Position numbers and translations under genes: made by a program. A DNA stretch of 64,000 nucleotides from an uncultured Desulfomonile sp. (GTDB lineage: Bacteria > Desulfobacterota > Desulfomonilia > Desulfomonilales > Desulfomonilaceae), in contig CAJBEZ010000036.1 in assembly GCA_903952205.1 (NCBI GenBank), forward strand, positions 1 to 64,000. The letters run 5' to 3'. Below the pieces are notes generated by a model. The model did no database searches, was not told the DNA's origin, and saw only the letters and a program-made list of their open reading frames with translations. Below, one piece after another: positions 1 through 64,000 of this stretch (position 1 is its first letter; each line of letters opens with the position of its first letter).

Positions 1-562
1 ATTCTCCGTCAATCCCTATCGACCCGGCCCTTAGAATTCCTTCCGTGAGCCCCAGCGCCGCCTTTGGGTCATATTTAGGGTTTACAACCAGAGTTCCGTT
101 TATTCCGGCTTCTAAATTACCTTTTGCGGCTTCATAAAAAGGATTCTCAACTTTCCCCGCAATATCCCTGGAATCAACTGAATGGTTCCACATGATATCA
201 GGTTTAAAATCTTTGATTAGAGGCGCTACATCTCTGCCTATAACAGCGGAATTGTCATGTCCAAGGTCCACGCATTGAGGATAGGGTAGCCTGGAACTAG
301 GCCACAATTTTGTTCCACTTACCAGTCTCCAAAGGACTCGAACTTTTCCATCGTCAGGGTAATTCGGCGGAGACGGTCCCGCTGAAAGAGAAAGATCAAG
401 CTCTCCGTCCTTTTCAGTTTTTTCCTGAATTCGCTTGTTTATCTCTTCGTTTGATTCGCTGTGACTGACAGGCGCATCAACACTTTTACAGTCAACCACG
501 CAATCAAAAAGATAGATTTTCTTTCCGTCCCTATTTACTCGAAAATTAAGTTCTTGATTCAT
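1..562 (-). CDS. Phage head maturation (prohead) protease-like protein, partial
   Basis: The frame starts at ATG 562 and stays open to the left edge, so the C-terminus is missing. The protein begins MNQELNFRVNRDGKKIYLFD. It has an 'NHS' motif, a later 'GTLVV' strand, and then 'GILRAGSIGI'. This His followed by Ser in a GSIG context is the arrangement of the phage prohead protease family, which cleaves capsid and scaffold during head maturation. It lies 16 bp downstream of the portal gene, where phages usually place this protease. The assignment rests on motifs and order only; a scaffold or other head protein is possible. Confidence 0.5.
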   Translation of the reverse strand, partial: MNQELNFRVNRDGKKIYLFDCVVDCKSVDAPVSHSESNEEINKRIQEKTEKDGELDLSLSAGPSPPNYPDDGKVRVLWRLVSGTKLWPSSRLPYPQCVDLGHDNSAVIGRDVAPLIKDFKPDIMWNHSVDSRDIAGKVENPFYEAAKGNLEAGINGTLVVNPKYDPKAALGLTEGILRAGSIGIDGE

Positions 563-578
563 TCCCCCCGCCTTTACT

Positions 579-1976
579 TTAGTTGTTAATTGGTAAAACT
601 TTTGGGGTTGTTCCAATCTCAGCGCCAAGCCAAACTGTTCGTGTTTGGGGTAATAAGACATATTTTCTGTTATCCACGGAGAATGAAGCTATAAAGGCTC
701 CTGAAGAGGCGTTACGTTGATCATGCCCAAGTAGTTTCCTGGCCTCTTCTCGTGTAATTACCTCTTGAGCTAACTGTCCCAAAACCTTCTGCGAATCCAT
801 GTATCCGGCTTCGGCGTCCCTGAAAGCGTCTATCGACCTGTTTGTAATAAATTTAACTGAAACCCCGGTTGTCCCTAAACCGTTGAGCGCAAAATTCAGC
901 CTGTGTCCGTGTTCAATTACCCTTTTAACTCCAAGCTGAAACATTTTGATCCCTTGAATCAATTCCTCGTAAACAACCTTGGCGAAAGTTTCGGTTGAGT
1001 TAAAATTCCATCCAAACGCGATAGGATCTCTTTGCAAGGCGGAAAACATGCCCTGCAAAATTATCTGAAGCACGTCTTTAGCGCCCTGAGCCCCTGCCGT
1101 AATATTATTGAACTGGAATTCAATGTTGTCGTAACTAACGCAGATCCCGTCGTCCATTTCCTTGGTGAAGCTGTCAGCGACCTTATTCAGATATTCTTGA
1201 GCCGACGCCAGGTATTCGGAATCTTCCTGGCCCGGCTTTCGTGGAGGCCGTTCCACTTTTGCGAGTAAAACTCCCAACACCGAAAGTTTCTCAACCCAGG
1301 ATCGAATCTTTTTCATTATTGTCGCATGATGGGCGCATGGCTCAATTGCGGCGAGAGCGGGCGGAACAGGGTAAGGGTTTCCGTCACGGATAACGGTAGC
1401 GTGAAAAGCGGTCTGAACAGGGTTTAACTGAACAAGCTGATCCGTTTGTTGCTGCATTAAAACCAGTTCACCATTTTGATTCAGGCCCCAGCGAATACTT
1501 TTTATTGGCACGACATAAGCCCGATCAACAAAAGACAGAGTAGGATCAGGAACCCATTCGACACAGCAACCGCCGGATCTGGCGACCTGTGAAAAAAGGG
1601 CGTTAATTAGACCGTCCAATCCCCCTGATAACGGAAAACATCTTGCAGCGAAATTATTGGCGAGGTCTATCGCCCGATCAGCTTCAGCTTGACTTGAAGC
1701 CATTATTTCGAGATTGTGCCCGACATTTCCCAGAGCAATGGTCGTGTGGACATATTTACTGACATAAGGATCAAGGAGGGCAATGTTGTCTATGACCTGA
1801 TAAGTCTCGAAAGGAAATTTCGCCGCCAAGACATTTAGGTTTTCAAGGTAAGCCCCGACCTGCGAAGCGCCCCATTCATCGTCAGTTATTGATTTTCGAG
1901 ACGTTACCCTCGGATAGTCCGATTTTAACTTCGTCGATTTTCTACGCCCAAAATATGATTTTATTTTTTGAAACAC
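579..1976 (-). CDS. Phage portal protein, Mu gp29 (DUF935)-like
   Basis: This 465-residue protein fits the length of portal proteins, the dodecameric ring through which DNA enters the phage head. The C-terminal half contains 'ALQRDPIAFGWNF' and the run 'STETFAKVVYEELIQGIK', typical of the portal stem and wing helices of the Mu gp29/DUF935 group. The start is GTG at 1976, whose G is also the last base of the terminase TAG stop (TAGTG), so translation is probably coupled. It follows the large terminase and precedes the maturation protease, the standard packaging order. Family membership within portals is less certain than the portal call itself. Confidence 0.7.
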   Translation of the reverse strand: MFQKIKSYFGRRKSTKLKSDYPRVTSRKSITDDEWGASQVGAYLENLNVLAAKFPFETYQVIDNIALLDPYVSKYVHTTIALGNVGHNLEIMASSQAEADRAIDLANNFAARCFPLSGGLDGLINALFSQVARSGGCCVEWVPDPTLSFVDRAYVVPIKSIRWGLNQNGELVLMQQQTDQLVQLNPVQTAFHATVIRDGNPYPVPPALAAIEPCAHHATIMKKIRSWVEKLSVLGVLLAKVERPPRKPGQEDSEYLASAQEYLNKVADSFTKEMDDGICVSYDNIEFQFNNITAGAQGAKDVLQIILQGMFSALQRDPIAFGWNFNSTETFAKVVYEELIQGIKMFQLGVKRVIEHGHRLNFALNGLGTTGVSVKFITNRSIDAFRDAEAGYMDSQKVLGQLAQEVITREEARKLLGHDQRNASSGAFIASFSVDNRKYVLLPQTRTVWLGAEIGTTPKVLPINN

Positions 1977-3574
1977 TATGCCGTTCCGAATTTCCTAAAG
2001 ATAGGGACAACCATCGGGGCCGCCGAACCATAACCAAGTTCATAAGCTGCGATAAGGCTCGAATTCATTGCCATCGCAAAATGATTTTCGATTCCTTGCC
2101 CCCCGATAAAAACCCGGCGCATTACGCCGGAATTTGTCATTTCTTCTTTTGCGATTAGTTGCTTGCAGTGATAACGGGCTCGTTCAAGCGCTGTAAGATT
2201 GCCCCCTCGACATTCTTCTCTGTTCGGAAACATCACAATACCCTGTTCCATTCTATCAATCATGGAATCCAGGCTCGAAGTTCGATCAACACTAACCGTA
2301 GGAATTTCTAAAGTTCCTGAAAGCAATTCAGTCCCCTTCTTCAGCTCTTTACCTTGAAAATATTGTATGGATGCTTGCTTGGGAAAACGTGAACAGAATT
2401 GCTTTGCAGGCCACTTGTTCGGCATAGCGTCCACAACTGCGTAAGATACGCCAAACCGAATCATCAACTCGTCAAGTTTATTCCAGTCGTCGGTTTCTTC
2501 AAAATAAACCCATTTAAAAAACCCGCCTGAAATAATTCCAATTGAGATGTGTAACTGGTCGCCTTGATCGACTCCCATATACGCCCCGGTTTCCCGGTAA
2601 GAAAACCCGTGATCCCCCTCAATAAAATCGAGTAACTTTTCATCGACACGAGCGTTGCCGCCGCCATAAGGGAACCCCAAAATCGACACTGTAAAACGTG
2701 CTATCTTGTTATGACCAACCTTGTAATCTTCCCATTCCTTCATGATTCTAGTCGCGGTATTAGGAATGTTTGGCGGCTTAATTTGAGTGTATAACTGACT
2801 CAAATGATAACCCCGCTTGTCTTGCCTCTCCGGGCGCAATGCGACCCATTCCCCCTGGCTCATCTCCAGTCTTGATTGACAGTATTTACAGCCCCGGTAA
2901 TAGGTTGCGCCGTCTGGAAAGGTTCTTTTTTTGTTATCAGGAATTGGAAGAAAATTCTCGGGGAAATCCAGTTCAAGACAATTGTATTTTCCGCAAGACG
3001 GACAAATTAAATTCCAGTATCTTTGGTCCGTCTGTTTGAACTGTTTATCAATCCCGTAACCTGGGAAACTTGGCTGACTCAGTGAGGCGAACCATTGAAG
3101 ATCTGAGTGCATCATTCGGTCAACAGCATAATCGATTAATGTGTCCTTACACTCATCGGTTTCGTCAGTTATAACCATGTCACAGTCGATGCTCTTAACT
3201 TGCGACAAAGTGAACAGGCCCCTCAGATATAAGGCCCCCGGACCAATTTGTTTCAAACCTACGTTGTTCGTGCTACGGACGCGAGAGGCCAAATAAGGCG
3301 TTTCGTCAAGCATTGTCTGGCATCTATCGTTCGAGAAGTCTGAAACCTGGCCGTCATTCTGAAAATAGTAAACCGCCTTTTTACCGAGATGTTCAGCCAC
3401 ATAAAGAGTTTTGATCAACATTGTGGTTGACATGGCGACCTGAGCGCCCTTCATGTAGATTTGCCACGGGTGATCATCGTCGATTATGGTGTTAAGATAT
3501 TCGTGTCTCTTTGTAGTGTATTTGGCCCCACGTAAAACAATTCCGCTTTTAACTATCCATTCCCGAAGAGACAT
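1976..3574 (-). CDS. Phage terminase large subunit
   Basis: The 532-residue packaging motor would cut concatemeric DNA and pump it into the prohead. It has a deviant Walker A near residue 45 ('KGAQVAMSTT', Lys at the front of the loop as in many terminases), a Walker B 'MVITDETDE', a paired-Cys zinc-like element ('CPSCGKYNC', then 'CKYCQS'), and C-terminal nuclease-type Asp motifs ('YMGVDQGD', 'YAVVDAMPN'). This resembles the GpA-like group. ATG 3574 is the only usual start, yet the frame is open for about 28 codons upstream with a protein-like sequence and no ATG, GTG or TTG, so the N-terminus is uncertain. Confidence 0.8.
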   Translation of the reverse strand: MSLREWIVKSGIVLRGAKYTTKRHEYLNTIIDDDHPWQIYMKGAQVAMSTTMLIKTLYVAEHLGKKAVYYFQNDGQVSDFSNDRCQTMLDETPYLASRVRSTNNVGLKQIGPGALYLRGLFTLSQVKSIDCDMVITDETDECKDTLIDYAVDRMMHSDLQWFASLSQPSFPGYGIDKQFKQTDQRYWNLICPSCGKYNCLELDFPENFLPIPDNKKRTFPDGATYYRGCKYCQSRLEMSQGEWVALRPERQDKRGYHLSQLYTQIKPPNIPNTATRIMKEWEDYKVGHNKIARFTVSILGFPYGGGNARVDEKLLDFIEGDHGFSYRETGAYMGVDQGDQLHISIGIISGGFFKWVYFEETDDWNKLDELMIRFGVSYAVVDAMPNKWPAKQFCSRFPKQASIQYFQGKELKKGTELLSGTLEIPTVSVDRTSSLDSMIDRMEQGIVMFPNREECRGGNLTALERARYHCKQLIAKEEMTNSGVMRRVFIGGQGIENHFAMAMNSSLIAAYELGYGSAAPMVVPIFRKFGTA

Positions 3575-3663
3575 TTTATTGAATCTCTTCAGGAACGTGT
3601 TTGTAGTGAGAACACGCCCTATAAACTCGTTGTCGATTTGGTTGGCCTGAGTCTCCAGCTTCC

Positions 3664-4282
3664 TTAGCCCTCATCCGCAATTAGCATTTTGTCAGCAACC
3701 TCATCCACGATTTCGACAAGTTCACCGACAAGTTCCGGCCTGCCTACAAGCTGTCGCTGGAATTCTTTTCTGAATTCTTCCCTGACACGCTCAATGACCA
3801 TGTTGTGATCCATTTCCATTTTTCGCTTGTTCAGGCTGAGGTTAATGGATTTGATCAACACATCGGCTACCCTTCCGTAGTCACTTATAGATTCACATTT
3901 GGGCCGCTTCAGGGTATTAAATGGAGCCCAAAAGAATTCCATGAGCCCCTTTAAAGCCTGAGACTCAAATTCTTTTGCAACTTTGTTATTATTTTTCTCG
4001 CTTGAGAGTTCTTTGGTGGCTTCTAGTTTTAATCGTTTGATAAGTTGCTTGTTCCAGTCCTTAATTCGTTCCCTGGAAACTTGATAACCGGCGTCGGTGA
4101 GAAATTCATAAATTGAAGAGTAGGGGCGTTCGGCCTGAAACCAATCGACAAGTTGTGCGCGTATTTTCTCCGGTAGCCGTTCAACATTATCGACAACCTT
4201 TAAAATACGCGCGGGCTTCCCCCTATCTTTTTCGAGATTGCTAATTTGAATCCCCCCCTGATGGCCTATACAACCTTGCCAT
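3664..4282 (-). pseudogene. Mu gp27-like (DUF3486) small-terminase-type protein, apparent frameshift
   Basis: The frame ending at 3664 continues far upstream of its first ATG (3942). It contains 'VERLPEKIRAQLVDWFQ' and 'FLTDAGYQVSRERIKDW', the helix-turn-helix pattern of Mu gp27/DUF3486, thought to act as the small terminase. No ATG, GTG or TTG starts that frame. An ATG at 4282 opens in another frame (MARLYRPS) and would join it if the run of seven G on the minus strand at 4252-4258 were six. This could be a real slippage mutation, a phase-variable tract or a sequencing error. The C-terminal part from 3942 alone could still be translated. It lies just upstream of the large terminase, as expected. 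Confidence 0.6.
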
Positions 4283-4541
4283 GAAAATAATTCATCAAAG
4301 TAATATGGTATGTCAATTTAAAACTTTATTACAAATTTATCTCATCGTAACATATTAAATTAAGCCGGTTTTTTAGCTATAATCCAATTACGATATTTAT
4401 TATAATATGTTGTCACTATTTTAGTGAAGTTAATTTAGGAGGGCATTTTGGAGGGCATCGAGTTGTCGTCATTTACTCATATTTTCCTAAATTGGCGAAA
4501 TTGTTGGAGGGCAAAAAAAGAGCAAAAAGAGGGGTAGAAAC
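4283..4541. other. AT-rich prophage/chromosome boundary without a gene
   Basis: I see no convincing coding frame here. The stretch 4310-4440 is strongly AT-rich. It is followed by a purine-rich tract with several 'gagggca' repeats near 4440-4515. It lies between the first prophage packaging gene and the tRNA-Arg terminator. It could hold the promoter of the packaging operon or part of the attachment region, but no integrase or excisionase is visible. Confidence 0.4.
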
Positions 4542-4567
4542 AAAAAAAGCCAGGAGTTATCCTGGCT
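4542..4567 (-). terminator. Rho-independent terminator downstream of tRNA-Arg
   Basis: A perfect 8-bp stem (agccagga / tcctggct, loop gtta) at 4548-4567 is followed on the minus strand by a run of seven T. It lies 27 bases past the 3' end of tRNA-Arg, in the right orientation to end that transcript. Confidence 0.8.
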
Positions 4568-4593
4568 AACTATTTATTTTATTATGTTTTTTT

Positions 4594-4670
<77 letters not shown>

Positions 4671-4720
4671 ATATTGTTAACAAGAAGTGAAGACAGGCAC
4701 AATAACCAAATCAATGTTCC

Positions 4721-4749
4721 AATTTAATTTAGGTTGGTTCACTTGTCAA
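4721..4749 (-). promoter_or_regulatory. Sigma-70-type promoter for tRNA-Arg
   Basis: On the minus strand TTGACA (4749-4744) is followed after 17 bases by TAAATT (4726-4721), about 50 bases before the tRNA. The -35 is consensus and the -10 is weaker. The spacing is ideal. Confidence 0.5.
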
Positions 4750-4780
4750 CAATGCCGTCGTTTTTTTCCTCAGACTGTGT

Positions 4781-5917
4781 CTATCTGGCGATTCTTGGGT
4801 CTTCAGCCAGTCTTATTGGCACCACGGTCTTTTGGCCACCTTTGAGAATGTTCAATCTTACTTCATCTCCAGTGTTTTTCTGAAAAATCAGGTTTTGGAA
4901 ATCGTCAAACGTGGGGGTCGGTATATCATCCACTCCTGTCACAATGTCCCCACCGAGAAGCAATGGCCGGCCTCTGTAGGAGCCCGCCAACTGAGTGCCC
5001 CCACGGAGACCGCTCTGGTAAGCCGGACTCCCTTGCGCCACCATCGAGATCAGGAAACCGTTCACAGACGGAATGCCTAAACTCTGCGCCAACTGTGGAT
5101 CTATATCGGTGCCAGAAACTATCCCACTCCACGGATAAACCGCCCGACCAAGCTTTAATATCTGGGCGGATACCTTTTTGGCTCGATCGATAGGAAGAGC
5201 GAGGCCAATTCCCATAAACCCGCCCGTCTGACTGAAAATCGCAGTATTTACACCAATCACCAGTCCTCTGGAATTGATAAGCGGGCCACCACTGTTTCCG
5301 GGATTTATTGCGGCGTCCGTCTGTATCATCCCTATCATGGTACGCTGATCTACCACTATATCCCTGTTCAGTGCGCTGATAAATCCTGCGGTAACCGTGT
5401 GTTGGAAGCCGAACGGGTTGCCTATGGCAATTACCCGTTGTCCCACAGCCAGGTTGTTGGAATCACCCAGAGGAGCAATCGCCATACCCTGAAAAGGATC
5501 GATCTTGATTACAGCAAGATCACTGACGGGGTCTTGTCCAACCAATTTGGCGGGGAGTTTGCGTTCCCCGATGAACGTGACCTCGATGTTCTGGCTGTTA
5601 CCAACCACGTGGCTGTTAGTAAGAATATGACCCTGGTTGTCGATGACAAATCCGGTCCCTTGCCCTGTTTGTGGAACGACCTGCATCCAGAAATTGTAGG
5701 CCAGCGTCTTTGTTACAACGTTGACCACCGCCGGACTGAGATCGCGGTGAACACGCATAACCACAGCCTCACCAACCTCCAGCGCCTTGTAGGATTCAGG
5801 GTCAGGAGCCGGTGGTTTCACGATGACGGGACGCTTGTTGATCCACATGCCGACGATTACTCCGGCTATGAGAATTATCAGGATTGTTATAATCGTAGAC
5901 CAGCCTCGAGACTTCAT
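4781..5917 (-). CDS. DegS/HtrA-family serine protease with one PDZ domain
   Basis: This 378-residue periplasmic protease has an N-terminal membrane anchor (about residues 8-27, 'TIITILIILIAGVIVGMWI'). A trypsin-like domain follows with His in 'LTNSHVVG' (about residue 104), Asp in 'SDLAVIK' (about 132) and Ser in 'NPGNSGGPL' (about 208). One C-terminal PDZ domain starts around residue 270. The single PDZ and the anchor make it DegS-like; such proteins sense or degrade misfolded envelope proteins. Its ATG overlaps the stop of the upstream penicillin-binding protein gene by one base, so the two are likely co-translated. Confidence 0.88.
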   Translation of the reverse strand: MKSRGWSTIITILIILIAGVIVGMWINKRPVIVKPPAPDPESYKALEVGEAVVMRVHRDLSPAVVNVVTKTLAYNFWMQVVPQTGQGTGFVIDNQGHILTNSHVVGNSQNIEVTFIGERKLPAKLVGQDPVSDLAVIKIDPFQGMAIAPLGDSNNLAVGQRVIAIGNPFGFQHTVTAGFISALNRDIVVDQRTMIGMIQTDAAINPGNSGGPLINSRGLVIGVNTAIFSQTGGFMGIGLALPIDRAKKVSAQILKLGRAVYPWSGIVSGTDIDPQLAQSLGIPSVNGFLISMVAQGSPAYQSGLRGGTQLAGSYRGRPLLLGGDIVTGVDDIPTPTFDDFQNLIFQKNTGDEVRLNILKGGQKTVVPIRLAEDPRIAR

Positions 5918-8775
5918 TATCTACCCCAGACTTGCGAAGGATATCGATCCATGTAACCGGCGCCTGATTGATAGGGAGAATTCTGTATTCTCCCACCATA
6001 ATTGTTATAAGACTCCTGAAGCTCGGAATAGTCCATCGCCCCTTCATAAGGCCCTTCCGGATAAAATAGGGACCTGCCTCTGTCATCACGCAAGGTCGAT
6101 GCGTATCCTATAGTTTGACCCGTGGGAGAGAGAACTCTAATCCCTCCCTGGTACATGTACGTTTGCGGATAACCCATCGACCACGGTTGTTGCATTGAGT
6201 TCGTGTCTCCCGAATACATGAAGTGTGGAGCGTCGACGGGGCAATAAGCCTTGGCCCCCAATCTCGGGTCAAAATCAGCGCCGGACGCCCCCGATTTACG
6301 GCCATACCCATCCTGCCGCTCGTCCTCTTTTCCCCAGTACGCAAGTCCCGGTGGCGCAGCATACTGTTCGGAACTAGTTCCTTTGAGCAATTCACCCATG
6401 AAATCCATCCACACAGGTAAGGCAGCCACTCCTCCATATTCTCTCTTTCCAAGAGAGAGTTTGGAATCAAACCCCATCCAGACACCGGTGGTGTAGGTAG
6501 GGTTGAATCCGATAAACCATGCGTCCGCGCAGTCATCGGTAGTTCCTGTCTTACCCGCAAGATCATTTCTTCGAAGTTTCGCCACATTTGAGGCCGTGCC
6601 TGAAACACAAGCCTGTGATAGCATTTGGACCATCAGAAAAGCTGTTTGAGGACTTATAGCGCGTTCCATAACCCTCACGTCCGGACCTTTTGAACTGGGG
6701 AATGATTGAGTGAGCACAGATTCCAGTTTTAATCCGGGGGGTTGATTCTCGTTCAAGTTGTTCTTGTCAACTGGTTTATGCTTCGAGACATCCGGTTGGT
6801 CCTGTTCCTCGTCGGGATCGTGAACAGATTGATTATGGGGGCCTTGATATGAGGACATCCAGGTTGGAGCGGGGTCAATATTTTGGTCGGCGTTAATCAA
6901 TGGCTGCGTGTTGTCCTCGAGAACATTTCCAAAACGATCCACGACCTTCTTTATCATTACAGGACTTATTCGCATACCCATGTTTGGGAAAACAGTGTAC
7001 GCCGCGGTAAGCTCAAGCGGAGTAACTTCCGAAGATCCCAGGCCAAGAGAAAGGTTCCGCCCCAACGGGGATTTGATTCCCATATTTCTTGCGGCGTTTA
7101 TGGTGGTTTCCAGGCCAACGTCCATAAGCAATTTTATGGCTACGACGTTTCGGGACATAGCCAGCGCATTTGTAAGGTTGGTTGCCCCTATGAATCCTCC
7201 ATCCGAGTTGGCCGGTACCCACTCTGGCTCACGCTGGTCAATCAGGACGGCTATAGGTTCATCGACAACCAGAGTGTTCGGACTATACCCGGCCCATTCC
7301 AGCGCCGCTGAATATACAACCGGCTTGAAAGCGCTTCCCGGCTGTCTCATTGCCTGCGTGGCCCTATTAAATGATGACGTGTCAAAGTCCAGTCCGCCAA
7401 CCAGAGCCATTACATAACCGGTCCTGTTCTCAATGCAAACAAGCGCTCCCTGTACCGGAGGTGAGGTTATCTGCTTAAGTGAAACATTTTTACTATCATC
7501 TTCCACTACCTGAAATTCTAAAAGATCATTAATTCTGTAAGTAGAGCCCGTCGGCAGTTTCATGCTAAACTTGAGGGCGCCGCGTAACGCTACGACGTGT
7601 TCCGAGGACACGGGCTCCTGGTTCTTTTTTCCTTTTCTTTTCTTATGTTCCGGAGCTTCGATTACCAGTCCCTGAACTAGGTCTCCGAGATTGATCGCAT
7701 TTGGAGCGGACGCGTTCAGGAATTCTTTGGCCTCAGCAGGTTTTAGCCTTTTCACAAGGCCAACCGGACGCCCTTCACGCTTCTCCCAGGCCTGCGCTCC
7801 ATTTAACAGGGCCGTTGAGGCTGCCCCCTGCCGAACCGGATTCATCGTCGTCCAGACCTGCAAGCCTTCATTATATAGACGGTTCGAACCATATTTCTCG
7901 ATAATTTTTTGCCGAACCGCCTCTGTAAAATATGGCGCCCTGGAAAACGGATTTGGAAAACTTTCCCTAAAAGTCGGGGCTTCGGTCATGGCCTTTTGAA
8001 AATCGGCTTCGCTTATGAAATTGTTTCGGAGCATGCTATTTAGTACAAATTCTCTTCTCCTGAGCGCGTTTTCAAGATTTTTGGGAGGGGCGGACTTGTT
8101 GGGATTTGACACAAGCCCCGCTATCATGGCCGCTTCGGCAATCGACATGGCGCCTGCGGATTTTCCGAAGTAGGTCCTTGCGGCCGCTTCTACGCCGTAA
8201 GCTCCTCGGCCCAGGTAAATCTCATTCAGATACAGGTTCAATATTTCCTGTTTTGAAAGGGATTTCTCGAGTCGAAAGGAAAGTATCGCTTCACGAATCT
8301 TCCTTGAAATTTTCTTTTCTTTGGTAAGAATGAAATTTCTCGTAACCTGCTGTGTTATCGTACTGGCTCCCTGGGAGAAGTTGCCGGATTTCAAGTTTCT
8401 GACGATCGCTCTCGATATGCCGATGAGGTCAATACCTGGATGAGAGAAAAATCTTGCGTCTTCAGCAGCCAGGAACGCGTTTGTGACATTGGGAGGTATT
8501 GATGCGAGAGGAACGGGGAACCTCTTTTCCTTGTAAAACACTCCGATCACGGAACCATCATCAGCATAAAAGGTTGAAACAGTTTTGGGGCGATATGCCT
8601 TAAGGTCGGGGATATTTGGCAGGTCCTTTGAAAAGATGAGATATACGCCCAGGACGGAACCTAGTATTCCTGAAAGCAGCCCAACCATCACCAGAACGGG
8701 AATGCCGACCCATATCCAGGCGACTATGCCGCTGAGCGGTTTCAAATATTTGAGTTTGTTCTTTTTCTGGGCCAT
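5917..8775 (-). CDS. Class A penicillin-binding protein (PBP1A), first copy
   Basis: The 952-residue bifunctional peptidoglycan synthase has a short basic N-terminus and a membrane helix (about 17-45). A GT51 glycosyltransferase domain follows, with the catalytic Glu in 'AAEDARFFSH' and 'QGASTITQQVTRN'. An insert domain precedes the transpeptidase domain, which has the SxxK Ser in 'RQPGSAFKP' (about 478), an 'SRN' motif and 'GKTGTTDD' (about 743). It polymerises and cross-links glycan strands in the periplasm. The last roughly 110 residues are rich in Gly, Tyr and Gln and lie outside the catalytic fold. It forms an operon with the DegS-like protease. A second class A PBP lies at 22929-25592. 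Confidence 0.92.
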   Translation of the reverse strand: MAQKKNKLKYLKPLSGIVAWIWVGIPVLVMVGLLSGILGSVLGVYLIFSKDLPNIPDLKAYRPKTVSTFYADDGSVIGVFYKEKRFPVPLASIPPNVTNAFLAAEDARFFSHPGIDLIGISRAIVRNLKSGNFSQGASTITQQVTRNFILTKEKKISRKIREAILSFRLEKSLSKQEILNLYLNEIYLGRGAYGVEAAARTYFGKSAGAMSIAEAAMIAGLVSNPNKSAPPKNLENALRRREFVLNSMLRNNFISEADFQKAMTEAPTFRESFPNPFSRAPYFTEAVRQKIIEKYGSNRLYNEGLQVWTTMNPVRQGAASTALLNGAQAWEKREGRPVGLVKRLKPAEAKEFLNASAPNAINLGDLVQGLVIEAPEHKKRKGKKNQEPVSSEHVVALRGALKFSMKLPTGSTYRINDLLEFQVVEDDSKNVSLKQITSPPVQGALVCIENRTGYVMALVGGLDFDTSSFNRATQAMRQPGSAFKPVVYSAALEWAGYSPNTLVVDEPIAVLIDQREPEWVPANSDGGFIGATNLTNALAMSRNVVAIKLLMDVGLETTINAARNMGIKSPLGRNLSLGLGSSEVTPLELTAAYTVFPNMGMRISPVMIKKVVDRFGNVLEDNTQPLINADQNIDPAPTWMSSYQGPHNQSVHDPDEEQDQPDVSKHKPVDKNNLNENQPPGLKLESVLTQSFPSSKGPDVRVMERAISPQTAFLMVQMLSQACVSGTASNVAKLRRNDLAGKTGTTDDCADAWFIGFNPTYTTGVWMGFDSKLSLGKREYGGVAALPVWMDFMGELLKGTSSEQYAAPPGLAYWGKEDERQDGYGRKSGASGADFDPRLGAKAYCPVDAPHFMYSGDTNSMQQPWSMGYPQTYMYQGGIRVLSPTGQTIGYASTLRDDRGRSLFYPEGPYEGAMDYSELQESYNNYGGRIQNSPYQSGAGYMDRYPSQVWGR

Positions 8776-9032
8776 CCTTGAACGCCATTAAACCAAAAGT
8801 TTTTTACAAAATTCGGCTACTTGTTTCGAATACTTTGAAGTTTATGCCAGCCTCACAACCTCGTCAAGGGAAGTCCATGTCATGACGGCGCTGAACTAGA
8901 GCGCAAATCAATAGAATTTTTCTCAAGCCTAATTTGATAATCATTTGAACGGCGCCAATGTTTTCACCATTCAAAAAATTTAATCCTGTCATATAATGCC
9001 GGAAAGTTGTGGAGATTTATTGGAAAGACACC

Positions 9033-10976
9033 ATGAACTCAGATTCAGCCACAAGAAAACTAGTCGCTGTAATGCACGCTGATGTCAAAGGCTACAGTCG
9101 TTTGATGAATGAAAACGAAGTTGACACTGTTCGCACGCTGACATCTTATAAAGAATTGCTGGCCAACTCAGTGACAGCTCATCGCGGTCGGGTCGTCGAC
9201 ATGGCCGGAGATGGGTTTCTGGTTGAATTTAACAGTGTTGTCGACGCCTTGTTATGCGCAGTGGAATTTCAGAAAGAAACTGGAGTTCGTAACCAGATCT
9301 TGCCTGAAAACAGGAGGATGGAGTTTCGAATAGGACTAAATGTTGGGGAAGTTATACAGCAGGGACAACAAATATTCGGAGACGGGGTCAATATCGCCGC
9401 ACGCCTCGAAGCCATCGCTGAACCTGGTGGCATTTGTATTTCCGGCGAAGCCTACGACCAGTTAAAAAGAAAACTTGAACTGGAATTCCAGTTTCTCGGC
9501 GAAAAAAGCGTTAAAAATATAAGTGAACCGGTGCGGGCATATCGGGTAGTAGTCGATGGTCAGCCAAAAACGGTCACACAGAAAAAGACAAGGCCACACG
9601 GTTTTAAATCGACAAATTATTTCTGGTTGTTAATTGCGCTGCTGGTTGTGGTGATAGTAATCCTGGCTTTTCTTGCTTTCCAAAAGGGGTGGAAAAGAGG
9701 TCAGGGCAAGAACCGGGCAACCGGGGTCAATGTTGGGCAAACCATAAAAAAACCAGTGTTGCAGGAAGCGCTCCAACCCGTTCCATTCTCGCTGGCTGTA
9801 TTGCCAGGCGCTAAAAGCAATGATTCCCAGAATCAAAATATTGGTTATGGACTTGCATCTGTGGTCGCTGATCAGCTTGAAGCCATTCCCGAACTGAAGG
9901 TTGTCTCAAGCCAATCAACTTTTACAGCAACCGACGCAAAGCCGGACAGGATTTCGTGGGCAAGGAAACATTCAATTCAGTACATTTTAGAAACAGGCCT
10001 GATTTTTGACAAAGACAAAGTCACGGGCGTACTTAACATATTCGACGTATTCAAGAATTCGCTGATAGATTCTTCAACTTTCGATCTGGACACAGCCGAT
10101 TTGTGGAAACTCCCCAACCTTATCGTCTCCAAATCGATGCTATCTATGCGGGAACAAGGTCTGAAGTCAGAGACAAGACTTTTGCCCGGTCAGACCTTCA
10201 AGACTGTTGACGGAAAGAATTTCAGCCTTTTTCTTGAGGCGGCGGCCAACATGGATGCGCAGACCAGAACAGGAAACGAAACGGCTATACGGCTGCTATC
10301 AGATATTACTCAATCCGAACCGGGTTTTGCGCCTGCTCTAGCTGAGTTGGCGCAGGCGTATGTTTCAGAAGTGACACGCCAGTGGACCGACACACCTCGG
10401 AAATCTCTTGAACAGGCCTACGAACTTTCCAAAAAAGCGTTAAAATTAAATGGGAGTATTTCTACACCATACCGGGTGATCTCGTTCATCAACGTACAGA
10501 AACGTCAATACAGCGAAGCTGTTCAAAACGCGAAGAAGGCCCTCGAATTAAGTCCTGGTAGTTCAGAAGCGTTGGAGAGTCTTGGTCTGGCGCTCACATT
10601 CTCAGGTCAGAGTATAGAAGCCATACCGTATCTGGAGAAAGCTATTTTACTCAATCCGGAAACATCTGCGCGCTGTTTGGCTATTCTTGGTCACGCCCAG
10701 AGGGGTTCAGGAGATTATGATGGCAGTGTCAATTCCTTCAAAAGGGCGCTTGATCTGGAGCCCAACAGCCCATTCATCCTTTCTTTTCTGGCCGCTTCCT
10801 ACGTTCTTGCCGACCGGATGACCGAGGCGAGAACCACCACTCAGGAATTAATGAGAATAGCTCCGGGTTTCAATTTAGATAATCTTAAGAAACGCCTCCC
10901 ATTCAAGGATCCCGCTCAAGGGGCCAAAATTATTGATTCACTAAACAGGGCCGGTTTGGGTCGATCAGATCCTTGA
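9033..10976 (+). CDS. Class III adenylate/guanylate cyclase with TPR repeats
   Basis: The N-terminal catalytic domain begins 'LVAVMHADVKGYSRLM' and contains 'DMAGDGFLVEF', supplying the two metal-binding Asp residues of class III cyclases. A membrane helix follows (about residues 193-215), then a TolB-like segment ('FSLAVLPG') and several TPR repeats in the C-terminal half. The product would be a membrane-bound nucleotide cyclase with an external scaffold. ATG 9033 is preferred over GTG 9009 because a GGAAAG sits five bases upstream and the family starts just before the catalytic strand. It is divergent from the PBP operon. Whether it makes cAMP or cGMP cannot be told from the motifs. Confidence 0.85.
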   Translation: MNSDSATRKLVAVMHADVKGYSRLMNENEVDTVRTLTSYKELLANSVTAHRGRVVDMAGDGFLVEFNSVVDALLCAVEFQKETGVRNQILPENRRMEFRIGLNVGEVIQQGQQIFGDGVNIAARLEAIAEPGGICISGEAYDQLKRKLELEFQFLGEKSVKNISEPVRAYRVVVDGQPKTVTQKKTRPHGFKSTNYFWLLIALLVVVIVILAFLAFQKGWKRGQGKNRATGVNVGQTIKKPVLQEALQPVPFSLAVLPGAKSNDSQNQNIGYGLASVVADQLEAIPELKVVSSQSTFTATDAKPDRISWARKHSIQYILETGLIFDKDKVTGVLNIFDVFKNSLIDSSTFDLDTADLWKLPNLIVSKSMLSMREQGLKSETRLLPGQTFKTVDGKNFSLFLEAAANMDAQTRTGNETAIRLLSDITQSEPGFAPALAELAQAYVSEVTRQWTDTPRKSLEQAYELSKKALKLNGSISTPYRVISFINVQKRQYSEAVQNAKKALELSPGSSEALESLGLALTFSGQSIEAIPYLEKAILLNPETSARCLAILGHAQRGSGDYDGSVNSFKRALDLEPNSPFILSFLAASYVLADRMTEARTTTQELMRIAPGFNLDNLKKRLPFKDPAQGAKIIDSLNRAGLGRSDP

Positions 10977-11029
10977 CGCGGAAATATTCATGAATTAAGC
11001 TCCGTGCATTGATTTTCGGAGGAATTGTA

Positions 11030-11512
11030 TTGCGAATCGGATATGGATTCGACGCTCACAGGCTGGTTCCACATCGAAAGCTTGTGTTGGGAGGGGCCCA
11101 GATTGACTACCCACTGGGGCTCGAAGGACATTCCGACGCGGATGTTCTGATTCACGCCATAATCGACGCCTTGTTGGGCGCTGCGGGCATGGGCGACATC
11201 GGCATGCTTTTCCCCGATACGGATCCGTCTTATGAAGGGGTGTCAAGCCTTCGACTTTTGTCTGAAACGGTTTCCAGGATAACTCCCCTCGGTTTTGAAA
11301 TTTCAAATGTTGACGTGACATTGTTTGCTGAAAGACCAAAAATAGGACCTTATCGTGAGCAGATTGCCCAAAATGTGGCTGACGCTATCGGCGTTCATAG
11401 AAGTCGCGTTAACATAAAAGCCACCACCACGGAAGAACTTGGATTTGTCGGCAGACGGGAAGGTATGGCGGCGGCGGCGGTAGCATTGCTCAATGAAACC
11501 AAGAACGCATGA
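11030..11512 (+). CDS. ispF: 2-C-methyl-D-erythritol 2,4-cyclodiphosphate synthase
   Basis: IspF converts CDP-methylerythritol 2-phosphate to the cyclic diphosphate in the MEP isoprenoid pathway. The protein starts 'RIGYGFDAHRL' with the zinc ligands Asp and His in FDAH. It has 'GHSDADVLIHAIIDALLGAAG' with the third His, and ends with the conserved 'ATTTEELGFVGRREG'. The likely start is TTG 11030, with GGAGG eight bases upstream. A frame start at 11009 would add seven residues outside the family. Its length of 160 residues is normal. cysS follows 24 bp later; ispF and cysS are adjacent in many bacteria. Confidence 0.95.
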   Translation: MRIGYGFDAHRLVPHRKLVLGGAQIDYPLGLEGHSDADVLIHAIIDALLGAAGMGDIGMLFPDTDPSYEGVSSLRLLSETVSRITPLGFEISNVDVTLFAERPKIGPYREQIAQNVADAIGVHRSRVNIKATTTEELGFVGRREGMAAAAVALLNETKNA

Positions 11513-11536
11513 AGTAACATTTTCAGGGAGCGCTGA

Positions 11537-12991
11537 ATGGGTCTCAAAATCTACAATACCTTAACCAGAAAGAAGGAACCGTTTGTTCCTGTGAATCCTG
11601 GTAAGATCGGAATGTATGTCTGCGGAGTCACCGTTTACGATATGTGCCACATCGGGCACGCTCGTTCCGTAGTACTGTTTGATGTCATATACAGGTACCT
11701 TGTCAAAACCGGTCTTGATGTCAACTACATCAGAAATTTTACCGACATCGACGACAAGATCATAAACCGGGCCAATTCGTTGGGAGAAGACTGGAAACAA
11801 TTAGCGGAGAGATATGTAAAAGAATTTCACGTTGATATGGACGCACTTGGCGTAAAAAGGCCCAACATCGAACCGAAAGCCACTGACCATATCCAGGACA
11901 TAATATCGCTAATAGCGGCCTTGATCGATACCGGGCACGCTTACGAGGCGAACGGAGACGTGATGTTCTCTGTTACAAGTTTTTCAACATACGGAAAACT
12001 TTCCGGTAAAAAGACCGAAGATCTGGTGTCCGGAGCGCGCGTTGAAGTCGACGAAAAAAAGAAGGACCCTTTAGACTTTGCGCTTTGGAAAGCGGCCAAG
12101 ATCGGCGAGCCTTTCTGGAACAGTCCGTGGGGTCCAGGGAGACCAGGCTGGCATATAGAATGCTCAGCAATGAGCATGAGATACCTTGGTCCCACTTTTG
12201 ACATTCATGGAGGTGGAGCCGACCTGACTTTTCCTCATCACGAAAACGAGATCGCCCAATCCGAGGCCGCTACCGGGGAGCCTTTTGCGAAATACTGGAT
12301 ACATAACGGCTTCGTAAACATACGCTCGGAGAAGATGTCAAAGTCTTTAGGTAACGTGCTCAATATCAGGGATATACTCAAAGAAACCCATCCAGAAACC
12401 CTGCGTTTATTTCTCCTGTCAAGTCATTACAGAAGCCCGCTTGATTTCAGCGACACCTCGATAAAAGAGGCTTCTGTTGGATTGGAACGACTCTACGCAG
12501 CTCTTTCCTCGCTTGAGGAACTAGAGCGGTCAGATGGCGAGATTTCGTCTCTTCCAGAAGAATTGTCAAACCTGGAAAAGAGGTTCCGGGAAGCGATGGA
12601 CGATGATTTCAATACCCCTAAGGGCCTGGCTATAATGTTTGAAGCCTCCAGAGCGATCAACAGGATCCATACCGAATCTGGAGGAAATAAGGAAAAGATA
12701 CCTTCTCCGGACCTACTCGAAAAAGCTAGGAAAGAATTGCTGGGTTGGGCTCAGGATGTGTTTGGAATTCTTAACGAAACCTCTCAAGATTTTCTGGAAA
12801 GGGCTCGAAAGTCAGGGGCCATTGAGTTGGGAATTTCCGAAGATGAAATCCGAGAACTTCTTGATCAGCGAACTGAAGCCAGGAAGGCTAGAAATTTCAA
12901 ACTGGCTGATGAAATCAGGGACAAATTGTTGAGCTGGGGAATTCTAATTGAGGATGGCCCGAAAGGCTCCATCTGGCGGGTGAAAGAGTAA
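11537..12991 (+). CDS. cysS: Cysteinyl-tRNA synthetase
   Basis: The 484-residue cytoplasmic enzyme charges tRNA-Cys. The class I signatures are both present: HIGH as 'CHIGHARS' (about residue 37) and KMSKS as 'EKMSKSLGN' (about 266). The zinc-site residues appear in 'MYVCGVTVYD', 'WHIECSAMS' and 'FPHHENE'. It begins with ATG after 'cagggagcgctga'. It sits between ispF and an ABC ATPase on the same strand. Confidence 0.97.
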   Translation: MGLKIYNTLTRKKEPFVPVNPGKIGMYVCGVTVYDMCHIGHARSVVLFDVIYRYLVKTGLDVNYIRNFTDIDDKIINRANSLGEDWKQLAERYVKEFHVDMDALGVKRPNIEPKATDHIQDIISLIAALIDTGHAYEANGDVMFSVTSFSTYGKLSGKKTEDLVSGARVEVDEKKKDPLDFALWKAAKIGEPFWNSPWGPGRPGWHIECSAMSMRYLGPTFDIHGGGADLTFPHHENEIAQSEAATGEPFAKYWIHNGFVNIRSEKMSKSLGNVLNIRDILKETHPETLRLFLLSSHYRSPLDFSDTSIKEASVGLERLYAALSSLEELERSDGEISSLPEELSNLEKRFREAMDDDFNTPKGLAIMFEASRAINRIHTESGGNKEKIPSPDLLEKARKELLGWAQDVFGILNETSQDFLERARKSGAIELGISEDEIRELLDQRTEARKARNFKLADEIRDKLLSWGILIEDGPKGSIWRVKE

Positions 12992-13020
12992 TTTTCCTGG
13001 AGCGTCCTTAGTCGGGGCCT

Positions 13021-13905
13021 TTGGATAGGAACAAAGACGGATTATTGGAAATTCGAGTTGAAAACCTGAATTACCATTATAACAACGGGACACCTTTTGC
13101 TCGCCACGTATTGCGTAACATCAGCTTTACCGTTCCTTCCGGAAAGGTCTTGGGAATACTTGGGCCGATAGGTTCCGGAAAAACTACTCTGGTCAGAAAC
13201 CTTAACGGTTTAGCCAGCCCTACATCCGGCAGGATTTTCATCGACAATGTCAACATAACCCAAATTGGGCATGGATTGAGAAAAAAGGTCGCCCTAGTGT
13301 TTCAACAACCAGAGAAACAACTCTTTGAGGAGACGGTATTCGCCGACATCTCTTTCCCTCTCGTAAGCGGCGTCGACTTCGAAGAAGAAGATGTCAACCT
13401 TCGAGTCAGGCAGGCTTGCGCCATAGTTGGTCTCGACATTGACGTTATTGGAGATCAGAATCCTTTTGATCTTTCCTCAGGGGAAAAAAGGCGAGTTGCT
13501 ATCGCCGGCGCGCTCATCAATAGACCGGACATTTTGATTCTTGATGAACCGGCCGCAAACCTGGATCCGCCTTCCTTAAAGGCTTTGAACAGGATGGTAG
13601 ACGAGTTCAGGAAGAGTGGCGCCAGAACCGTAATAATAGTCTCACATGATATGGACTGTATACTGCCTTCGCTGGATTTGCTGGCAGTGATGAAGGCAGG
13701 CGAGATGGTTGCCTTCGGTTCTGTGAGCGAAGTTTGCGCCCAGCTTAAGGATAATAATGAGTTAAGACCGATTCTGCCTACCATCGGCCTACTGGCGGAA
13801 GAACTAAGAGCCAGAAATATTCCGATACCCACTAACAATTTTGATTTACAATTGATCAAGAAAGCGATTATGGACATGTTAAGCGCAGAAAGGTCATTGA
13901 AGTGA
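13021..13905 (+). CDS. ECF/CbiO-type ABC transporter ATPase
   Basis: This 294-residue ATPase has Walker A 'GPIGSGKTT', a Q-loop 'FQQPEKQLFEETV', the signature 'LSSGEKRRVAIAG', Walker B 'ILILDEPAANLDP' and an H-loop 'SHD'. The 'QQPEKQLFEETV' form is typical of energy-coupling-factor ATPases (EcfA/CbiO) for vitamins or cobalt/nickel. No EcfT transmembrane or EcfS substrate protein is encoded nearby, so the partner must be elsewhere or the role has changed. The start is taken as TTG 13021. It overlaps the next gene by four bases. Confidence 0.8.
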   Translation: MDRNKDGLLEIRVENLNYHYNNGTPFARHVLRNISFTVPSGKVLGILGPIGSGKTTLVRNLNGLASPTSGRIFIDNVNITQIGHGLRKKVALVFQQPEKQLFEETVFADISFPLVSGVDFEEEDVNLRVRQACAIVGLDIDVIGDQNPFDLSSGEKRRVAIAGALINRPDILILDEPAANLDPPSLKALNRMVDEFRKSGARTVIIVSHDMDCILPSLDLLAVMKAGEMVAFGSVSEVCAQLKDNNELRPILPTIGLLAEELRARNIPIPTNNFDLQLIKKAIMDMLSAERSLK

Positions 13906-14549
13906 AAAAAACCTGTTTTCTCCTCCTATTCTTAATCGGATCGTCCGCCTGGATATCCAGCCCGGTTTTGGGAGAAAATCCGGAAGTTCACGAGGTGGTG
14001 ACAAAGATTAAAGAAGTATACAGCGTTAATTGCTGCTTTAGCGCTTCCTTTGATCAACTGACGGTGAACGTGGCCATGGACATGAGAGACAGGTTCCAGG
14101 GTCAGATGTACGTTAGGAAACCCCTGGAAATAGCTCTTGACGTAATGAGCCCGGAGAGACAGAAAGTTGTAATGAAAGGAAGGAGTTACCTTGTTTATTT
14201 CTTTGACGATGGTTCACAGGTAAATGGTGAAGTCCCTCCTGAAATAAACATCGAAAACTTTTTTGGTTTCTTCGCAAATATAGGCGCATTGGACAAGAAT
14301 TTTACCATCGAGATTTCTCCAAGACAAACTGAACCCGAGGATAAAATGATTTTCCTCGAATTGATGAATACGTCCAATTCGCAAACCGGTTTCAAAATAG
14401 TCCTTGGCGTGGATAGCCGGCAATTTACCATCAAGAGGGCAATAATCTATGACGCCCTTGGTAATTACAACCGGTTTGATCTCTTCAACATAACCTTCTT
14501 GAAATCAATTCCTGACTCCCGTTTTGACCTAAAGTCAGCCCAAAACTAA
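13902..14549 (+). CDS. LolA-like outer-membrane lipoprotein carrier
   Basis: The 215-residue exported protein has a signal peptide (cleavage near 'VLGEN', residue 24) and a LolA-fold pattern: 'CFSASFDQL', 'RFQGQMYVRKPLEIALDV', 'GRSYLVYFFDDGSQV', and a late 'GNYNRFDLFNITF' matching the 'G..t...f.n...n' of the family. LolA carries lipoproteins across the periplasm. GTG 13902 overlaps the stop of the ABC ATPase, implying coupling. The family call is by fold pattern and could also cover related LolA/LppX-like proteins. Confidence 0.7.
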   Translation: MKKTCFLLLFLIGSSAWISSPVLGENPEVHEVVTKIKEVYSVNCCFSASFDQLTVNVAMDMRDRFQGQMYVRKPLEIALDVMSPERQKVVMKGRSYLVYFFDDGSQVNGEVPPEINIENFFGFFANIGALDKNFTIEISPRQTEPEDKMIFLELMNTSNSQTGFKIVLGVDSRQFTIKRAIIYDALGNYNRFDLFNITFLKSIPDSRFDLKSAQN

Positions 14550-14585
14550 ACGAGTCGTTCGCAGATAAGAGGTCCCCTTTAGCCA

Positions 14586-16013
14586 GTGAAAAACCACGGA
14601 TATTTCAGTCTTATCAGCCTCGGTTGTCCAAAGAATCGGGTTGACAGCGAAAAAATCCTTGCCGCACTCATGGCTGAAGGATTTGAGCACACTCAGGAAC
14701 AGGAACTGGCTCAGATCATTGTGATCAATACTTGCGCGTTTATCCAGCCGGCGGTTGAGGAGTCTATAGCGACAATCCTGGACAGTTCAGCGGTAAACCC
14801 CGATGCCTATCTGATAGTCGCAGGTTGCATGCCGTTACGCTATGGGGAGTCGTTAAAGGATTTGTTACCTGAAGTTGATCTCTTTCTGAGGCCTTATCAG
14901 TTAGGTATGATTTCGGATATTATCGGCAAGCCCGCTCTTCGGCGTCCAGCAACCCCTTCATCCTCATATTCGAAACCTGGAATCTATTTACCCGACTCTA
15001 CCAATCCCGCCAATCTCCTTAAGACCTCAGAGATACGTGCCGACTCCGGTTTTATCGTCTGCCCGGGGGGGGATAACAGAGTCCTATCGACCCCGGGTTA
15101 CGCGTATTTAAGAATTTCCGATGGATGCAACCATGGCTGTAAATTTTGCGCCATACCTTTAATAAGAGGTAGGTTAAAGAGCGAAACCATGGACGATCTG
15201 GTCCGTGAAGCGTCCGGACTTGTAGATTTTGGAGTGAAGGAAATTGTTTTAATTGCGCAAGACCTTACATCTTATGGCCGAGATCTCGGCATGAAGAATG
15301 GTCTCATTCAATTATTGGAAAAGCTGGAATTGATAAGCGGGATCGAATGGGTACGGCTGATGTACCTTTATCCCAGCGGAATAACACCGGAACTGATACA
15401 CATGATCAGGGATTCCGACAAGATACTGCCTTACGTGGATGTGCCCATACAACATATTTCGGAAAATGTTCTCAGATCGATGGGTCGCCCATGGAGAGAC
15501 CTGGAAATTCGTAAGATGATCGAATCGTTCAGGTCTCAAATTCCTGAAATCGCAATTCGAACCACACTGATGGTTGGGTTCCCGACTGAAACAGAAGATG
15601 ATTTCACCATGCTAACGGACTTTGTGAGACAGTCTGAACTCGATCATGTGGGTGTTTTTTCATATTTTCAGGAAGAAGGTTCTCCCGCTGAGAAACTCGG
15701 TGACCCAATACCAACGAAAATCAAGAATGCTCGAGCACGGAAACTCCGGTCCATGCACGCAACCTTCATAAAGAAAAAGATGAAAAAAAGAGTGGGTTCC
15801 ATAGAAACCGCAATAGTGGAGGGATTTTCTGAACAAACAGAGTTGCTTTTACAAGGGAGGATCTGGGATCAGGCCCCTGACATTGACGGCAAACTTTATA
15901 TCACGGATGGTGAGGCTTCTGTCGGAGAAATCGTCAAAGTGTTGATCACCGAAACCAATGGCGTTGACATCTTCGGGGAGATTAAAAGATCGGAAAACCA
16001 ATCTGTAGGCTGA
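14586..16013 (+). CDS. rimO: Ribosomal protein S12 methylthiotransferase
   Basis: RimO is a radical-SAM enzyme that methylthiolates Asp of ribosomal protein S12. The N-terminal domain has the three cluster Cys in 'SLGCPKNRVDSE', 'INTCAF' and 'VAGCMPL'. The radical SAM motif is 'CNHGCKFC' (about residue 186). A TRAM domain ends the protein. 'GCPKNRVDSE' is the RimO form, not MiaB. It is 475 residues long, somewhat more than usual because of an insert before the radical SAM domain (about 120-165). The start is GTG 14586. Confidence 0.93.
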   Translation: MKNHGYFSLISLGCPKNRVDSEKILAALMAEGFEHTQEQELAQIIVINTCAFIQPAVEESIATILDSSAVNPDAYLIVAGCMPLRYGESLKDLLPEVDLFLRPYQLGMISDIIGKPALRRPATPSSSYSKPGIYLPDSTNPANLLKTSEIRADSGFIVCPGGDNRVLSTPGYAYLRISDGCNHGCKFCAIPLIRGRLKSETMDDLVREASGLVDFGVKEIVLIAQDLTSYGRDLGMKNGLIQLLEKLELISGIEWVRLMYLYPSGITPELIHMIRDSDKILPYVDVPIQHISENVLRSMGRPWRDLEIRKMIESFRSQIPEIAIRTTLMVGFPTETEDDFTMLTDFVRQSELDHVGVFSYFQEEGSPAEKLGDPIPTKIKNARARKLRSMHATFIKKKMKKRVGSIETAIVEGFSEQTELLLQGRIWDQAPDIDGKLYITDGEASVGEIVKVLITETNGVDIFGEIKRSENQSVG

Positions 16014-16036
16014 TCATTCGAGAAAACACGATCCAC

Positions 16037-16092
16037 CGTGAAAGAGTGTCGTTTCACGCTATCTTGGTATACAAGAGGCGTTGTGGAACGCC
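16037..16092. terminator. Two hairpins between converging genes
   Basis: Stem cgtgaaa/tttcacg spans 16037-16058 and stem ggcgtt/aacgcc spans 16077-16092. They lie between the end of rimO (+) and the end of the small secreted-protein gene (-). Neither has a strong T run, so they may be weak bidirectional terminators or RNA-stabilising stems. Confidence 0.4.
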
Positions 16093-16125
16093 CCTTGATT
16101 GATCTATGTCATTAAATCCAACTGA

Positions 16126-16404
16126 TTAATAGAGGTTCTTCATGCGGGTCTTGGGCGGAGCTTTTTTAGTTGGTTTAGCAGATTGTTGAGCATCCTGAGT
16201 TTGATGTTGCTGATTCGCCGCATAGTAGTCAGCTTGCGGATACCCGGTGGAATTATAATAAGGCGAATAGGAATCTGTGGAATAGGAACCCGTTGATCCC
16301 CCTGACCAGGAGGGGAAACAACCCGCTCAACTGGCCACGGCGCTGCCGGTGAGCGCCAGTGTCGAAATCATCATGGCCAAAACAACTATAATTCTTTTTC
16401 CCAA
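16126..16404 (-). CDS. Small secreted protein with in-frame TGA (possible selenoprotein or nonsense mutant)
   Basis: AGGAGG (16415-16410) lies five bases before TTG 16404. The frame gives a clear signal peptide (MGKRIIVVLAMMISTLALTG, then SAVAS), a TGA at codon 26 (16329-16327), then AGCFPSW, a Ser/Tyr/Gln-rich stretch and a basic end 'PPKTRMKNLY' before TAA, 92 codons in all. After the TGA the RNA can fold: GUUG/CAAC at the base, a U bulge, a UCCCCU/GGGGGA stem, and an 8-base loop containing GGU about 23 bases from the TGA, similar in layout to bacterial SECIS elements. Read with selenocysteine, the residues would be U-A-G-C. A mutated lipobox (L-A-G-C) is the main rival reading. The function is unknown. 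Confidence 0.55.
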
Positions 16405-16451
16405 ACCTTCCTCCTTGATTGAACCCCAGAATGAACGAGAGTTAGATCTTG

Positions 16452-16471
16452 TTAAAATCGTGTGATTTTAA
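16452..16471. promoter_or_regulatory. AT-rich inverted repeat in divergent spacer
   Basis: A perfect 8-bp inverted repeat (ttaaaatc, loop gtgt, gattttaa) is followed on the plus strand by nine T. It lies upstream of both the small secreted-protein gene and the activase gene. It could be an operator, a 5' leader stem, or a terminator of plus-strand read-through. Confidence 0.35.
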
Positions 16472-16709
16472 ACTTTTTTTTTGCTTTCGTATACATAAAT
16501 TATTGAATGAACGCCGGCGTTAACATCTACAGAAATTTGCCAAACGCCTGGATAGTCATTACCGTTGACTTAATTCAATTGATGGGATTTACCTGACGCG
16601 ACTTGACGGTCTGAATTGGAATGAATTAAAGTTATAAATTGCTTTAGGCTGTTTTGCGCCCCACATAAACAGGAAAATATTAATAATTTTGTGACATGGA
16701 GATGAACCG

Positions 16710-19700
16710 ATGGAAGCGCTTGGTATGTGTCTGGGGGCTTCAACCCTGAGTATTTGTCGAGTTAAACGTGACGAAAAAGGTATTTCAGTAATAGACGCCT
16801 CGACTATAACTCATGAGGGGAACCCCAGAAAAACCCTGCTGGATGCCCTCGAGAAAATACCTGACATAAGGAACCTTCCCCTTGCGGTGACCGGACGGAA
16901 ATTCATTAACTTTATAAGATTAACTACGATTTCGGAACCTGAAGCGGTCGAAATGGCCGCCCCTTTCTCTTTGCCTGACAATAGCAAATACAGGGTCGTA
17001 GTAAGCGCCGGCGGGGAAACTTTCATGGTTTATCATCTGGACGAAGACAACAAGATCCAGGCGATTCAAACTGGGAACAAGTGCGCTTCAGGAACAGGGG
17101 AGTTTTTCCTTCAGCAAATAGGAAGGATGAATCTGGAGCTTCAGGATGTTGAAAAATTAGGGGTCGCCGAGCACCCGCACAAAGTCTCCGGCCGCTGTTC
17201 GGTTTTTTGCAAGAGTGATTGCACGCACGCTTTGAACAAGGGAATTCCCAAAGATCAGGTAGTAGCGGGCCTTGCGATGATGATGGCCAGCAAGATTGTT
17301 GAGCTACTCAAGAAACTGCCTAAAAAATCTGTAGCGCTTATTGGTGGTTCATCTCTCAACAAGACAATGATTCACTATCTTAAACAGGAAATAGAGGATT
17401 TATTAATTCCCGAACAGGCGCCGTATTTTGAGGCCATGGGCGCTGCTATATGGGCACTGGACAACACAACAGTAAATTATTCGGGAGCAGATGAAGTCTA
17501 TGAAGAAAAAGGCTCAGCATTCTCTTATCTCCAACCTCTGGAAAATTTCCGCCACATGGTCAGCTTCAAGGACCGCCCCAGGGGCGTACCCGTAAACGGT
17601 GATACAGTCATTCTGGGACTCGATGTTGGTTCGACTACGACCAAAGGCGTGATAATGAGGAAGAGCGACAAGGCTATACTAGCGGCTGATTACCTCAGGA
17701 CAGACGGCGACCCTGTTGGAGCTTCCCGGAATGTATATCGAAGCCTACTGGAACAAAACAACTGTGAACTAAACATAGTTGGTCTGGGTGTTACGGGTTC
17801 AGGAAGACAGATCGCGGGCCTACACGCAATGACGGATGGCGTGATCAACGAAATTATCGCTCATGCGGCGGCAGCCGTCCATTTTGATAGAGAGGTCGAC
17901 ACAATTTTTGAAATTGGGGGGCAGGACGCGAAGTACACTTACATCACGAACGGTGTTCCAAGCGATTATGCCATGAATGAGGCTTGCAGCGCTGGGACAG
18001 GATCATTTCTTGAAGAGTCGGCAAAAGAAAGTCTTGGTCTCAAGGTTACCGAAATCGGCCCGGTGGCTTATTCTGGATCTAAACCACCAAATTTTAACGA
18101 CCAATGCGCAGCATTTATCGGCTCTGATATAAAAAACGCCGCACAGGAGGGAATCCCTGTAAATGATATCGTCGCGGGGCTCGTTTATTCAATTTGCATG
18201 AATTACTCGAACAGAGTCAAAGGGAACAGGCCGGTCGGGAAAAAAGTCTTCATGCAGGGAGGCGTGTGCTACAACGAGGCTATTCCAGCGGCTATGGCCG
18301 CTTTGACCGGCAAGGAAATAGTTGTTCCACCGGAACCGGGACTGATGGGAGCATTTGGCGTGGCGCTGGAAGTTGATCGAAGATTGAATCTTGGACTTAT
18401 GCATGAGGCCAGGTTTGATCTCAAACAGCTGGCAAATCGCGAAGTTATTTACAAGAAGCCTTTTATTTGCGGAGGGGGAAAAGAGAAATGCGACCGTCGC
18501 TGCGAAATAGCCCGCATAGAACTCGAGGGGAAAACATATCCATTCGGTGGAGCATGCAACAGGTATGTCAACCTGATCAAGAACTTACAGTTTGAGACCG
18601 AGAATCTGGACATGGTGGACTATCGTCAGAAGTTGGTGTTTGAGTCCCTGGAGGAGGAAAAACCATCTGATGGCAGGCCCGTCATCGGAATGAACAGGTC
18701 GTTTCTTATAAACACTTATTTTCCGCTTTTTAAAAGTTTTTTTACGGAACTTGGATACCGGGTCGCTCTTCCTGACAAATTGGACCCTGAAGGCAGTGAT
18801 CAGCAGGGAGCCGCCTTCTGCTTCCCGGTAGAACTTTCTCACAGTTTCTTTTCCAATCTCATTAAAAAAGACCCGGACGTTTTTTTTCTTCCGCATGTTC
18901 GAGGTATTCCGACCGATGAAGAAAATCCAAACACATGTACATGTGTATTTGTTCAGGGGGAGGGCTTCTACCTGTCGAGCGCATTTGACCAGGCGCTGAC
19001 TAAAAAGGTCCTCCGCCCTTTCCTGGACATGAGTGGAGGCTTGCAGTCCTGCAAGGAAGGCTTCGTCGGTATGGCGCTCGAACTTGGCAAGAGTAAATCT
19101 GAAGGAGTCAGGGCTTTCGAGGCCGCTGTCAAGGCTCAAAACGAATTCAAGACCCGACTTAGAGCCAAGGGAGAGGAGATCCTCAGAAAAATTGAAGCGT
19201 CTCCAGAAACGACCGCCATTGTTCTTTTTGGAAGACCTTACAATTCATTTGCGGCGGAAGCAAACAAGGGTATCCCCGTTAAACTGGCCTCAAGAGGATA
19301 TCGTATACTGCCATTTGACATGCTTCCCTATGAAGATCAATCCATGGACGACGAAAACACCATGTATTGGTCAATGGGCCGAATGATTCTCAAAGCCGGC
19401 CGTTTTGTCAAAAAGCATCCACAGCTTTTTGGGGTTTTCATAAGCAACTTCTCGTGTGGACCCGACTCATTCGTTGTTGGTTATTTCAGAGACGAAATGG
19501 GAAGAAAGCCCTCTTTGACCCTGGAGCTTGACAGCCATACGGCGGATGCCGGTCTTGAGACAAGAATTGAGGCGTTTCTCGACATCGTCCACTATTACAG
19601 AGAACTTGAGGCGCAAAGAAAATTTGCGCCCCCACGCAGGAAATTTGAGGCGGCCCATACAGGAATGGTCGACGGAAAACCTTGCGTAATAACTCCTGAT

Positions 19701-20993
19701 GGAAAATCCTACCCGCTGACTCATCCAAATGTGCGTGTCGTTCTTCCCGCTATGGGGCGATTCGCTCATCAGGCTCTCGTGCAAACATTCGGAAAGGTCG
19801 GTATCAACGCCTATGGATTACCACCTGCAGATGAAGAGGTATTGAAAATTGGTCGCGGGAATTCATCCTGCAAAGAGTGTCTTCCTCTCCAGACCACTGT
19901 TGGATCTATGCTCAATTATTTCGACAAGATTAGGCCGTCAGGCGAGATTACGGCCTACTTCATGCCCGGCGCAGCGGGTCCTTGCCGTTTTGGTCAGTAC
20001 AATGTCTTTTCACGACGTTTGATCGAGAGACACGAAATCCCAAATGCTGCAGTCCTGACCCTGAATGCCTCCAATGGTTATCTGGGTCTTGGGGACAAAT
20101 TTACACTGCCGGCATGGAGAGCGATTCTGATCGGCGACGTGATGTACGAAATCTGGTCAACTATCATGGCTGCGGCCGAAGACCGTGAGCAGGGGCTGGA
20201 GATTTTCTTTAGGGAATGGAACAGTCTTGTGAATGTTATTCACAAGTCATGGAAGGACATCAAGCGCCAGATAAGTTCATCTGCTGTTGAACTTTCAAAG
20301 ATACCTTTGAAGGCCCCTTATGACGACATTCCCAAAATATCCCTGATCGGTGAGATTTACGTTCGGAACGACCCTATCTCTCTTCAAAAACTGGTGGAGA
20401 AGATGTCCGACCGTGGCTTCATTGTCAGAACATCTCAAACAAGTGAATGGATCAAGTACGTCGACTGGCTCATAAAGACAGGGATTGAGGGCGATTCCAG
20501 GGATGTTCCGTTCTGGATTCGCTACTTTGTAAAAAAACATTTTGACAAAAAGGTTAGGAAACTGTTTGAACCTTCAGGATTGTTTTTTAAGGAAATACTT
20601 GAAGTTGGTGACCTGATAAAGGCCGGGGAGAGATACATATCACCGAAACTTACAGGTGAAGCCATCCTTACGGTTGGAGCGGCCATACATGAAATCCTCC
20701 ATCCTTCTTGCGGTATCATCTCAATCGGGCCATTTGGATGCATGCCTACAAGAGTTGCGGAAGCCATCCTTTCAGAAAAATTTACAGTGGGCGAAAAAAT
20801 TGTTTCAATGGGAAATAATGGGTCTAGTCCTGATCTAAATAGCCCTATATTCAAAAATCCTGGGAGAAAATTGCCCTTCCTCGCTATAGAGACAGACGGC
20901 AACGCTTTCCCTCAGATTATTGAGGCCAGAATTGAGGCTTTCTCTCTTCAGGCGAAAAGACTTCACGAAAAAATGATGGCTGAAAGGCATTAG
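16710..20993 (+). CDS. Multidomain acyl-CoA dehydratase activase (BcrA/BadF-type)
   Basis: The 1427-residue protein carries two ASKHA ATPase domains of the BcrAD/BadFG family. The first (about 1-260) has a degenerate phosphate loop, 'CASGTG' and 'GRCSVFCKSDC'. The second (about 295-560) has an intact 'LDVGSTTTKGV' loop, 'CSAGTG' and 'DQCAAFIGSD'. A DUF2229-type region follows with 'CGGGKEKCDRRCE', then a C-terminal half with 'NSSCKECLPLQ' and 'SIGPFGCMPTR', resembling 2-hydroxyacyl-CoA dehydratase-like domains. Activases use ATP to push an electron into dehydratases or aromatic-CoA reductases through a [4Fe-4S] cluster. No separate dehydratase subunit is adjacent, so the substrate is unknown. 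GGAGATGA precedes the ATG. Confidence 0.85.
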   Translation: MEALGMCLGASTLSICRVKRDEKGISVIDASTITHEGNPRKTLLDALEKIPDIRNLPLAVTGRKFINFIRLTTISEPEAVEMAAPFSLPDNSKYRVVVSAGGETFMVYHLDEDNKIQAIQTGNKCASGTGEFFLQQIGRMNLELQDVEKLGVAEHPHKVSGRCSVFCKSDCTHALNKGIPKDQVVAGLAMMMASKIVELLKKLPKKSVALIGGSSLNKTMIHYLKQEIEDLLIPEQAPYFEAMGAAIWALDNTTVNYSGADEVYEEKGSAFSYLQPLENFRHMVSFKDRPRGVPVNGDTVILGLDVGSTTTKGVIMRKSDKAILAADYLRTDGDPVGASRNVYRSLLEQNNCELNIVGLGVTGSGRQIAGLHAMTDGVINEIIAHAAAAVHFDREVDTIFEIGGQDAKYTYITNGVPSDYAMNEACSAGTGSFLEESAKESLGLKVTEIGPVAYSGSKPPNFNDQCAAFIGSDIKNAAQEGIPVNDIVAGLVYSICMNYSNRVKGNRPVGKKVFMQGGVCYNEAIPAAMAALTGKEIVVPPEPGLMGAFGVALEVDRRLNLGLMHEARFDLKQLANREVIYKKPFICGGGKEKCDRRCEIARIELEGKTYPFGGACNRYVNLIKNLQFETENLDMVDYRQKLVFESLEEEKPSDGRPVIGMNRSFLINTYFPLFKSFFTELGYRVALPDKLDPEGSDQQGAAFCFPVELSHSFFSNLIKKDPDVFFLPHVRGIPTDEENPNTCTCVFVQGEGFYLSSAFDQALTKKVLRPFLDMSGGLQSCKEGFVGMALELGKSKSEGVRAFEAAVKAQNEFKTRLRAKGEEILRKIEASPETTAIVLFGRPYNSFAAEANKGIPVKLASRGYRILPFDMLPYEDQSMDDENTMYWSMGRMILKAGRFVKKHPQLFGVFISNFSCGPDSFVVGYFRDEMGRKPSLTLELDSHTADAGLETRIEAFLDIVHYYRELEAQRKFAPPRRKFEAAHTGMVDGKPCVITPDGKSYPLTHPNVRVVLPAMGRFAHQALVQTFGKVGINAYGLPPADEEVLKIGRGNSSCKECLPLQTTVGSMLNYFDKIRPSGEITAYFMPGAAGPCRFGQYNVFSRRLIERHEIPNAAVLTLNASNGYLGLGDKFTLPAWRAILIGDVMYEIWSTIMAAAEDREQGLEIFFREWNSLVNVIHKSWKDIKRQISSSAVELSKIPLKAPYDDIPKISLIGEIYVRNDPISLQKLVEKMSDRGFIVRTSQTSEWIKYVDWLIKTGIEGDSRDVPFWIRYFVKKHFDKKVRKLFEPSGLFFKEILEVGDLIKAGERYISPKLTGEAILTVGAAIHEILHPSCGIISIGPFGCMPTRVAEAILSEKFTVGEKIVSMGNNGSSPDLNSPIFKNPGRKLPFLAIETDGNAFPQIIEARIEAFSLQAKRLHEKMMAERH

Positions 20994-21383
20994 ATTATCA
21001 CTGATTCCAACCGAGAAATTGAAACGCCTATCCCGACCCGAGCCAGGGGGGCTCGGGCGGAACGTTTGGCGGAACAAAGGCTTGTGGAACTTGGATATAA
21101 AATAATAACAAGGAACTACTTCTGCAGGTATGGCGAAATTGATCTGATCACCGTCGAATCCGGCGAACTGGTTTTTGTAGAAGTAAGGTCACGGCATTCC
21201 AGCGAGGCTTTGAATCCACTGTTTACACTTGACCAGCGCAAGATCAAAAGGATAATCAAATCCGCCAAATTTTATCTATCGGGCAAGAGAATAGATTCCC
21301 CTATAAGATTTGACATTGTGATTGTAACGCTCGGGGCTGCCCCTGATTACGAAATCATTCAAAACGCCTTTGACGCCCCTTGA
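20994..21383 (+). CDS. YraN/UPF0102 family nuclease-like protein
   Basis: The core 'RGARAERLAEQRLVELGYKI' followed by 'GEIDLITVESGELVFVEVRSR' is the UPF0102/YraN pattern, a restriction-endonuclease-like fold with E-D-(E/Q)xK-type residues. Cellular role is unsettled. TTG 21066 would cut off the conserved 'RGARAERL' segment. The frame is open back to the codon right after the TAG of the activase gene (20993) but holds no ATG, GTG or TTG there. An ATT or other rare start coupled to the upstream stop is therefore likely. I give the outer boundary. Confidence 0.75.
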   Translation: MITDSNREIETPIPTRARGARAERLAEQRLVELGYKIITRNYFCRYGEIDLITVESGELVFVEVRSRHSSEALNPLFTLDQRKIKRIIKSAKFYLSGKRIDSPIRFDIVIVTLGAAPDYEIIQNAFDAP

Positions 21384-21417
21384 GAACCGTGCCGGGATTT
21401 GTGAGTTATTTTAAAAC

Positions 21418-22044
21418 ATGCCCATATTTGATGTGAGCCAAACTCTGGACGAATCGACGCCTATTTTCCCCGGAGATCCGCCGTTTTCAATAGCGCCCGT
21501 GTTCTCGAGGAAAAATCATGATGAATTCAATTTGTCCCTTTTGTCCATGACTACCCACACGGGTACACATGTCGACGCTCCTCTACACTATCTGGATGGT
21601 GGCCGAACCATAGAAGCGCTCCCCCCCGACATCCTCGTGGGGAATGGAATTGTTCTTGATTTGAGGGGCGTTGAAATCATTAACAGGGCTATCCTTGAAA
21701 AATCACAATGGAATGAAGAAATACGCATATTTTTCAAGACTAATTGCAGCGCTGAACTTCGAGAGAAAAATCTGAACAAAAAACATGCCTATATGTCGGA
21801 TTCGGGAGCCCAATTTCTTCTGGAACACGGCGTAAAACTCGTCGGGATCGACTGCATGTCGGTTGACAGGACCGACGATCAATATGCGCCTGTTCACAAA
21901 CTTCTTTTGTCCTCGGGCGTAATTATAGTTGAAGGGCTTGACTTGCACGATGTCCCCGCTGGAACCTGCCGAATCTACTGTTTGCCCTTGAAGATTCGCG
22001 GAGCGGATGGGGCGCCGGCCAGAGTCTTCATCGAAACAGATTGA
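21418..22044 (+). CDS. Cyclase-family metal hydrolase (kynurenine-formamidase-like)
   Basis: The 208-residue protein has 'HTGTHVDAPLHYLDGG', the metal-binding HxGTHxDxPxH motif of the cyclase/KynB family (PF04199). It begins 'IFDVSQTLDESTPIFPGDPP', the usual N-terminus. Members hydrolyse formyl or cyclic amides with zinc or manganese. No tryptophan-degradation gene is near, so formamidase activity is not implied. It ends nine bases before the MBL hydrolase gene, suggesting one transcript. Confidence 0.8.
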   Translation: MPIFDVSQTLDESTPIFPGDPPFSIAPVFSRKNHDEFNLSLLSMTTHTGTHVDAPLHYLDGGRTIEALPPDILVGNGIVLDLRGVEIINRAILEKSQWNEEIRIFFKTNCSAELREKNLNKKHAYMSDSGAQFLLEHGVKLVGIDCMSVDRTDDQYAPVHKLLLSSGVIIVEGLDLHDVPAGTCRIYCLPLKIRGADGAPARVFIETD

Positions 22045-22053
22045 GGCGGCTTA

Positions 22054-22821
22054 ATGAAGGTTACCATACTCGGAAGCGGAACATCGACACCCTCGCTTCA
22101 AAGAAATTCGTCCGGGTTGTTCATTGAAACAGACGGCGCAAATATTCTCCTGGACATGGGACCAGGCACATTGCGGAGAATGTGCGAGGCGGGTATAGAT
22201 TACAGGGATATTGACATGATTGTCCTGACCCATTTTCACCCTGACCATGTAGTGGATTTCATTTCGTTTCTGTTCGCTTCGAATTACGCTTATGGCCCTA
22301 TTAGAACTGATCCGTTTCATGTTGTCGGACCTGTTGGATTGAAAACATTCCACGATGGCCTGATCGAAATATTCGGATCATGGATTATTCCAAGCGACAA
22401 TCGCATGACAATGCATGAGATGTCGGCTGACAGTCCTGATTCCCGGGAAATTAGAGATATGCTAATCATGTCTCGGCCGGCCGCTCATTCTTTTCCATCC
22501 CTGTCTTACAGGATAGAAGCCGACGGCACATCCATCACGATATCCGGTGATACGGACGTATCTGAAAACCTTGTCCAACTGGCGAAACACTCGCATACCC
22601 TAATATGCGAGTGTTCACTTCCCGACAGTATGAAGACTCATGGGCATCTAACCCCTGCGGAAGCGGGGTTAATTGCCGCCCAATCAGGGGTTGCAAGGTT
22701 GATTCTGACTCATCTTTATCCCCCTTGCGAGTCTGTGGACATTGTGAATGAGACCCGGAAATGGTTTAAAGGAAACGTCCTTAAGGCCGAAGATCTCATG
22801 ACGTTGGATTTTGTCAGTTGA
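22054..22821 (+). CDS. Metallo-beta-lactamase-fold hydrolase, RNase Z-like
   Basis: The 255-residue protein starts 'MKVTILGSGTSTPS' and carries the metal-binding 'THFHPDHV' motif, a later 'SGDTDVS' and 'HGHLTPAEAG', and a final 'LILTHLYP'. This is the RNase Z/arylsulfatase-like branch of the MBL fold. Substrates in this branch range from tRNA 3' trailers to small esters, and the sequence alone does not decide. It is too short and lacks a clear exosite for a confident RNase Z call. Confidence 0.75.
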   Translation: MKVTILGSGTSTPSLQRNSSGLFIETDGANILLDMGPGTLRRMCEAGIDYRDIDMIVLTHFHPDHVVDFISFLFASNYAYGPIRTDPFHVVGPVGLKTFHDGLIEIFGSWIIPSDNRMTMHEMSADSPDSREIRDMLIMSRPAAHSFPSLSYRIEADGTSITISGDTDVSENLVQLAKHSHTLICECSLPDSMKTHGHLTPAEAGLIAAQSGVARLILTHLYPPCESVDIVNETRKWFKGNVLKAEDLMTLDFVS

Positions 22822-22928
22822 ATTGCGCTTCGGAATCCGAAAATCCTAATGGTTGGATCCAGTCAGTGACTTCGGTTCTTTTCACTTCCTTGATTGCGCT
22901 TCCCCTACTCGTGTTGTAGGATATAATA

Positions 22929-25592
22929 ATGAGACAGTCCGGTCAGCGCAAACTCTCCAAGGGCCTATTTACCCTGTTATTCGTAGTGCCAGTTGTCCTT
23001 GTCATTCAAATTCCGATAGTGATGATCGGGGCAATTCTTGGCGCTTACATGACATATTCCCATAATCTCCCTGATATACCCGACCTGAATTCGTATCAAC
23101 CAAGGACAGTGTCGACTTTTTTCTCAGATGACGGCACTGTAATCGGGACATTTTTCAAACAAAAACGTTTCGTTATCGACCTCAATCAAATGCCCAAACA
23201 TGTCATAAACGCCTTTTTAGCCGCTGAAGACGCCCGATTCTATGAACACGAAGGGGTGGATTGGCAGGGCATTTTGAGAGCCATGGGAAGAAACGTCATG
23301 TCGGGACGCATAACCCAGGGGGGCAGCACCATCACGATGCAGGTAACCCGGAATTTTCTTCTTAGCAGGGAGCGCACATATTCTCGGAAATTCAAGGAAG
23401 TTATTCTGGCCTCCCGTTTGGAGAAAAACTGGGGAAAAGACAAGATTCTACACGTTTACCTCAACGAGATCTACCTTGGGGAAGGATGCTACGGCGTGGA
23501 GGCTGCGGCTAGGGGCTACTTCGACAAACCGGTCGTCCATCTTACGGTTGCCGAATCGGCGATGATAGCCGGACTGGTGGCCAGTCCGGCTCGCTTCAAC
23601 CCATTCAAGAACCAGGAACTCGCCAGGCAGAAACAATTGACTGTGTTGGGTCGCATGCTTAAAGCAGGATTCATTACGGAAGAACAGTACACCAAAGCCA
23701 GGGAAGAACCTCTGAACTTTACAAAAGAAATGGTTCGTCCACTAGATCTTGCGCCTGATTTTACTGAGGTAGTTCGCCGTTATGTAATCAGAAAATATGG
23801 CGAAGAAAAACTTTATAATGATGGTTTGAAGATCTTCACAACGTGTCGCCTCGATTTCCAGAGAGGGGCTGTTGAGGCTATGGATAAGGGACTTGATGAG
23901 ATAAAGAAACGCCAGAAGAACCTGGCTATCCTAAAGACTGTTCAACCTAACCAAATACCTGATTTGCTCCAGAAGCGCCCTACTCCAAGCCTTACGGAAG
24001 GCAGGATTTATCAGGGGATCGTTGTCAAAACATCAGCGGCTCCTAATAACGAGATTATTCTGGAAGTGGCCTTCAGCGCCAAACTTAAGGGTAGGGTCCG
24101 ACTCCCAAAATCCGCCGCTTCCATTTACAGAGTCGGCCAGGTCCTTGCGCTCCGTTTTGAAAAATATGACAAGAATTTTCCTGAATTCATCCCCGATGAC
24201 GACCCTAAACTGCAGGGCGCAATGGTGTGCATTGAAAACAATAACGGCTACGTCAGAGCTATAGTAGGAGGATCATCTTCCGAACATTTCCAGTTTAATC
24301 GCGCCATCCAAGCCAAAAGGCAGCCTGGAAGCTCGTTCAAGCCAATTATTTACGCGACGGCGTTGGAGCAGAAAAGTTACAGCCCCGCCACGATTATAGT
24401 GGATGAGCCCATAGTTGTTGATGTGGAAGGGGCTGATGAAGAGTGGGAACCCAAAAACTCGAGTGGTAGTTTTATGGGGCCTGTGAGTTTTAGGAGAGCG
24501 CTGGAACTGTCTCGAAATATCTGCACGATAAAGATTCTTATGGACGCCGGATTAGGACCTGTAATGGAAATGGCGAGCCGCATGGGAATAAATTCGCCTC
24601 TCGGGCGAAACCTTTCGCTCAGCCTGGGCACGTCAGAGGTGACTCTTCTGGAGTTGACTTCCGCTTACACGGTCTTCCCTAATGGCGGAGTATGCGTCGA
24701 TCCAATATTTGTTAAGCGTATAGAAGACCGGTTTGGAAACGTACTCGAAGATCACAGTGACATTCCCATGCTGGAATCCGACCCACTCCATCCCGTCGCG
24801 CGTGAGGAATTTCGCGAATTGGTAGAATCAAGCGAAAAGAAGGTTTCTAAGGTTCAAGGATTGCCGACTCAGGCTATCGCCAAACCTGGGTCTAACTTTC
24901 CGCCGCAGTTCCGTGCGGCCTCGGCTCAACATAATCCGAACGAAGTTGAAGAAGATGACCGATTGACTGACCCACCACGCGCAAGGGCGGTGATGTCTCC
25001 CCAGACCTCTTATATAATGACTTCCTTGCTCCAGGGAGGGATCCGTCAGGGTACAGGCGCTCGGGCAAACCAATATATAAAACGTAAGGACATCGCAGGG
25101 AAAACCGGAACGACCAACAACGCTGAAGACACCTGGTTCATAGGCTTCAGCCCGGAATATACGGCCGGCGTATGGGTGGGATTCGACGAAAAACGACCGC
25201 TCGGACGCAGGGAAGAAGGATCAAGGGCCGCTTTGCCTGTCTGGGGTTATTTCATGAAGGAAATCCTTCAAAACAGGCCGGAACGGGAATTCGTAATTCC
25301 TCCCGAAATTATGTTTAAAGAATTTCTGACAGTCGGCAATGATCCCAAGGAGGGAACTACTTTGAAATCCGTTATTGAGCCGATATACGCTCCATTCAAC
25401 GGCTATACGCTTATCCTCTCTCCGCTTGACTCTTTTGAAACACTCGGCGAATTCGTAAAATCTCCATTGCCGCTTTACACAGAAGGCGGCGGTATGTCCG
25501 CGGCCCCTATTACTCAACAACAGGGACCTCAGCCGGGTGGGTTGTTTGGACCACTCTTCGGTCCCAACCCCAATCCGCCTCCCCCTCGATAA
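22929..25592 (+). CDS. Class A penicillin-binding protein (PBP1A), second copy
   Basis: The 887-residue bifunctional peptidoglycan synthase has a membrane helix (about 13-40), a GT51 domain with 'AAEDARFYEHEG' and 'QGGSTITMQVTRN', and a transpeptidase with SxxK in 'RQPGSSFKP' (about 465), 'ELSRNICTIK' and 'GKTGTTNN' (about 725). It resembles the copy at 5917-8775 throughout the catalytic domains, but its C-terminal tail differs: here it is Pro/Gly-rich and shorter. AGGA lies just before the ATG. mnmA follows 19 bp later on the same strand. Confidence 0.92.
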   Translation: MRQSGQRKLSKGLFTLLFVVPVVLVIQIPIVMIGAILGAYMTYSHNLPDIPDLNSYQPRTVSTFFSDDGTVIGTFFKQKRFVIDLNQMPKHVINAFLAAEDARFYEHEGVDWQGILRAMGRNVMSGRITQGGSTITMQVTRNFLLSRERTYSRKFKEVILASRLEKNWGKDKILHVYLNEIYLGEGCYGVEAAARGYFDKPVVHLTVAESAMIAGLVASPARFNPFKNQELARQKQLTVLGRMLKAGFITEEQYTKAREEPLNFTKEMVRPLDLAPDFTEVVRRYVIRKYGEEKLYNDGLKIFTTCRLDFQRGAVEAMDKGLDEIKKRQKNLAILKTVQPNQIPDLLQKRPTPSLTEGRIYQGIVVKTSAAPNNEIILEVAFSAKLKGRVRLPKSAASIYRVGQVLALRFEKYDKNFPEFIPDDDPKLQGAMVCIENNNGYVRAIVGGSSSEHFQFNRAIQAKRQPGSSFKPIIYATALEQKSYSPATIIVDEPIVVDVEGADEEWEPKNSSGSFMGPVSFRRALELSRNICTIKILMDAGLGPVMEMASRMGINSPLGRNLSLSLGTSEVTLLELTSAYTVFPNGGVCVDPIFVKRIEDRFGNVLEDHSDIPMLESDPLHPVAREEFRELVESSEKKVSKVQGLPTQAIAKPGSNFPPQFRAASAQHNPNEVEEDDRLTDPPRARAVMSPQTSYIMTSLLQGGIRQGTGARANQYIKRKDIAGKTGTTNNAEDTWFIGFSPEYTAGVWVGFDEKRPLGRREEGSRAALPVWGYFMKEILQNRPEREFVIPPEIMFKEFLTVGNDPKEGTTLKSVIEPIYAPFNGYTLILSPLDSFETLGEFVKSPLPLYTEGGGMSAAPITQQQGPQPGGLFGPLFGPNPNPPPPR

Positions 25593-25611
25593 GAATCAGA
25601 GCGCCTGCAAA

Positions 25612-26646
25612 ATGAAAATGGCTGTTGCCCTCAGTGGTGGTATTGACAGCGCTTGCGCCGCTCTCCTGATGAAAGAAGCCGGCCATTCGGTGATCGGGCT
25701 TCACATGAAACTCATGCCCGCCCAGACCGATGCGTGGCCGAAAGCTAGGTCAGTCGCAGAAGCTTTGGGCGCCCCGATTGATTTGGTAGACCTGACAGCT
25801 CAGTTTCAAACGGAAATCATAAGTTATTTCATTTCAGAATACAGTCGTGGACGTACCCCGTCACCCTGCCCTCCGTGCAATCGGAAAATCAAGATGACGT
25901 TTTTGCTTGAACACGCTTTCAAGTCGGGCGCGGACAAACTGGTTACAGGACACTACGCCAGAATCATTGAAGAAGAAGGTGTTTTTCATCTTTATAAAGG
26001 ACTCGACAACGCCAAAGATCAATCGTATTTCCTGTTCATGCTCGACCAGGAAATTCTTTCAAACCTTCGCTTTCCACTCGGGGAGCTTACCAAGGCAAAG
26101 GTAAGGGAAATAGTTGGAGACCATGACCTGCCCATACAATGTGAAGAGGAGTCCCAGGAACTTTGTTTCGTCCGCAATTCATTGTACACGGATTTTCTTG
26201 TGGAACACGGGTCCAAACATGAACCAGGCCCTGTAATGGATGCCGGTGGTCAAATTATTGGAAAACACAGGGGAATAATCTTTTACACCGTTGGTCAGCG
26301 TAAAGGGCTGGGAATATGTGGCCCGGAGCCTTCTTATGTCATCGAAATCAACGCGGAAAAGAACTCTGTCATAGTCGGGGGGAAGAATTCAACCTTCGTT
26401 TCACGCATATTAGTAAATAATGTGACTTTTATTTCCGGGCAAAGACCTAGAACCGGTGATGAATTCATGGTTAAGGTCAGATCAACATCGAGAGAAGCCC
26501 CCTGCATAATAGAAGAAATCCGAACAGAAGGTCTATTGATAGCCTTTCGATCCCCTCAATCCGGAGTGGCTCCTGGTCAGGCCGCCGTAATTTATAACGG
26601 CGACGAGGTCATTGGAGGCGGCTGGATTGAACGCAGCATGAAATGA
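25612..26646 (+). CDS. mnmA: tRNA-specific 2-thiouridylase
   Basis: MnmA thiolates U34 of tRNAs for Lys, Glu and Gln. The PP-loop is 'ALSGGIDSACAA'. The first catalytic Cys lies in 'CPPCNRKIK', followed by 'LVTGHYARI' and 'KDQSYFLF', with the second Cys in 'SQELCFV'. The start is ATG 25612, where the family N-terminus begins; the frame stays open upstream into the PBP gene but that part is not homologous. The enzyme is 344 residues, normal size. larE, another PP-loop sulfur transferase, follows. Confidence 0.93.
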   Translation: MKMAVALSGGIDSACAALLMKEAGHSVIGLHMKLMPAQTDAWPKARSVAEALGAPIDLVDLTAQFQTEIISYFISEYSRGRTPSPCPPCNRKIKMTFLLEHAFKSGADKLVTGHYARIIEEEGVFHLYKGLDNAKDQSYFLFMLDQEILSNLRFPLGELTKAKVREIVGDHDLPIQCEEESQELCFVRNSLYTDFLVEHGSKHEPGPVMDAGGQIIGKHRGIIFYTVGQRKGLGICGPEPSYVIEINAEKNSVIVGGKNSTFVSRILVNNVTFISGQRPRTGDEFMVKVRSTSREAPCIIEEIRTEGLLIAFRSPQSGVAPGQAAVIYNGDEVIGGGWIERSMK

Positions 26647-26701
26647 CGAATCCTGCCGTGTTTTTTGCACGGACAGGTAACATGATTTAAAGACGGCGCT
26701 C

Positions 26702-27526
26702 TTGAGCAAGAATGTGACCGGTAAAGAAAGAAAACTTCAAAAAGTAATCGCGGATCTTGCGGCCGGGAAAATTGTGTTTGTAGCATTTTCGGGCGGCGTG
26801 GATTCGAGTCTTTTACTGTTGGAAACAGTCAAGACTATTGGACATGAACGCGCTTTAGCGGTAATGGCCCTTTCTCCAACGGCGCCACCGGACCAACTCA
26901 TGGAAGCGCGGGATTTTACAAATGCGCTGAATGTAAAGCTTATCACTCTTGAGACGCAAGAATGCCGAGACCCTGAATTTCGCAGCAATGGTCCGGAACG
27001 TTGCTATCACTGTAAGATCATTCGTTATAGTGCCATTAAACGACTACTGCCCGAACAACCTGAATTGGCAGTTATTTTCGATGGTACACAGTCTGATGAT
27101 GACCCATCGGACAGACCCGGCTTCAAGGCCTTGTTGGAACTGGGCATCCACACGCCTCTCAGGGATGCCGGTCTCGGGAAAAAGGATATCAGAGCGCTAT
27201 TGAAAAGCTCCGGTTTTCATAAGGTCGCTACCAAGCCGGCGCAACCGTGCCTTGCCACCAGGATACCCCATGGAACTCCCATAACTGAAGAACTCCTGGA
27301 CCAAGTCAGAGCCGGCGAGAATCTTTTAAGAAGGCTGGGGTTCATTCAGTTTCGCCTGAGGACTCATGGGAGGTGGGCGCGCATCGAACTTCAAGGAGAT
27401 GAATTTGAAAAGATTTTATCTGACCCAAAAATCAGAAAGATCATCGTTGCTGGACTTAAAAAGATGGGGTATGAAACCATATTGCTGGATTTGGAAGCAT
27501 ACGGAGGCACTGACGTAACCGGTTAA
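26702..27526 (+). CDS. larE: LarE-type ATP-dependent sulfur transferase
   Basis: The 274-residue protein has the PP-loop 'AFSGGVDSSLLL' (about residue 28) and the sacrificial-Cys motif 'ERCYHCKIIRY' plus 'QPCLATRIPHG'. LarE donates sulfur to build the nickel-pincer cofactor of lactate racemase-type enzymes. LarB, LarC and a LarA-like enzyme are not in the window. The start is TTG 26702. The position after mnmA puts two PP-loop sulfur enzymes in tandem. A different sulfur acceptor remains possible. Confidence 0.8.
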   Translation: MSKNVTGKERKLQKVIADLAAGKIVFVAFSGGVDSSLLLLETVKTIGHERALAVMALSPTAPPDQLMEARDFTNALNVKLITLETQECRDPEFRSNGPERCYHCKIIRYSAIKRLLPEQPELAVIFDGTQSDDDPSDRPGFKALLELGIHTPLRDAGLGKKDIRALLKSSGFHKVATKPAQPCLATRIPHGTPITEELLDQVRAGENLLRRLGFIQFRLRTHGRWARIELQGDEFEKILSDPKIRKIIVAGLKKMGYETILLDLEAYGGTDVTG

Positions 27527-27542
27527 GATGTAGAATAAAGAA

Positions 27543-27565
27543 AGCCCGAACGAATCGTCCGGGCT
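27543..27565 (-). terminator. Hairpin terminator between larE and the Spy-like gene
   Basis: Stem agcccg/cgggct extends by acg/cgt with one mismatch, loop aat. On the minus strand it is followed by TTCTTTATT, so it probably ends the Spy-like transcript; it may also serve larE from the other side. Confidence 0.6.
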
Positions 27566-27595
27566 AGAGGATTTAGCTTAACAATCTTAGAGTGA

Positions 27596-28111
27596 TTAGC
27601 TTCTCTGGCCGAATCCCATTCCACCGCCTCTGCCTTGGCGGCATCCACCCATTCCACCAGGTCCTCCCTGGCCACAAAAGCCCCTTCCTAATCCTGCTAC
27701 GCCTAGTTTCTCTCGCTGCTCCGGAGTCAATAGCGAACGGATCTTCGTACCGAAAGCCCTGCCTTCATTTCTCATCTGGTCCTGAAGCGCCCAGATTTCT
27801 TCCTTCTTTTTCTGGATAGTCGCTTCGTCCTGTGGGTTCTTGGCGGCAAAATCCATCAATTCGATTCTTTTCAGAGCCTTCTGTGATCTTAACCCTTCTG
27901 TTTTCTTAAGGAAATCTGTCTTTTCAGTATTAATTTTGTCCTGCTGATCCTTGGTTAGATTATCAATCTGAGCCAACCCTGCGCCACAACCCATGCCTTT
28001 CCCACCACCAAATCCAGGGCATCCGCCACATGGTCCGGCGGCAAAAACGCTTGACGCTACCAGCAATGACATTGCAGCAATTAATCCAAGGGCCATTTTT
28101 GATTTTCTCAT
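27596..28111 (-). CDS. Spy/CpxP-like periplasmic protein (LTxxQ family)
   Basis: The 171-residue exported protein has a signal peptide (cleaved near 'SVFAAG'). A Gly/Cys-rich patch 'GPCGGCPGFGGGKGMGCG' follows, then long helices containing 'LTKDQQDKI' and 'LLTPEQREKLG', the paired LTxxQ motifs of Spy/CpxP/ZraP proteins. These act as periplasmic chaperones or metal-stress sensors. The C-terminal tail is again Gly/Cys/Met-rich, which suggests metal contact. It lies downstream of the sigma-factor operon, on the same strand but past its terminator. Confidence 0.8.
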   Translation of the reverse strand: MRKSKMALGLIAAMSLLVASSVFAAGPCGGCPGFGGGKGMGCGAGLAQIDNLTKDQQDKINTEKTDFLKKTEGLRSQKALKRIELMDFAAKNPQDEATIQKKKEEIWALQDQMRNEGRAFGTKIRSLLTPEQREKLGVAGLGRGFCGQGGPGGMGGCRQGRGGGMGFGQRS

Positions 28112-28229
28112 TTGATCACTTTCTCCTTTTCTTCTTTTTGATGACTATCAATTTTTGATGCTCTTAATTATTACTTACCGCTCGTCTCGAAAAATCCCGC
28201 GAAAAAAATTTGGCAACTTCGATTCCAAG

Positions 28230-28259
28230 AAAAACAAAAGCGGACTCTTCAGTCCGCTT
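28230..28259 (-). terminator. Rho-independent terminator of the sigma-factor operon
   Basis: A perfect 9-bp stem (aagcggact/agtccgctt, loop cttc) is followed on the minus strand by TTTTGTTTTT. It sits 65 bases past the stop of the CpxP-like gene. Confidence 0.85.
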
Positions 28260-28324
28260 CTTCTGGATGACGCTTATTCGTGTTCGCGTTCAAATAGATA
28301 ACTTTGCAAACACCGTAAGCGAAA

Positions 28325-28834
28325 TTACATCCCTGGCCCTGTTCGAATTCCACCCTCCTGAGGACAGCAATCTGCGCCGCCCATCTTCCCCATGCCTTTC
28401 CCAGCTCCCTTCATTCTACATGTCCGGCGCTTCAGAAAATCCAAGAACGCCTCCCTTTTCTCCGGCGGCAATGAAGCCATGGTCTTGCTGACACGCTGCA
28501 ATATCTGAAGTTCCAGACCGGCCCTTAGGTTTATCATGTCCTGAATAGCGCCCTCGGCAGGTTTGAGATCGCCGGGATTGGCGGCGACAAGATCGAGGAC
28601 CTCCGCTCTCTTCGTGTGAAGTTCCTTTCGCGTAGCCATAATTGACTGCCTTGCGTCAGACCAGTCGCCTGATATGCTTTTAACGTCCTGGCTCGAAAGA
28701 GCCGGGCATGAGCTAATCATGTCCTTGTCCCGTGTGTCGTGCTTCAACCACCAATGCCTTGCTATAACAATCCCTACCGACACGTTGATCAGCAAAGAGA
28801 AAACCAGTAACCCAACAAAGAAAACTTTTTTCAT
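28325..28834 (-). CDS. Membrane-anchored CpxP/ZraP-like heavy-metal sensor protein
   Basis: The 169-residue protein has an N-terminal helix ('VFFVGLLVFSLLINVSVGIVI') acting as anchor or signal. A helical periplasmic domain follows with 'LPPEKREAFLDFLK', a variant of the LTPEQR motif, and a Met/Cys/Gly-rich tail. This matches the periplasmic heavy-metal-sensor family often encoded with ECF sigma factors. Its ATG overlaps the end of the anti-sigma gene by four bases, so the three genes form one operon. The likely role is to tune release of the sigma factor under metal or envelope stress. Confidence 0.75.
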   Translation of the reverse strand: MKKVFFVGLLVFSLLINVSVGIVIARHWWLKHDTRDKDMISSCPALSSQDVKSISGDWSDARQSIMATRKELHTKRAEVLDLVAANPGDLKPAEGAIQDMINLRAGLELQILQRVSKTMASLPPEKREAFLDFLKRRTCRMKGAGKGMGKMGGADCCPQEGGIRTGPGM

Positions 28835-29277
28835 TGAGAATTTTCCCCCTGACCGAAATTAATCATGATCTCGGATAGGGATTCCCCGTTGTCCTGAAGC
28901 AGGGTATCCAGTCTTGGCGGGGCTTCTTCATTGTTGAGCGCTTCTGTCAGTGTTTTGCCGGCCATGTCACCTACGCCAATGGCCAAAATTGCTATCAGAG
29001 CCCAGATCGGGACCTGTTTCAAAATGGAGAGATTCCAACCCGCCCAGGGTTCTTTAGGTTCGCCTGAGATCAGCGCCTTGACCCGCGCGGCTAAATGCGA
29101 TTCTGGAATAGAAATTGTAACCTTGGCCAGGGTGTTGTTCAAAGAAGCCATTTGTTCGTAGACCCTCATACAATCGGGACATTCCGTCAGATGAGCGAGT
29201 AAATCCCCGGCGGAGGCTTCATTCAATTCACCATCCACCAATAAAGAAATCCGCTTTTGGTAATCAACATGTCTCAT
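28831..29277 (-). CDS. Zinc-finger anti-sigma factor
   Basis: The protein has an N-terminal anti-sigma domain with the H-x3-C-x2-C motif in 'HLTECPDC', a membrane helix ('VPIWALIAILAIGVGDMAG') and a short periplasmic tail. It would hold the ECF sigma factor at the inner membrane. ATG 29277 is preferred to an ATG seven codons upstream because AGGAGG sits eight bases before it. It lies between the sigma gene and the CpxP-like gene. Confidence 0.85.
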   Translation of the reverse strand: MRHVDYQKRISLLVDGELNEASAGDLLAHLTECPDCMRVYEQMASLNNTLAKVTISIPESHLAARVKALISGEPKEPWAGWNLSILKQVPIWALIAILAIGVGDMAGKTLTEALNNEEAPPRLDTLLQDNGESLSEIMINFGQGENSQ

Positions 29278-29333
29278 GGTCTGTCCCTCCTTTATCATAT
29301 ACCTGGAACTAGCGCAGAACCCGCGGAAATCTT

Positions 29334-29918
29334 TTATCTTTCCATGAGTCCAATGATCTTTTTTCTCGCCCTGAAAATTAGGGATTCTACCGAGGAAACA
29401 GAAACATCCATTACTGAGGCGATCTCATCATAGCTTAAGTTCTCCTGGGATTTTAACAACAAGGCCGTTCTTTGCCTTTCAGGCAATTTCTTGAGGGCTT
29501 TTTCCATCATCTGAAATTGCTGTTTTATGGACAGCATTGTCTCGGCGTCCTGAGGCTCCTGAGAGATAGGGTTAGATGAAAATTCAAGTTCCGGTTCACC
29601 TTTATCCCTGTCGCCAAAAAAAATTAAAGCCTTCCTTTTCACCGAACTAACAATATTGACGCTCTGGTTTCTGGCAATTGTCAGCAACCAGGTCTTGAAG
29701 GCCGATTTTGATTCGTCGAACATGCCCAGATTCTTGAACGCCCGGAGAAAAGTTTCCTGGACAACATCTTCAGCTTCTTCATGGGAACCGGTTATTGATC
29801 TCGCAACCCTGTAAACCGAGGTCGTATGCCGGTCTACAAGCGCGCTGAAATACTGCTCTGAGCCGCCTTTCGAGCCCGTTACCAGTTCTTGATCCGACAG
29901 AGTTTCAAAAAGTCCCAT
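29334..29918 (-). CDS. ECF sigma factor, RpoE type
   Basis: The 194-residue protein has sigma region 2 ('FSALVDRHTTSVYRVARSI', then 'AEDVVQETFLRAFKNL') and region 4 with a helix-turn-helix ('LSYDEIASVMDVSVSSVESL'). It directs RNA polymerase to stress promoters. The genes for an anti-sigma factor and a CpxP-like protein follow in the same operon, so it most likely answers envelope or metal stress. A partly symmetric sequence near 29940-29965 lies upstream and may be a control site, but no clear promoter is claimed. Confidence 0.9.
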   Translation of the reverse strand: MGLFETLSDQELVTGSKGGSEQYFSALVDRHTTSVYRVARSITGSHEEAEDVVQETFLRAFKNLGMFDESKSAFKTWLLTIARNQSVNIVSSVKRKALIFFGDRDKGEPELEFSSNPISQEPQDAETMLSIKQQFQMMEKALKKLPERQRTALLLKSQENLSYDEIASVMDVSVSSVESLIFRARKKIIGLMER

Positions 29919-29971
29919 AAAGTTTTACTTTGAACCAGTTTCAGAATTTGAATCTGGAAATGTTGGGCGCA

Positions 29972-31309
29972 TTAGTCTTTTGATTTATACTTTTCTTCAA
30001 GGCGTTCTTTCAATGTCTTCTCGAAGCCCCGATCAGTTGGATAATAGAATTTTCTTCCCTTTAGCTTTTCGGGCATGTGTTCCTGGTCAACCTGCGCGCC
30101 GGGAAAATCATGTGCGTATTTATATCCCTTCCCGTATCCGATTTCTTTCATGAAACCTGTTGGAGCGTTTCTTAAATGCAGAGGTGGCGGCAGCGCCCCG
30201 GATTCGCCTATTTCCTTCTTGACCGCTATGTACGCGGCCTCCAGCGAATTGGACTTAGGAGCGAGAGCTAGATAGACGACAACTTGAGCCAGGGCCAGGG
30301 CGCATTCAGGCATTCCAACAAACTTGCAGGCCTGAAATGCCGCTACAGCCTGTTCCAATGCTTGCGGTACCGACAGTCCGACATCCTCACTTGCGAACCT
30401 GACGAGTCGTCTTGCGACATACAAGGGGTCCTCCCCTCCTTCAAGCATCCTTCCCATCCAGTACAGACCAGCGTCAGGGTCGCTGTCACGAAGCGATTTG
30501 TGCAAGGCGCTTATTAGATTAAAATGCTCCTCTCCCTGTTTATCGTAGAGCAGGTTCCTTCTTTGCGCCGCTTCCCGAACTACCGACGCGTCAATGATTT
30601 TCTGAGGGTTGGAGTCCACAAGGTCAGCGCCTGCTTCCAGGATATTAAGCGCAGTTCTCGCGTCCCCACCTGACAGGGAAACAATAAGATCCATTCCTGA
30701 ATCGTCAACCTCCAGGTCATGTTGACCCAGACCATGAGTGTTATCTGTCAGGGCTCGAATGAGGATTTTACTGACGGCTTCCGGCTGTAAAGGATCGAGA
30801 ATGAAAACCCTCAACCTTGAAAGTAGCGCAGAGTTCACTTCAAAACTTGGGTTCTCAGTGGTTGCGCCTATCAGTATCAGGTCTCCCTTTTCCACGTGGG
30901 GAAGCAAATAATCCTGTTGCGCTTTGTTGAATCTGTGGATTTCGTCCAAAAAAAGGATGGTTCGGATACCCGAGAACTTCAGGTCCTGCTGCGCTTTCAG
31001 CGTGACATCCCTCACATCTTTTACACCTGCGGTAACTGCGGAGAACGAGTAAAACTTCGACTTCGACATGACGGCTATAATTTCAGCCAGCGTTGTCTTT
31101 CCAACACCGGGAGGGCCCCAGAAAAGAATTGAGGAGAGACGTCCGTCTTCGATAGCCTTCCTCAGAGACTTTCCGGCGCCGAGCAAGCGTTCCTGACCGA
31201 CAAAATCATCCAGGGTCCTTGGACGCATTCGGTCGGCCAAAGGTCTTTGTCCAAATGAAAGATCATCGTTTTCAAAGAGGTCCATGCTACTTCTCTGCGG
31301 TCCGGACAT
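29972..31309 (-). CDS. rarA: Replication-associated recombination ATPase RarA (MgsA)
   Basis: The 445-residue AAA+ protein starts 'PLADRMRPRTLDDFVGQERLLG'. It has Walker A 'WGPPGVGKTTL', Walker B 'LFLDEIHRF' and 'GATTENPSFEVNSALLSR', with the C-terminal RarA/MgsA tetramerisation domain ('LRNAPTGFMKEIGYG'). It acts at stalled forks and shapes recombination. It is on the same strand as, and 53 bp upstream of, the sigma-factor gene. Confidence 0.93.
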   Translation of the reverse strand: MSGPQRSSMDLFENDDLSFGQRPLADRMRPRTLDDFVGQERLLGAGKSLRKAIEDGRLSSILFWGPPGVGKTTLAEIIAVMSKSKFYSFSAVTAGVKDVRDVTLKAQQDLKFSGIRTILFLDEIHRFNKAQQDYLLPHVEKGDLILIGATTENPSFEVNSALLSRLRVFILDPLQPEAVSKILIRALTDNTHGLGQHDLEVDDSGMDLIVSLSGGDARTALNILEAGADLVDSNPQKIIDASVVREAAQRRNLLYDKQGEEHFNLISALHKSLRDSDPDAGLYWMGRMLEGGEDPLYVARRLVRFASEDVGLSVPQALEQAVAAFQACKFVGMPECALALAQVVVYLALAPKSNSLEAAYIAVKKEIGESGALPPPLHLRNAPTGFMKEIGYGKGYKYAHDFPGAQVDQEHMPEKLKGRKFYYPTDRGFEKTLKERLEEKYKSKD

Positions 31310-31542
31310 TATGAACGTCCGATTTCACCGGCGGATAGATAAGCGACATCCTTTGAGCGTGAAGCCGAGCTATCTTATCGGCTGAATCGAACCCATCACT
31401 ATTGAGCCTATATGATTGAGAGGCGCCCATCAAGCGGTAACTTCCCCGTTGGGCTAATTCAGTCTATTTCTCTAGATTTTGACAAGAAAACATGGTACTC
31501 AATGTGAACGATTTATTTGTTGGTCATCATGGCGGGGCGATC

Positions 31543-32379
31543 ATGCGCAAAGTGGGACTGGTTTTAAAGAGGGGACACACCCAGGCTTTGGCGTTGGCCG
31601 AAAAAATTTCCCTACTCCTTTCTGAACTTGGAAAAGAGATTTTAGTAGAAGAATCCTTTTGCGACCTGCCGGAGAGTTGGGGCATCCATCCCTGCAAGAA
31701 TATAGCGGATGAAGCGGATCTCATAGTAGCGCTAGGAGGGGACGGCACAATTCTGAGAGTAGCGGCGCTACTAAATGACAGGCCGGTTCCAGTGCTTGGC
31801 GTGAACCTCGGTAGAGTGGGTTTTCTCGCTGAGATCTCACCGGAAGAGGCCTGTTCAGAACTCCAGTCGGCGCTGGAAGGTAAATCGATCCTGGCCCAAA
31901 GGATGATGCTTGAAGCCACTTTGCCGGACCACCAGAAGATAAAGGTCCTTAACGAAGTTGTGATTCACTGGAGCGGAGTCGCAAGAATCATAGATATTTT
32001 ACTCAAATTAGGGGCCACTAGAGATATTGAACTCAGGGCCGACGGTGTTATCGTGGCGACGCCATTAGGGTCGAGCGCATATTCCTATGCGGCCAATGGA
32101 CCGTTGGTGCATCCAAACGTTGAAGCCATGATGATTACGCCGATATGCGCCTATTTCGGCCTGACCAGGCCGCTTATACTACCGGCCGACAGATCTATCG
32201 AACTGGTTCTGCAGAGAGGAGAAACATTTAAAGTCACGATAGATGGGCGTCTTTCCGCTGATCTGGAACTTGGCGACACTATCGGCATCAGGAAGTCTTC
32301 AATCCCATTTATAATTATCAAATCCAGGACCAGGGGCTATTTTGAAGCTCTGGAGGCCAAGCTCGGACTGGTCGGATGA
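31543..32379 (+). CDS. nadK: NAD kinase
   Basis: NadK phosphorylates NAD to NADP. The protein starts 'MRKVGLVLKRG', with 'VALGGDGTILR' (the GGDGT motif) and 'GVNLGRVGFLAEI', and later 'ATPLGSSAYSYAANGPLV'. An ATG at 31492 would add 17 residues that the family lacks; ATG 31543, after GGGGCG, fits better. It is 278 residues, normal length. recN follows 83 bp later. Confidence 0.93.
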   Translation: MRKVGLVLKRGHTQALALAEKISLLLSELGKEILVEESFCDLPESWGIHPCKNIADEADLIVALGGDGTILRVAALLNDRPVPVLGVNLGRVGFLAEISPEEACSELQSALEGKSILAQRMMLEATLPDHQKIKVLNEVVIHWSGVARIIDILLKLGATRDIELRADGVIVATPLGSSAYSYAANGPLVHPNVEAMMITPICAYFGLTRPLILPADRSIELVLQRGETFKVTIDGRLSADLELGDTIGIRKSSIPFIIIKSRTRGYFEALEAKLGLVG

Positions 32380-32462
32380 ATCCGGATAAATGTAAGGTTA
32401 TTGCTTTATAACATTATTTCATTTAGTTATATTTATATGTTCACAAATGATTTTTCTGAAAC

Positions 32463-34139
32463 ATGCTACGGTATTTAAGAATTAACAACTTTGCCATTAT
32501 CGACGAGATCGAGGTTGAGTTTCGGGAGGGCTTCAACGTTCTGACGGGAGAAACCGGCGCAGGCAAGTCAATTCTTATCGGGGCGCTTGGCCTGATACTT
32601 GGCGCCAGGATCAGTCAGGATTTTATCAGGTCTGGGGCGGATGAAGCGCGAGTAGAAGCGCTTTTTGAAATTGATGACGCTTCTGTTTTCCCAGAGGACC
32701 TGAAACCCGATTTCAAAGATTCTGGAGAATTGGTCATTTCCCGACGGATCCAGCAAAATGGAAGATCGAGATGCGCCATAAACGGGAGAATGACGGCCCT
32801 TTCAACGCTTGAAAACGTCGGAAGCAGGCTAGTCACAGTCTTTGGCCAGCACGAAAGCCACATCTTGCTTAACCCTGATGAACACATCGAAATTCTCGAT
32901 AGATCTTCAAACCTTGGAAGTCGGCGCCGCAAGGTGGAACAGTTGTTCAACGTTTCCCGCAAGGCTATCGGAGAGCTGAATTCCTCAAAACAAAAATTCC
33001 TGAACCTCGAAACCGAGGCCGCTGAACATGAATCAATGATTAAAGAACTGGCGGGATCAAATCTCCGGGTTGGGGAAGAAGATGACCTGTTGCAGGAACG
33101 GGACATCCTCAAAAAGGCCTCGCAAATTAGAGAGAAGGCTTACGAAGCTTATCAGCGCCTATATTCCAAGTCCGGGAGCGTTATGTCGAACCTTGCGGAG
33201 ATAAGGAAATGGATTCAGGCCCTCGTTGCGCTGCACCCCGGAACAAATGATCTCTTTGGTAATTTTGAAGCCTCTGTTTATCAGCTTGAGGACATTGCGT
33301 TGGAATTGCGAAACATCTCGGAGAATACCCATGATGACCCCATGAGACTGGAGCAGATAGAAGAACGCGTTTCGCTTTTGAAGAAACTCAAGAAAAAATA
33401 TGGTGGAGACATTGAACATCTCCTCGAGAAGCTGGACTCATTGTCAGGGCAGGCAAACACACTCATGGAAGCCCACAGAGTTCTCAAGGAAGGCGAAAAA
33501 CGCGCTGAACAGGCCCAACATGAATTCCTGGCTCAAGCGAGGATACTGTCTCAGGAGAGGCGCAAGGCTGCCCATAATCTAGAATCCGCAATGAAAAAGG
33601 AGCTTTCGGACCTTGCCATGAGAGACGCCCAATTCTCGGTCCATTTTAAGGATGTTCCTGATGAAAAATCCGGCCCTAAAGGGCTTGAAGAGGTCGAGTT
33701 CTATCTCACGTCAAATCCCGGTGAAGCCGCCAGGCCTCTTGCAAAAATTGCCTCAGGGGGCGAACTCTCCAGAGTCATGCTTGCGTTAAAAGCCCTGGAA
33801 ATTGATTCCATAGGACAGGCTTCGACACTTGTGTTTGATGAAGTTGACGCGGGCATTGGAGGCCATACCGCCATAGCGGTCGGCGACAGACTGGCAAGGG
33901 TCGCCAGGCGACAGCAAACCATCTGCATCACGCACCTCCATCAGATTGCCGCAAGAGCCGACCATCACATATCGGTCAGGAAATTTGTAAAAGATGGGCG
34001 CACTTCGCTTGAGGCCGACTCCATGGGCAGTGAAGAGCGAATAGCGGAGTTGACACGAATGTTGGGAGCGGCCGACAATGCGGAACCAATTCGGGATCAC
34101 ATGAGAAGCCTGGTCAATAAAACAGGCAAAGGATCTTGA
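32463..34139 (+). CDS. recN: DNA repair protein RecN
   Basis: The 558-residue SMC-like ATPase starts 'MLRYLRINNFAIIDEIEVEF' and has Walker A 'GETGAGKSIL'. A long coiled-coil middle (about 150-380) follows, then the signature 'IASGGELSRVMLALK' and Walker B 'LVFDEVDAGIGG'. RecN is recruited to double-strand breaks and helps recombination. One base separates it from the GNAT gene, so the two are probably co-translated. nadK-recN adjacency is common in proteobacteria. Confidence 0.95.
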   Translation: MLRYLRINNFAIIDEIEVEFREGFNVLTGETGAGKSILIGALGLILGARISQDFIRSGADEARVEALFEIDDASVFPEDLKPDFKDSGELVISRRIQQNGRSRCAINGRMTALSTLENVGSRLVTVFGQHESHILLNPDEHIEILDRSSNLGSRRRKVEQLFNVSRKAIGELNSSKQKFLNLETEAAEHESMIKELAGSNLRVGEEDDLLQERDILKKASQIREKAYEAYQRLYSKSGSVMSNLAEIRKWIQALVALHPGTNDLFGNFEASVYQLEDIALELRNISENTHDDPMRLEQIEERVSLLKKLKKKYGGDIEHLLEKLDSLSGQANTLMEAHRVLKEGEKRAEQAQHEFLAQARILSQERRKAAHNLESAMKKELSDLAMRDAQFSVHFKDVPDEKSGPKGLEEVEFYLTSNPGEAARPLAKIASGGELSRVMLALKALEIDSIGQASTLVFDEVDAGIGGHTAIAVGDRLARVARRQQTICITHLHQIAARADHHISVRKFVKDGRTSLEADSMGSEERIAELTRMLGAADNAEPIRDHMRSLVNKTGKGS

Positions 34140-34140
34140 T

Positions 34141-34602
34141 TTGATAAGAAAAGCATCACTCAAAGACGTAAAAAAGATTCATGCCCTGATATCAGAACAG
34201 GCTAAGGGCGGTCATTTGTTGGCCAGGGCCATCGCCGACCTGTATTCTCAGATCAGGGATTTCTCGGTGGCGATAGACAGGAATACCGGGGAAATAGTCG
34301 GATGTGGAGCCCTCAGAATCGTATGGGAAGATCTGGCCGAGGTCAGATCAGTCGCAGTCCAGAGTGATCTCCAAAGGCGGGGAATAGGCCGTAAACTTGT
34401 TGAATCGCTGGTGCTGGAATCTTTTGAAATGAATATAAAGAAGGTTTTTGTGCTAACTTATAGAGTAAGTTTTTTCTCCAGTATGGGCTTCGTACTCATG
34501 GATAAAAATCTGCTGCCCCACAAAATATGGGCGGACTGTGTCAAGTGTCCGAAGTTTCCGGAATGTGACGAAGTCGCTATGGTTAAGGAAGCAATTCTCT
34601 AA
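34141..34602 (+). CDS. Short N-acetylglutamate-synthase-like GNAT acetyltransferase
   Basis: The 153-residue protein has the acetyl-CoA-binding motif 'DLQRRGIGRKLV' and the ArgA-like ending 'FVLMDKNLLPHKIWADCVKCPKFPECDEVAM', with the Cys cluster seen in short stand-alone NAGS enzymes. It would acetylate glutamate in the first step of arginine synthesis. It lacks the kinase-like domain of long ArgA. The start is TTG 34141, one base after the recN stop. No other arginine gene is near, so the substrate is inferred from family only. Confidence 0.75.
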   Translation: MIRKASLKDVKKIHALISEQAKGGHLLARAIADLYSQIRDFSVAIDRNTGEIVGCGALRIVWEDLAEVRSVAVQSDLQRRGIGRKLVESLVLESFEMNIKKVFVLTYRVSFFSSMGFVLMDKNLLPHKIWADCVKCPKFPECDEVAMVKEAIL

Positions 34603-34628
34603 AAGGATTAATTTAGTGATGAGGGCCG

Positions 34629-35156
34629 ATGAAAAAGGCATCCATTTCAAAATTATTTAATTTATCATGGAAAAGAAATCCTCTCGACAGGATCGTGTTG
34701 ATCATTGCCGTCTGCCTGATCTTTTGCTGTGTGGAAGGATGTGGAATGATCAACCCGGGAAAATGGAAAGGTATTGAAACAACATCTTCTGACGAATCCT
34801 ATTACCTGGTCAAAGATGTCTTCCTTTCACCCGGTTCGGCTTACGCGGCAAAAGACCATTTTGATCATAATGTGAACGAGTTGGTGAATCTATTCTTTGT
34901 TCCAAGAAATGAGACAAATCAGTATACGGCTGAAACGATATGGTTCGACCCGTCTGACCAGGAATTCAGGAAAGTCCGTCAGACTTACGACACCAAGTCA
35001 GAGAGCAAACAGGGAATAAACCGAGACAGTAAAGGGACCACCAGGGTTCACTCAATGCCCACTGCGCAGCTTTTCAATCACAAACCAGGCCTTTGGAAGG
35101 TCCAACTGTATCTTGACGGCAAGCTGGCTCGTCGGCTTAATTTTACGGTCAGATAG
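34629..35156 (+). CDS. Putative lipoprotein of unknown function
   Basis: The 175-residue protein has a basic N-terminus, a hydrophobic stretch ('IVLIIAVCLIFCCVEGCG') and a lipobox-like 'VEGC', suggesting a lipid anchor on Cys about residue 38. The mature part ends in 'PGLWKVQLYLDGKLARRLNF', a beta-rich pattern seen in small envelope proteins that bind sugars or proteins. I do not recognise a catalytic motif. It heads a run of four exported proteins on the same strand. Confidence 0.5.
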   Translation: MKKASISKLFNLSWKRNPLDRIVLIIAVCLIFCCVEGCGMINPGKWKGIETTSSDESYYLVKDVFLSPGSAYAAKDHFDHNVNELVNLFFVPRNETNQYTAETIWFDPSDQEFRKVRQTYDTKSESKQGINRDSKGTTRVHSMPTAQLFNHKPGLWKVQLYLDGKLARRLNFTVR

Positions 35157-35215
35157 ATTGCTTCAGTTTCATTGAATTGTTAAAATACTCAGATAAAGTT
35201 AATACCGGAGGTCCG

Positions 35216-37054
35216 GTGATAACATACCGAAATACCAGTTTTATTATATTGATGGCTCTTGCGCTTCTTGCGCTACTGCCTGCTCCCTGTATTCCATCCA
35301 AATTGTACGCGCCTGATTACCTGTGGAAAAAGGGGATCGCTGAAAAAACGGAACCTGTCGAGATTGCCGACACGCATGTTGGTATTCCATATCGGGATGA
35401 TGGAACACTTGATGATCAGGGGAGATTCACCACCTTTGATCGACCGGATCGGCTTTTTGACACGCCCGGTCTTAATTGCAGTGGACTTGTCCTGTCTATC
35501 TCGAGGTTCCTTTTTGACAGGAACTGGACCATCGATGAAGCCAGGAGGGACCGCCAGGGCAACAGTGGGATCGGGGCGCCTCTGGGCAAAGACTGGGATT
35601 TTGGATTTGATCTCATTCTAAATTTGACTGATGGTCTTCAGCGGCGAGCGGTCATGCCTGACAACCAGACAGTGGACCTCGAGAAGGCTGATGGGATGAG
35701 CCTTCGGGGCTTCAGGATGGACGACCGGCAGGCGTGGTCCAGTGTGATAAAACAGATGAAACCGGGTTACGCCTATTTCGGAGACATTAGTAAACCCTCA
35801 CATGAACATGGATATAAGCTGATTCACTACCACGTCGTAATTGCTATACCTGACGACAGGGGTAATGTCTGGTTGTACCACGCAACCCAGAGAAGCAGCG
35901 CCCACAAAATGAACGTCAACTCACCCCAGGGGCTTGCCAGGTTTATGAGTCAGTTCAGGGGCGACAGGGGCGACACTAAGGATATTCTCTTTATTGAAGC
36001 AAAACTCCCCGATTTAAACGCCACTGCGCAGGAACAACCGGATGGAACAACTGTGGCAAGTGAAAAAAATTCAGACAGGGAAGACAAACCGGCGCAGGAA
36101 CAACAGGCGTCCTCAACAACTCCCTCAAAACCACAATCAAACGCAATCGCCATGGAACTTACTGCGGAGCGGGAGCCCAGCCAAAATCAGATAGTCCCTC
36201 CCACCGGTTCTACATCCAGCGCTCAGCCAGGCGCCGCGCCGGCGGCAAAGCCTCCGGAACTTGAAATCTACCATCAGGCGGGAAAGGTATATAACCGGGT
36301 CCCTGATATAGTGACTCACATACCCAAATTTGGAGACTCATCCAGGACCTCTGTGGCTTTTGTGTTTCAGAACCGGGTTAATGCGCCGCGTGAAATCAAC
36401 ATATTACTTCGGACGCCAAGTGGAGAGCTTCAATACGATGGAAAAATCCCCCCTTCAATCAATGATTTCAGGGTGGTATACCCCGACGATTTTGGAAAGC
36501 CCGCCTCGGGAAACCCTCCCTTGGGCCAATACGTGGAAGAGGTGACTATAGATGGAAAGCCATGGCTGGCTAATGTTTTCGAGATAGCGAAACCCAGGGA
36601 GGCGGCGCCGAAGATACTCAATGTCAAGGTCCCCAGCGAGGCGCAAGCGGGGAAGACGTTTACTGTAACTGTGCAGGCTCAAAACAAGGGGGCTGAGTCG
36701 GACTATGGGGGAATAACCGTCTCATCTCCTGAACCCGCTGGTTTAAGAATTGTTTCGGCGAAACCCGGCAAAATTTACCCTGCAGGGAGCACCGTCCTTT
36801 CCGTCACGACAGACAAGATCAGAACCAAGGTCCCCATGGCCGAACAGTGGATTGAACTCTGGGGAGAAAACAAAATATATGAAATGCAGGTCCAGATTCA
36901 GGCAGGCAGGCCTGGAACTCACGCCCTTTACGTTCGTTGCGCCATCAGGGGCGTCAATGTCAAGAGCAGTGTGATTCTTATGGATCCGGATTCCAGCTCT
37001 GTTGTAGATCAACAGGGATTCCCTGTTTACGTTTACATGATTAATGTACGTTAA
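35216..37054 (+). CDS. Exported NlpC/P60-like hydrolase with C-terminal Ig-like domain
   Basis: GTG 35216, with GGAGG about five bases upstream, gives a clean signal peptide (to about residue 32, 'CIPSKLYAPD'). A frame start at 35177 adds residues of no clear use. The N-terminal domain has 'LNCSGLVLSIS', equivalent to the DCSGLV nucleophile motif of NlpC/P60 peptidases, and 'HYHVVIAI', a candidate catalytic His. A Gln/Ser/Pro-rich linker (about 270-340) joins two beta-rich segments of CARDB/Ig-like character. It may cleave peptidoglycan peptides or another amide in the periplasm. Confidence 0.55.
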   Translation: MITYRNTSFIILMALALLALLPAPCIPSKLYAPDYLWKKGIAEKTEPVEIADTHVGIPYRDDGTLDDQGRFTTFDRPDRLFDTPGLNCSGLVLSISRFLFDRNWTIDEARRDRQGNSGIGAPLGKDWDFGFDLILNLTDGLQRRAVMPDNQTVDLEKADGMSLRGFRMDDRQAWSSVIKQMKPGYAYFGDISKPSHEHGYKLIHYHVVIAIPDDRGNVWLYHATQRSSAHKMNVNSPQGLARFMSQFRGDRGDTKDILFIEAKLPDLNATAQEQPDGTTVASEKNSDREDKPAQEQQASSTTPSKPQSNAIAMELTAEREPSQNQIVPPTGSTSSAQPGAAPAAKPPELEIYHQAGKVYNRVPDIVTHIPKFGDSSRTSVAFVFQNRVNAPREINILLRTPSGELQYDGKIPPSINDFRVVYPDDFGKPASGNPPLGQYVEEVTIDGKPWLANVFEIAKPREAAPKILNVKVPSEAQAGKTFTVTVQAQNKGAESDYGGITVSSPEPAGLRIVSAKPGKIYPAGSTVLSVTTDKIRTKVPMAEQWIELWGENKIYEMQVQIQAGRPGTHALYVRCAIRGVNVKSSVILMDPDSSSVVDQQGFPVYVYMINVR

Positions 37055-37105
37055 ATTGCAAGTGGGGATGGAGCGTAATTTTAAGACAATGTTTTGGAGC
37101 TTGAT

Positions 37106-38227
37106 ATGTCTGACCAGATAAAATTGTTGACTGTATTTTTGACGGGCTTGATCTTCTGCACCGCTATATGCGCTTATGCGGCGCCTAAAGAAGAGCCGTG
37201 GTCCGAAATCGAGGCCAGGACTAAATTTCTCAGGACTAAGCATTATATCGAAACCATTCGTGTTCATTCAGATGTGTTCAAAAGCGCAAAGGCAAAGGGT
37301 GGACAGGATGTGCCCGGTCCCTTTCCCGTCCATGTAATCCTTCCGGAAAATTACGAAACAGACATAAACAGACGTTATGGGGTTGTTTACCTGCTGGGTG
37401 GGAAGTCAGGATGGGACAACGGACCTGAGTTGGGTGGAGCGACTTACTGGTCGGTCTGGTGCAAGACACCATTGACAATGGATAATCTTAAATCGGGAAA
37501 CCTTACCACAGCGAGCTTTCAGGACAACATCAACGATCGTGAACTCCAGACTTTCAATCAGTGGCTCCGTGAGAATCCCTATGAAGACATCATAGTTGTG
37601 TCTGTCTGGAACCCTGGTGGTGGGGCCACGGGAAACTATGAAAAATACCTGCTCGATGAGGTTGTCCCATTTATCGACGCGAATTACAGGACTGTTGCGG
37701 ATCGAAGGTTCCGCGGCATTGATGGGGCGTGCGCAGGCGCAGCGCAGGCCATTATGATATCCGCCAGGCGTCCCGACATTTTCGCGTACGCCGGAGGCCA
37801 GCAAACTGATTTAGGCAGTTATCCGATGACACCGGACGTTTGGAGAAGCAACATCTCAAGAATTAAAAAGGCCGGGGGCATAGCATACAACATCAACACA
37901 AACGTTAAGGATGGCTGCAATACCTACAGTAACAGGGGAAGGCTCTATGAAATGATTCAGGATATGAAAGGGGCCGGTTTTCCGGTTGACGTTCATGTCT
38001 TTGAAAGTTGTGGTCACGGATATTGCGCTTACAGATATCCTAACGGGCATCAGGCCCTTTACTGGTTCTCCAGGCAATTCTCAAGAAATTTTAGCGCTCT
38101 CGGGATAAACCAGGACATCCAGCCTGTCATCGCCTCGGATCGCCAATCGATAAAAAACGTATCCAGCGCGGTGGATGAAAAGACCGGAGCGAGAGGGCCC
38201 GGCGGTATTCTTCCGGGTTATTGGTAG
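37106..38227 (+). CDS. Exported esterase-D-like protein with Cys in the nucleophile elbow
   Basis: ATG 37106 has GGAG six bases upstream and yields a signal peptide ending near 'ICAYAAPK'. The alpha/beta hydrolase core includes 'RRYGVVYLLGG' and 'EDIIVVSVWNPGG'. Where esterases have GxSxG, this protein reads 'GIDGACAGAAQ', so Cys 209 replaces Ser. A late 'ESCGHGYCAY' supplies the candidate His. A Cys nucleophile occurs in dienelactone hydrolases, but an inactive protein is equally possible. The next gene is a paralogue with normal 'GVSMG'. Its stop overlaps that gene's GTG by one base. Confidence 0.6.
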   Translation: MSDQIKLLTVFLTGLIFCTAICAYAAPKEEPWSEIEARTKFLRTKHYIETIRVHSDVFKSAKAKGGQDVPGPFPVHVILPENYETDINRRYGVVYLLGGKSGWDNGPELGGATYWSVWCKTPLTMDNLKSGNLTTASFQDNINDRELQTFNQWLRENPYEDIIVVSVWNPGGGATGNYEKYLLDEVVPFIDANYRTVADRRFRGIDGACAGAAQAIMISARRPDIFAYAGGQQTDLGSYPMTPDVWRSNISRIKKAGGIAYNINTNVKDGCNTYSNRGRLYEMIQDMKGAGFPVDVHVFESCGHGYCAYRYPNGHQALYWFSRQFSRNFSALGINQDIQPVIASDRQSIKNVSSAVDEKTGARGPGGILPGYW

Positions 38228-39348
38228 TGATCTCAAGAATTCCAGCGACCGGTTATCTGGGATTTGCCGCGGCGCTTGTTGTCGTTGTGATGGCCTGTTC
38301 CGGTTGCTACGATCAAAAATCTTCGGACGCTACAACGCATAAACAGTTGGGTATCACTCGAGACAAAGAGCCTTCGGATCTCCATTCCGAAGCAAACGGC
38401 GCCATTCGATCAGCGTCTTCCCCTTCTGGTGGCTTTCAGAAGTCCGACTCTGAGCCGGCACGGGGCTTGGATAACACCGAATCTACCGGAGCGCCTCTCT
38501 TGACATCAGTCGAACCGGTGTCCGGACTGAAAGCTCCAAGTGAGCGCCTTATTCTTAAATCGGCTCACTTGCCCGACGCTGTCGTTGTTGTGACACTGCC
38601 GCTCGATTACAAAAAACATCCAGAGAAAAAATATCCTCTTGTTATAGCCTTTGGCGGGGCTGGGGAATGCGCGCGACCGCCTCGTGATGGAGCCTTGGCG
38701 TGGGCGCAATATTACAGGATGGACGAAGCCATAAAAGCTTTGACCTCCAACCATCTTGAGTCAGTTGACTTTAAAGGTCTGGTCACAGCCGAACAATTGA
38801 CATATTTCAACAACAGGTTAAAGAAAGAGCCTTATTCGGGCGTTATCGTGGCCTGCCCATATTCCCCGCTGATCAGCGGCGTGGGAGAATTTGAAGACCC
38901 AAAATATGAACATTTCATAATCGACGAACTTGTCCCGCTGTTGAAGCGGAGATATCGGGTTGCACAAGGACGTGTAGGCGTTGATGGTGTCTCCATGGGT
39001 GGAGCGAGATCGATGTTTTTCGGACTAAAATATCCCATGACGTTTTCCTCCATCGGATCGTCGCAAGGCGCCTTTGGGCCATTTATGGACACGTATCGAG
39101 ACCTTGTCCGAAGAAATAGGGATATCCTCAATAAGCGCCACGTTCAACTGGTCACAAGTGATGGTGACGTAATGGCCCCTTCTGTTCAAAAGATGAGCGC
39201 CCTGCTCAAGTCGGAGGGTATTGCGCATACTTACCTGAACCTTAAAGGACCTCACGATTACATATTCAACCAGGGCCCGGGCTCAATATCGTTGCTGATG
39301 TTCCATAACGCGACCCAGCCGAGACAATCCGCCGGACCTGTAAAGTGA
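38227..39348 (+). CDS. Esterase-D-like lipoprotein
   Basis: The start is GTG 38227, overlapping the previous TAG by one base. A signal sequence with lipobox 'ACSGC' anchors the protein. A Ser-rich linker follows, then an alpha/beta hydrolase of the esterase D family. It has 'YPLVIAFGG', the nucleophile elbow 'VDGVSMGGARS' and a C-terminal His in 'LKGPHDYIFN'. Family members hydrolyse acyl or feruloyl esters. It sits with the Cys-variant paralogue and an NlpC/P60-like protein, which hints at a shared envelope substrate. Confidence 0.65.
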   Translation: MISRIPATGYLGFAAALVVVVMACSGCYDQKSSDATTHKQLGITRDKEPSDLHSEANGAIRSASSPSGGFQKSDSEPARGLDNTESTGAPLLTSVEPVSGLKAPSERLILKSAHLPDAVVVVTLPLDYKKHPEKKYPLVIAFGGAGECARPPRDGALAWAQYYRMDEAIKALTSNHLESVDFKGLVTAEQLTYFNNRLKKEPYSGVIVACPYSPLISGVGEFEDPKYEHFIIDELVPLLKRRYRVAQGRVGVDGVSMGGARSMFFGLKYPMTFSSIGSSQGAFGPFMDTYRDLVRRNRDILNKRHVQLVTSDGDVMAPSVQKMSALLKSEGIAHTYLNLKGPHDYIFNQGPGSISLLMFHNATQPRQSAGPVK

Positions 39349-39504
39349 TACCGATTCACGTTTGAACACATGATTGTAAAAACACCGGCTGACGGAGGCC
39401 CTTCTCTTCGAGCGACGCGAGGCCGTCAAATCTTCGTTCAGGCCCACCGTCACTCCACGATATTACACCTATCAGTCGGTAAAATTGTATGAGGGGAGCG
39501 TAAA

Positions 39505-40548
39505 GTGGTGTCGCTAAAAAAAGCTGATGCGCTTCTGATGGGCGCTTTAAACCAGAGAATGTTTACGGCCGCAGCGCTAACAGTCTCATCACGAGATGAG
39601 GCTATTCACGCCGGCTACTACGGGACCCTTGGTGAAAACCCCGAATCCCCTGTGAATGCGGCCACATTGTTCGACCTTGCTTCCCTCACCAAGATAATCG
39701 CCACCACGCCATCATGGTTTCTTTTAAGCGCCAAGGAACCCGAGATCCTTGACGATCCACTGACCAGATGGTTTCCGGAAATCCCCCCGGACAAATCGGA
39801 ACTTACCCCACGGATGCTCCTGGCGCATTCATCGGGCCTACCGGCATGGAGGCCTTATTATTTAATGCGTATGGGAGAATCTCCGTGTGAGTTCTTTAAA
39901 CACAGGATTTTTTCAGAACCACTGATCTATAAGCCCGGTCACGGTTTCCTATACTCGGATCTTGGATTTATACTACTTTGCCTGATCGTAGAATATGAAA
40001 CCGGTGAGCCTCTCGATCAGTTCGTCAAAACTTGGGTCTTTGAATCGCTTGGCCTGCAAAATGAACTGATGTTCAAGCCCTTCGATTTTACTGACAGGGT
40101 AGCCCTTACCCGACCGGGCGAAAAACCCGGCCTTGTAAATGACCTTAACGCCCGCTCTCTAGGTGGAGTGTCTGGACACGCCGGGCTCTTCGGCACAGCC
40201 AGAGGCGTAACAGAAATGGCTCGCCAGATACTGATAAGCCTCAAATCCCAGGATGCTTTCTTTGATAATCGCACCGTGTCAAACTTCTGCATGCCGGCTA
40301 TGTTTGATCCATCTTCCTCCCGAGGCCTGGGATTCGACACAAACCTTCAGACGGATTGTTCTTGCGGGGCCTTTTTCAGTCCGTCCAGCCTCGGCCATAC
40401 AGGATTCACTGGCACATCGCTCTGGATAGATCCGGAAAGGGAGTTGATAGTAACTTTGCTGACAAATCGCGTTTATATGGGGGAATCCGATTTCAGAATC
40501 AAGGATTTCAGGCCTCTCGTACATAGCGCAGTCGTCGAAGAAACCTAA
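39505..40548 (+). CDS. Beta-lactamase-fold serine hydrolase
   Basis: The 347-residue protein has the class C/esterase SxxK motif in 'DLASLTKI', a 'YSDLG' Tyr motif and 'GHTGFTGTS' near the end in place of KTG. This is the beta-lactamase-related (PF00144) group, which includes D-aminopeptidases and esterases as well as beta-lactamases. No signal peptide is evident, so a cytoplasmic esterase or peptidase is more likely than antibiotic resistance. The start is GTG 39505 with GGGGAG seven bases upstream. Its stop converges with and overlaps that of uppP. Confidence 0.75.
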   Translation: MVSLKKADALLMGALNQRMFTAAALTVSSRDEAIHAGYYGTLGENPESPVNAATLFDLASLTKIIATTPSWFLLSAKEPEILDDPLTRWFPEIPPDKSELTPRMLLAHSSGLPAWRPYYLMRMGESPCEFFKHRIFSEPLIYKPGHGFLYSDLGFILLCLIVEYETGEPLDQFVKTWVFESLGLQNELMFKPFDFTDRVALTRPGEKPGLVNDLNARSLGGVSGHAGLFGTARGVTEMARQILISLKSQDAFFDNRTVSNFCMPAMFDPSSSRGLGFDTNLQTDCSCGAFFSPSSLGHTGFTGTSLWIDPERELIVTLLTNRVYMGESDFRIKDFRPLVHSAVVEET

Positions 40549-41360
40549 TAGACCATCACATACCATATTATCGGCGCCACTATGATCCTGTAGTAGGCGA
40601 ACGGGGCCAGACTCCACCGTTGAACCATTGCTATGAAAGACTTTATGGCAATGGCGGCGACTATGAAAGAAACGACAAAACCGACCGCAAAAAATGGTAT
40701 GTCTGAAAATTCCAGGATATGCCAACTCTTGAGAAGATCATAGCCTGTCGCTGCGATCATAATCGGGACAGCGGCCAGGAATGAGTACTCCGCCGCAGTC
40801 CTTCGATCCAGACCTGAAAGAAGACCCCCGACGATGGTAGAGGCGGATCTGGACATCCCTGGCCACAGGGAGAAACACTGGAAACACCCTATCATGAAAG
40901 CCTGACCGTAACTGAGTCGGTCCAGACTGGCGGTTCGGGAAACCGGCTTGTACCTTTCAGCGACCAGTATGGCGATTCCACCAACACCAAGAGCGAGGGC
41001 CACAGTCATGGGTCCAAATAGATAGGCCCGGATTGCGTGCCGCGACAGATAACCGACCACCATTGCGGGAAGACTTGTGAGGACGAGAAATAATATCCCT
41101 CGATATCCTTTGAATCCATTGGCCTGATCCAGGCTGAAGCCACCGACCGGAATCAGGCCAACGAACCGTTGCCAATATAGGACCAAAACAGCGAGTATGG
41201 CCCCAAGCTGTATGAATACCTCAAAGGAAGCCGCCTTCTCGCCGGTAAAGTTGAGGAGGTCTCCCGCAATTATTAGATGACCAGTTGATGAGACAGGGAG
41301 GAATTCTGTTAAACCCTCCACTATTCCCAAAATGACGGCGATCATGTATTCGTGAATCAA
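40545..41360 (-). CDS. uppP: Undecaprenyl-diphosphatase (BacA)
   Basis: The 271-residue multi-pass membrane enzyme recycles undecaprenyl diphosphate to the monophosphate for cell-wall synthesis. It has the first signature 'GIVEGLTEFLPVSSTGHL' near the N-terminus and 'PGMSRSASTIVGGLLSG' in the middle, both catalytic. A TTG at 41360 with GAGGAG eight bases upstream is the likely start; ATG 41345 is the alternative. It follows the FKBP gene by 29 bp on the same strand. Confidence 0.95.
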   Translation of the reverse strand: MIHEYMIAVILGIVEGLTEFLPVSSTGHLIIAGDLLNFTGEKAASFEVFIQLGAILAVLVLYWQRFVGLIPVGGFSLDQANGFKGYRGILFLVLTSLPAMVVGYLSRHAIRAYLFGPMTVALALGVGGIAILVAERYKPVSRTASLDRLSYGQAFMIGCFQCFSLWPGMSRSASTIVGGLLSGLDRRTAAEYSFLAAVPIMIAATGYDLLKSWHILEFSDIPFFAVGFVVSFIVAAIAIKSFIAMVQRWSLAPFAYYRIIVAPIIWYVMVY

Positions 41361-41389
41361 TTCAGGGCCTCCTCAATTTAGATAATTAT

Positions 41390-41812
41390 TTATTTGGCGT
41401 CCAACAACTCAATGTCGAAGATCAATGTCGCGTTCGGTGGGATCACACCGCCCGCGCCAGACGCGCCGTATCCAAGATCGGGAGGGATCGTAATCTTAGC
41501 CTGGCTTCCAATGGGCAGGAGGGCGACACCTTCATCCCATCCACGTATAACCTGGCCACCTCCAAGATTGAAGGTAAAAGGTTTCCCCCTATCTCTTGAA
41601 CTGTCGAATTTCTTACCGCTTGCAAGCGTTCCAGTGTAATGTACCGTGACATCCTGGCCTGATTTCGGTTTGGGTCCGGCGCCTTGTTTGAGTATCTCAA
41701 CTTTGAGACCGGACGGTGTAGTGAAAGAATCCGCAGCGTTAACTGTTGTAACAATCATGAAAGGCAGTATGGCCGAAAAAATAATTAAACACGCCAATAT
41801 TTTGTTTTCCAA
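41390..41812 (-). CDS. Periplasmic FKBP-type peptidyl-prolyl isomerase
   Basis: TTG 41812, with AAGGAGA six bases upstream, gives a signal peptide cleaved near 'VNAADSF'. The frame is open further upstream but that would overlap maf and spoil the signal. The FKBP domain has '[18 protein letters not shown]', 'VIRGWDEGV' and '[23 protein letters not shown]'. It should catalyse proline isomerisation of exported proteins. It is divergent from maf and upstream of uppP. Confidence 0.9.
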
Positions 41813-41884
41813 GACAAGTCTCCTTTTCAGTCTAACGATAAGATCGACGCATGTTTTACCAGTTGGGAGTTTCTGTGTCCAGAC

Positions 41885-42517
41885 ATGATAATTAATCAAG
41901 ATACCAGTCACAGAATTATTCTGGCTTCAGCTTCTCCGAGAAGGAAAGAACTACTCGAAGCCATAGGTGTTCAATTCATTGTTAGACCTTCAGAGGTCGA
42001 GGAACTCATGGACCCGGACGAGATTCCCGAAGATCAGGTTCAGCGGCTTGCCTTTGAAAAGGCCTCGGACGTCGCGAAAAGATATCCAGAGTCGTGGGTA
42101 CTCGGAGCGGATACCATAGTTGTAATTGATGGCCGCATTCTGGGCAAACCATCTGACAGAGCTGAGGCGGAGTATATGCTGTCAACCCTGTCAGGAAAAA
42201 CTCACAACGTTTTTACGGGATACGCGATACTGAACCTCAGTTTTCCAGGCTCGAACATTATCGGGTTCTCTCGCAGCGAGGTATTGATAAGACAGCTTAC
42301 CCGTGATGAGATAAAAGGCTATGTCGATACCGGCGAACCTATGGACAAGGCCGGCGCTTATGCGATTCAGGGAGTGGGCGCGGCTATAGTGGAGAAGGTT
42401 TACGGTTCCTACACCAATGTAGTTGGACTACCGCTATGCGAAGTGGGCCGCGATTTCAAAAAATTGGGAATATTTGATTTTCTGGGAGTTCAACAAGATG
42501 ATAAAAGAAAATCTTGA
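41885..42517 (+). CDS. maf: Maf-family nucleotide pyrophosphatase
   Basis: The 210-residue protein starts with '[17 protein letters not shown]', the phosphate-binding signature of Maf proteins, and has '[19 protein letters not shown]' and '[26 protein letters not shown]'. Maf enzymes hydrolyse non-canonical or methylated nucleoside triphosphates, mainly dTTP/UTP or m7GTP types. Its end overlaps the yggS start by 20 bases. Confidence 0.9.
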
Positions 42518-43190
42518 TCTGTTGCGCATGAAGATTTTGGCCGCCGCCCGGAGGACGGGTCGCGACCCCAATACGGTAAGGATCGTCGCCGCAGCGAAGT
42601 CCCAGAGTCGCGACTCGGCGGAAGAAGCCATAAGGGAGGGCGTCACCTTAATCGGACACAATTACGTTCAGGAAGCTGTAAAGGAGAAACCTTCGATTGG
42701 ATGCGGCCCTTTTGAATATCACATGATAGGACATTTACAGAAAAACAAGGCTAAAAAAGCGGTAGAAATATTTGATGTAATTCAGACCCTGGATGATTGG
42801 GCCACTGCGGAAGCGTTGGACCGAGCGGCCTATGAAGTCGGCAAATCGTTGGGAGTGATGATCCAGGTTAATCTTTCAGGTGAACCTCAAAAATCCGGAA
42901 TCTCCCGCAACGAAGCCAACGCCTTGATACAGAAAACTGAGTCATTGAATAATATCCGTCTCTTAGGGCTTATGACCATGCCTCCATTCTTCGATGACCC
43001 GGACGCTGCCAGGCCTTTTTTTCGTGAATTAAGGCAAATGCGGGATGAGTTGATTGCCGCCGGCGTTATGGAGCGATCCGCCACCGAACTTTCCATGGGC
43101 ATGACAGGTGATTTCGAATGCGCCGTAGAGGAAGGAGCGACACTGGTCAGGATAGGGACTGCCCTATTTGGGGTGAGAATCTACGCATGA
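42498..43190 (+). CDS. yggS: PLP homeostasis protein, YggS/ProSC family
   Basis: The 231-residue PLP-binding TIM-barrel protein has the lysine motif 'RIVAAAKSQS', 'LIGHNYVQEA', 'HMIGHLQKNKAKKA' and 'LSMGMTGDFECAVEEGATLVRIGTALFG'. It buffers pyridoxal 5'-phosphate and shows no known enzymatic turnover. ATG 42498 fits the family N-terminus; GGGAG lies nine bases upstream. It overlaps the end of maf, so the pair is coupled. Confidence 0.92.
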   Translation: MIKENLDLLRMKILAAARRTGRDPNTVRIVAAAKSQSRDSAEEAIREGVTLIGHNYVQEAVKEKPSIGCGPFEYHMIGHLQKNKAKKAVEIFDVIQTLDDWATAEALDRAAYEVGKSLGVMIQVNLSGEPQKSGISRNEANALIQKTESLNNIRLLGLMTMPPFFDDPDAARPFFRELRQMRDELIAAGVMERSATELSMGMTGDFECAVEEGATLVRIGTALFGVRIYA

Positions 43191-43329
43191 GGACTCTTTG
43201 AGGCCATGGCCCTCGTAACGTCATGAAAAATGCTTTTGGGTTTACTTTGAATAAATGGTGAGGATAGTTCGTCACAATCAGGCTATGATTGGCGCAGCAA
43301 ATAGATAAACAATTTCATACCTGTCCGTG

Positions 43330-43500
43330 TCAGGAATCGGAACAACGCTGCTGATACTGTTCGCTAAACCTGTCGGCGTATTTCATGATCCAGTCAATGA
43401 TTGCTTCCGTACCCAGGTCCCTTCCCGCTTTTTCGGACTCAATCCATTTGTGGCGCTCAATTTCCTGAGCTTGAATTTTAAGATACTGTTCCAGATCCAT
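43330..43500 (-). CDS. Small conserved-looking protein, 56 residues
   Basis: The minus-strand frame from ATG 43500 to TGA 43330 encodes a highly charged protein starting MDLEQYLKIQ, with 'HKWIESEKAGRDLG' and 'AIIDWIMKYADRF'. The 'HKWIESEKAGRDLG' stretch looks like a conserved core of small, uncharacterised proteins known from anaerobes, but this is memory, not a search. No Shine-Dalgarno is close. It lies between yggS and tal-pgi, opposite to both, in an otherwise gene-free 450 bp. Confidence 0.6.
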   Translation of the reverse strand: MDLEQYLKIQAQEIERHKWIESEKAGRDLGTEAIIDWIMKYADRFSEQYQQRCSDS

Positions 43501-43645
43501 TTTAGTCTTGGGCCTCAGTTGTCAATATATTAGGTTTCATGTAAAATTCTAGCTGTTATTGTTATTCAAGACAAAGCCTTATGTCAAGGGTATTGTTAAA
43601 TTCACGTGAGTTTTTGGTTCGTTAAGCGTTAGGATGGAGGATCGT

Positions 43646-46408
43646 ATGTCCAACCCCTTGAAGATCATAACATCTCTTGGGCAATCTATCTGGTATGACA
43701 ACCTGGGCCGGAATTTGCTCCGGTCAGGAGATTTAAAAAGACTTATAGAAGATGATGGAATTACCGGCGTCACATCAAATCCCACTATTCTACTCAAGGC
43801 CATAAGCGGCCAGAAAATTTATGACGAAGACATCCACAATAAAGTGGATCAGGGCGCCGACATGTTCGCAATCTATGAACACCTTGCGCTGACCGACATA
43901 AAGGAAGCGGCCGACATACTTGAGCCGGTGTTCAGGGATACAGAAGGCCGTGATGGGTATGTCAGCCTGGAGGTCCCACCGGACCTGGCTTATGAGCGTT
44001 CAAAGACCGTGGTGGAAGCGCGGAGGCTTTTTGAGCTTGTGGACAGACCGAATCTCATGATCAAGGTCCCCGCCACATCCCAGGGAATCGGCGCTATCAG
44101 TCAACTCATAGCCGCCGGCGTAAATACCAACGCCACACTCATCTTTTCGTTTGAACAATATAGGGCTGTGGCCCATGCGTATATACACGGGCTTAAGAAA
44201 TGGATTGAAGCAGGCGGAGACCCGAAGAAAATAGCTTCCGTCGCGTCATTCTTTGTCAGTCGTGTCGACACAGCGGTGGATGAACGGCTCAAGGAATTCT
44301 CAGGACAAGCGAGCCGTTCCACGTGTACGGCTCTAATCGGAAAAACCGCTATAGCGAACGCTACTCTGGCTTACGAACACTATAGGGAAATCCTTGATTC
44401 AAAAGAATGGAACTCCCTTGAAAAGCATGGCGCAAGGCCGCAGAAGGTCCTGTGGGCAAGCACCAGCGCCAAGGACCCTGCGTATCCCGATACATATTAT
44501 GTTGATAATCTTCTCTGGCCCGGTACCATCAACACTCTGCCGCAATCCACTGTGGACGCGTACAGGGACCATGGAGATCCCGGCCTTCGTTCGGAGCCGG
44601 ACCCTGCTCAGGCGAGGAGCGTTTTGGAGGCTTTTAATCAGGAAGGTTTGAACATTGACCTGATAATGCAGAGGTTGCTGGAAAACGGCGTGAGTTCTTT
44701 CGCCGATTCATTCAGCGATCTGCTGGCGGAAATAGCCGGAAAGAGAACGAGGCTGCTTAGAGGTTATGGTCACCGCTCCGCCTCTCTTGGAAAATTGAAG
44801 AAAAACGTCGATGAAATATTGCAAAGACTTGATACCGAGAAAATTACCGAAAAGATATGGGACATGAGGCCGGAACTGTGGACAAAGTCTCTGGCCGGCC
44901 AGGCGGAAATAGTCCAGAGACTTGGATGGCTGCGTGTAGTTGAAATCATGCAGGGCGAGGTTGAAAAACTAACGGCCTTTGCTCAGGAAATCTTGATCGA
45001 GGGCTTCAGTCACGTCGCTCTGATAGGAATGGGAGGAAGTTCGCTTGCGCCCGAGGTTTTTATGCGATGCTTCGGGGCCGGTGAAGCCCGTCTCGACCTG
45101 AGGGTCATTGATAGCACGGTCCCTGACGCTGTTCTGGACATAGAGCGTTCCATGGATCTTAGAAAGACCCTGTTCATCGTAAGTAGTAAATCCGGCGCAA
45201 CCATAGAGGTCATGTCCCTTTTCAACTATTTTCATCATCGCATGCAGGAACTGGTCGGCGCCTCCGCCGGCAAACATTTTATTGCGATTACGGACCCTGG
45301 CACAAGTCTGGGAAAACTCGCCGCAGAGAAAAAATTCAGAAAAAGTTTCCTGAACCCGTCCGACATCGGTGGCCGATTCAGCGCTCTGTCATATTTCGGG
45401 CTTGTTCCCGCAGCCCTCCTCGGTGTTGACATATCCTTTCTGCTTATTCGCGCGGCGCAGGCTGTGGAAGGTTCCGGACATGACGCGCCTGCCCTCGAAA
45501 GCCCAGCGGCCTGGCTTGGCGCAATAATGGCCGGAGGGGCGCTAACTGGTCAGGACAAGCTGACATTTATCATATCGCCACCGCTTGAGGCATTCGGATG
45601 CTGGCTCGAACAGCTTGTGGCGGAAAGCCTTGGCAAAGACGGCAAAGGAGTATTACCGGTTGTTGGCGAATCGGTAGGACCTCCTGACGCGTATGGAACG
45701 GACCGAATTTTTGTCTACATGCGCCTGGATGGGGACTCGACACATGACATGACCGTTTCCGAACTTGAGGGAGCCGGATTCCCGGTTGTTACACTGAGAA
45801 TGCACGGAGCTTACGATATAGGAAGGGAAATATTCCGATGGGAATTCGCTACCGCCGTGGCCGGTGAAATTCTCGGGGTCAATCCCTTTGACCAGCCAAA
45901 TGTTCAGGAATCCAAGGATATAACCGCAGGAACATTGAAGAGGTATTCCTCCGAGGGTACAACCCCTCAGGGTCATTTCCTTGAGGCTGACGATCATGAT
46001 TTTGCCCGACAGATTCAGGGCTTTGTGTCGCAGGTAAAGCCCGGGGACTACGTGGCTTTTTGCGCCTTTATCAGTCCTTCAACCGCAAACCATGCGCAAC
46101 TCGATAGACTCAGAACACTTATAAGAGATCGATTCAAGGTTGCCGTGACAGTCGGTTTTGGTCCAAGATATCTGCATTCCACTGGTCAACTCCATAAAGG
46201 AGGCCCCAATAAAGGCCACTTCATTGTCATTACTTCGAAAGACATTGATGATTTCCCTGTGCCAAAAGCGAATTACTCATTCGGCCTCTTGAAGGAGACG
46301 CAGGCTTTCGGCGATGTCGAAGCCCTGAAAAAGAGCGATAGACGGGTAGTATGGGTTCGATTGAATGACGATTCCCAGTTGGGCAAAATTCTTGAAGCGC
46401 TGAGTTAG
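43646..46408 (+). CDS. Bifunctional transaldolase / glucose-6-phosphate isomerase
   Basis: The fused enzyme has about 920 residues. Residues 1-370 are transaldolase: 'GITGVTSNPTIL', Schiff-base Lys in 'NLMIKVPATSQG', and 'SVASFFVSRVDTAVD'. Residues about 420-920 are a glucose-6-phosphate isomerase: 'ALIGMGGSSLAPEV', 'FIVSSKSGATIE', 'DIGGRFSALSYFG' and 'STGQLHKGGP'. The fusion links the pentose-phosphate pathway to glycolysis. GGAGG lies five bases before ATG 43646, so that start is preferred to 43634. Such fusions are known in some bacteria. Confidence 0.93.
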   Translation: MSNPLKIITSLGQSIWYDNLGRNLLRSGDLKRLIEDDGITGVTSNPTILLKAISGQKIYDEDIHNKVDQGADMFAIYEHLALTDIKEAADILEPVFRDTEGRDGYVSLEVPPDLAYERSKTVVEARRLFELVDRPNLMIKVPATSQGIGAISQLIAAGVNTNATLIFSFEQYRAVAHAYIHGLKKWIEAGGDPKKIASVASFFVSRVDTAVDERLKEFSGQASRSTCTALIGKTAIANATLAYEHYREILDSKEWNSLEKHGARPQKVLWASTSAKDPAYPDTYYVDNLLWPGTINTLPQSTVDAYRDHGDPGLRSEPDPAQARSVLEAFNQEGLNIDLIMQRLLENGVSSFADSFSDLLAEIAGKRTRLLRGYGHRSASLGKLKKNVDEILQRLDTEKITEKIWDMRPELWTKSLAGQAEIVQRLGWLRVVEIMQGEVEKLTAFAQEILIEGFSHVALIGMGGSSLAPEVFMRCFGAGEARLDLRVIDSTVPDAVLDIERSMDLRKTLFIVSSKSGATIEVMSLFNYFHHRMQELVGASAGKHFIAITDPGTSLGKLAAEKKFRKSFLNPSDIGGRFSALSYFGLVPAALLGVDISFLLIRAAQAVEGSGHDAPALESPAAWLGAIMAGGALTGQDKLTFIISPPLEAFGCWLEQLVAESLGKDGKGVLPVVGESVGPPDAYGTDRIFVYMRLDGDSTHDMTVSELEGAGFPVVTLRMHGAYDIGREIFRWEFATAVAGEILGVNPFDQPNVQESKDITAGTLKRYSSEGTTPQGHFLEADDHDFARQIQGFVSQVKPGDYVAFCAFISPSTANHAQLDRLRTLIRDRFKVAVTVGFGPRYLHSTGQLHKGGPNKGHFIVITSKDIDDFPVPKANYSFGLLKETQAFGDVEALKKSDRRVVWVRLNDDSQLGKILEALS

Positions 46409-46462
46409 CGCATTTACTAACGAGGAATTGTCTTGGGTAAAGGGTCTTAGTGTTTTCCAGAG

Positions 46463-46587
46463 AGACCCCGGAGGGGTCACACTGAAAAGCCCATAGCGAC
46501 GCTATGGGACCTAGATGATGAAAATGGTTGCGCATCGTTACCCACGGCGATGCCGTGGGCTATTATGACGTCGCCCCCTCCGGGGCT
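46463..46587 (+). repeat. Palindromic element copy 1 (non-autonomous, 125 bp)
   Basis: The left unit has gaccccggaggggtc and cccatag-cgac-gctatggg. The right unit has cccacgg-cga-tgccgtggg and gcccc-ctcc-ggggc. The two units are inverted relatives of each other. The core is only about 30 bp ('gatgatgaaaatggttgcg'), far less than the transposase-bearing copy at 48729, so this is a shrunken derivative. Confidence 0.8.
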
Positions 46588-46626
46588 GCTAGCCACGTGT
46601 CCTAGGTAATGTTTTTGGGAGGTGAT

Positions 46627-46877
46627 ATGCCGTACGCTGAATTCAGAACTGTAAAAGAATCGGAAATGACGGAATACCAGAAGCGTGTCCAGGAAATCGA
46701 CAACGCTATACTTTGTATTGCGGAAGCCGAAAAAATGATTAGAGATATTGGGGCCAATCTGGTCGTTGATATGGATATTCCCAAGAAACCCTCATTCAAT
46801 GTGTCCAGATCGAGGACTTTACTAATGTGCTTCAGACGGCAAATTATTTGATGAGAATTTTTAAGGATGTTTTGTAA
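46627..46877 (+). pseudogene. Unknown small protein, frameshifted (copy 1)
   Basis: GGAGGTGAT precedes ATG 46627. The frame reads MPYAEFRTVKESEMTEYQKR through 'VVDMDIPKK' and would stop at 46851 after an odd Arg-rich end. From about 46785 a second frame continues as 'ETLIQCVQIEDFTNVLQTAN' to 'MRIFKDVL' and TAA at 46877, which looks like the true C-terminus. A one-base deletion near 46780-46787 would explain this. The same shift is in the copy at 49585. Function unknown. Confidence 0.5.
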
Positions 46878-46886
46878 ATAGACGTG

Positions 46887-47279
46887 TCAACCGTTCTTGA
46901 GGTTCTTAACCACAACGGATTCGCTGCTATAAGACGCAAGATGCTTGTCAGTTGTGTATATTTCGTTCACTCCAACCTTTTTCAGACATGCGAGAATTAT
47001 CGAATCAATCGCCGGGATACCTAAACCATGGGAAAGCCGAGCGCCCGAACTGACAATCTCCAGGTCTGGCCAGACCACAAAGGTGGATAAACTGATAATC
47101 TCTATTAACTCCTGAAAGTCTTTTATCTTTCCTTTGAGCCCCAACCTTTCTATTTCGAACAATGTCAGAAAAGAAACCGCAAAATCAGCGCGATCATCTA
47201 CACATAGTTTCCATATTTCGGATGCCTGATGAGAACCTGACAAAAGTTCCAGAAAGAAGCCTGTATCAAGCCCGATCAT
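46887..47279 (-). CDS. VapC-like PIN-domain toxin
   Basis: The 130-residue PIN protein starts 'MIGLDTGFFLELL' with the first acidic residue Asp 4. It has 'LTLFEIERLGL' and 'GIPAIDSIILACLKKV' with further acidic residues, and 'IYTTDKHL' at the end. These proteins are ribonucleases. ATG 47279 overlaps the antitoxin gene by 14 bases, the usual vapBC layout. A truncated second copy lies at 49811-49859. Confidence 0.8.
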   Translation of the reverse strand: MIGLDTGFFLELLSGSHQASEIWKLCVDDRADFAVSFLTLFEIERLGLKGKIKDFQELIEIISLSTFVVWPDLEIVSSGARLSHGLGIPAIDSIILACLKKVGVNEIYTTDKHLASYSSESVVVKNLKNG

Positions 47280-47496
47280 CGTTACGCTCTCTATCGAGGT
47301 ATTCCAAAGCGTCTTGAGAGACTGCGTCATGGCCGATCAGCGCATACATGCGCCGCGCTGTAGCCTGTTTTCTTTTTTCTTTCAAGAACACAGTGAGGGC
47401 TCTGGCGGTCATCGCAGACATGGAGAGCCCTTCGTTCAGAGCGGCCATTTTTAAGGATTCAGCCAAGTTGTCAGGGATGTGGACGGTGATACGCAT
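47266..47496 (-). CDS. Ribbon-helix-helix antitoxin, VapB/CopG-like (copy 1)
   Basis: The 76-residue protein begins 'MRITVHIPDNLAESLKMAA', a ribbon-helix-helix DNA-binding start, followed by 'SAMTARALTVFLKEKRKQ' and an acidic tail that would clamp the toxin. It precedes and overlaps the PIN toxin gene. Repeated 'atttatatga' motifs upstream (47520-47540) could be operator sequence. A close paralogue lies at 49846-50076. Confidence 0.8.
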   Translation of the reverse strand: MRITVHIPDNLAESLKMAALNEGLSMSAMTARALTVFLKEKRKQATARRMYALIGHDAVSQDALEYLDRERNDDRA

Positions 47497-47640
47497 TTTA
47501 GCCCCTCAATCAACATAACATTTATATGAGCATAATATATGTTATAACAAAACGCAAGGGGGGCATCTATGACTAAGAGATTATAGATTGATGAATTCTC
47601 AAAGAGTGTGATATTGGACCAATGATCAATGGAGCTTGTC

Positions 47641-47865
47641 ATGCAAACCCCAAACACACTTGTAGAAATTGAAAAGGAAATCGCAAGACTTTCTCCGAAT
47701 GAACAGTTGAGGCTAGTTGAAAGGCTGGCCCATCATTTGAGAAAATCAGGGCTTTCTCCTAAGAAAGAACTGGACTGGAAAAATCTTTATGGCCTCGGCA
47801 AAGGACTTTGGAAGGATGATGACGCTCAGGAGTATGTTAACCGTTTGAGAGAGGACAGGGTGTAA
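47641..47865 (+). CDS. Small antitoxin-like protein without an intact partner
   Basis: GGAG lies six bases before ATG 47641. The 74-residue protein has 'EIEKEIARLSPNEQLRLVERLAHHLRKSG', the coil typical of addiction-module antitoxins of the DUF2281 type, and an acidic C-terminus. Right after its stop a few codons ('VADSIL') recall the start of PIN toxins, but the frame closes after 17 codons against the converging XRE gene. It seems to be an orphan or remnant of a pair. Confidence 0.55.
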   Translation: MQTPNTLVEIEKEIARLSPNEQLRLVERLAHHLRKSGLSPKKELDWKNLYGLGKGLWKDDDAQEYVNRLREDRV

Positions 47866-47875
47866 GTCGCTGATT

Positions 47876-48229
47876 CTATATTGATATTCTTTGGGAACCC
47901 TTTGGTTGGTCCTCAACAAAACTAACCTCTACTCGTCGTTGAAGCGCAGACGCAATCCGCGCCGCCGTTAGAAGAAAATCTCCTTCGTAATCGGCTTCTT
48001 CGATATCCTCGATAACTGACTCTGCCGTACCGGCAAGACTTGCCAACGCCTGCCGAGTGAGGCCCGCCTGATTTCGCAAATCGTAAATTTCTCGCGCTAT
48101 CTCGCTCTTTAACAGTTCTTCCTGGAAAGAAACGACCCGCTTGGGATCATCCTTGATATAGCGTCTGAAAAGACATTCAAAGGCATCAGAACTGAATTTT
48201 TCGTTTTCCACTTTATTTATATCTCCCAT
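47876..48229 (-). CDS. XRE-family helix-turn-helix antitoxin-like protein
   Basis: The 117-residue protein has a helix-turn-helix ('LRNQAGLTRQALASLAGTAESVIEDIE') and a C-terminal 'AARIASALQRRVEVSFV', as in HigA-type antitoxins. No intact toxin gene is next to it. On the upstream side lie the palindromic elements. It may be a free regulator or an antitoxin whose toxin has been lost. Confidence 0.65.
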   Translation of the reverse strand: MGDINKVENEKFSSDAFECLFRRYIKDDPKRVVSFQEELLKSEIAREIYDLRNQAGLTRQALASLAGTAESVIEDIEEADYEGDFLLTAARIASALQRRVEVSFVEDQPKGSQRISI

Positions 48230-48417
48230 CTATAGATGTGGGATACCGGGATAAGTTCTCCAATCTGCCCGATATTATGGCCCATTTGTTGAAAAATGAC
48301 CAGAGAGAGGCTAACGGTATTTATGGTTCCCATATGATACCCAGAGAGAATCAAGCAATGACGCTTAGAGAAGCTTTCTCATTGTTGCGCCTATTGTTCG
48401 ATCAACGTCACCAATAC

Positions 48418-48463
48418 CCACGGCGATGCCGTGGGCTATTATGCCGCCGCCCCGTAAGGGGCT
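48418..48463 (+). repeat. Palindromic element copy 2 (right unit only)
   Basis: This is the right-end unit alone: cccacggcgatgccgtggg, a spacer, and gccccgtaaggggc. Just upstream (48240-48410) is an open frame that runs into the palindrome and may be a gene cut by the repeat. Confidence 0.7.
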
Positions 48464-48504
48464 GTTTCGAAACGTGTGGGTAATGGCGCCAACGCCGTGT
48501 TGCT

Positions 48505-48690
48505 GACCCGAAGGGGTCACACAGAAAAGCCCATAGCATCGCTATGGGACCCGGGCATTATGAATTGGAGGGGGGATTTAATGCCGCATCCTCTCTCAAC
48601 GATTGGGACCCCTCGATAATTAAAATGGCTGCGCATCGTTACCCACGACGATGCCGTGGGCTATTATGACGCCGCCCCGTACGGGGCTGT
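48505..48690 (+). repeat. Palindromic element copy 3 (deletion derivative, 186 bp)
   Basis: It has full left and right palindromic units. The core keeps the transposase start ('ggaggggggatttaatgccg') and its end ('tctctcaacgattgggac') but lacks everything between. This is an internal-deletion derivative of the element at 48729-49325. Confidence 0.8.
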
Positions 48691-48728
48691 TGGAAATGTG
48701 TGGGTAAATGTGCTAATGATTTGTTCCA

Positions 48729-49325
48729 GACCCCGGAGGGGTCACACAGAAAAGCCCATAGCATCGCTATGGGACCCGAGCATCATGAATTGGAGGGGGG
48801 ATTTTAATGCCGCATTCGTTATCAGGGGTCAATGTGCATTTGGTGTACGGCGTAAAATATAGATCGCCATTGTTAAACCCTGCTATTTTTAAACGATTGT
48901 TCGGATTTATGGCAGCAACGTTAGAGAGGTGTAGATGTTTCCCGTTAGAAATAAACGGGACAGAAGACCACGTGCATTGCCTTTTTGTGCTGGGGCGTCA
49001 ATATTCAATTGCAAAAATCGTTGAGGAATTGAAAAAGAGTTCATCAAAATGGCTAAAAACAAATGGTTCTGAACATTCAAATTTCTACTGGCAAACTGGA
49101 TATGGAATCTTTTCGGTGAGTTATTCACAAATTGAACTCGTGACAAAATACATACGAACTCAGGATTTACATCATCGGCACATGTCGTTTGACGAAGAAC
49201 GTCGAGCTTTGTTAATAAAACATGGATTCTCTCTCAACGATTGGGACATCGATGATTAAAATGGTTGACCACGGTTACCCATGGCGATGCCATGGGCTAT
49301 TATGACGCCGCCCCTCCGGGGCTGT
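48729..49325 (+). mobile_element. IS200-like transposon bounded by paired palindromes (complete copy)
   Basis: The left unit (48729-48775) and right unit (49278-49323) are the same palindrome pairs as in the short copies. Between them lies one gene, a Y1 HUH transposase. No TnpB and no long terminal inverted repeats are seen, as in IS200. Spacers of nearly identical sequence separate it from copies 3 and 5, forming a tandem cluster. Confidence 0.75.
48807..49259 (+). CDS. tnpA: IS200/IS605-family Y1 (HUH) transposase
   Basis: The 150-residue protein has 'TEDHVHCLFVL', the His-hydrophobic-His metal site, and 'VTKYIRTQDLHH', with the catalytic Tyr in the following helix. It starts 'LSGVNVHLVYGVKYR', the IS200 N-terminal strand. 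It would cut and join single-stranded DNA at hairpins. GGAGGGGGG precedes ATG 48807. The neighbouring palindromes are its likely substrates. Confidence 0.85.
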   Translation: MPHSLSGVNVHLVYGVKYRSPLLNPAIFKRLFGFMAATLERCRCFPLEINGTEDHVHCLFVLGRQYSIAKIVEELKKSSSKWLKTNGSEHSNFYWQTGYGIFSVSYSQIELVTKYIRTQDLHHRHMSFDEERRALLIKHGFSLNDWDIDD

Positions 49326-49362
49326 TGGAAATGTGTGGGTAAATGTGCTAATGGTTTGTTCC

Positions 49363-49544
49363 AGACCCCGGAGGGGTCACACAGAAAAGCCCATAGCATC
49401 GCTATGGGACACGGGCATCATGAATTGGAGGGGGGATTTAATGCTGCATTCTCTCTCAACGTTGGGACCTCGATGATGAAAATGGTTGCGCATCGTTACC
49501 CACGGCGATGCCATGGGCTATTTTGACGCCGCCCCCTCCGGGGC
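49363..49544 (+). repeat. Palindromic element copy 5 (deletion derivative, 182 bp)
   Basis: It has left unit 49363-49409 and right unit 49499-49544. The core again joins the transposase start to its end ('atgctgcattctctctcaac'). It is followed by the second copy of the frameshifted small gene. Confidence 0.8.
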
Positions 49545-49584
49545 TGTTAGCCACGTGTCCTGGGTAATGTTTTTTGGAGGTGAT

Positions 49585-49809
49585 ATGCCATACGCTGAAT
49601 TCAGAACTGTAAAAGAATCGGAAATGACGGAATACCAGAAGCGTGTCCAGGAAATCGACAACGCTATACTTTGTATTGCGGAAGCCGAAAAAATGATAAG
49701 AGATATTGGGGCCAATCTGGTCGTTGATATGGATATTCCCAAGAAACCCTCATTCAATGTGTCCAGATCGAGGACTTTACTAATGTGCTTCAGACGGCAA
49801 ATCATCTGA
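49585..49809 (+). pseudogene. Unknown small protein, frameshifted and truncated (copy 2)
   Basis: It is nearly identical to 46627-46846, with only a handful of base differences, and shares the same frameshift. The homology ends near 49803, where the sequence joins the interior of a vapC-like gene. The original 3' end is lost. Confidence 0.55.
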
Positions 49810-49810
49810 T

Positions 49811-49859
49811 TCGAACCTGACAAAAGTTCCAGAAAGAAGCCCGTATCAAGCCCGATTAT
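49811..49859 (-). pseudogene. VapC-like toxin remnant
   Basis: Translation of the minus strand gives 'IGLDTGFFLELLSGS', matching the start of the PIN toxin at 47279. The start codon ATG has become ATA (49859-49857). The match stops after about 16 codons, at the junction with the duplicated small gene. No functional toxin remains. Confidence 0.75.
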
Positions 49860-50076
49860 AGTTACGCTCGCCATCAAGAGATTCCAAAGCGTCTTGAGAG
49901 ACTGCTTCAGGACCAATCAGCGCATACATGCGCCGAGCAGCATCCTGTTTTCTCTTTTCTTTTAGGAACACAGTGAGAGCCCTGGCAGTCATCGCGGACA
50001 TGGAAAGCCCTTCGTTCAGAGCGGCCATTTTCAAGGATTCAGCCAGGTTATCAGGGATGTGAACGGTGATACGCAT
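49846..50076 (-). CDS. Ribbon-helix-helix antitoxin, VapB/CopG-like (copy 2)
   Basis: The 76-residue protein is a close paralogue of the one at 47266-47496: it begins 'MRITVHIPDNLAESLKMAA' and differs mainly in 'QDAARRMYALIGPEAV' and the tail. Its toxin partner is only a fragment. The coding frame is intact, so it could still repress or neutralise the product of copy 1. Confidence 0.75.
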   Translation of the reverse strand: MRITVHIPDNLAESLKMAALNEGLSMSAMTARALTVFLKEKRKQDAARRMYALIGPEAVSQDALESLDGERNYNRA

Positions 50077-50196
50077 TTTAATCCCTCAATCAACATAACA
50101 TTTATATGAACATAATAGAGCCTGTTAAAAAATCAAGGGGCCCCTCACGCACTAACACTCGTCCAGTACTTGTGAAATAAGTATCGGTTCAGTTCC

Positions 50197-50230
50197 TGTC
50201 ATCTCGAGCGAGCGTAGCGACGAGAGATCT
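50197..50230. repeat. Dispersed gtcat-tcgag inverted repeat, copy A
   Basis: The sequence gtcatctcgagcgagcg followed by tagcgacgagagatct is an imperfect palindrome. Related sequences occur at 52818 and 55722, always outside genes. Confidence 0.55.
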
Positions 50231-50347
50231 AATTAGCAGCGGAAGCCGTACCTGCTGAAATCCAGATTTCGTCCCTCCGGTCAAAATGATTATTAGAAAC
50301 GCCTTTTCTTTGTACCACGCCCATTTTGTAACACGACACACAAGATT

Positions 50348-50366
50348 CCCACGGCGATGCCATGGG
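50348..50366 (+). repeat. Isolated palindrome of the IS200-associated family
   Basis: The 19-base cccacggcgatgccatggg equals the right-unit palindrome of the elements at 46463-49544. It stands alone here, ten bases past the stop of the GNAT gene, and may act as its terminator stem. Confidence 0.6.
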
Positions 50367-50375
50367 CCAATGAGA

Positions 50376-50939
50376 TTAAACAGGTGTCCTGTTAAGATCA
50401 TAAAACATGATCCGGTTACGTTTGTGCCTGTCTTTATCGTGTATGAACTGAAAGCCCGATCGCATGTAAAAAGACAGAACCCTGGAGTCGTTATATGCGT
50501 CCAGAGTAAGAAGACGGCACCCTGTCCGATTGTTTGTCACGAAAAACACTTTCGTCAAATTCAAGAGCAGGGAACCAATCCCCAAATGTTGAAAATCTTG
50601 TTGGACTGCAAGCCTGGCTATTTTGACCGCAGGGATATTGGGATAACGCTTTTTTTCTGGAATCTCCTCTTCGTGATCCCTGAAGTCCTTTATTCGAACA
50701 CTATCGTTCGAATAGCTGATCAGGCCGACTATTGGGCTTTTCCCGGCCATTTCAGCATCATATCCGTACAAGCAATAAGTTTTTGTAAATAATTGCCTTT
50801 CGTGGTCGCGAACGTCGTTTCGGAAGAAATCGTTAAGGTCGGAATCACCGCAATCGAATGTCAGAGGGAATTGTTGCTCAGTAAGTGGCTCAAGGGCGAA
50901 ACCCTCATACAGTATTCTATTCCTCTGCTGAGTCAGCAT
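50376..50939 (-). CDS. GNAT acetyltransferase, toxin-like (TacT type)
   Basis: The 187-residue protein has 'FDCGDSDLNDFFRNDV', the N-terminal pattern of TacT-type toxins. It also has 'VKIARLAVQQDFQHLGIGSLLL' with the acetyl-CoA loop and 'FYMRSGFQFI'. Such toxins acetylate charged tRNAs. The ATG at 50939 overlaps a 55-residue upstream gene, giving a two-gene pair. Toxin action is inferred from family and layout. Confidence 0.75.
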   Translation of the reverse strand: MLTQQRNRILYEGFALEPLTEQQFPLTFDCGDSDLNDFFRNDVRDHERQLFTKTYCLYGYDAEMAGKSPIVGLISYSNDSVRIKDFRDHEEEIPEKKRYPNIPAVKIARLAVQQDFQHLGIGSLLLNLTKVFFVTNNRTGCRLLTLDAYNDSRVLSFYMRSGFQFIHDKDRHKRNRIMFYDLNRTPV

Positions 50940-51084
50940 TTTTACGAATCTTTTTTCGGGCTTGTTCGATTCTAGGTAGCGGCGTTAGCGGAACCTTGAT
51001 GTCCTGTTCTTTTAAAATGGTCTTGATAAAATCCGCAGCGTCCTTTCCTTCCAGGACCGGTGTTGGAGTTATTGGAACAGCCAT
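50917..51084 (-). CDS. Small antitoxin-like partner of the GNAT protein
   Basis: ATG 51084 has AAGGAG seven bases upstream. The 55-residue protein begins MAVPITPTPVLEGKDAADFI, then 'KVPLTPLPRIEQARKKIRKN'. It overlaps the GNAT gene by 23 bases. It lacks the ribbon-helix-helix found in usual TacA antitoxins, so if it is the antitoxin it is of another type. Confidence 0.65.
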   Translation of the reverse strand: MAVPITPTPVLEGKDAADFIKTILKEQDIKVPLTPLPRIEQARKKIRKNADSAEE

Positions 51085-51255
51085 GTTAGTTCTCCTTGAA
51101 AAATAACTTATCCATGTTTAGCGAAATTTGCAACAGCCTACGATAGATTGAATTATTTCATGGCTGGGATCACCCTGTAATTTAGAAGATAGTGGAACAG
51201 GAATAACAGGTAAACATGCGGATCGCTAAGCATGCCGCCAATTATATCCGCCATA

Positions 51256-51302
51256 GACCCCGGAGGGGTCACACAGAAAAACCCATAGCGACGCTATGGG
51301 TT
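51256..51302 (+). repeat. Palindromic element copy 7 (left unit only)
   Basis: This is gaccccggaggggtc, spacer acacagaaaa, and acccatagcgacgctatgggt. It lies 22 bp past the stop of the HigA-like gene and has no right unit. Confidence 0.75.
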
Positions 51303-51323
51303 TAGATTGGTCGGAGCCCTTCA

Positions 51324-51728
51324 TCAGGAAGCCCGTTTGTATTTCACTGCGCCTTTAGTTTCGGTAACTAAAGCATACGGCTGTATTAGGGCTTCTGCTG
51401 ACAATCCTAGCAATTCCGATAGCCTTCGGATCATGGGTAGTGTAAGCGCACGCCTCCGATTCAAGATCTCCGAGACTCGAGCTCGTGATCCAATACAGGG
51501 TTCGAGGCCTTTCCGCCCTATACCAAGTTCTTCCATTCGATCAATTATGGCGTTGATCGGATCGGGGAACTCCATCGGGTAGTTTCGACGTTCATAAGCT
51601 TCAATCAAATCAAGGAGGATTTCCAATTCATCTGATTCCGGTGTCTTTTCTGCTGCCTTCCACAACTCTTTCGCGCGCGATAAAGCGAACCTGTAGTCAG
51701 TTTCATTTCTGATCGGAGTTATAAACAT
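51324..51728 (-). CDS. HigA-like helix-turn-helix antitoxin
   Basis: The 134-residue protein starts 'MFITPIRNETDYRFAL' with 'LLDLIEAYERRNYP', the N-terminus of the COG5499 HigA group. A C-terminal helix-turn-helix ('IGSRARVSEILNRRRALTLPMIRRLSE') follows. The usual HigB toxin is absent. Instead it overlaps the end of hicB by ten bases, forming hicA-hicB-higA. Confidence 0.75.
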   Translation of the reverse strand: MFITPIRNETDYRFALSRAKELWKAAEKTPESDELEILLDLIEAYERRNYPMEFPDPINAIIDRMEELGIGRKGLEPCIGSRARVSEILNRRRALTLPMIRRLSELLGLSAEALIQPYALVTETKGAVKYKRAS

Positions 51729-52174
51729 GATTCGTTTTGTTGAGAGGCGTATCCAACGATTAATTTCTGCCCCATAGCGGCCAGCGCTGACTCAATTCTT
51801 GGTAATTTCGATTGATGATGAGGATCCAATAAACGACGCACTTCCTTTTCATCGCATTTAAGCCGCCGGGCGAGTTCCATTTTAGTGATTTTCGTTTTTT
51901 GTAAAGATAGATAAAGCGCCGCCTTAGCTGCAATTTGGGCAGATAGAACTACATGAAATTGCCCTTTCTTTATGCGGGATGGCTTTGGAATCGGCAACCC
52001 CATTACAATGCGGTTGGCAATGACTTCTTCGAGGCAGTCTGACGCTGCGGCGCCTGCTTCTAGTATGTCGTCACACTGAGTTACAGCTTCGGGAAAATCA
52101 ACGAACTGTAAAACAAACCCGCCATCGTCCTCATCGGGGATTGCCTGGGCCGCATAAACAAATCTTTCCATCAT
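51719..52174 (-). CDS. hicB: HicB-family antitoxin
   Basis: The 151-residue protein has the HicB partial-RNase-H fold start ('YAAQAIPDEDDGGFVLQFVD', then 'AVTQCDDILEAGAAASDCLEE') and a C-terminal DNA-binding helix-turn-helix ('ITKMELARRLKCDEKEVRRL'). It should block HicA and repress the operon. It follows hicA by six bases. Confidence 0.85.
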   Translation of the reverse strand: MMERFVYAAQAIPDEDDGGFVLQFVDFPEAVTQCDDILEAGAAASDCLEEVIANRIVMGLPIPKPSRIKKGQFHVVLSAQIAAKAALYLSLQKTKITKMELARRLKCDEKEVRRLLDPHHQSKLPRIESALAAMGQKLIVGYASQQNESCL

Positions 52175-52180
52175 AACCTC

Positions 52181-52393
52181 TTAAAGATCGTCCCGGTTCA
52201 AACCAAGGCTCTTCAACATCGCATGTAGGGTCCCGGTTTTGAGTTCATGCTTTGTGTCCGGGATTATGGTGAATGAATTCCCATAAAAGAGAGTAGCGTG
52301 GCTGCCCTTACCGCGTCGATAAACCAGTTTTACGGTAGTCCCTCTATTGTATCCGAGTTTCTTTAGTTTTCTAATAAACTCGTCGCCGGTCAT
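52181..52393 (-). CDS. hicA: HicA-family mRNA interferase toxin
   Basis: The 70-residue protein has 'MTGDEFIRKLKKLGYN' and 'GKGSHATLFYGN' with the catalytic His of HicA, then 'IPDTKHELKTGTLHAMLKSLGL'. HicA cleaves mRNA. It is intact and precedes hicB, the standard order. Its start is ATG 52393. Confidence 0.85.
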   Translation of the reverse strand: MTGDEFIRKLKKLGYNRGTTVKLVYRRGKGSHATLFYGNSFTIIPDTKHELKTGTLHAMLKSLGLNRDDL

Positions 52394-52424
52394 GGTTTAC
52401 CTATCGGTCTTTTTTGTCCGAATG

Positions 52425-52517
52425 TCAATACTGATCCCGACTTTCCCCGGAACCACCAGTATTTCTCCCCCCGGTCGAAATTACAATATTAGCGTGGCTG
52501 TCGAAAAGGTAGCGCAT
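52425..52517 (-). pseudogene. Truncated PIN-type toxin fragment
   Basis: The 30-codon frame starts MRYLFDSHANIVIS, close to the N-terminus of PIN toxins with the first acidic Asp, then loses similarity in a Gly-rich end. It begins two bases after the stop of the AbrB-like antitoxin, exactly where a toxin gene would lie. Confidence 0.4.
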
Positions 52518-52518
52518 T

Positions 52519-52749
52519 TTACGGGACATGTTCCTTTTGACGTTCTACCAGTAGTTCTTCGGAAAGTGACGGCTCGCTGGGCAGGCAGCCCATGGCTTCG
52601 GTCGCAGGATCAGCAGATGGTGGGACAAGATAGATGAGTCCGTCATATTCGAAAACATGAATTTTTTGGCCCGGCTGTATGTGATGCTTTTTCCGGATTC
52701 GGGCTGGAATAACGATTTGCCCTTTGGCAAGCACTTTTACACTTTCCAT
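52519..52749 (-). CDS. AbrB/MazE-type antitoxin-like protein
   Basis: The 76-residue protein begins 'VKVLAKGQIVIPARIRKKH', the swapped-hairpin AbrB DNA-binding motif, with 'KIHVFEYDGLIYLVP'. The acidic, helical C-terminus would bind a toxin. The following gene is only a PIN fragment, so it appears to be an orphan antitoxin. Confidence 0.75.
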   Translation of the reverse strand: MESVKVLAKGQIVIPARIRKKHHIQPGQKIHVFEYDGLIYLVPPSADPATEAMGCLPSEPSLSEELLVERQKEHVP

Positions 52750-52817
52750 GTTCTGTTACCCGATTAAAGTTTAACGTTTCGGCTTATTGTAATACCTTTA
52801 AATATATTATCAAGGGG

Positions 52818-52850
52818 CGACATTTCGAGGAGCTTTGCGACGAGAAATCT
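52818..52850. repeat. Dispersed gtcat-tcgag inverted repeat, copy B
   Basis: The sequence gacatttcgaggagc followed by tttgcgacgagaaatct resembles the copies at 50197 and 55722. It lies in the spacer before the small Lys-rich gene. Confidence 0.5.
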
Positions 52851-52859
52851 GATCAGTCA

Positions 52860-52898
52860 CCACCGGGGGGGGTCAACTGTTTGTTGGTTCCCCGGTGG
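52860..52898. terminator. Strong hairpin in intergenic spacer
   Basis: A perfect 9-bp stem, ccaccgggg (52860-52868) and ccccggtgg (52890-52898), has a 21-base loop. It has no T run on either strand. It may stabilise or end the small Lys-rich transcript (minus). Confidence 0.4.
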
Positions 52899-52981
52899 AT
52901 GTTTATTTAAAAGGTGTTTATGTTGAGTTGTCACTCAATATGGTGGGCTTAGATTTCAGCAACCTGACAACCAGGCCAGAA

Positions 52982-53230
52982 TCACTTAGCTTTTTTACTC
53001 GACTTGGCTTTAGCTTTGCCCTTGGCTTTGGCTTTTTTGGTTCCCGCAACCGATTTTGCAGCGTCATCCTGGATAGCTTTTAATTGTTTGTCAATTTTCT
53101 TGTCGTCAGCTACTGATGCTTTTTGAGCAACTGTGATCGCCGCCGAAGTAAGGTCCGCTCCGGCGATGGCGCTAGTAGAGCAACCCAAGAAAGCTATTAA
53201 CGCGATAACAAGTACCAGATTTTTCATCAT
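52982..53230 (-). CDS. Small exported protein with Lys/Ala-rich tail
   Basis: The 82-residue protein has a signal peptide ('MMKNLVLVIALIAFLGCSTS', cleavage near AIAG, or a lipid anchor on Cys 17). A short polar middle and a very basic, repetitive tail 'KKAKAKGKAKAKSSKKAK' follow. No family is recognised. The tail could bind nucleic acid or cell-surface polyanions. It lies upstream of the porin terminator on the same strand. Confidence 0.55.
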   Translation of the reverse strand: MMKNLVLVIALIAFLGCSTSAIAGADLTSAAITVAQKASVADDKKIDKQLKAIQDDAAKSVAGTKKAKAKGKAKAKSSKKAK

Positions 53231-53410
53231 TGTCCTCCCTTTAGTCTCCGATTATTCTATCTTATTGGCCCGTCAGGGCGAGTATGTCCGCTTTTCCGAA
53301 GCGAAACACATCTGAGCTAAATTTATTCCATACCATTTTTATCGTTGTTTGTTAGTTATACTAAAGGCAGGTTTATTTCGTTGCAAGTTTTTTGTCTATA
53401 GTCGATGCAA

Positions 53411-53443
53411 ATAAAAAACGGAGGACCATTCGATCCTCCGTTT
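53411..53443 (-). terminator. Rho-independent terminator of the porin gene
   Basis: A perfect 10-bp stem (aaacggagga/tcctccgttt, loop ccattcga) is followed on the minus strand by a T-rich tail (TTTTTTATTT). It starts 27 bases after the porin stop. Confidence 0.9.
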
Positions 53444-53469
53444 GAGTTGAGTCAGTTTATGTTGTTAGT

Positions 53470-55368
53470 TTAGAAATCACCCTCGAGTTTGAATTCCAAA
53501 CCAAATACTGGATCGATGGTTTTGCCAGGGATAGTTCCCCAACCTCCACCTGCATTTAAAGTATAACTGCCCCAGTTAGGCACACTCTTGTCAGCGCAAG
53601 CATAGCTCCACCAATTGCCAGGTAGCCAATAACCCGCCGTACATCTGGCCGTCAAACCTTCGAGTAGTTTCCAGTCGAAACCAGCGTCAATTTCGTAGCC
53701 AAGGGCTCCGTCAGGGATGGTAGGCGTTAAGTTAGCCCCGGAATTGGCATTGTTAAACAACCCCACTTGGCCTGCGTAGGGCTGCGTAGCAGCGGCCGCA
53801 GGGGAGTAACCACCAATACCTGGAGCGGTCGTTGTAACAGTGTAGGGGCCACCAGTGTTTGCTGTGGGGGTTGTGCCGACTACCGGTCTTAGGCATCCCC
53901 ACATAAATCCGCTGTTGGAAAATCTTTCAGCCCAAGCAAAGCTCCCAAAAAGGTTGAGGTTTGCGGCCGCAGCGTAATCAAGTCGTGCTCCGTAGAATGT
54001 GGCGTCCTGAACGAAACCGTTACCAGTGTCGCGGGCGAAACTCGTACCCAAGCCATAGCCATATACCATCAGGTAGCTATAGGGCCTGAAAACACCTGTG
54101 TTTGAATACACATCCGACTGAAGGCCCGAAGTAACTTTCAGCATCCTGTTTGTTCCGTATAGTGTGCTACCTCTGTAGTCATCCCCGGTATACCATGCGC
54201 CTATAGCTGTAATCTTAGCAGGCCCATATAGAGCGCCAAGCTCAACTGCCCCCGAGTCATGCACCGTATAAATCGGGGTATGGGTTATGGGTGTTGATGC
54301 GGGATAATAGTTTCGATTTTCTTGCTGTCTGTCAAAATTATATTCTGCGTTGAGGAAAAATCTGCCATTGTTATATTTGAAGTAAGCCCCTCCATAATAT
54401 TGGCCAAAATCAGTAGAATATTGCAGGTTAGCCGCTCTGGTAGCTGGAGGCACAATGACGCCCTCTCTACCCCTGTGACGGAACACCCATGTAACAATTA
54501 CACCGGCGTCTACAGGGCCGGACCGGTAAGTTATATTTGGAATGGTCATGTCAAATACGCGGGTGTTGTTTTTGTCGGGTCTCTCATTGTACCAGACTGA
54601 GGTGTTTGCGTAATCGTCAGAAAAGGAACCTCTTCTCGATGGGTAGAATGACAACTGGACTCTGAAAGGTCCATAAGGAGCGCTTAGAGCCAAAGAATCA
54701 GAAGATCTGTTGTCCGCCCCATTGTAGGAAAGCCCCATACCCCAACTGGAAGGCCGCTTTCCTATGGCGATTTCACCCCACGGCAGTTGGGCAGACAACC
54801 ACAGTGTTCTCCAGTAGCCCGGAGAGAATGATCGCTGCACACCAGGGTTATCCTGATTCAATGCGCCTGAGGACACCATCAGACCAGATGAAGTGCTGTA
54901 ACTCGGCGAATTCCAGGAACCAATGAAGTAGTTGCCTCTGACACGGACCGCTTTGTTCATCCTGACCTGCATGTTGGTGGACATCCAGAAAATATTCCAT
55001 GAAGCGTCGGATCCTGAGACAATAGATTCCCCACCGGCAAGCGACGTGCCCTGTCCTCCGTATGCCGCAGACCAAACGGTTAAAGATCCAGGATTGGTGC
55101 CAGTTGCGCTTACAGCGCTTCCCTTATGGAACCCACCCAAATAAAAATTGTATGGCGCAAATGTTCCAATACCTGCGGCTGTAACTCCGTCAGCCTGGGC
55201 CTGGTCAAATGTTCCAAAGAATCCTTCTTTACCCATCTGAGTTCTATACTCGTAAAGCCAGGTGTAAGTCCCGTCCATCTCGAACTCCCACGCGCAGGCA
55301 GGAGCCACGAACAGCGCGACGGAGAGCCCAAGAACGAGGGCGGTGGTTAACAATCTACTATTCTTCAT
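53470..55368 (-). CDS. Putative outer-membrane beta-barrel (porin-like) protein
   Basis: ATG 55368, with AAGGAGG seven bases upstream, gives a signal peptide (cleavage near 'APACAWEF'). The frame upstream to 55485 is not protein-like. The mature protein of about 605 residues is rich in alternating aromatic and polar strands ('YTWLYEYRTQ', 'QVRMNKAVRVRGNYFIG') and ends 'VFGLEFKLEGDF' with the terminal Phe of outer-membrane barrels. It probably forms a porin. The substrate is unknown. It stands alone with its own terminator. Confidence 0.7.
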   Translation of the reverse strand: MKNSRLLTTALVLGLSVALFVAPACAWEFEMDGTYTWLYEYRTQMGKEGFFGTFDQAQADGVTAAGIGTFAPYNFYLGGFHKGSAVSATGTNPGSLTVWSAAYGGQGTSLAGGESIVSGSDASWNIFWMSTNMQVRMNKAVRVRGNYFIGSWNSPSYSTSSGLMVSSGALNQDNPGVQRSFSPGYWRTLWLSAQLPWGEIAIGKRPSSWGMGLSYNGADNRSSDSLALSAPYGPFRVQLSFYPSRRGSFSDDYANTSVWYNERPDKNNTRVFDMTIPNITYRSGPVDAGVIVTWVFRHRGREGVIVPPATRAANLQYSTDFGQYYGGAYFKYNNGRFFLNAEYNFDRQQENRNYYPASTPITHTPIYTVHDSGAVELGALYGPAKITAIGAWYTGDDYRGSTLYGTNRMLKVTSGLQSDVYSNTGVFRPYSYLMVYGYGLGTSFARDTGNGFVQDATFYGARLDYAAAANLNLFGSFAWAERFSNSGFMWGCLRPVVGTTPTANTGGPYTVTTTAPGIGGYSPAAAATQPYAGQVGLFNNANSGANLTPTIPDGALGYEIDAGFDWKLLEGLTARCTAGYWLPGNWWSYACADKSVPNWGSYTLNAGGGWGTIPGKTIDPVFGLEFKLEGDF

Positions 55369-55721
55369 AACCTTCCTCCTTATCAAATCAAAAGGGGACG
55401 GAGACGTATCCGTCCAAAATTGGCTGCACAAGTCCTGTACATCTCTAAATCGCAGCCATCGGCCAATGGCGGCATGTTGAGACAAACAAGGACATTTTTC
55501 CCTAACAGGATTGATTTGATTATGAGAATACTAATGAATAAATGTCATTGTCAAGACAATTAAATGGCAATGAAAATAATAAGTAAGACAATTTTGTAAC
55601 ATTGCGCGACGGAGCTGAATTACACCATACATTCATGTCGGAATCGGGTTTTCGAGGGTAGGAGATTCATGAGGCCGGCGCGTTTACTAATTATCAACGT
55701 GGTAGTGTCGTGGAGGGAATT

Positions 55722-55798
55722 ATGTCATTTCGAGCGTCAAAGCGGCTTAAATCCTAACTATCAGCGCTATAGATTTCTCGCTTCGCTCGAAATGACAT
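55722..55798. repeat. Dispersed inverted repeat, copy C (paired)
   Basis: A perfect 14-bp inverted pair, atgtcatttcgagc (55722-55735) and gctcgaaatgacat (55785-55798), flanks about 50 bp. The whole spacer 55500-55910 between the porin and the response-regulator gene shows no other clear feature. Confidence 0.75.
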
Positions 55799-55910
55799 AG
55801 AGCCAGGGGAAAGGCATGGCGAATCTTGAAGTTCTGCCATCAGGGGTCCGTTCAATGGAAACCCAAGTCACTGAAAATCCATTGCAAGAGACTAAAATGA
55901 CTCCCATTTT

Positions 55911-56399
55911 CTAATCCCAGGGGATTCTGATCTTTGATGGTTTCTCGAGGTCTTCCCAGACAATCCCAAATTTGTCCTTAAAAAGCGGACCAAGCCTCTC
56001 GAAAAGTCTTCGCCAATGACTTTTTCCCTCTTCCAGCCCTTGCAGGATTTCAGCCGTGTAATCGCCAAGCGAACCCATCTCCTCCTTTGGCAGAAATGAC
56101 ACAGCCCCCAATTTTAATGACCTGTTCATGCTGCGAATATCGGTGGCCTTCGCTGTAAGCATGGCGGCCGGAATGCCTCTGGATGCGCACAATTCGAGAA
56201 GTCCGAAACCATTGACCCCCATTATGTCCAGAATAGCCAAATCGTATTTTTCGTTTTCGATCAGGTTTTTTGCGCTTTCATAATCTTTTGCGGTAACAAC
56301 TTGACATTCCGAAAGCTCTTCGCAGATTACTTCCAACACATCAGGTTCATCATCCACCGCAAGAATTTTCTTGTCTTTCAGAATCGCTGGATTTTGCAT
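55911..56399 (-). CDS. Response-regulator receiver protein
   Basis: The protein starts 'MQNPAILKDKKILAVDDEPD' at ATG 56399, after GGGAG. It has the phospho-acceptor Asp in 'LAILDIMG', 'AMLTAKA' and the Lys in 'LPKEEM'. The receiver domain fills most of it. About 50 further residues end in 'KPSKIRIPWD' with no DNA-binding domain seen. It follows the TRAP permease gene by 91 bases on the same strand, which is unusual for a transporter operon. The sensor kinase is not in the window. Confidence 0.8.
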   Translation of the reverse strand: MQNPAILKDKKILAVDDEPDVLEVICEELSECQVVTAKDYESAKNLIENEKYDLAILDIMGVNGFGLLELCASRGIPAAMLTAKATDIRSMNRSLKLGAVSFLPKEEMGSLGDYTAEILQGLEEGKSHWRRLFERLGPLFKDKFGIVWEDLEKPSKIRIPWD

Positions 56400-56490
56400 G
56401 CGCCGTCTCCCAACATTTTTTACCATCTATACAACCAAAGTCTATATCTATAGGGGTTTAGGGCCTATTAACGGATAATCGTCCAGAAAA

Positions 56491-58455
56491 TCACGCCTGA
56501 GCCAGTTTTGCCTTTTTACGAGCGATAAACTGAAATAAGCCTATGATCAAAAAAATACCTAAACCCGCAACATCTGTCATCCAACCCGGCTTGATCAACG
56601 CCAGCGCCGCAACAAGCATGAAAACCCTCAGAACTGGGCCCAACCTCGCCAACAGCCATCCCTGGACCGCGGCCGCCAAACACAAGGTGCCCAGCAATCC
56701 TGTGACAACGGTCATGGCAATGTCCAACCCTGTGGGGGAACCGGCCAAAACCATTGCCGGACCATAGATAAACATAAAGGGAATAACAAATCCAGCGAGA
56801 GCGAAACGCATCGATTGCCAGCCAACGTCCCATGGCTTGGCGTTCGCTATCGCCGCTGCGGCGAAAGCCGCAAGCGCCACTGGAGGAGTAAGAGCGGACA
56901 GGCACGCGAAATAAAAGATAAAAAGATGAGCGGCAATTGGAATAACCTGAAAATCTTTTACAAGCGCAGGCGCTAAAACCGAAGCTCCAATGGCGTAGGC
57001 AGCGGTAGTCGGCATGCCCATGCCCAATATTGCGGCGACGATGGCGGTGAAGACCAGAGCGAGCAAGAGATTCCCCTGGGAATAACTGAAAATGATCATC
57101 GCAAATTTCTGACCGAGACCCGTCTGAGTGAGAACCCCGACAATGATACCCGCGGCAGCGCATGTCGCAATGATTTCGATTGCCCCCCTGGCCCCATCAG
57201 AGAGAGTCTTTATGATGGAAATGAATCCCATCCGGGTCTCTTTGCGAACCCAACTCGCTATTATCAGAGAAATGATGCCGACCAGAGCGGCCCGGTACGG
57301 CGACCACATTAGGACCATCAGGCATACTAGAAGCGTGATCAGCGGTATCAGCAAATAACCCTTGTCAAGTATGACCTTTTTGAAGACCGGCATTTGCTCC
57401 TTTGGAATTCCTTTAAGTCCGATGCTTGCGGAATAAAGATCAATCATCCAGTAAGCCGCGTTAAAATATAAAAGAGCTGGGATCAAAGCCGCCAGACAGA
57501 TTTCTGAATATGGCTTGTTGAGGATTTCGGCCATAAGAAACGCTCCGGCTCCCATTACCGGCGGCACGATCTGGCCACCACTGGAATTCATAGCCTCAAT
57601 TGCGCCGGCAATTGTGGATCTAAAACCAGAGGCTTTCATCAAAGGGATATTGAAGACACCATCGACAACCACATTGGCTACAGACGATCCGGAAGCGGTT
57701 CCGATGAGGGCGCTCGACACTATTGACACTTTGGCCGGCCCGCCACGAGCGCGACCGGCTATGCAACGGGCAAAATCAACGAAAAACTTGCCCGCGCCGG
57801 ATGCGTCTACAAAGGCGCCAAAAAGAACGAATAAAAAGATGTAATGAGCGGAAGCCTGTATTGGAAGGCTTAAAATGCCGTCCAGGCTGAACAGAAATGT
57901 TATTTCACGCTCCCAGGAATATCCTCTATGCTGGAAAAGACCCGGCAAATAGTTACCAAAATGTCCGTACAGAATGAACACGATGGTCAGAATCGCCAAC
58001 GGTAAGCCGGCCGTTCGCCTGGCCATCTCCCATACGGCTATAACAAAGAGAAGCGAAAAGAAGAAATCCCATGCGTTTGGAACAACGCCAACCCGATAGA
58101 TCCATTCATCGAAAACAGTGAAAATGTAAACCGTCGGAGCGATCAGCATCAACATGCAAATGTAGTCGATGAAATGCGGCTGATCCTTTCCAAGTCCTTT
58201 AGCGGCCGGCACAATGGCAAAAAGCAGCACACCACCCAGAACCACATGCAGAGTGCGAAAGTACCATGGATCAATGGGGTGAATAGTCAGAACCCATATA
58301 TGAAAAAGGCTCGTTATCAAACCAACAGCGGCGACTATAACTGAGAACGGCTGTTTTAGGGGACGACCTCCGGACACTTCCAGGTCCTTTATGTGCATCT
58401 CCTCGAGTTTTTTCTCAACGTCCTTTATGTCGACTGGAGCGAACTCATTAGACAT
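56491..58455 (-). CDS. TRAP transporter fused permease (TAXI type)
   Basis: The 654-residue membrane protein fuses the small (4TM) and large (12TM) TRAP permease subunits. It has 'GTASGSSVANVVVDGVFNIPLMK', 'NSSGGQIVPPVMGAGAFLMAE' and 'ILGMGMPTTAAYAIGASVLAP', the paired transport motifs. It imports a small organic acid with sodium or proton, using the TAXI receptor encoded just upstream. Substrate unknown. Confidence 0.92.
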   Translation of the reverse strand: MSNEFAPVDIKDVEKKLEEMHIKDLEVSGGRPLKQPFSVIVAAVGLITSLFHIWVLTIHPIDPWYFRTLHVVLGGVLLFAIVPAAKGLGKDQPHFIDYICMLMLIAPTVYIFTVFDEWIYRVGVVPNAWDFFFSLLFVIAVWEMARRTAGLPLAILTIVFILYGHFGNYLPGLFQHRGYSWEREITFLFSLDGILSLPIQASAHYIFLFVLFGAFVDASGAGKFFVDFARCIAGRARGGPAKVSIVSSALIGTASGSSVANVVVDGVFNIPLMKASGFRSTIAGAIEAMNSSGGQIVPPVMGAGAFLMAEILNKPYSEICLAALIPALLYFNAAYWMIDLYSASIGLKGIPKEQMPVFKKVILDKGYLLIPLITLLVCLMVLMWSPYRAALVGIISLIIASWVRKETRMGFISIIKTLSDGARGAIEIIATCAAAGIIVGVLTQTGLGQKFAMIIFSYSQGNLLLALVFTAIVAAILGMGMPTTAAYAIGASVLAPALVKDFQVIPIAAHLFIFYFACLSALTPPVALAAFAAAAIANAKPWDVGWQSMRFALAGFVIPFMFIYGPAMVLAGSPTGLDIAMTVVTGLLGTLCLAAAVQGWLLARLGPVLRVFMLVAALALIKPGWMTDVAGLGIFLIIGLFQFIARKKAKLAQA

Positions 58456-58578
58456 GGGGGATACCCTCTTGAAATTAAAGAGTCCTCAGACCTTCATATA
58501 AGGTTGTGACTGATTGATTCGAACGCGTTCACGGACGAACGCCTGTCTCCGAAAACGCAACCTAATTGCCTTTCGAAA

Positions 58579-58606
58579 CCTCTCAAGAAATTCATTTCCT
58601 GAGAGG
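58579..58606 (-). promoter_or_regulatory. Hairpin between TAXI receptor and permease genes
   Basis: Stem cctctca/tgagagg encloses gaaat/atttc with a tight loop. It sits 30 bases past the TAXI stop. Stems in this place often protect receptor mRNA or partly stop transcription, which yields more receptor than permease. Confidence 0.5.
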
Positions 58607-58635
58607 CCCGGTAAATATACCAAATTCAGCGCTAT

Positions 58636-59619
58636 CTATTTGGGAAGAATGTTCTCGGGCAACTTGATACCTTTTTCCTGATAAAATTTCACTGCTCCTG
58701 GGTGCAATGGAACCGGGCTGTAAATTACGTTCTCCGGTTTGATCTCAACAGCGGAGTTATGAGCGGCAATCAGTATATCGATATTGCCAAACGTATTTTT
58801 AAGGACTTCATACACAAAATCATCCGGAGTGTCCTTATGGACTACCATGAAATTCCAGAGAGTCAGGGTTTCAATATCTTTGTCCTTATTGCTCTTGTAT
58901 GTGCCTTTGGGTACGATTCCTTTTGCAAAATAGGGATACTTGGCGATGAATTTGTCGCACACATCATCGGGAACACCGTAGACATTAGCGTCATGAGTGG
59001 TTTCGACCTCAGTTATGGTGACCCATGGCAATCCTACCGAATTTCCGTTGGCGTCGAGCATGCCGTCTTTAAGCTGTGAATTCAGATCAGATGAACTGGC
59101 GTTCACGATTCGTTTGGGTTTAACTCCTGCCGTCTCAATGATCTTTGGCCAGTATGTCGCCGGTGTTCCACCAATGGGACCAACTCCCACGCTTTTGCCT
59201 TCAAAATCCTTAATACTTTTGATCCCGGTACCGGCCAGTGAGTACATCTGGAAATAGGTAGTGTATAGCGGAAGTATCGCTCGCTGGTTCTGGTATTTTT
59301 TCCCCTTGGCCCATCCTTCTCCAGCCCATCCTTCGGCCGCCGGCGCGTTGGTGATCATTCCGAAATCGAGGCTTTTGTTCTCAATAAGCTGCACATTATG
59401 CACGGGGCCACCGGTAGATTCGACGTTACCGGGTATGCCCATCTTGTCATTGAGAAGTTTAGAGAAACCGCCGGCCCAGATAAAGTAAGTTCCACCGATT
59501 GGAGCGGCGCCAATGGTAACAGATTTGGGCCAGCCGGCCTTTGTCTGCGCAAATCCCGCTGAACAAAACAGAACTACCGAGATCAAGGCAAGAGACAAAC
59601 CAAGAGTGCGTTTTCCCAT
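58636..59619 (-). CDS. TAXI-family TRAP solute receptor
   Basis: The 327-residue periplasmic binding protein has a signal peptide (cleaved near 'SAGFAQT') and the TAXI core: 'VTIGAAPIGGTYFIWAGGFS', 'STGGPVHNVQLIEN' and 'DFGMITNAPAAEGW'. It captures the substrate for the fused TRAP permease encoded downstream. The family often handles dicarboxylates or glutamate-like compounds, but no substrate can be fixed here. Confidence 0.93.
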   Translation of the reverse strand: MGKRTLGLSLALISVVLFCSAGFAQTKAGWPKSVTIGAAPIGGTYFIWAGGFSKLLNDKMGIPGNVESTGGPVHNVQLIENKSLDFGMITNAPAAEGWAGEGWAKGKKYQNQRAILPLYTTYFQMYSLAGTGIKSIKDFEGKSVGVGPIGGTPATYWPKIIETAGVKPKRIVNASSSDLNSQLKDGMLDANGNSVGLPWVTITEVETTHDANVYGVPDDVCDKFIAKYPYFAKGIVPKGTYKSNKDKDIETLTLWNFMVVHKDTPDDFVYEVLKNTFGNIDILIAAHNSAVEIKPENVIYSPVPLHPGAVKFYQEKGIKLPENILPK

Positions 59620-59761
59620 GAAGAACCCCCTTCATATTAGTGATGTCCTTCCGGAATATTTCCGGAGATTTCTTGATTACAATTGCATATAGAAAACCGA
59701 GTTTAATTTAACCAACCGGAGTGTCACTGTCAAACAATTGTTTTCGCCGGTGAAACGCTTT

Positions 59762-60688
59762 TCATGGCGCAATCATCAGCAGAACTATCGAAAGAGGGAC
59801 TAGAGACAGCAGGGTCGATAAGACTATTGCGGTAGTCGCCAGGTCAATATCACTGTTGAGTTGGGATGACAATATGTAGCCCTGCGGGGATGTCGGCAAC
59901 GCAAAGTATATCATCGCCACACTAAACGCTGTAGGTGAAACCTGGAAAGTCTTCATCAGCGTGTAACCGACGAGCGGCAACAGAATGAGCTTGAAACCGG
60001 CGGCGACAAAGGCTGTTCCCAAATGGTCCCTGGAACTCGCAAACGTCAGACTCCCTCCAATGGAAATGAGGGCGAGTGGTAGAGTAAGCAGCGACGTGAG
60101 GCTTAGGGCGTTATCAACGAAACGAGGCAAGGGTATCCCCAGTCCCGAGTAAAAGATTCCCGCCACACAGGCTATAATCAGGGGATTGGACACCGTGGCC
60201 TTTAGCATGGTCAGCGTCTTGTGATCTGAGTGACGGTCTTCACCGGAGAACCAAATCATTGTCGAGACCACCAGAACATTAATAAATGGGATCAAAAATC
60301 CTATAAGAATCCCAAACTGCCTGGTTCCCTCTGCGCCTAGAACCGACAATACTATCGCCATCCCGATATAAGTGCTGAAACGATAGCAACTCTGGGAAAA
60401 TGACCCCACTTCATACGGACGCATTCGAATTAGCCCGGCAAAAATCAGGCTCAGCAGAAAAACCACAAAGACAGCGCTCAGGGCGCAAAGGATAAAAGTC
60501 CATTCAACGCCGGCCGTTGTCGAGTTATTTCCAATCTTCCAGAAAAGAAGGCACGGGAAAAAAATGTAGTAAATCAATCGATCGGACGTTTTAATGAAGG
60601 TGTCGTCGATCCAGCCAATTCGTTTCAGAACGGCGCCGAGTGTAATAATTGCAAATATTGGGAGCAAACTGTTGAGAATTAATAACAC
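59762..60688 (-). CDS. AEC-family transporter (auxin efflux carrier type)
   Basis: The 308-residue integral membrane protein has about ten hydrophobic segments, beginning 'LNSLLPIFAIITLGAVLKRIGW'. A central 'NPLIIACVAGIFYSGLGIPLP' and a final 'LPTSPQGYILSSQLNSDIDLATTAIVLSTLLSL' match the AEC pattern. Members export small organic acids or malonate-like compounds. It is on the same strand as the TRAP operon, 142 bp upstream of the TAXI gene. Confidence 0.85.
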   Translation of the reverse strand: MLLILNSLLPIFAIITLGAVLKRIGWIDDTFIKTSDRLIYYIFFPCLLFWKIGNNSTTAGVEWTFILCALSAVFVVFLLSLIFAGLIRMRPYEVGSFSQSCYRFSTYIGMAIVLSVLGAEGTRQFGILIGFLIPFINVLVVSTMIWFSGEDRHSDHKTLTMLKATVSNPLIIACVAGIFYSGLGIPLPRFVDNALSLTSLLTLPLALISIGGSLTFASSRDHLGTAFVAAGFKLILLPLVGYTLMKTFQVSPTAFSVAMIYFALPTSPQGYILSSQLNSDIDLATTAIVLSTLLSLVPLSIVLLMIAP

Positions 60689-60834
60689 GTTGAAACTTGC
60701 CTAAATTAATTCTGCCCCTTGAATCTGCGATCTTTGTCCGCATGAAGTACCCTTAGCGGGTTCAACGGCGCTACAGATGTTGACATGCCGTCACAAAGGA
60801 TCAATCATGTTCGCGGGGATCATTGTGATCACAG

Positions 60835-61149
60835 ATGATGGGGGTTCAAAATTTTGAACCCCTACAAGACGTTTCTCTACATAACCAATACCAACACATA
60901 ATCCCGAAATCTATTGGGCCCATTGTTAGAGGTTTCAAAATAGGTGTCACTAAATGGTTTCGTAACAATACAGACATTGCTGTTGTCTGGCAACGGAATT
61001 ATTGGGAGCATGTAATCCGGGGTGATTTGGAATTGTGCCGCATTCGGCAATATGTCCAGGACAATGTCGATCAATGGGAAACAGATTCTCTTCACGATCA
61101 GATGAATGAATTTAAAGATCATAATTTATTGGAGAGCATCTTTAGGTGA
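60835..61149 (+). pseudogene. RAYT (REP-associated tyrosine transposase) C-terminal remnant
   Basis: The frame encodes the C-terminal half of a RAYT: 'SIGPIVRGFKIGVTKWF', then 'VVWQRNYWEHVIRGDLELCRIRQYV' with the catalytic-Tyr region. The N-terminal HUH part is absent. The remnant directly follows a 22-bp REP palindrome. Confidence 0.7.
60841..60862. repeat. REP-like palindrome beside the RAYT remnant
   Basis: A perfect 22-base palindrome, ggggttcaaaa joined to ttttgaacccc, is followed by tac. RAYT proteins act on such hairpins. It occurs once in the window. Confidence 0.7.
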
Positions 61150-61191
61150 ACAAGATTTTATTTAAGGTTTATGGTGAGAGGCCTACCGACC

Positions 61192-61220
61192 TTGACACAT
61201 ACGGTCGCATTGCGTTAAAT
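61192..61220 (+). promoter_or_regulatory. Sigma-70-type promoter for tRNA-Ser
   Basis: TTGACA (61192-61197) and TTAAAT (61215-61220) are 17 bases apart. The tRNA begins 16 bases after the -10. Confidence 0.75.
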
Positions 61221-61236
61221 TTGCAAAGATATAGAC

Positions 61237-61323
61237 GGAGGGATGGCCGAGTGGTTTAAGGCGGCGGTCTTGAAAACCGTTGATCCAAAAGATCCGGGGG
61301 TTCGAATCCCTCTCCCTCCGCCA
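61237..61323 (+). tRNA. tRNA-Ser (anticodon TGA)
   Basis: The acceptor GGAGGGA pairs with TCCCTCC. The anticodon stem GCGGT/ACCGT holds the loop CTTGAAA, anticodon TGA (61271-61273). A long variable arm (gatccaaaagatc) marks a serine tRNA. The T-loop is GTTCGAATC and CCA is encoded. The length is 87 bases. Confidence 0.95.
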
Positions 61324-61639
61324 CTTCCAATTTTTCGTCTGTTGTTTCTACACCCTTCCATATGACGTCTACCGAAGGGAGAAATTTGTTCAGCCTTCGG
61401 GATAACCTCTCCTAGATTCGCTTCGTCAAGATGACATAACGTGGCCTCTTTAAGACCAGCCCCCTGAAGTCCCCCTCAAATACATCGACCTTGGGATGGA
61501 TTCTTTGGTTAACGGGCATCGTTTTAGCGTTATAAATCAACCGTGATTATAAATTGTTATGCTGTATACGAGCGCACAAAATGGGCGCGCCCATTTATGG
61601 AATGGGCGCGCCCACAATTGTCTCAGAATGTAATTCTCT
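61324..61639. other. Spacer with twin palindromes
   Basis: I see no gene. Two copies of the palindrome tgggcgcgccca lie at about 61582-61593 and 61603-61614, near the end of the converging regulator gene, and may form a terminator-like structure. Near 61410-61435 is a weak relative of the gtcat-tcgag repeat (agattcgcttcgtcaagatg). Confidence 0.45.
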
Positions 61640-63325
61640 CTATGATTTTTCGTAATGACTCGCCCGTCCTCTTGACACTTTTCGACTCAACTTGCCCTTC
61701 TTCACAAGAATCTGGAGAAGTCTTTTGGCCTGGTCTTCAGAAATACCACACAGGCTTATAGCATCCTTGCGTGCTATCCTACCGTGGCCTTCAACAAACT
61801 CCATGACCAGAGCTTCGTGTTTTAGCGCCGAAATACCGTGGATTCTTACGTAACTCGATGCGTCTCCAAACAACCGATAAAGTTGAGCGCTCAGATGATA
61901 TATCCGTCCCTTCTTTTCGCCCTTGGCTTCCACAAAGCCACGTTCAACGAGTTTTTCAAGAATCGCCTTCCCTTCGTTAATTCCCTTTTGGAGAATTTCT
62001 CCGCCAGATACGGAGTCTATTCGTCTCTCGAAAAATAGTGTGTTAAGAATAATCAGTTCGTCCAAAGTAAGCGGCGTTCCTTTTTTCTCCTGTCCGTAAA
62101 CAAAAGCAGCGAACTCAAGAGAAGAGCTACCACCTCTCAAAACTACTCGTACCCCTGTATTGTCGCTTCTTGTGTAATCAGGAAGAGGCCGTCCGTAACG
62201 AGCCTGTCCTCTGAAAATTTTGTCAACGCCGCGGCCGGTTTGCTCGACTAGGCCGATTCTTCTAAAACCTTCGGCTAATCGGGGATTACGAGGTTTCGGC
62301 TCATGAACAAGTATGTTGGAAATTGTAATACCAGGAAGAAAACCCCCAGGATTTGTAATGATCATGTGATCCGGCCACCACTGAACATAAACGGCGCCCA
62401 ACAAATTGTAATCCCGGTGTAGCAAGGCATTGTTCACGGCTTCCCTGAATCCTTCCGGCGAGTAGTCTGGGACGGGAACACGAACAAACCCTACGAGAAT
62501 CTCTCGTTCTTCGTTTCTAGTGGAGAAGCGCGACTCTAATTCATTCAGCACTTTCACCACAGGACCGTAGAATACATCATTAACCTTTACATTACCTTCC
62601 ACATCAAGCGCCTGAAAAAACACCTGATGAGTGGGGATAAGTTCTCTGAGCCTCTCTTCTTTACCAAGAAGTAAAAGTCCTGCAAGATTTGGGACAAGGC
62701 CTCCATCCCGACTTTCGACGAGCCTCAATGCCTTCGCCAGATCATCGTCGGCAAGCTCCGTCAACGCCTGGGCGCCTTTGAGTCGGTATATGGTTTGTCG
62801 GACTCGTTCAAACTCAAGTGGATCCAAATCATTGAATGAACTTGACTCAATCGTCAGGGCGGACATGTCCAGCATCCCCAGATCAATTCTTCTGGAGCGT
62901 TGATCACGAGGGTAGAAGGGAACCGTTTGCGGTTTACCGTCAGGCCCGATTGCTCTCTTAAGTGATTTACCACTCGTGGTGGCGCAGGGTTCCGGATACG
63001 GATCGACCTCAATCGTTATTACGGTACCGTCGGGATGTTGGTTTGTCGATACTCGAGTATTGATGTTAGGGACAGTCCTGTTGAAGATAGCCGACTGGAG
63101 TTTTAGAGGATCGGTAACACTACCATGCCTCGGATTGGCCCCACTTATTCTTCCATCATCTTCGACCCCTATTAGCAAAACGCCACCGTTGGTGTTCGCC
63201 ATGGCAACAATTTCCTCAACAATATCCTTGTCGGAGAGCCTTACACGATCCGATTTAAATTCTCGTTCCAGAGACTCCCCCAAATCAACTAATTGCTGCA
63301 AACTATCCAAATTGATCATTCGCAT
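61640..63325 (-). CDS. AlbA_2/HATPase putative transcriptional regulator
   Basis: The 561-residue protein starts with a Schlafen/AlbA_2 DNA-binding domain ('LEREFKSDRV', 'IVAMANTNGGVLLIGVEDDG'). A HATPase_c_4 domain follows with 'REAVNNALLHRDY' and 'GFRRIGLVEQTGRGVDKIF', and winged-helix segments end the protein. The family (COG2865) is widespread and often called RecG-like regulator, but it lacks helicase motifs. The function is not established. It is on its own transcript. Confidence 0.8.
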   Translation of the reverse strand: MRMINLDSLQQLVDLGESLEREFKSDRVRLSDKDIVEEIVAMANTNGGVLLIGVEDDGRISGANPRHGSVTDPLKLQSAIFNRTVPNINTRVSTNQHPDGTVITIEVDPYPEPCATTSGKSLKRAIGPDGKPQTVPFYPRDQRSRRIDLGMLDMSALTIESSSFNDLDPLEFERVRQTIYRLKGAQALTELADDDLAKALRLVESRDGGLVPNLAGLLLLGKEERLRELIPTHQVFFQALDVEGNVKVNDVFYGPVVKVLNELESRFSTRNEEREILVGFVRVPVPDYSPEGFREAVNNALLHRDYNLLGAVYVQWWPDHMIITNPGGFLPGITISNILVHEPKPRNPRLAEGFRRIGLVEQTGRGVDKIFRGQARYGRPLPDYTRSDNTGVRVVLRGGSSSLEFAAFVYGQEKKGTPLTLDELIILNTLFFERRIDSVSGGEILQKGINEGKAILEKLVERGFVEAKGEKKGRIYHLSAQLYRLFGDASSYVRIHGISALKHEALVMEFVEGHGRIARKDAISLCGISEDQAKRLLQILVKKGKLSRKVSRGRASHYEKS

Positions 63326-63440
63326 ACTCTAGAACTTTTGGGTTGGAACAACATCGTCCTATTTTTGATCACGTTAGCCTGTCCTGAAAATCAAACTAAA
63401 GTAGATGATTGCCCCAATGCCTCACTGGCCTGACAGTAAT

Positions 63441-64000
63441 CTAATCCGCGCTTGCAGACTCCCGAGAATTGTATTCCTTATAAAACCTGATGAAATAATC
63501 CACTCCAGACCACATGGTAAGCGCCAGCGCAATGTAAATCAGGATCGTGCCGATTTCGTTAAAATCGATCGTCAAATAAAAATGATAGTCGTAATGGATC
63601 ATCAATGGGATTATGGCGGCGAACTGGAAGAAGGCTTTCCACTTTCCGATGCGGCTGGGTTTCAACGTTGAATCCCACGATTTCGTCGTCGCCCGCAATG
63701 CGCTGACAGCCACTTCACGGCTGATTATCAACATCACGATCCACGCGTCGACACGATCCAGGGCTATGAGCATTATCAACGCCGATGTCACAAGCACCTT
63801 GTCGGCTATGGGGTCCAGAAATCGCCCGAATGAGGACTCAACCTTAAGGCGGCGGGCTATAAAACCGTCGAAAAAATCAGTTAACGAAGCGACGAAGAAT
63901 ATTGCGGCGGCGACCGCCGAAGGGAATCGGCCGGGGAAAAAGAGAAGCACGACTATTGGAGGAACCAGGAGCAGCCTTCCCAAAGTCAGAAAGTTAGGTA
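63441..64000 (-). CDS. pgsA: CDP-diacylglycerol-glycerol-3-phosphate phosphatidyltransferase, partial
   Basis: This membrane enzyme makes phosphatidylglycerophosphate. The CDP-alcohol transferase motif D-G-x2-A-R-x8-G-x3-D-x3-D is complete in 'DFFDGFIARRLKVESSFGRF', followed by 'LDPIADK'. The frame stays open to the right edge with 'PNFLTLGRLLLVPP', the usual family start after a few residues, so only the first few codons are missing. The internal ATG at 63983 would cut off that segment. Confidence 0.9.
   Translation of the reverse strand, partial: PNFLTLGRLLLVPPIVVLLFFPGRFPSAVAAAIFFVASLTDFFDGFIARRLKVESSFGRFLDPIADKVLVTSALIMLIALDRVDAWIVMLIISREVAVSALRATTKSWDSTLKPSRIGKWKAFFQFAAIIPLMIHYDYHFYLTIDFNEIGTILIYIALALTMWSGVDYFIRFYKEYNSRESASAD

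Follow-up and report, generated by a model that had tools for sequence, protein, structure and literature searches.

The window, a stretch of 64,000 nucleotides from a Desulfomonile sp. contig, carries a small gene whose frame is broken by a single in-frame TGA. Read from 16404 to 16126, the sequence runs TTG GGA AAA AGA ... GCC AGT TGA GCG GGT TGT ... CTC TAT TAA. The TGA is preceded by 25 codons with a hydrophobic stretch and followed by 66 codons and then TAA. With selenocysteine (Sec) at the TGA, the product would be MGKRIIVVLAMMISTLALTGSAVAS-U-AGCFPSWSGGSTGSYSTDSYSPYYNSTGYPQADYYAANQQHQTQDAQQSAKPTKKAPPKTRMKNLY. The initial annotation had described a Shine-Dalgarno sequence, a TTG start, a signal peptide and a frame of 92 codons with one TGA at codon 26, and all of these were recovered on the minus strand. 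The other 11 members of the family described below likewise have a Shine-Dalgarno-like sequence upstream of the start chosen for them. The features of the locus are collected in Table 1. No telling feature was obtained in a promoter and terminator scan, and a comparison of positions 15900 to 16750 with Rfam gave nothing at E up to 1. TGA is still used as a stop in this DNA, where the convergent neighbour, which we take to be RimO-like, terminates in TGA.

Table 1. Features of the putative selenoprotein gene and its neighbours in the window
Feature	Position	Strand	Remarks
Putative selenoprotein gene, complete	16126..16404	(-)	TTG start to TAA stop; 92 codons plus stop; TGA at codon 26 as predicted Sec codon
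Shine-Dalgarno sequence AAGGAGG	16410..16416	(-)	5 bases upstream of TTG
Signal peptide, predicted	16333..16404	(-)	Cleavage A-V-A / S-U by the -3/-1 rule; AlphaFold helix 2-20
U-A-G-C (UxxC) motif, predicted	16318..16329	(-)	TGA (predicted Sec) at 16329-16327; U, G and C invariant in 12/12
Putative SECIS hairpin, family register	16298..16313	(-)	CCUCCU-GGUC-AGGGGG in window copy; AGGAGG in most relatives
Coding sequence 3' of predicted Sec codon	16129..16326	(-)	AGCFPSWSGG, then Tyr/Ser/Gln-rich part and Lys-rich tail; indicated by purifying selection and composition
Radical SAM gene, presumably RimO-like	14586..16013	(+)	Convergent neighbour; Pfam UPF0004, Radical_SAM, TRAM_2
BadF/DUF2229 CoA-enzyme activase gene	16710..20993	(+)	Divergent neighbour; 1427 aa

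Relatives of the gene were sought by a protein search of 60 related genomes, 20 of which gave matches at E up to 0.1. Twelve loci, at E up to 0.00115, were judged convincing and all other matches weak. These 12 are spread over 11 of the 60 genomes; one of them is a second copy in the genome of the window (G000, C105:214669-214929), and TGA occupies the same codon in every one of the 12. The members share 29-90% protein identity with L029, the own-genome copy; the residues U26, G28, C29, P31, S32, W33, G35, Y46, Y50 and K81 (numbering on L029) are invariant. In L018 the frame contains another TGA, directly beyond the position at which its relatives terminate. Within the family Desulfomonilaceae (G000-G017, n = 18) the gene is present in 11 genomes and was not found in the remaining seven (G006-G008 and G013-G016, 81-99% complete). 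None of the other 24 class genomes searched contained a member. In a sample of 395 genomes of the phylum, the gene was detected in five, all inside Desulfomonilaceae; the sole matches outside the family, L147 (with TAG) and L148, were weak and were judged to be chance. A scan of genome_contigs (84,980 species) with a pattern for the TGA form gave 76 stretches among the matches listed, of which eight were members (L091, L097, L098, L108, L117, L120, L126 and L136) and 68 were discarded by the length of the open frame and reading of the frames shown. These eight are the same DNA as eight of the 12 known loci, so that no new member was gained; the other four loci fit the pattern too, but were absent among the matches listed. 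The eight come from different isolates, assigned to Desulfomonile (three), Syntrophaceae (two) and Deltaproteobacteria (three). Judged by these searches, the members appear to be confined to one family, probably the Desulfomonilaceae.

The sequence beyond the TGA was compared for signs of selection. The dN/dS ratio after the TGA was 0.06-0.42 in eight of ten chosen pairs, the other two being saturated and not computable, which indicates that the codons 3' of the TGA are under purifying selection. Synonymous positions are fixed in a part of this region. The third bases of Gly28, Cys29 and Phe30, just before the stem, vary among the members. Pro31 is CCC and Ser32 is TCC in all 12, and each of the 11 members that have Ser34 encodes it by TCA; these bases are part of the hairpin CCUCCU-GGUC-AGGAGG.

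The relatives share an invariant CCCTCCTGG..AGG element after the TGA at the spacing of bacterial SECIS elements. The initial annotation had proposed a SECIS-like stem with a U bulge and a GGU-containing loop about 23 bases from the TGA. The GGU loop was retained, although it starts in the window at the 20th base after the TGA, i.e. 19 bases beyond UGA; the U bulge was not, the conserved stem being an uninterrupted CCUCCU/AGGAGG around GGUC. The window copy carries one A-to-G change that turns one stem pair into U-G. Folded alone, this copy has its minimum-energy structure in another register than the family hairpin, and in the family register it reaches -7.0 kcal/mol. In L015, S-G-G is replaced by G-G-S, yet a stem is kept in another register (CCCTCC-TGG-GGAGGG). 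The published bSECIS model, as given in the accessible part of PMC13188914, has a loop of 3-9 nt with G in the first two bases, a stem of 4-16 bp, a spacing of 16-37 nt and an energy of at most -7.5 kcal/mol. Loop size, loop G, stem and spacing in the family register lie within these limits, and the energy limit is reached as an uninterrupted hairpin by nine of the 12 copies and missed by the window copy, L018 and L019.

Hairpin stability was rejected as evidence in its own right. The window hairpin had a z-score of -0.25 against dinucleotide shuffles (66 bases), and when the window copy was recoded synonymously 2000 times, 27% of the versions were at least as stable (4-35% across the copies). 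Because its stability is ordinary by both comparisons, the window hairpin taken alone is weak evidence. No compensatory base-pair change was found in the family stem. In these comparisons the signal above chance is the conservation, not the stability of the hairpin. A family RNA model, built from 12 copies with the window copy among them, scored 60.9 bits at the gene, and its second-best position in the window reached 9.9 bits. Across the class it found 12 members at E up to 7e-8, and none of the four weaker matches that were read is this gene.

The initial annotation had suggested a search for selA, selB, selC and selD, and all four are present in the genome of the window. SelB scored 398.6 bits, SelA 595.2 bits and SelD 364.2 bits, and a tRNA-Sec with anticodon UCA scored 70.3 bits. 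In the relatives only tRNA-Sec was searched for; it was over the cut-off in 19 of 21 genomes searched, a set that does not include G017. The two genomes G003 and G004 carry the gene and gave no tRNA-Sec over the cut-off, in assemblies that are 82-83% complete. The selD gene of the window's genome (L057, G000:C10:29947-30867) itself has one in-frame TGA and probably encodes a selenoprotein, a known form of SelD.

Selenocysteine at the TGA, as first suggested from the window, was thus borne out by the TGA in all 12 loci, the conserved hairpin core and the Sec genes in the genome, and the gene very probably encodes a small exported selenoprotein with Sec at codon 26. We infer from the conservation that the hairpin after the UGA would recruit SelB with Sec-tRNA, so that UGA is read as selenocysteine. 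The initial annotation had weighed this against a nonsense mutation in a lipoprotein lipobox (L-A-G-C); more generally, the TGA could be a mutation or an assembly error in an ordinary gene for a small secreted protein or lipoprotein. Lipoboxes follow the consensus [LVI][ASTVI][GAS]C, and Gly-Cys at -1/+1 is indeed invariant in all 12 members. However, position -3 of such a lipobox is the TGA codon throughout and never Leu, position -2 is Phe or Trp in two of the 12, a -3/-1 cleavage site is present in all of them, and a Cys-containing paralogue that reads E-A-A-C-A-C has no lipobox at all. The same TGA recurs in loci from 11 assemblies, purifying selection continues beyond it, and none of the 12 loci has Leu, Ser, Gly or Trp at this codon. 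Since members come from different isolates, it is not credible that they share a single assembly error. The conserved TGA is therefore very unlikely to be an error, and the relatives already refute the mutation reading, with next to no probability left to it. It is also conceivable that the UGA is recoded without Sec, by readthrough with a near-cognate tRNA that yields an extended form of a short peptide. Such readthrough would likewise maintain selection on the frame beyond the UGA, and the unexceptional stability of the hairpin would agree with it. It is at odds with the complete Sec machinery in the genome, with a hairpin core at SECIS spacing and invariant synonymous positions, with the absence of any sense codon in place of the TGA in the 12 loci, and with the UxxC motif, which is common in the selenoprotein table of the 2026 review (PMC13188914, in its accessible part). 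We consider this alternative highly improbable.

With Sec decoding as the preferred reading, the properties of the exported product were derived. Signal peptidase cleavage sites obey the -3/-1 rule, and a predicted cleavage one residue before Sec fits this rule in all 12 members, with A, V or S at -3 and A, G, S or C at -1. Therefore, signal peptidase I would leave a peptide starting with [S/G/A]-U-x-G-C, in which Sec is, by this rule, residue 2 of the predicted mature chain. A UxxC motif at the mature N-terminus had been anticipated in the initial annotation, and the invariance of U, G and C in the family agrees with it. The predicted mature chain comprises 55-69 residues with one Cys besides Sec. 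It contains 10-16% Tyr, 7-23% Gly and 11-24% Ser and ends in a Lys-bearing tail; the pI, calculated with Cys substituted for Sec, is 8.6-9.6. AlphaFold2 with nine sequences gave a mean pLDDT of 52.9 and a pTM of 0.20, and the only helix, residues 2-20, is the signal peptide. No fold, thioredoxin-like or other, was predicted for the mature peptide. Export would thus leave a cationic, Tyr-rich and often Gly- and Ser-rich peptide that is apparently disordered, and the exposed N-terminal Sec-Cys pair would be its active group.

An exchange of the TGA for a Cys codon in relatives had been proposed as a further check. No such exchange was seen in a close relative, and no close Cys homologue was found; Cys was encountered in one remote paralogue. 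A pattern with TGY at the Sec codon followed by [ASF]GCFPSW, which covers Cys forms of this kind only, gave 78 stretches in genome_contigs and five in viral_contigs, with no confirmed relative among them. The remote paralogue, L070 in G017 (...PSAGEAACACSGIGVSNGYYANPAYGGYGPGYGYATRTQVQSVKPKPKKSKKGAPKQQPAAK), matched the family model at E 3.7e-8 and has no internal stop. As aligned, it carries Cys at the Sec position, a second Cys two residues on and a similar tail, and it is devoid of GCFPSWSGG. Used as a query against 42 genomes of the class, L070 retrieved, apart from its own locus, three Sec members with E between 3.9e-8 and 0.002 and a weak match, L153, which was rejected after one frame had been read and no such gene was seen. 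Homology of L070 to the Sec family is likely rather than certain, because the match leans on composition. Since this paralogue needs no SECIS element and lacks the motif, the comparison suggests that GCFPSWSGG is in part retained for the sake of the RNA, and the SECIS element may prescribe some of the motif.

To place the family among known proteins, the members were compared with existing models and published selenoprotein lists. NCBIfam gave no fitting model for the 12 members (best E 0.045), and the best Pfam match of the window protein, DUF1459, remained under the cut-off at E 0.5. The 2026 review counts 119 prokaryotic selenoprotein families, and no small exported protein with this motif was seen among them in its accessible part, where families lacking an NCBIfam or Pfam model could be set apart by their description only (PMC13188914). 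The accessible part of a 2022 review (PMC9312934) contains no such family either. A literature search on selenoproteins and Desulfomonile or Desulfomonilaceae, with most subscription journals outside its scope, did not yield a description of the family. It would accordingly be a new selenoprotein family, for which the Sec assignment is strong and any function tentative.

Like bacterial SECIS-directed selenoproteins such as formate dehydrogenase, the family combines a UGA with an in-frame hairpin, a loop starting with G and the SelB/tRNA-Sec machinery, and it shares UxxC with many of them. It differs in that it has no known domain or predicted fold, that Sec is the predicted second residue of an exported peptide, and that a close Cys homologue, the usual support, was not found. 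With SaoC, SaoB, MbdU, TsoA and selenoprotein ArsM the family has in common that Sec lies near Cys and that there are links, tentative ones here, to metal(loid) resistance; the accessible part of PMC13188914 names Sec as a possible metal ligand in SaoB, SaoC and UXX-star. The motifs given there differ from that of the family, and no NCBIfam match was better than the value stated above. The UGSC, UGC and HUIPC motif selenoproteins in the table of that review likewise have U and C close together in a short motif, whereas the motif here is U-x-G-C-[FS]-P-S-W and no NCBIfam model matched. ExtJ (NF040942, from a selenite/tellurite reduction operon) is also a small exported protein, and the Cys paralogue adjoins ExtKL. 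Membership in ExtJ was rejected: two of the 12 members were weak matches at E up to 1, the better of them being the best NCBIfam match, and on one member the ExtJ model reached 13.5 bits (cut-off 52.5) over residues 3-25 only. ExtJ was over the cut-off in none of 42 genomes, and the nine weaker matches, seven of which were read, do not overlap a family locus by their coordinates. According to the accessible part of the deep-Sep study (PMC12013277), discovery independent of SECIS elements relies on Cys homologues being known for nearly every selenoprotein, and the new candidates of that study were themselves checked for Sec- or Cys-containing homologues. Because no close Cys homologue was found, methods based on such homologues would tend to miss this family. 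Selenoproteomes may therefore hold more small exported members than have been counted. Sec is unusually placed here, at the N-terminus of a secreted peptide that seems to be disordered, and the chemistry of an N-terminal Sec is testable with a synthetic or recombinant peptide.

The genomic neighbourhoods were inspected for hints to the function. Seven genomes (G000-G005 and G012) have the gene flanked by BadF and the RimO-like gene, the latter being on the same side in all seven; the contig of G001 carries only the end of the RimO-like gene. BadF slots were located in 10 of 12 genomes searched, and of these only that of G004 holds the gene according to a filter script applied to 586-1500 bases upstream. 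The member in G009 lies by an outer-membrane/RND efflux set, that in G011 by DUF362 and an activase-like gene, and the Sec member of G017 beside a hydrolase and another protein. These neighbourhoods, the RimO/BadF setting and that of the G010 member next to a release factor gene do not suggest a metal(loid) role. The second copy in the window's genome and an ArsR gene (65.9 bits, cut-off 55) are transcribed divergently. Behind the ArsR gene come genes for a Cys-rich protein, for a DsbD-like permease (34.7 bits with the ArsG model, whose cut-off of 200 it does not reach) and for an arsenite methyltransferase, which scored 369 bits; this cluster occupies 5714-8363 of L155 (G000:C105). The Cys paralogue in G017 lies between the ExtKL cytochrome gene and arsC-like, arsR and acr3 genes, the arsC-like gene scoring 137.9 bits, under the cut-off of 174.3. 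The ExtKL multiheme cytochrome gene itself (L165, G017:C616, 10183-11454, minus strand) has one in-frame TGA (HRIPDG-TGA-PSKT), in agreement with the known ExtKL selenoprotein family. ArsR-type matches number five in G000 (four over the cut-off) and seven in G017. By a rough estimate, chance adjacency is uncommon, at about 0.2% per gene in G000 for about 4500 genes, but the association was noticed post hoc and concerns only two of the 13 copies.

Because arsenic genes stand beside these two copies, a metal(loid) role is hinted at, and our preferred reading of the function, put forward tentatively, is that outside the cytoplasm the peptide binds arsenic or other soft metal(loid)s or undergoes redox reactions with them. 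The family could possibly represent a lineage-specific class of exported, fold-free selenopeptides in which Sec at mature residue 2 serves as a ligand for soft metal(loid)s outside the cytoplasm. A selenoprotein of the same structure might instead serve in extracytoplasmic thiol-disulfide exchange or as a tyrosine-rich cell-surface protein, and this is quite plausible, falling only a little short of probable. UxxC is listed as a common redox motif in the accessible part of PMC13188914, the Tyr content and the Lys-bearing tail fit a surface protein, and 11 of the 13 copies have no adjacent arsenic genes among the nameable neighbours. Against it stand the low pLDDT, with no thioredoxin-like or other fold predicted, and the two copies at arsenic genes.

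Two further observations concern the neighbouring genes. In L159 (G012:C235, 8274-12584), BadF/DUF2229 is encoded in two frames of 623 and 794 aa, compared with the single long frame in the window; the split may reflect a frameshift, recoding or an error of sequencing. The member in G010 (L157, G010:C1, 7461-8405 and 8493-8741) directly follows a release factor gene with PCRF and RF-1 domains, presumably prfB-like. This release factor would compete at UGA, and the adjacency is probably due to chance.
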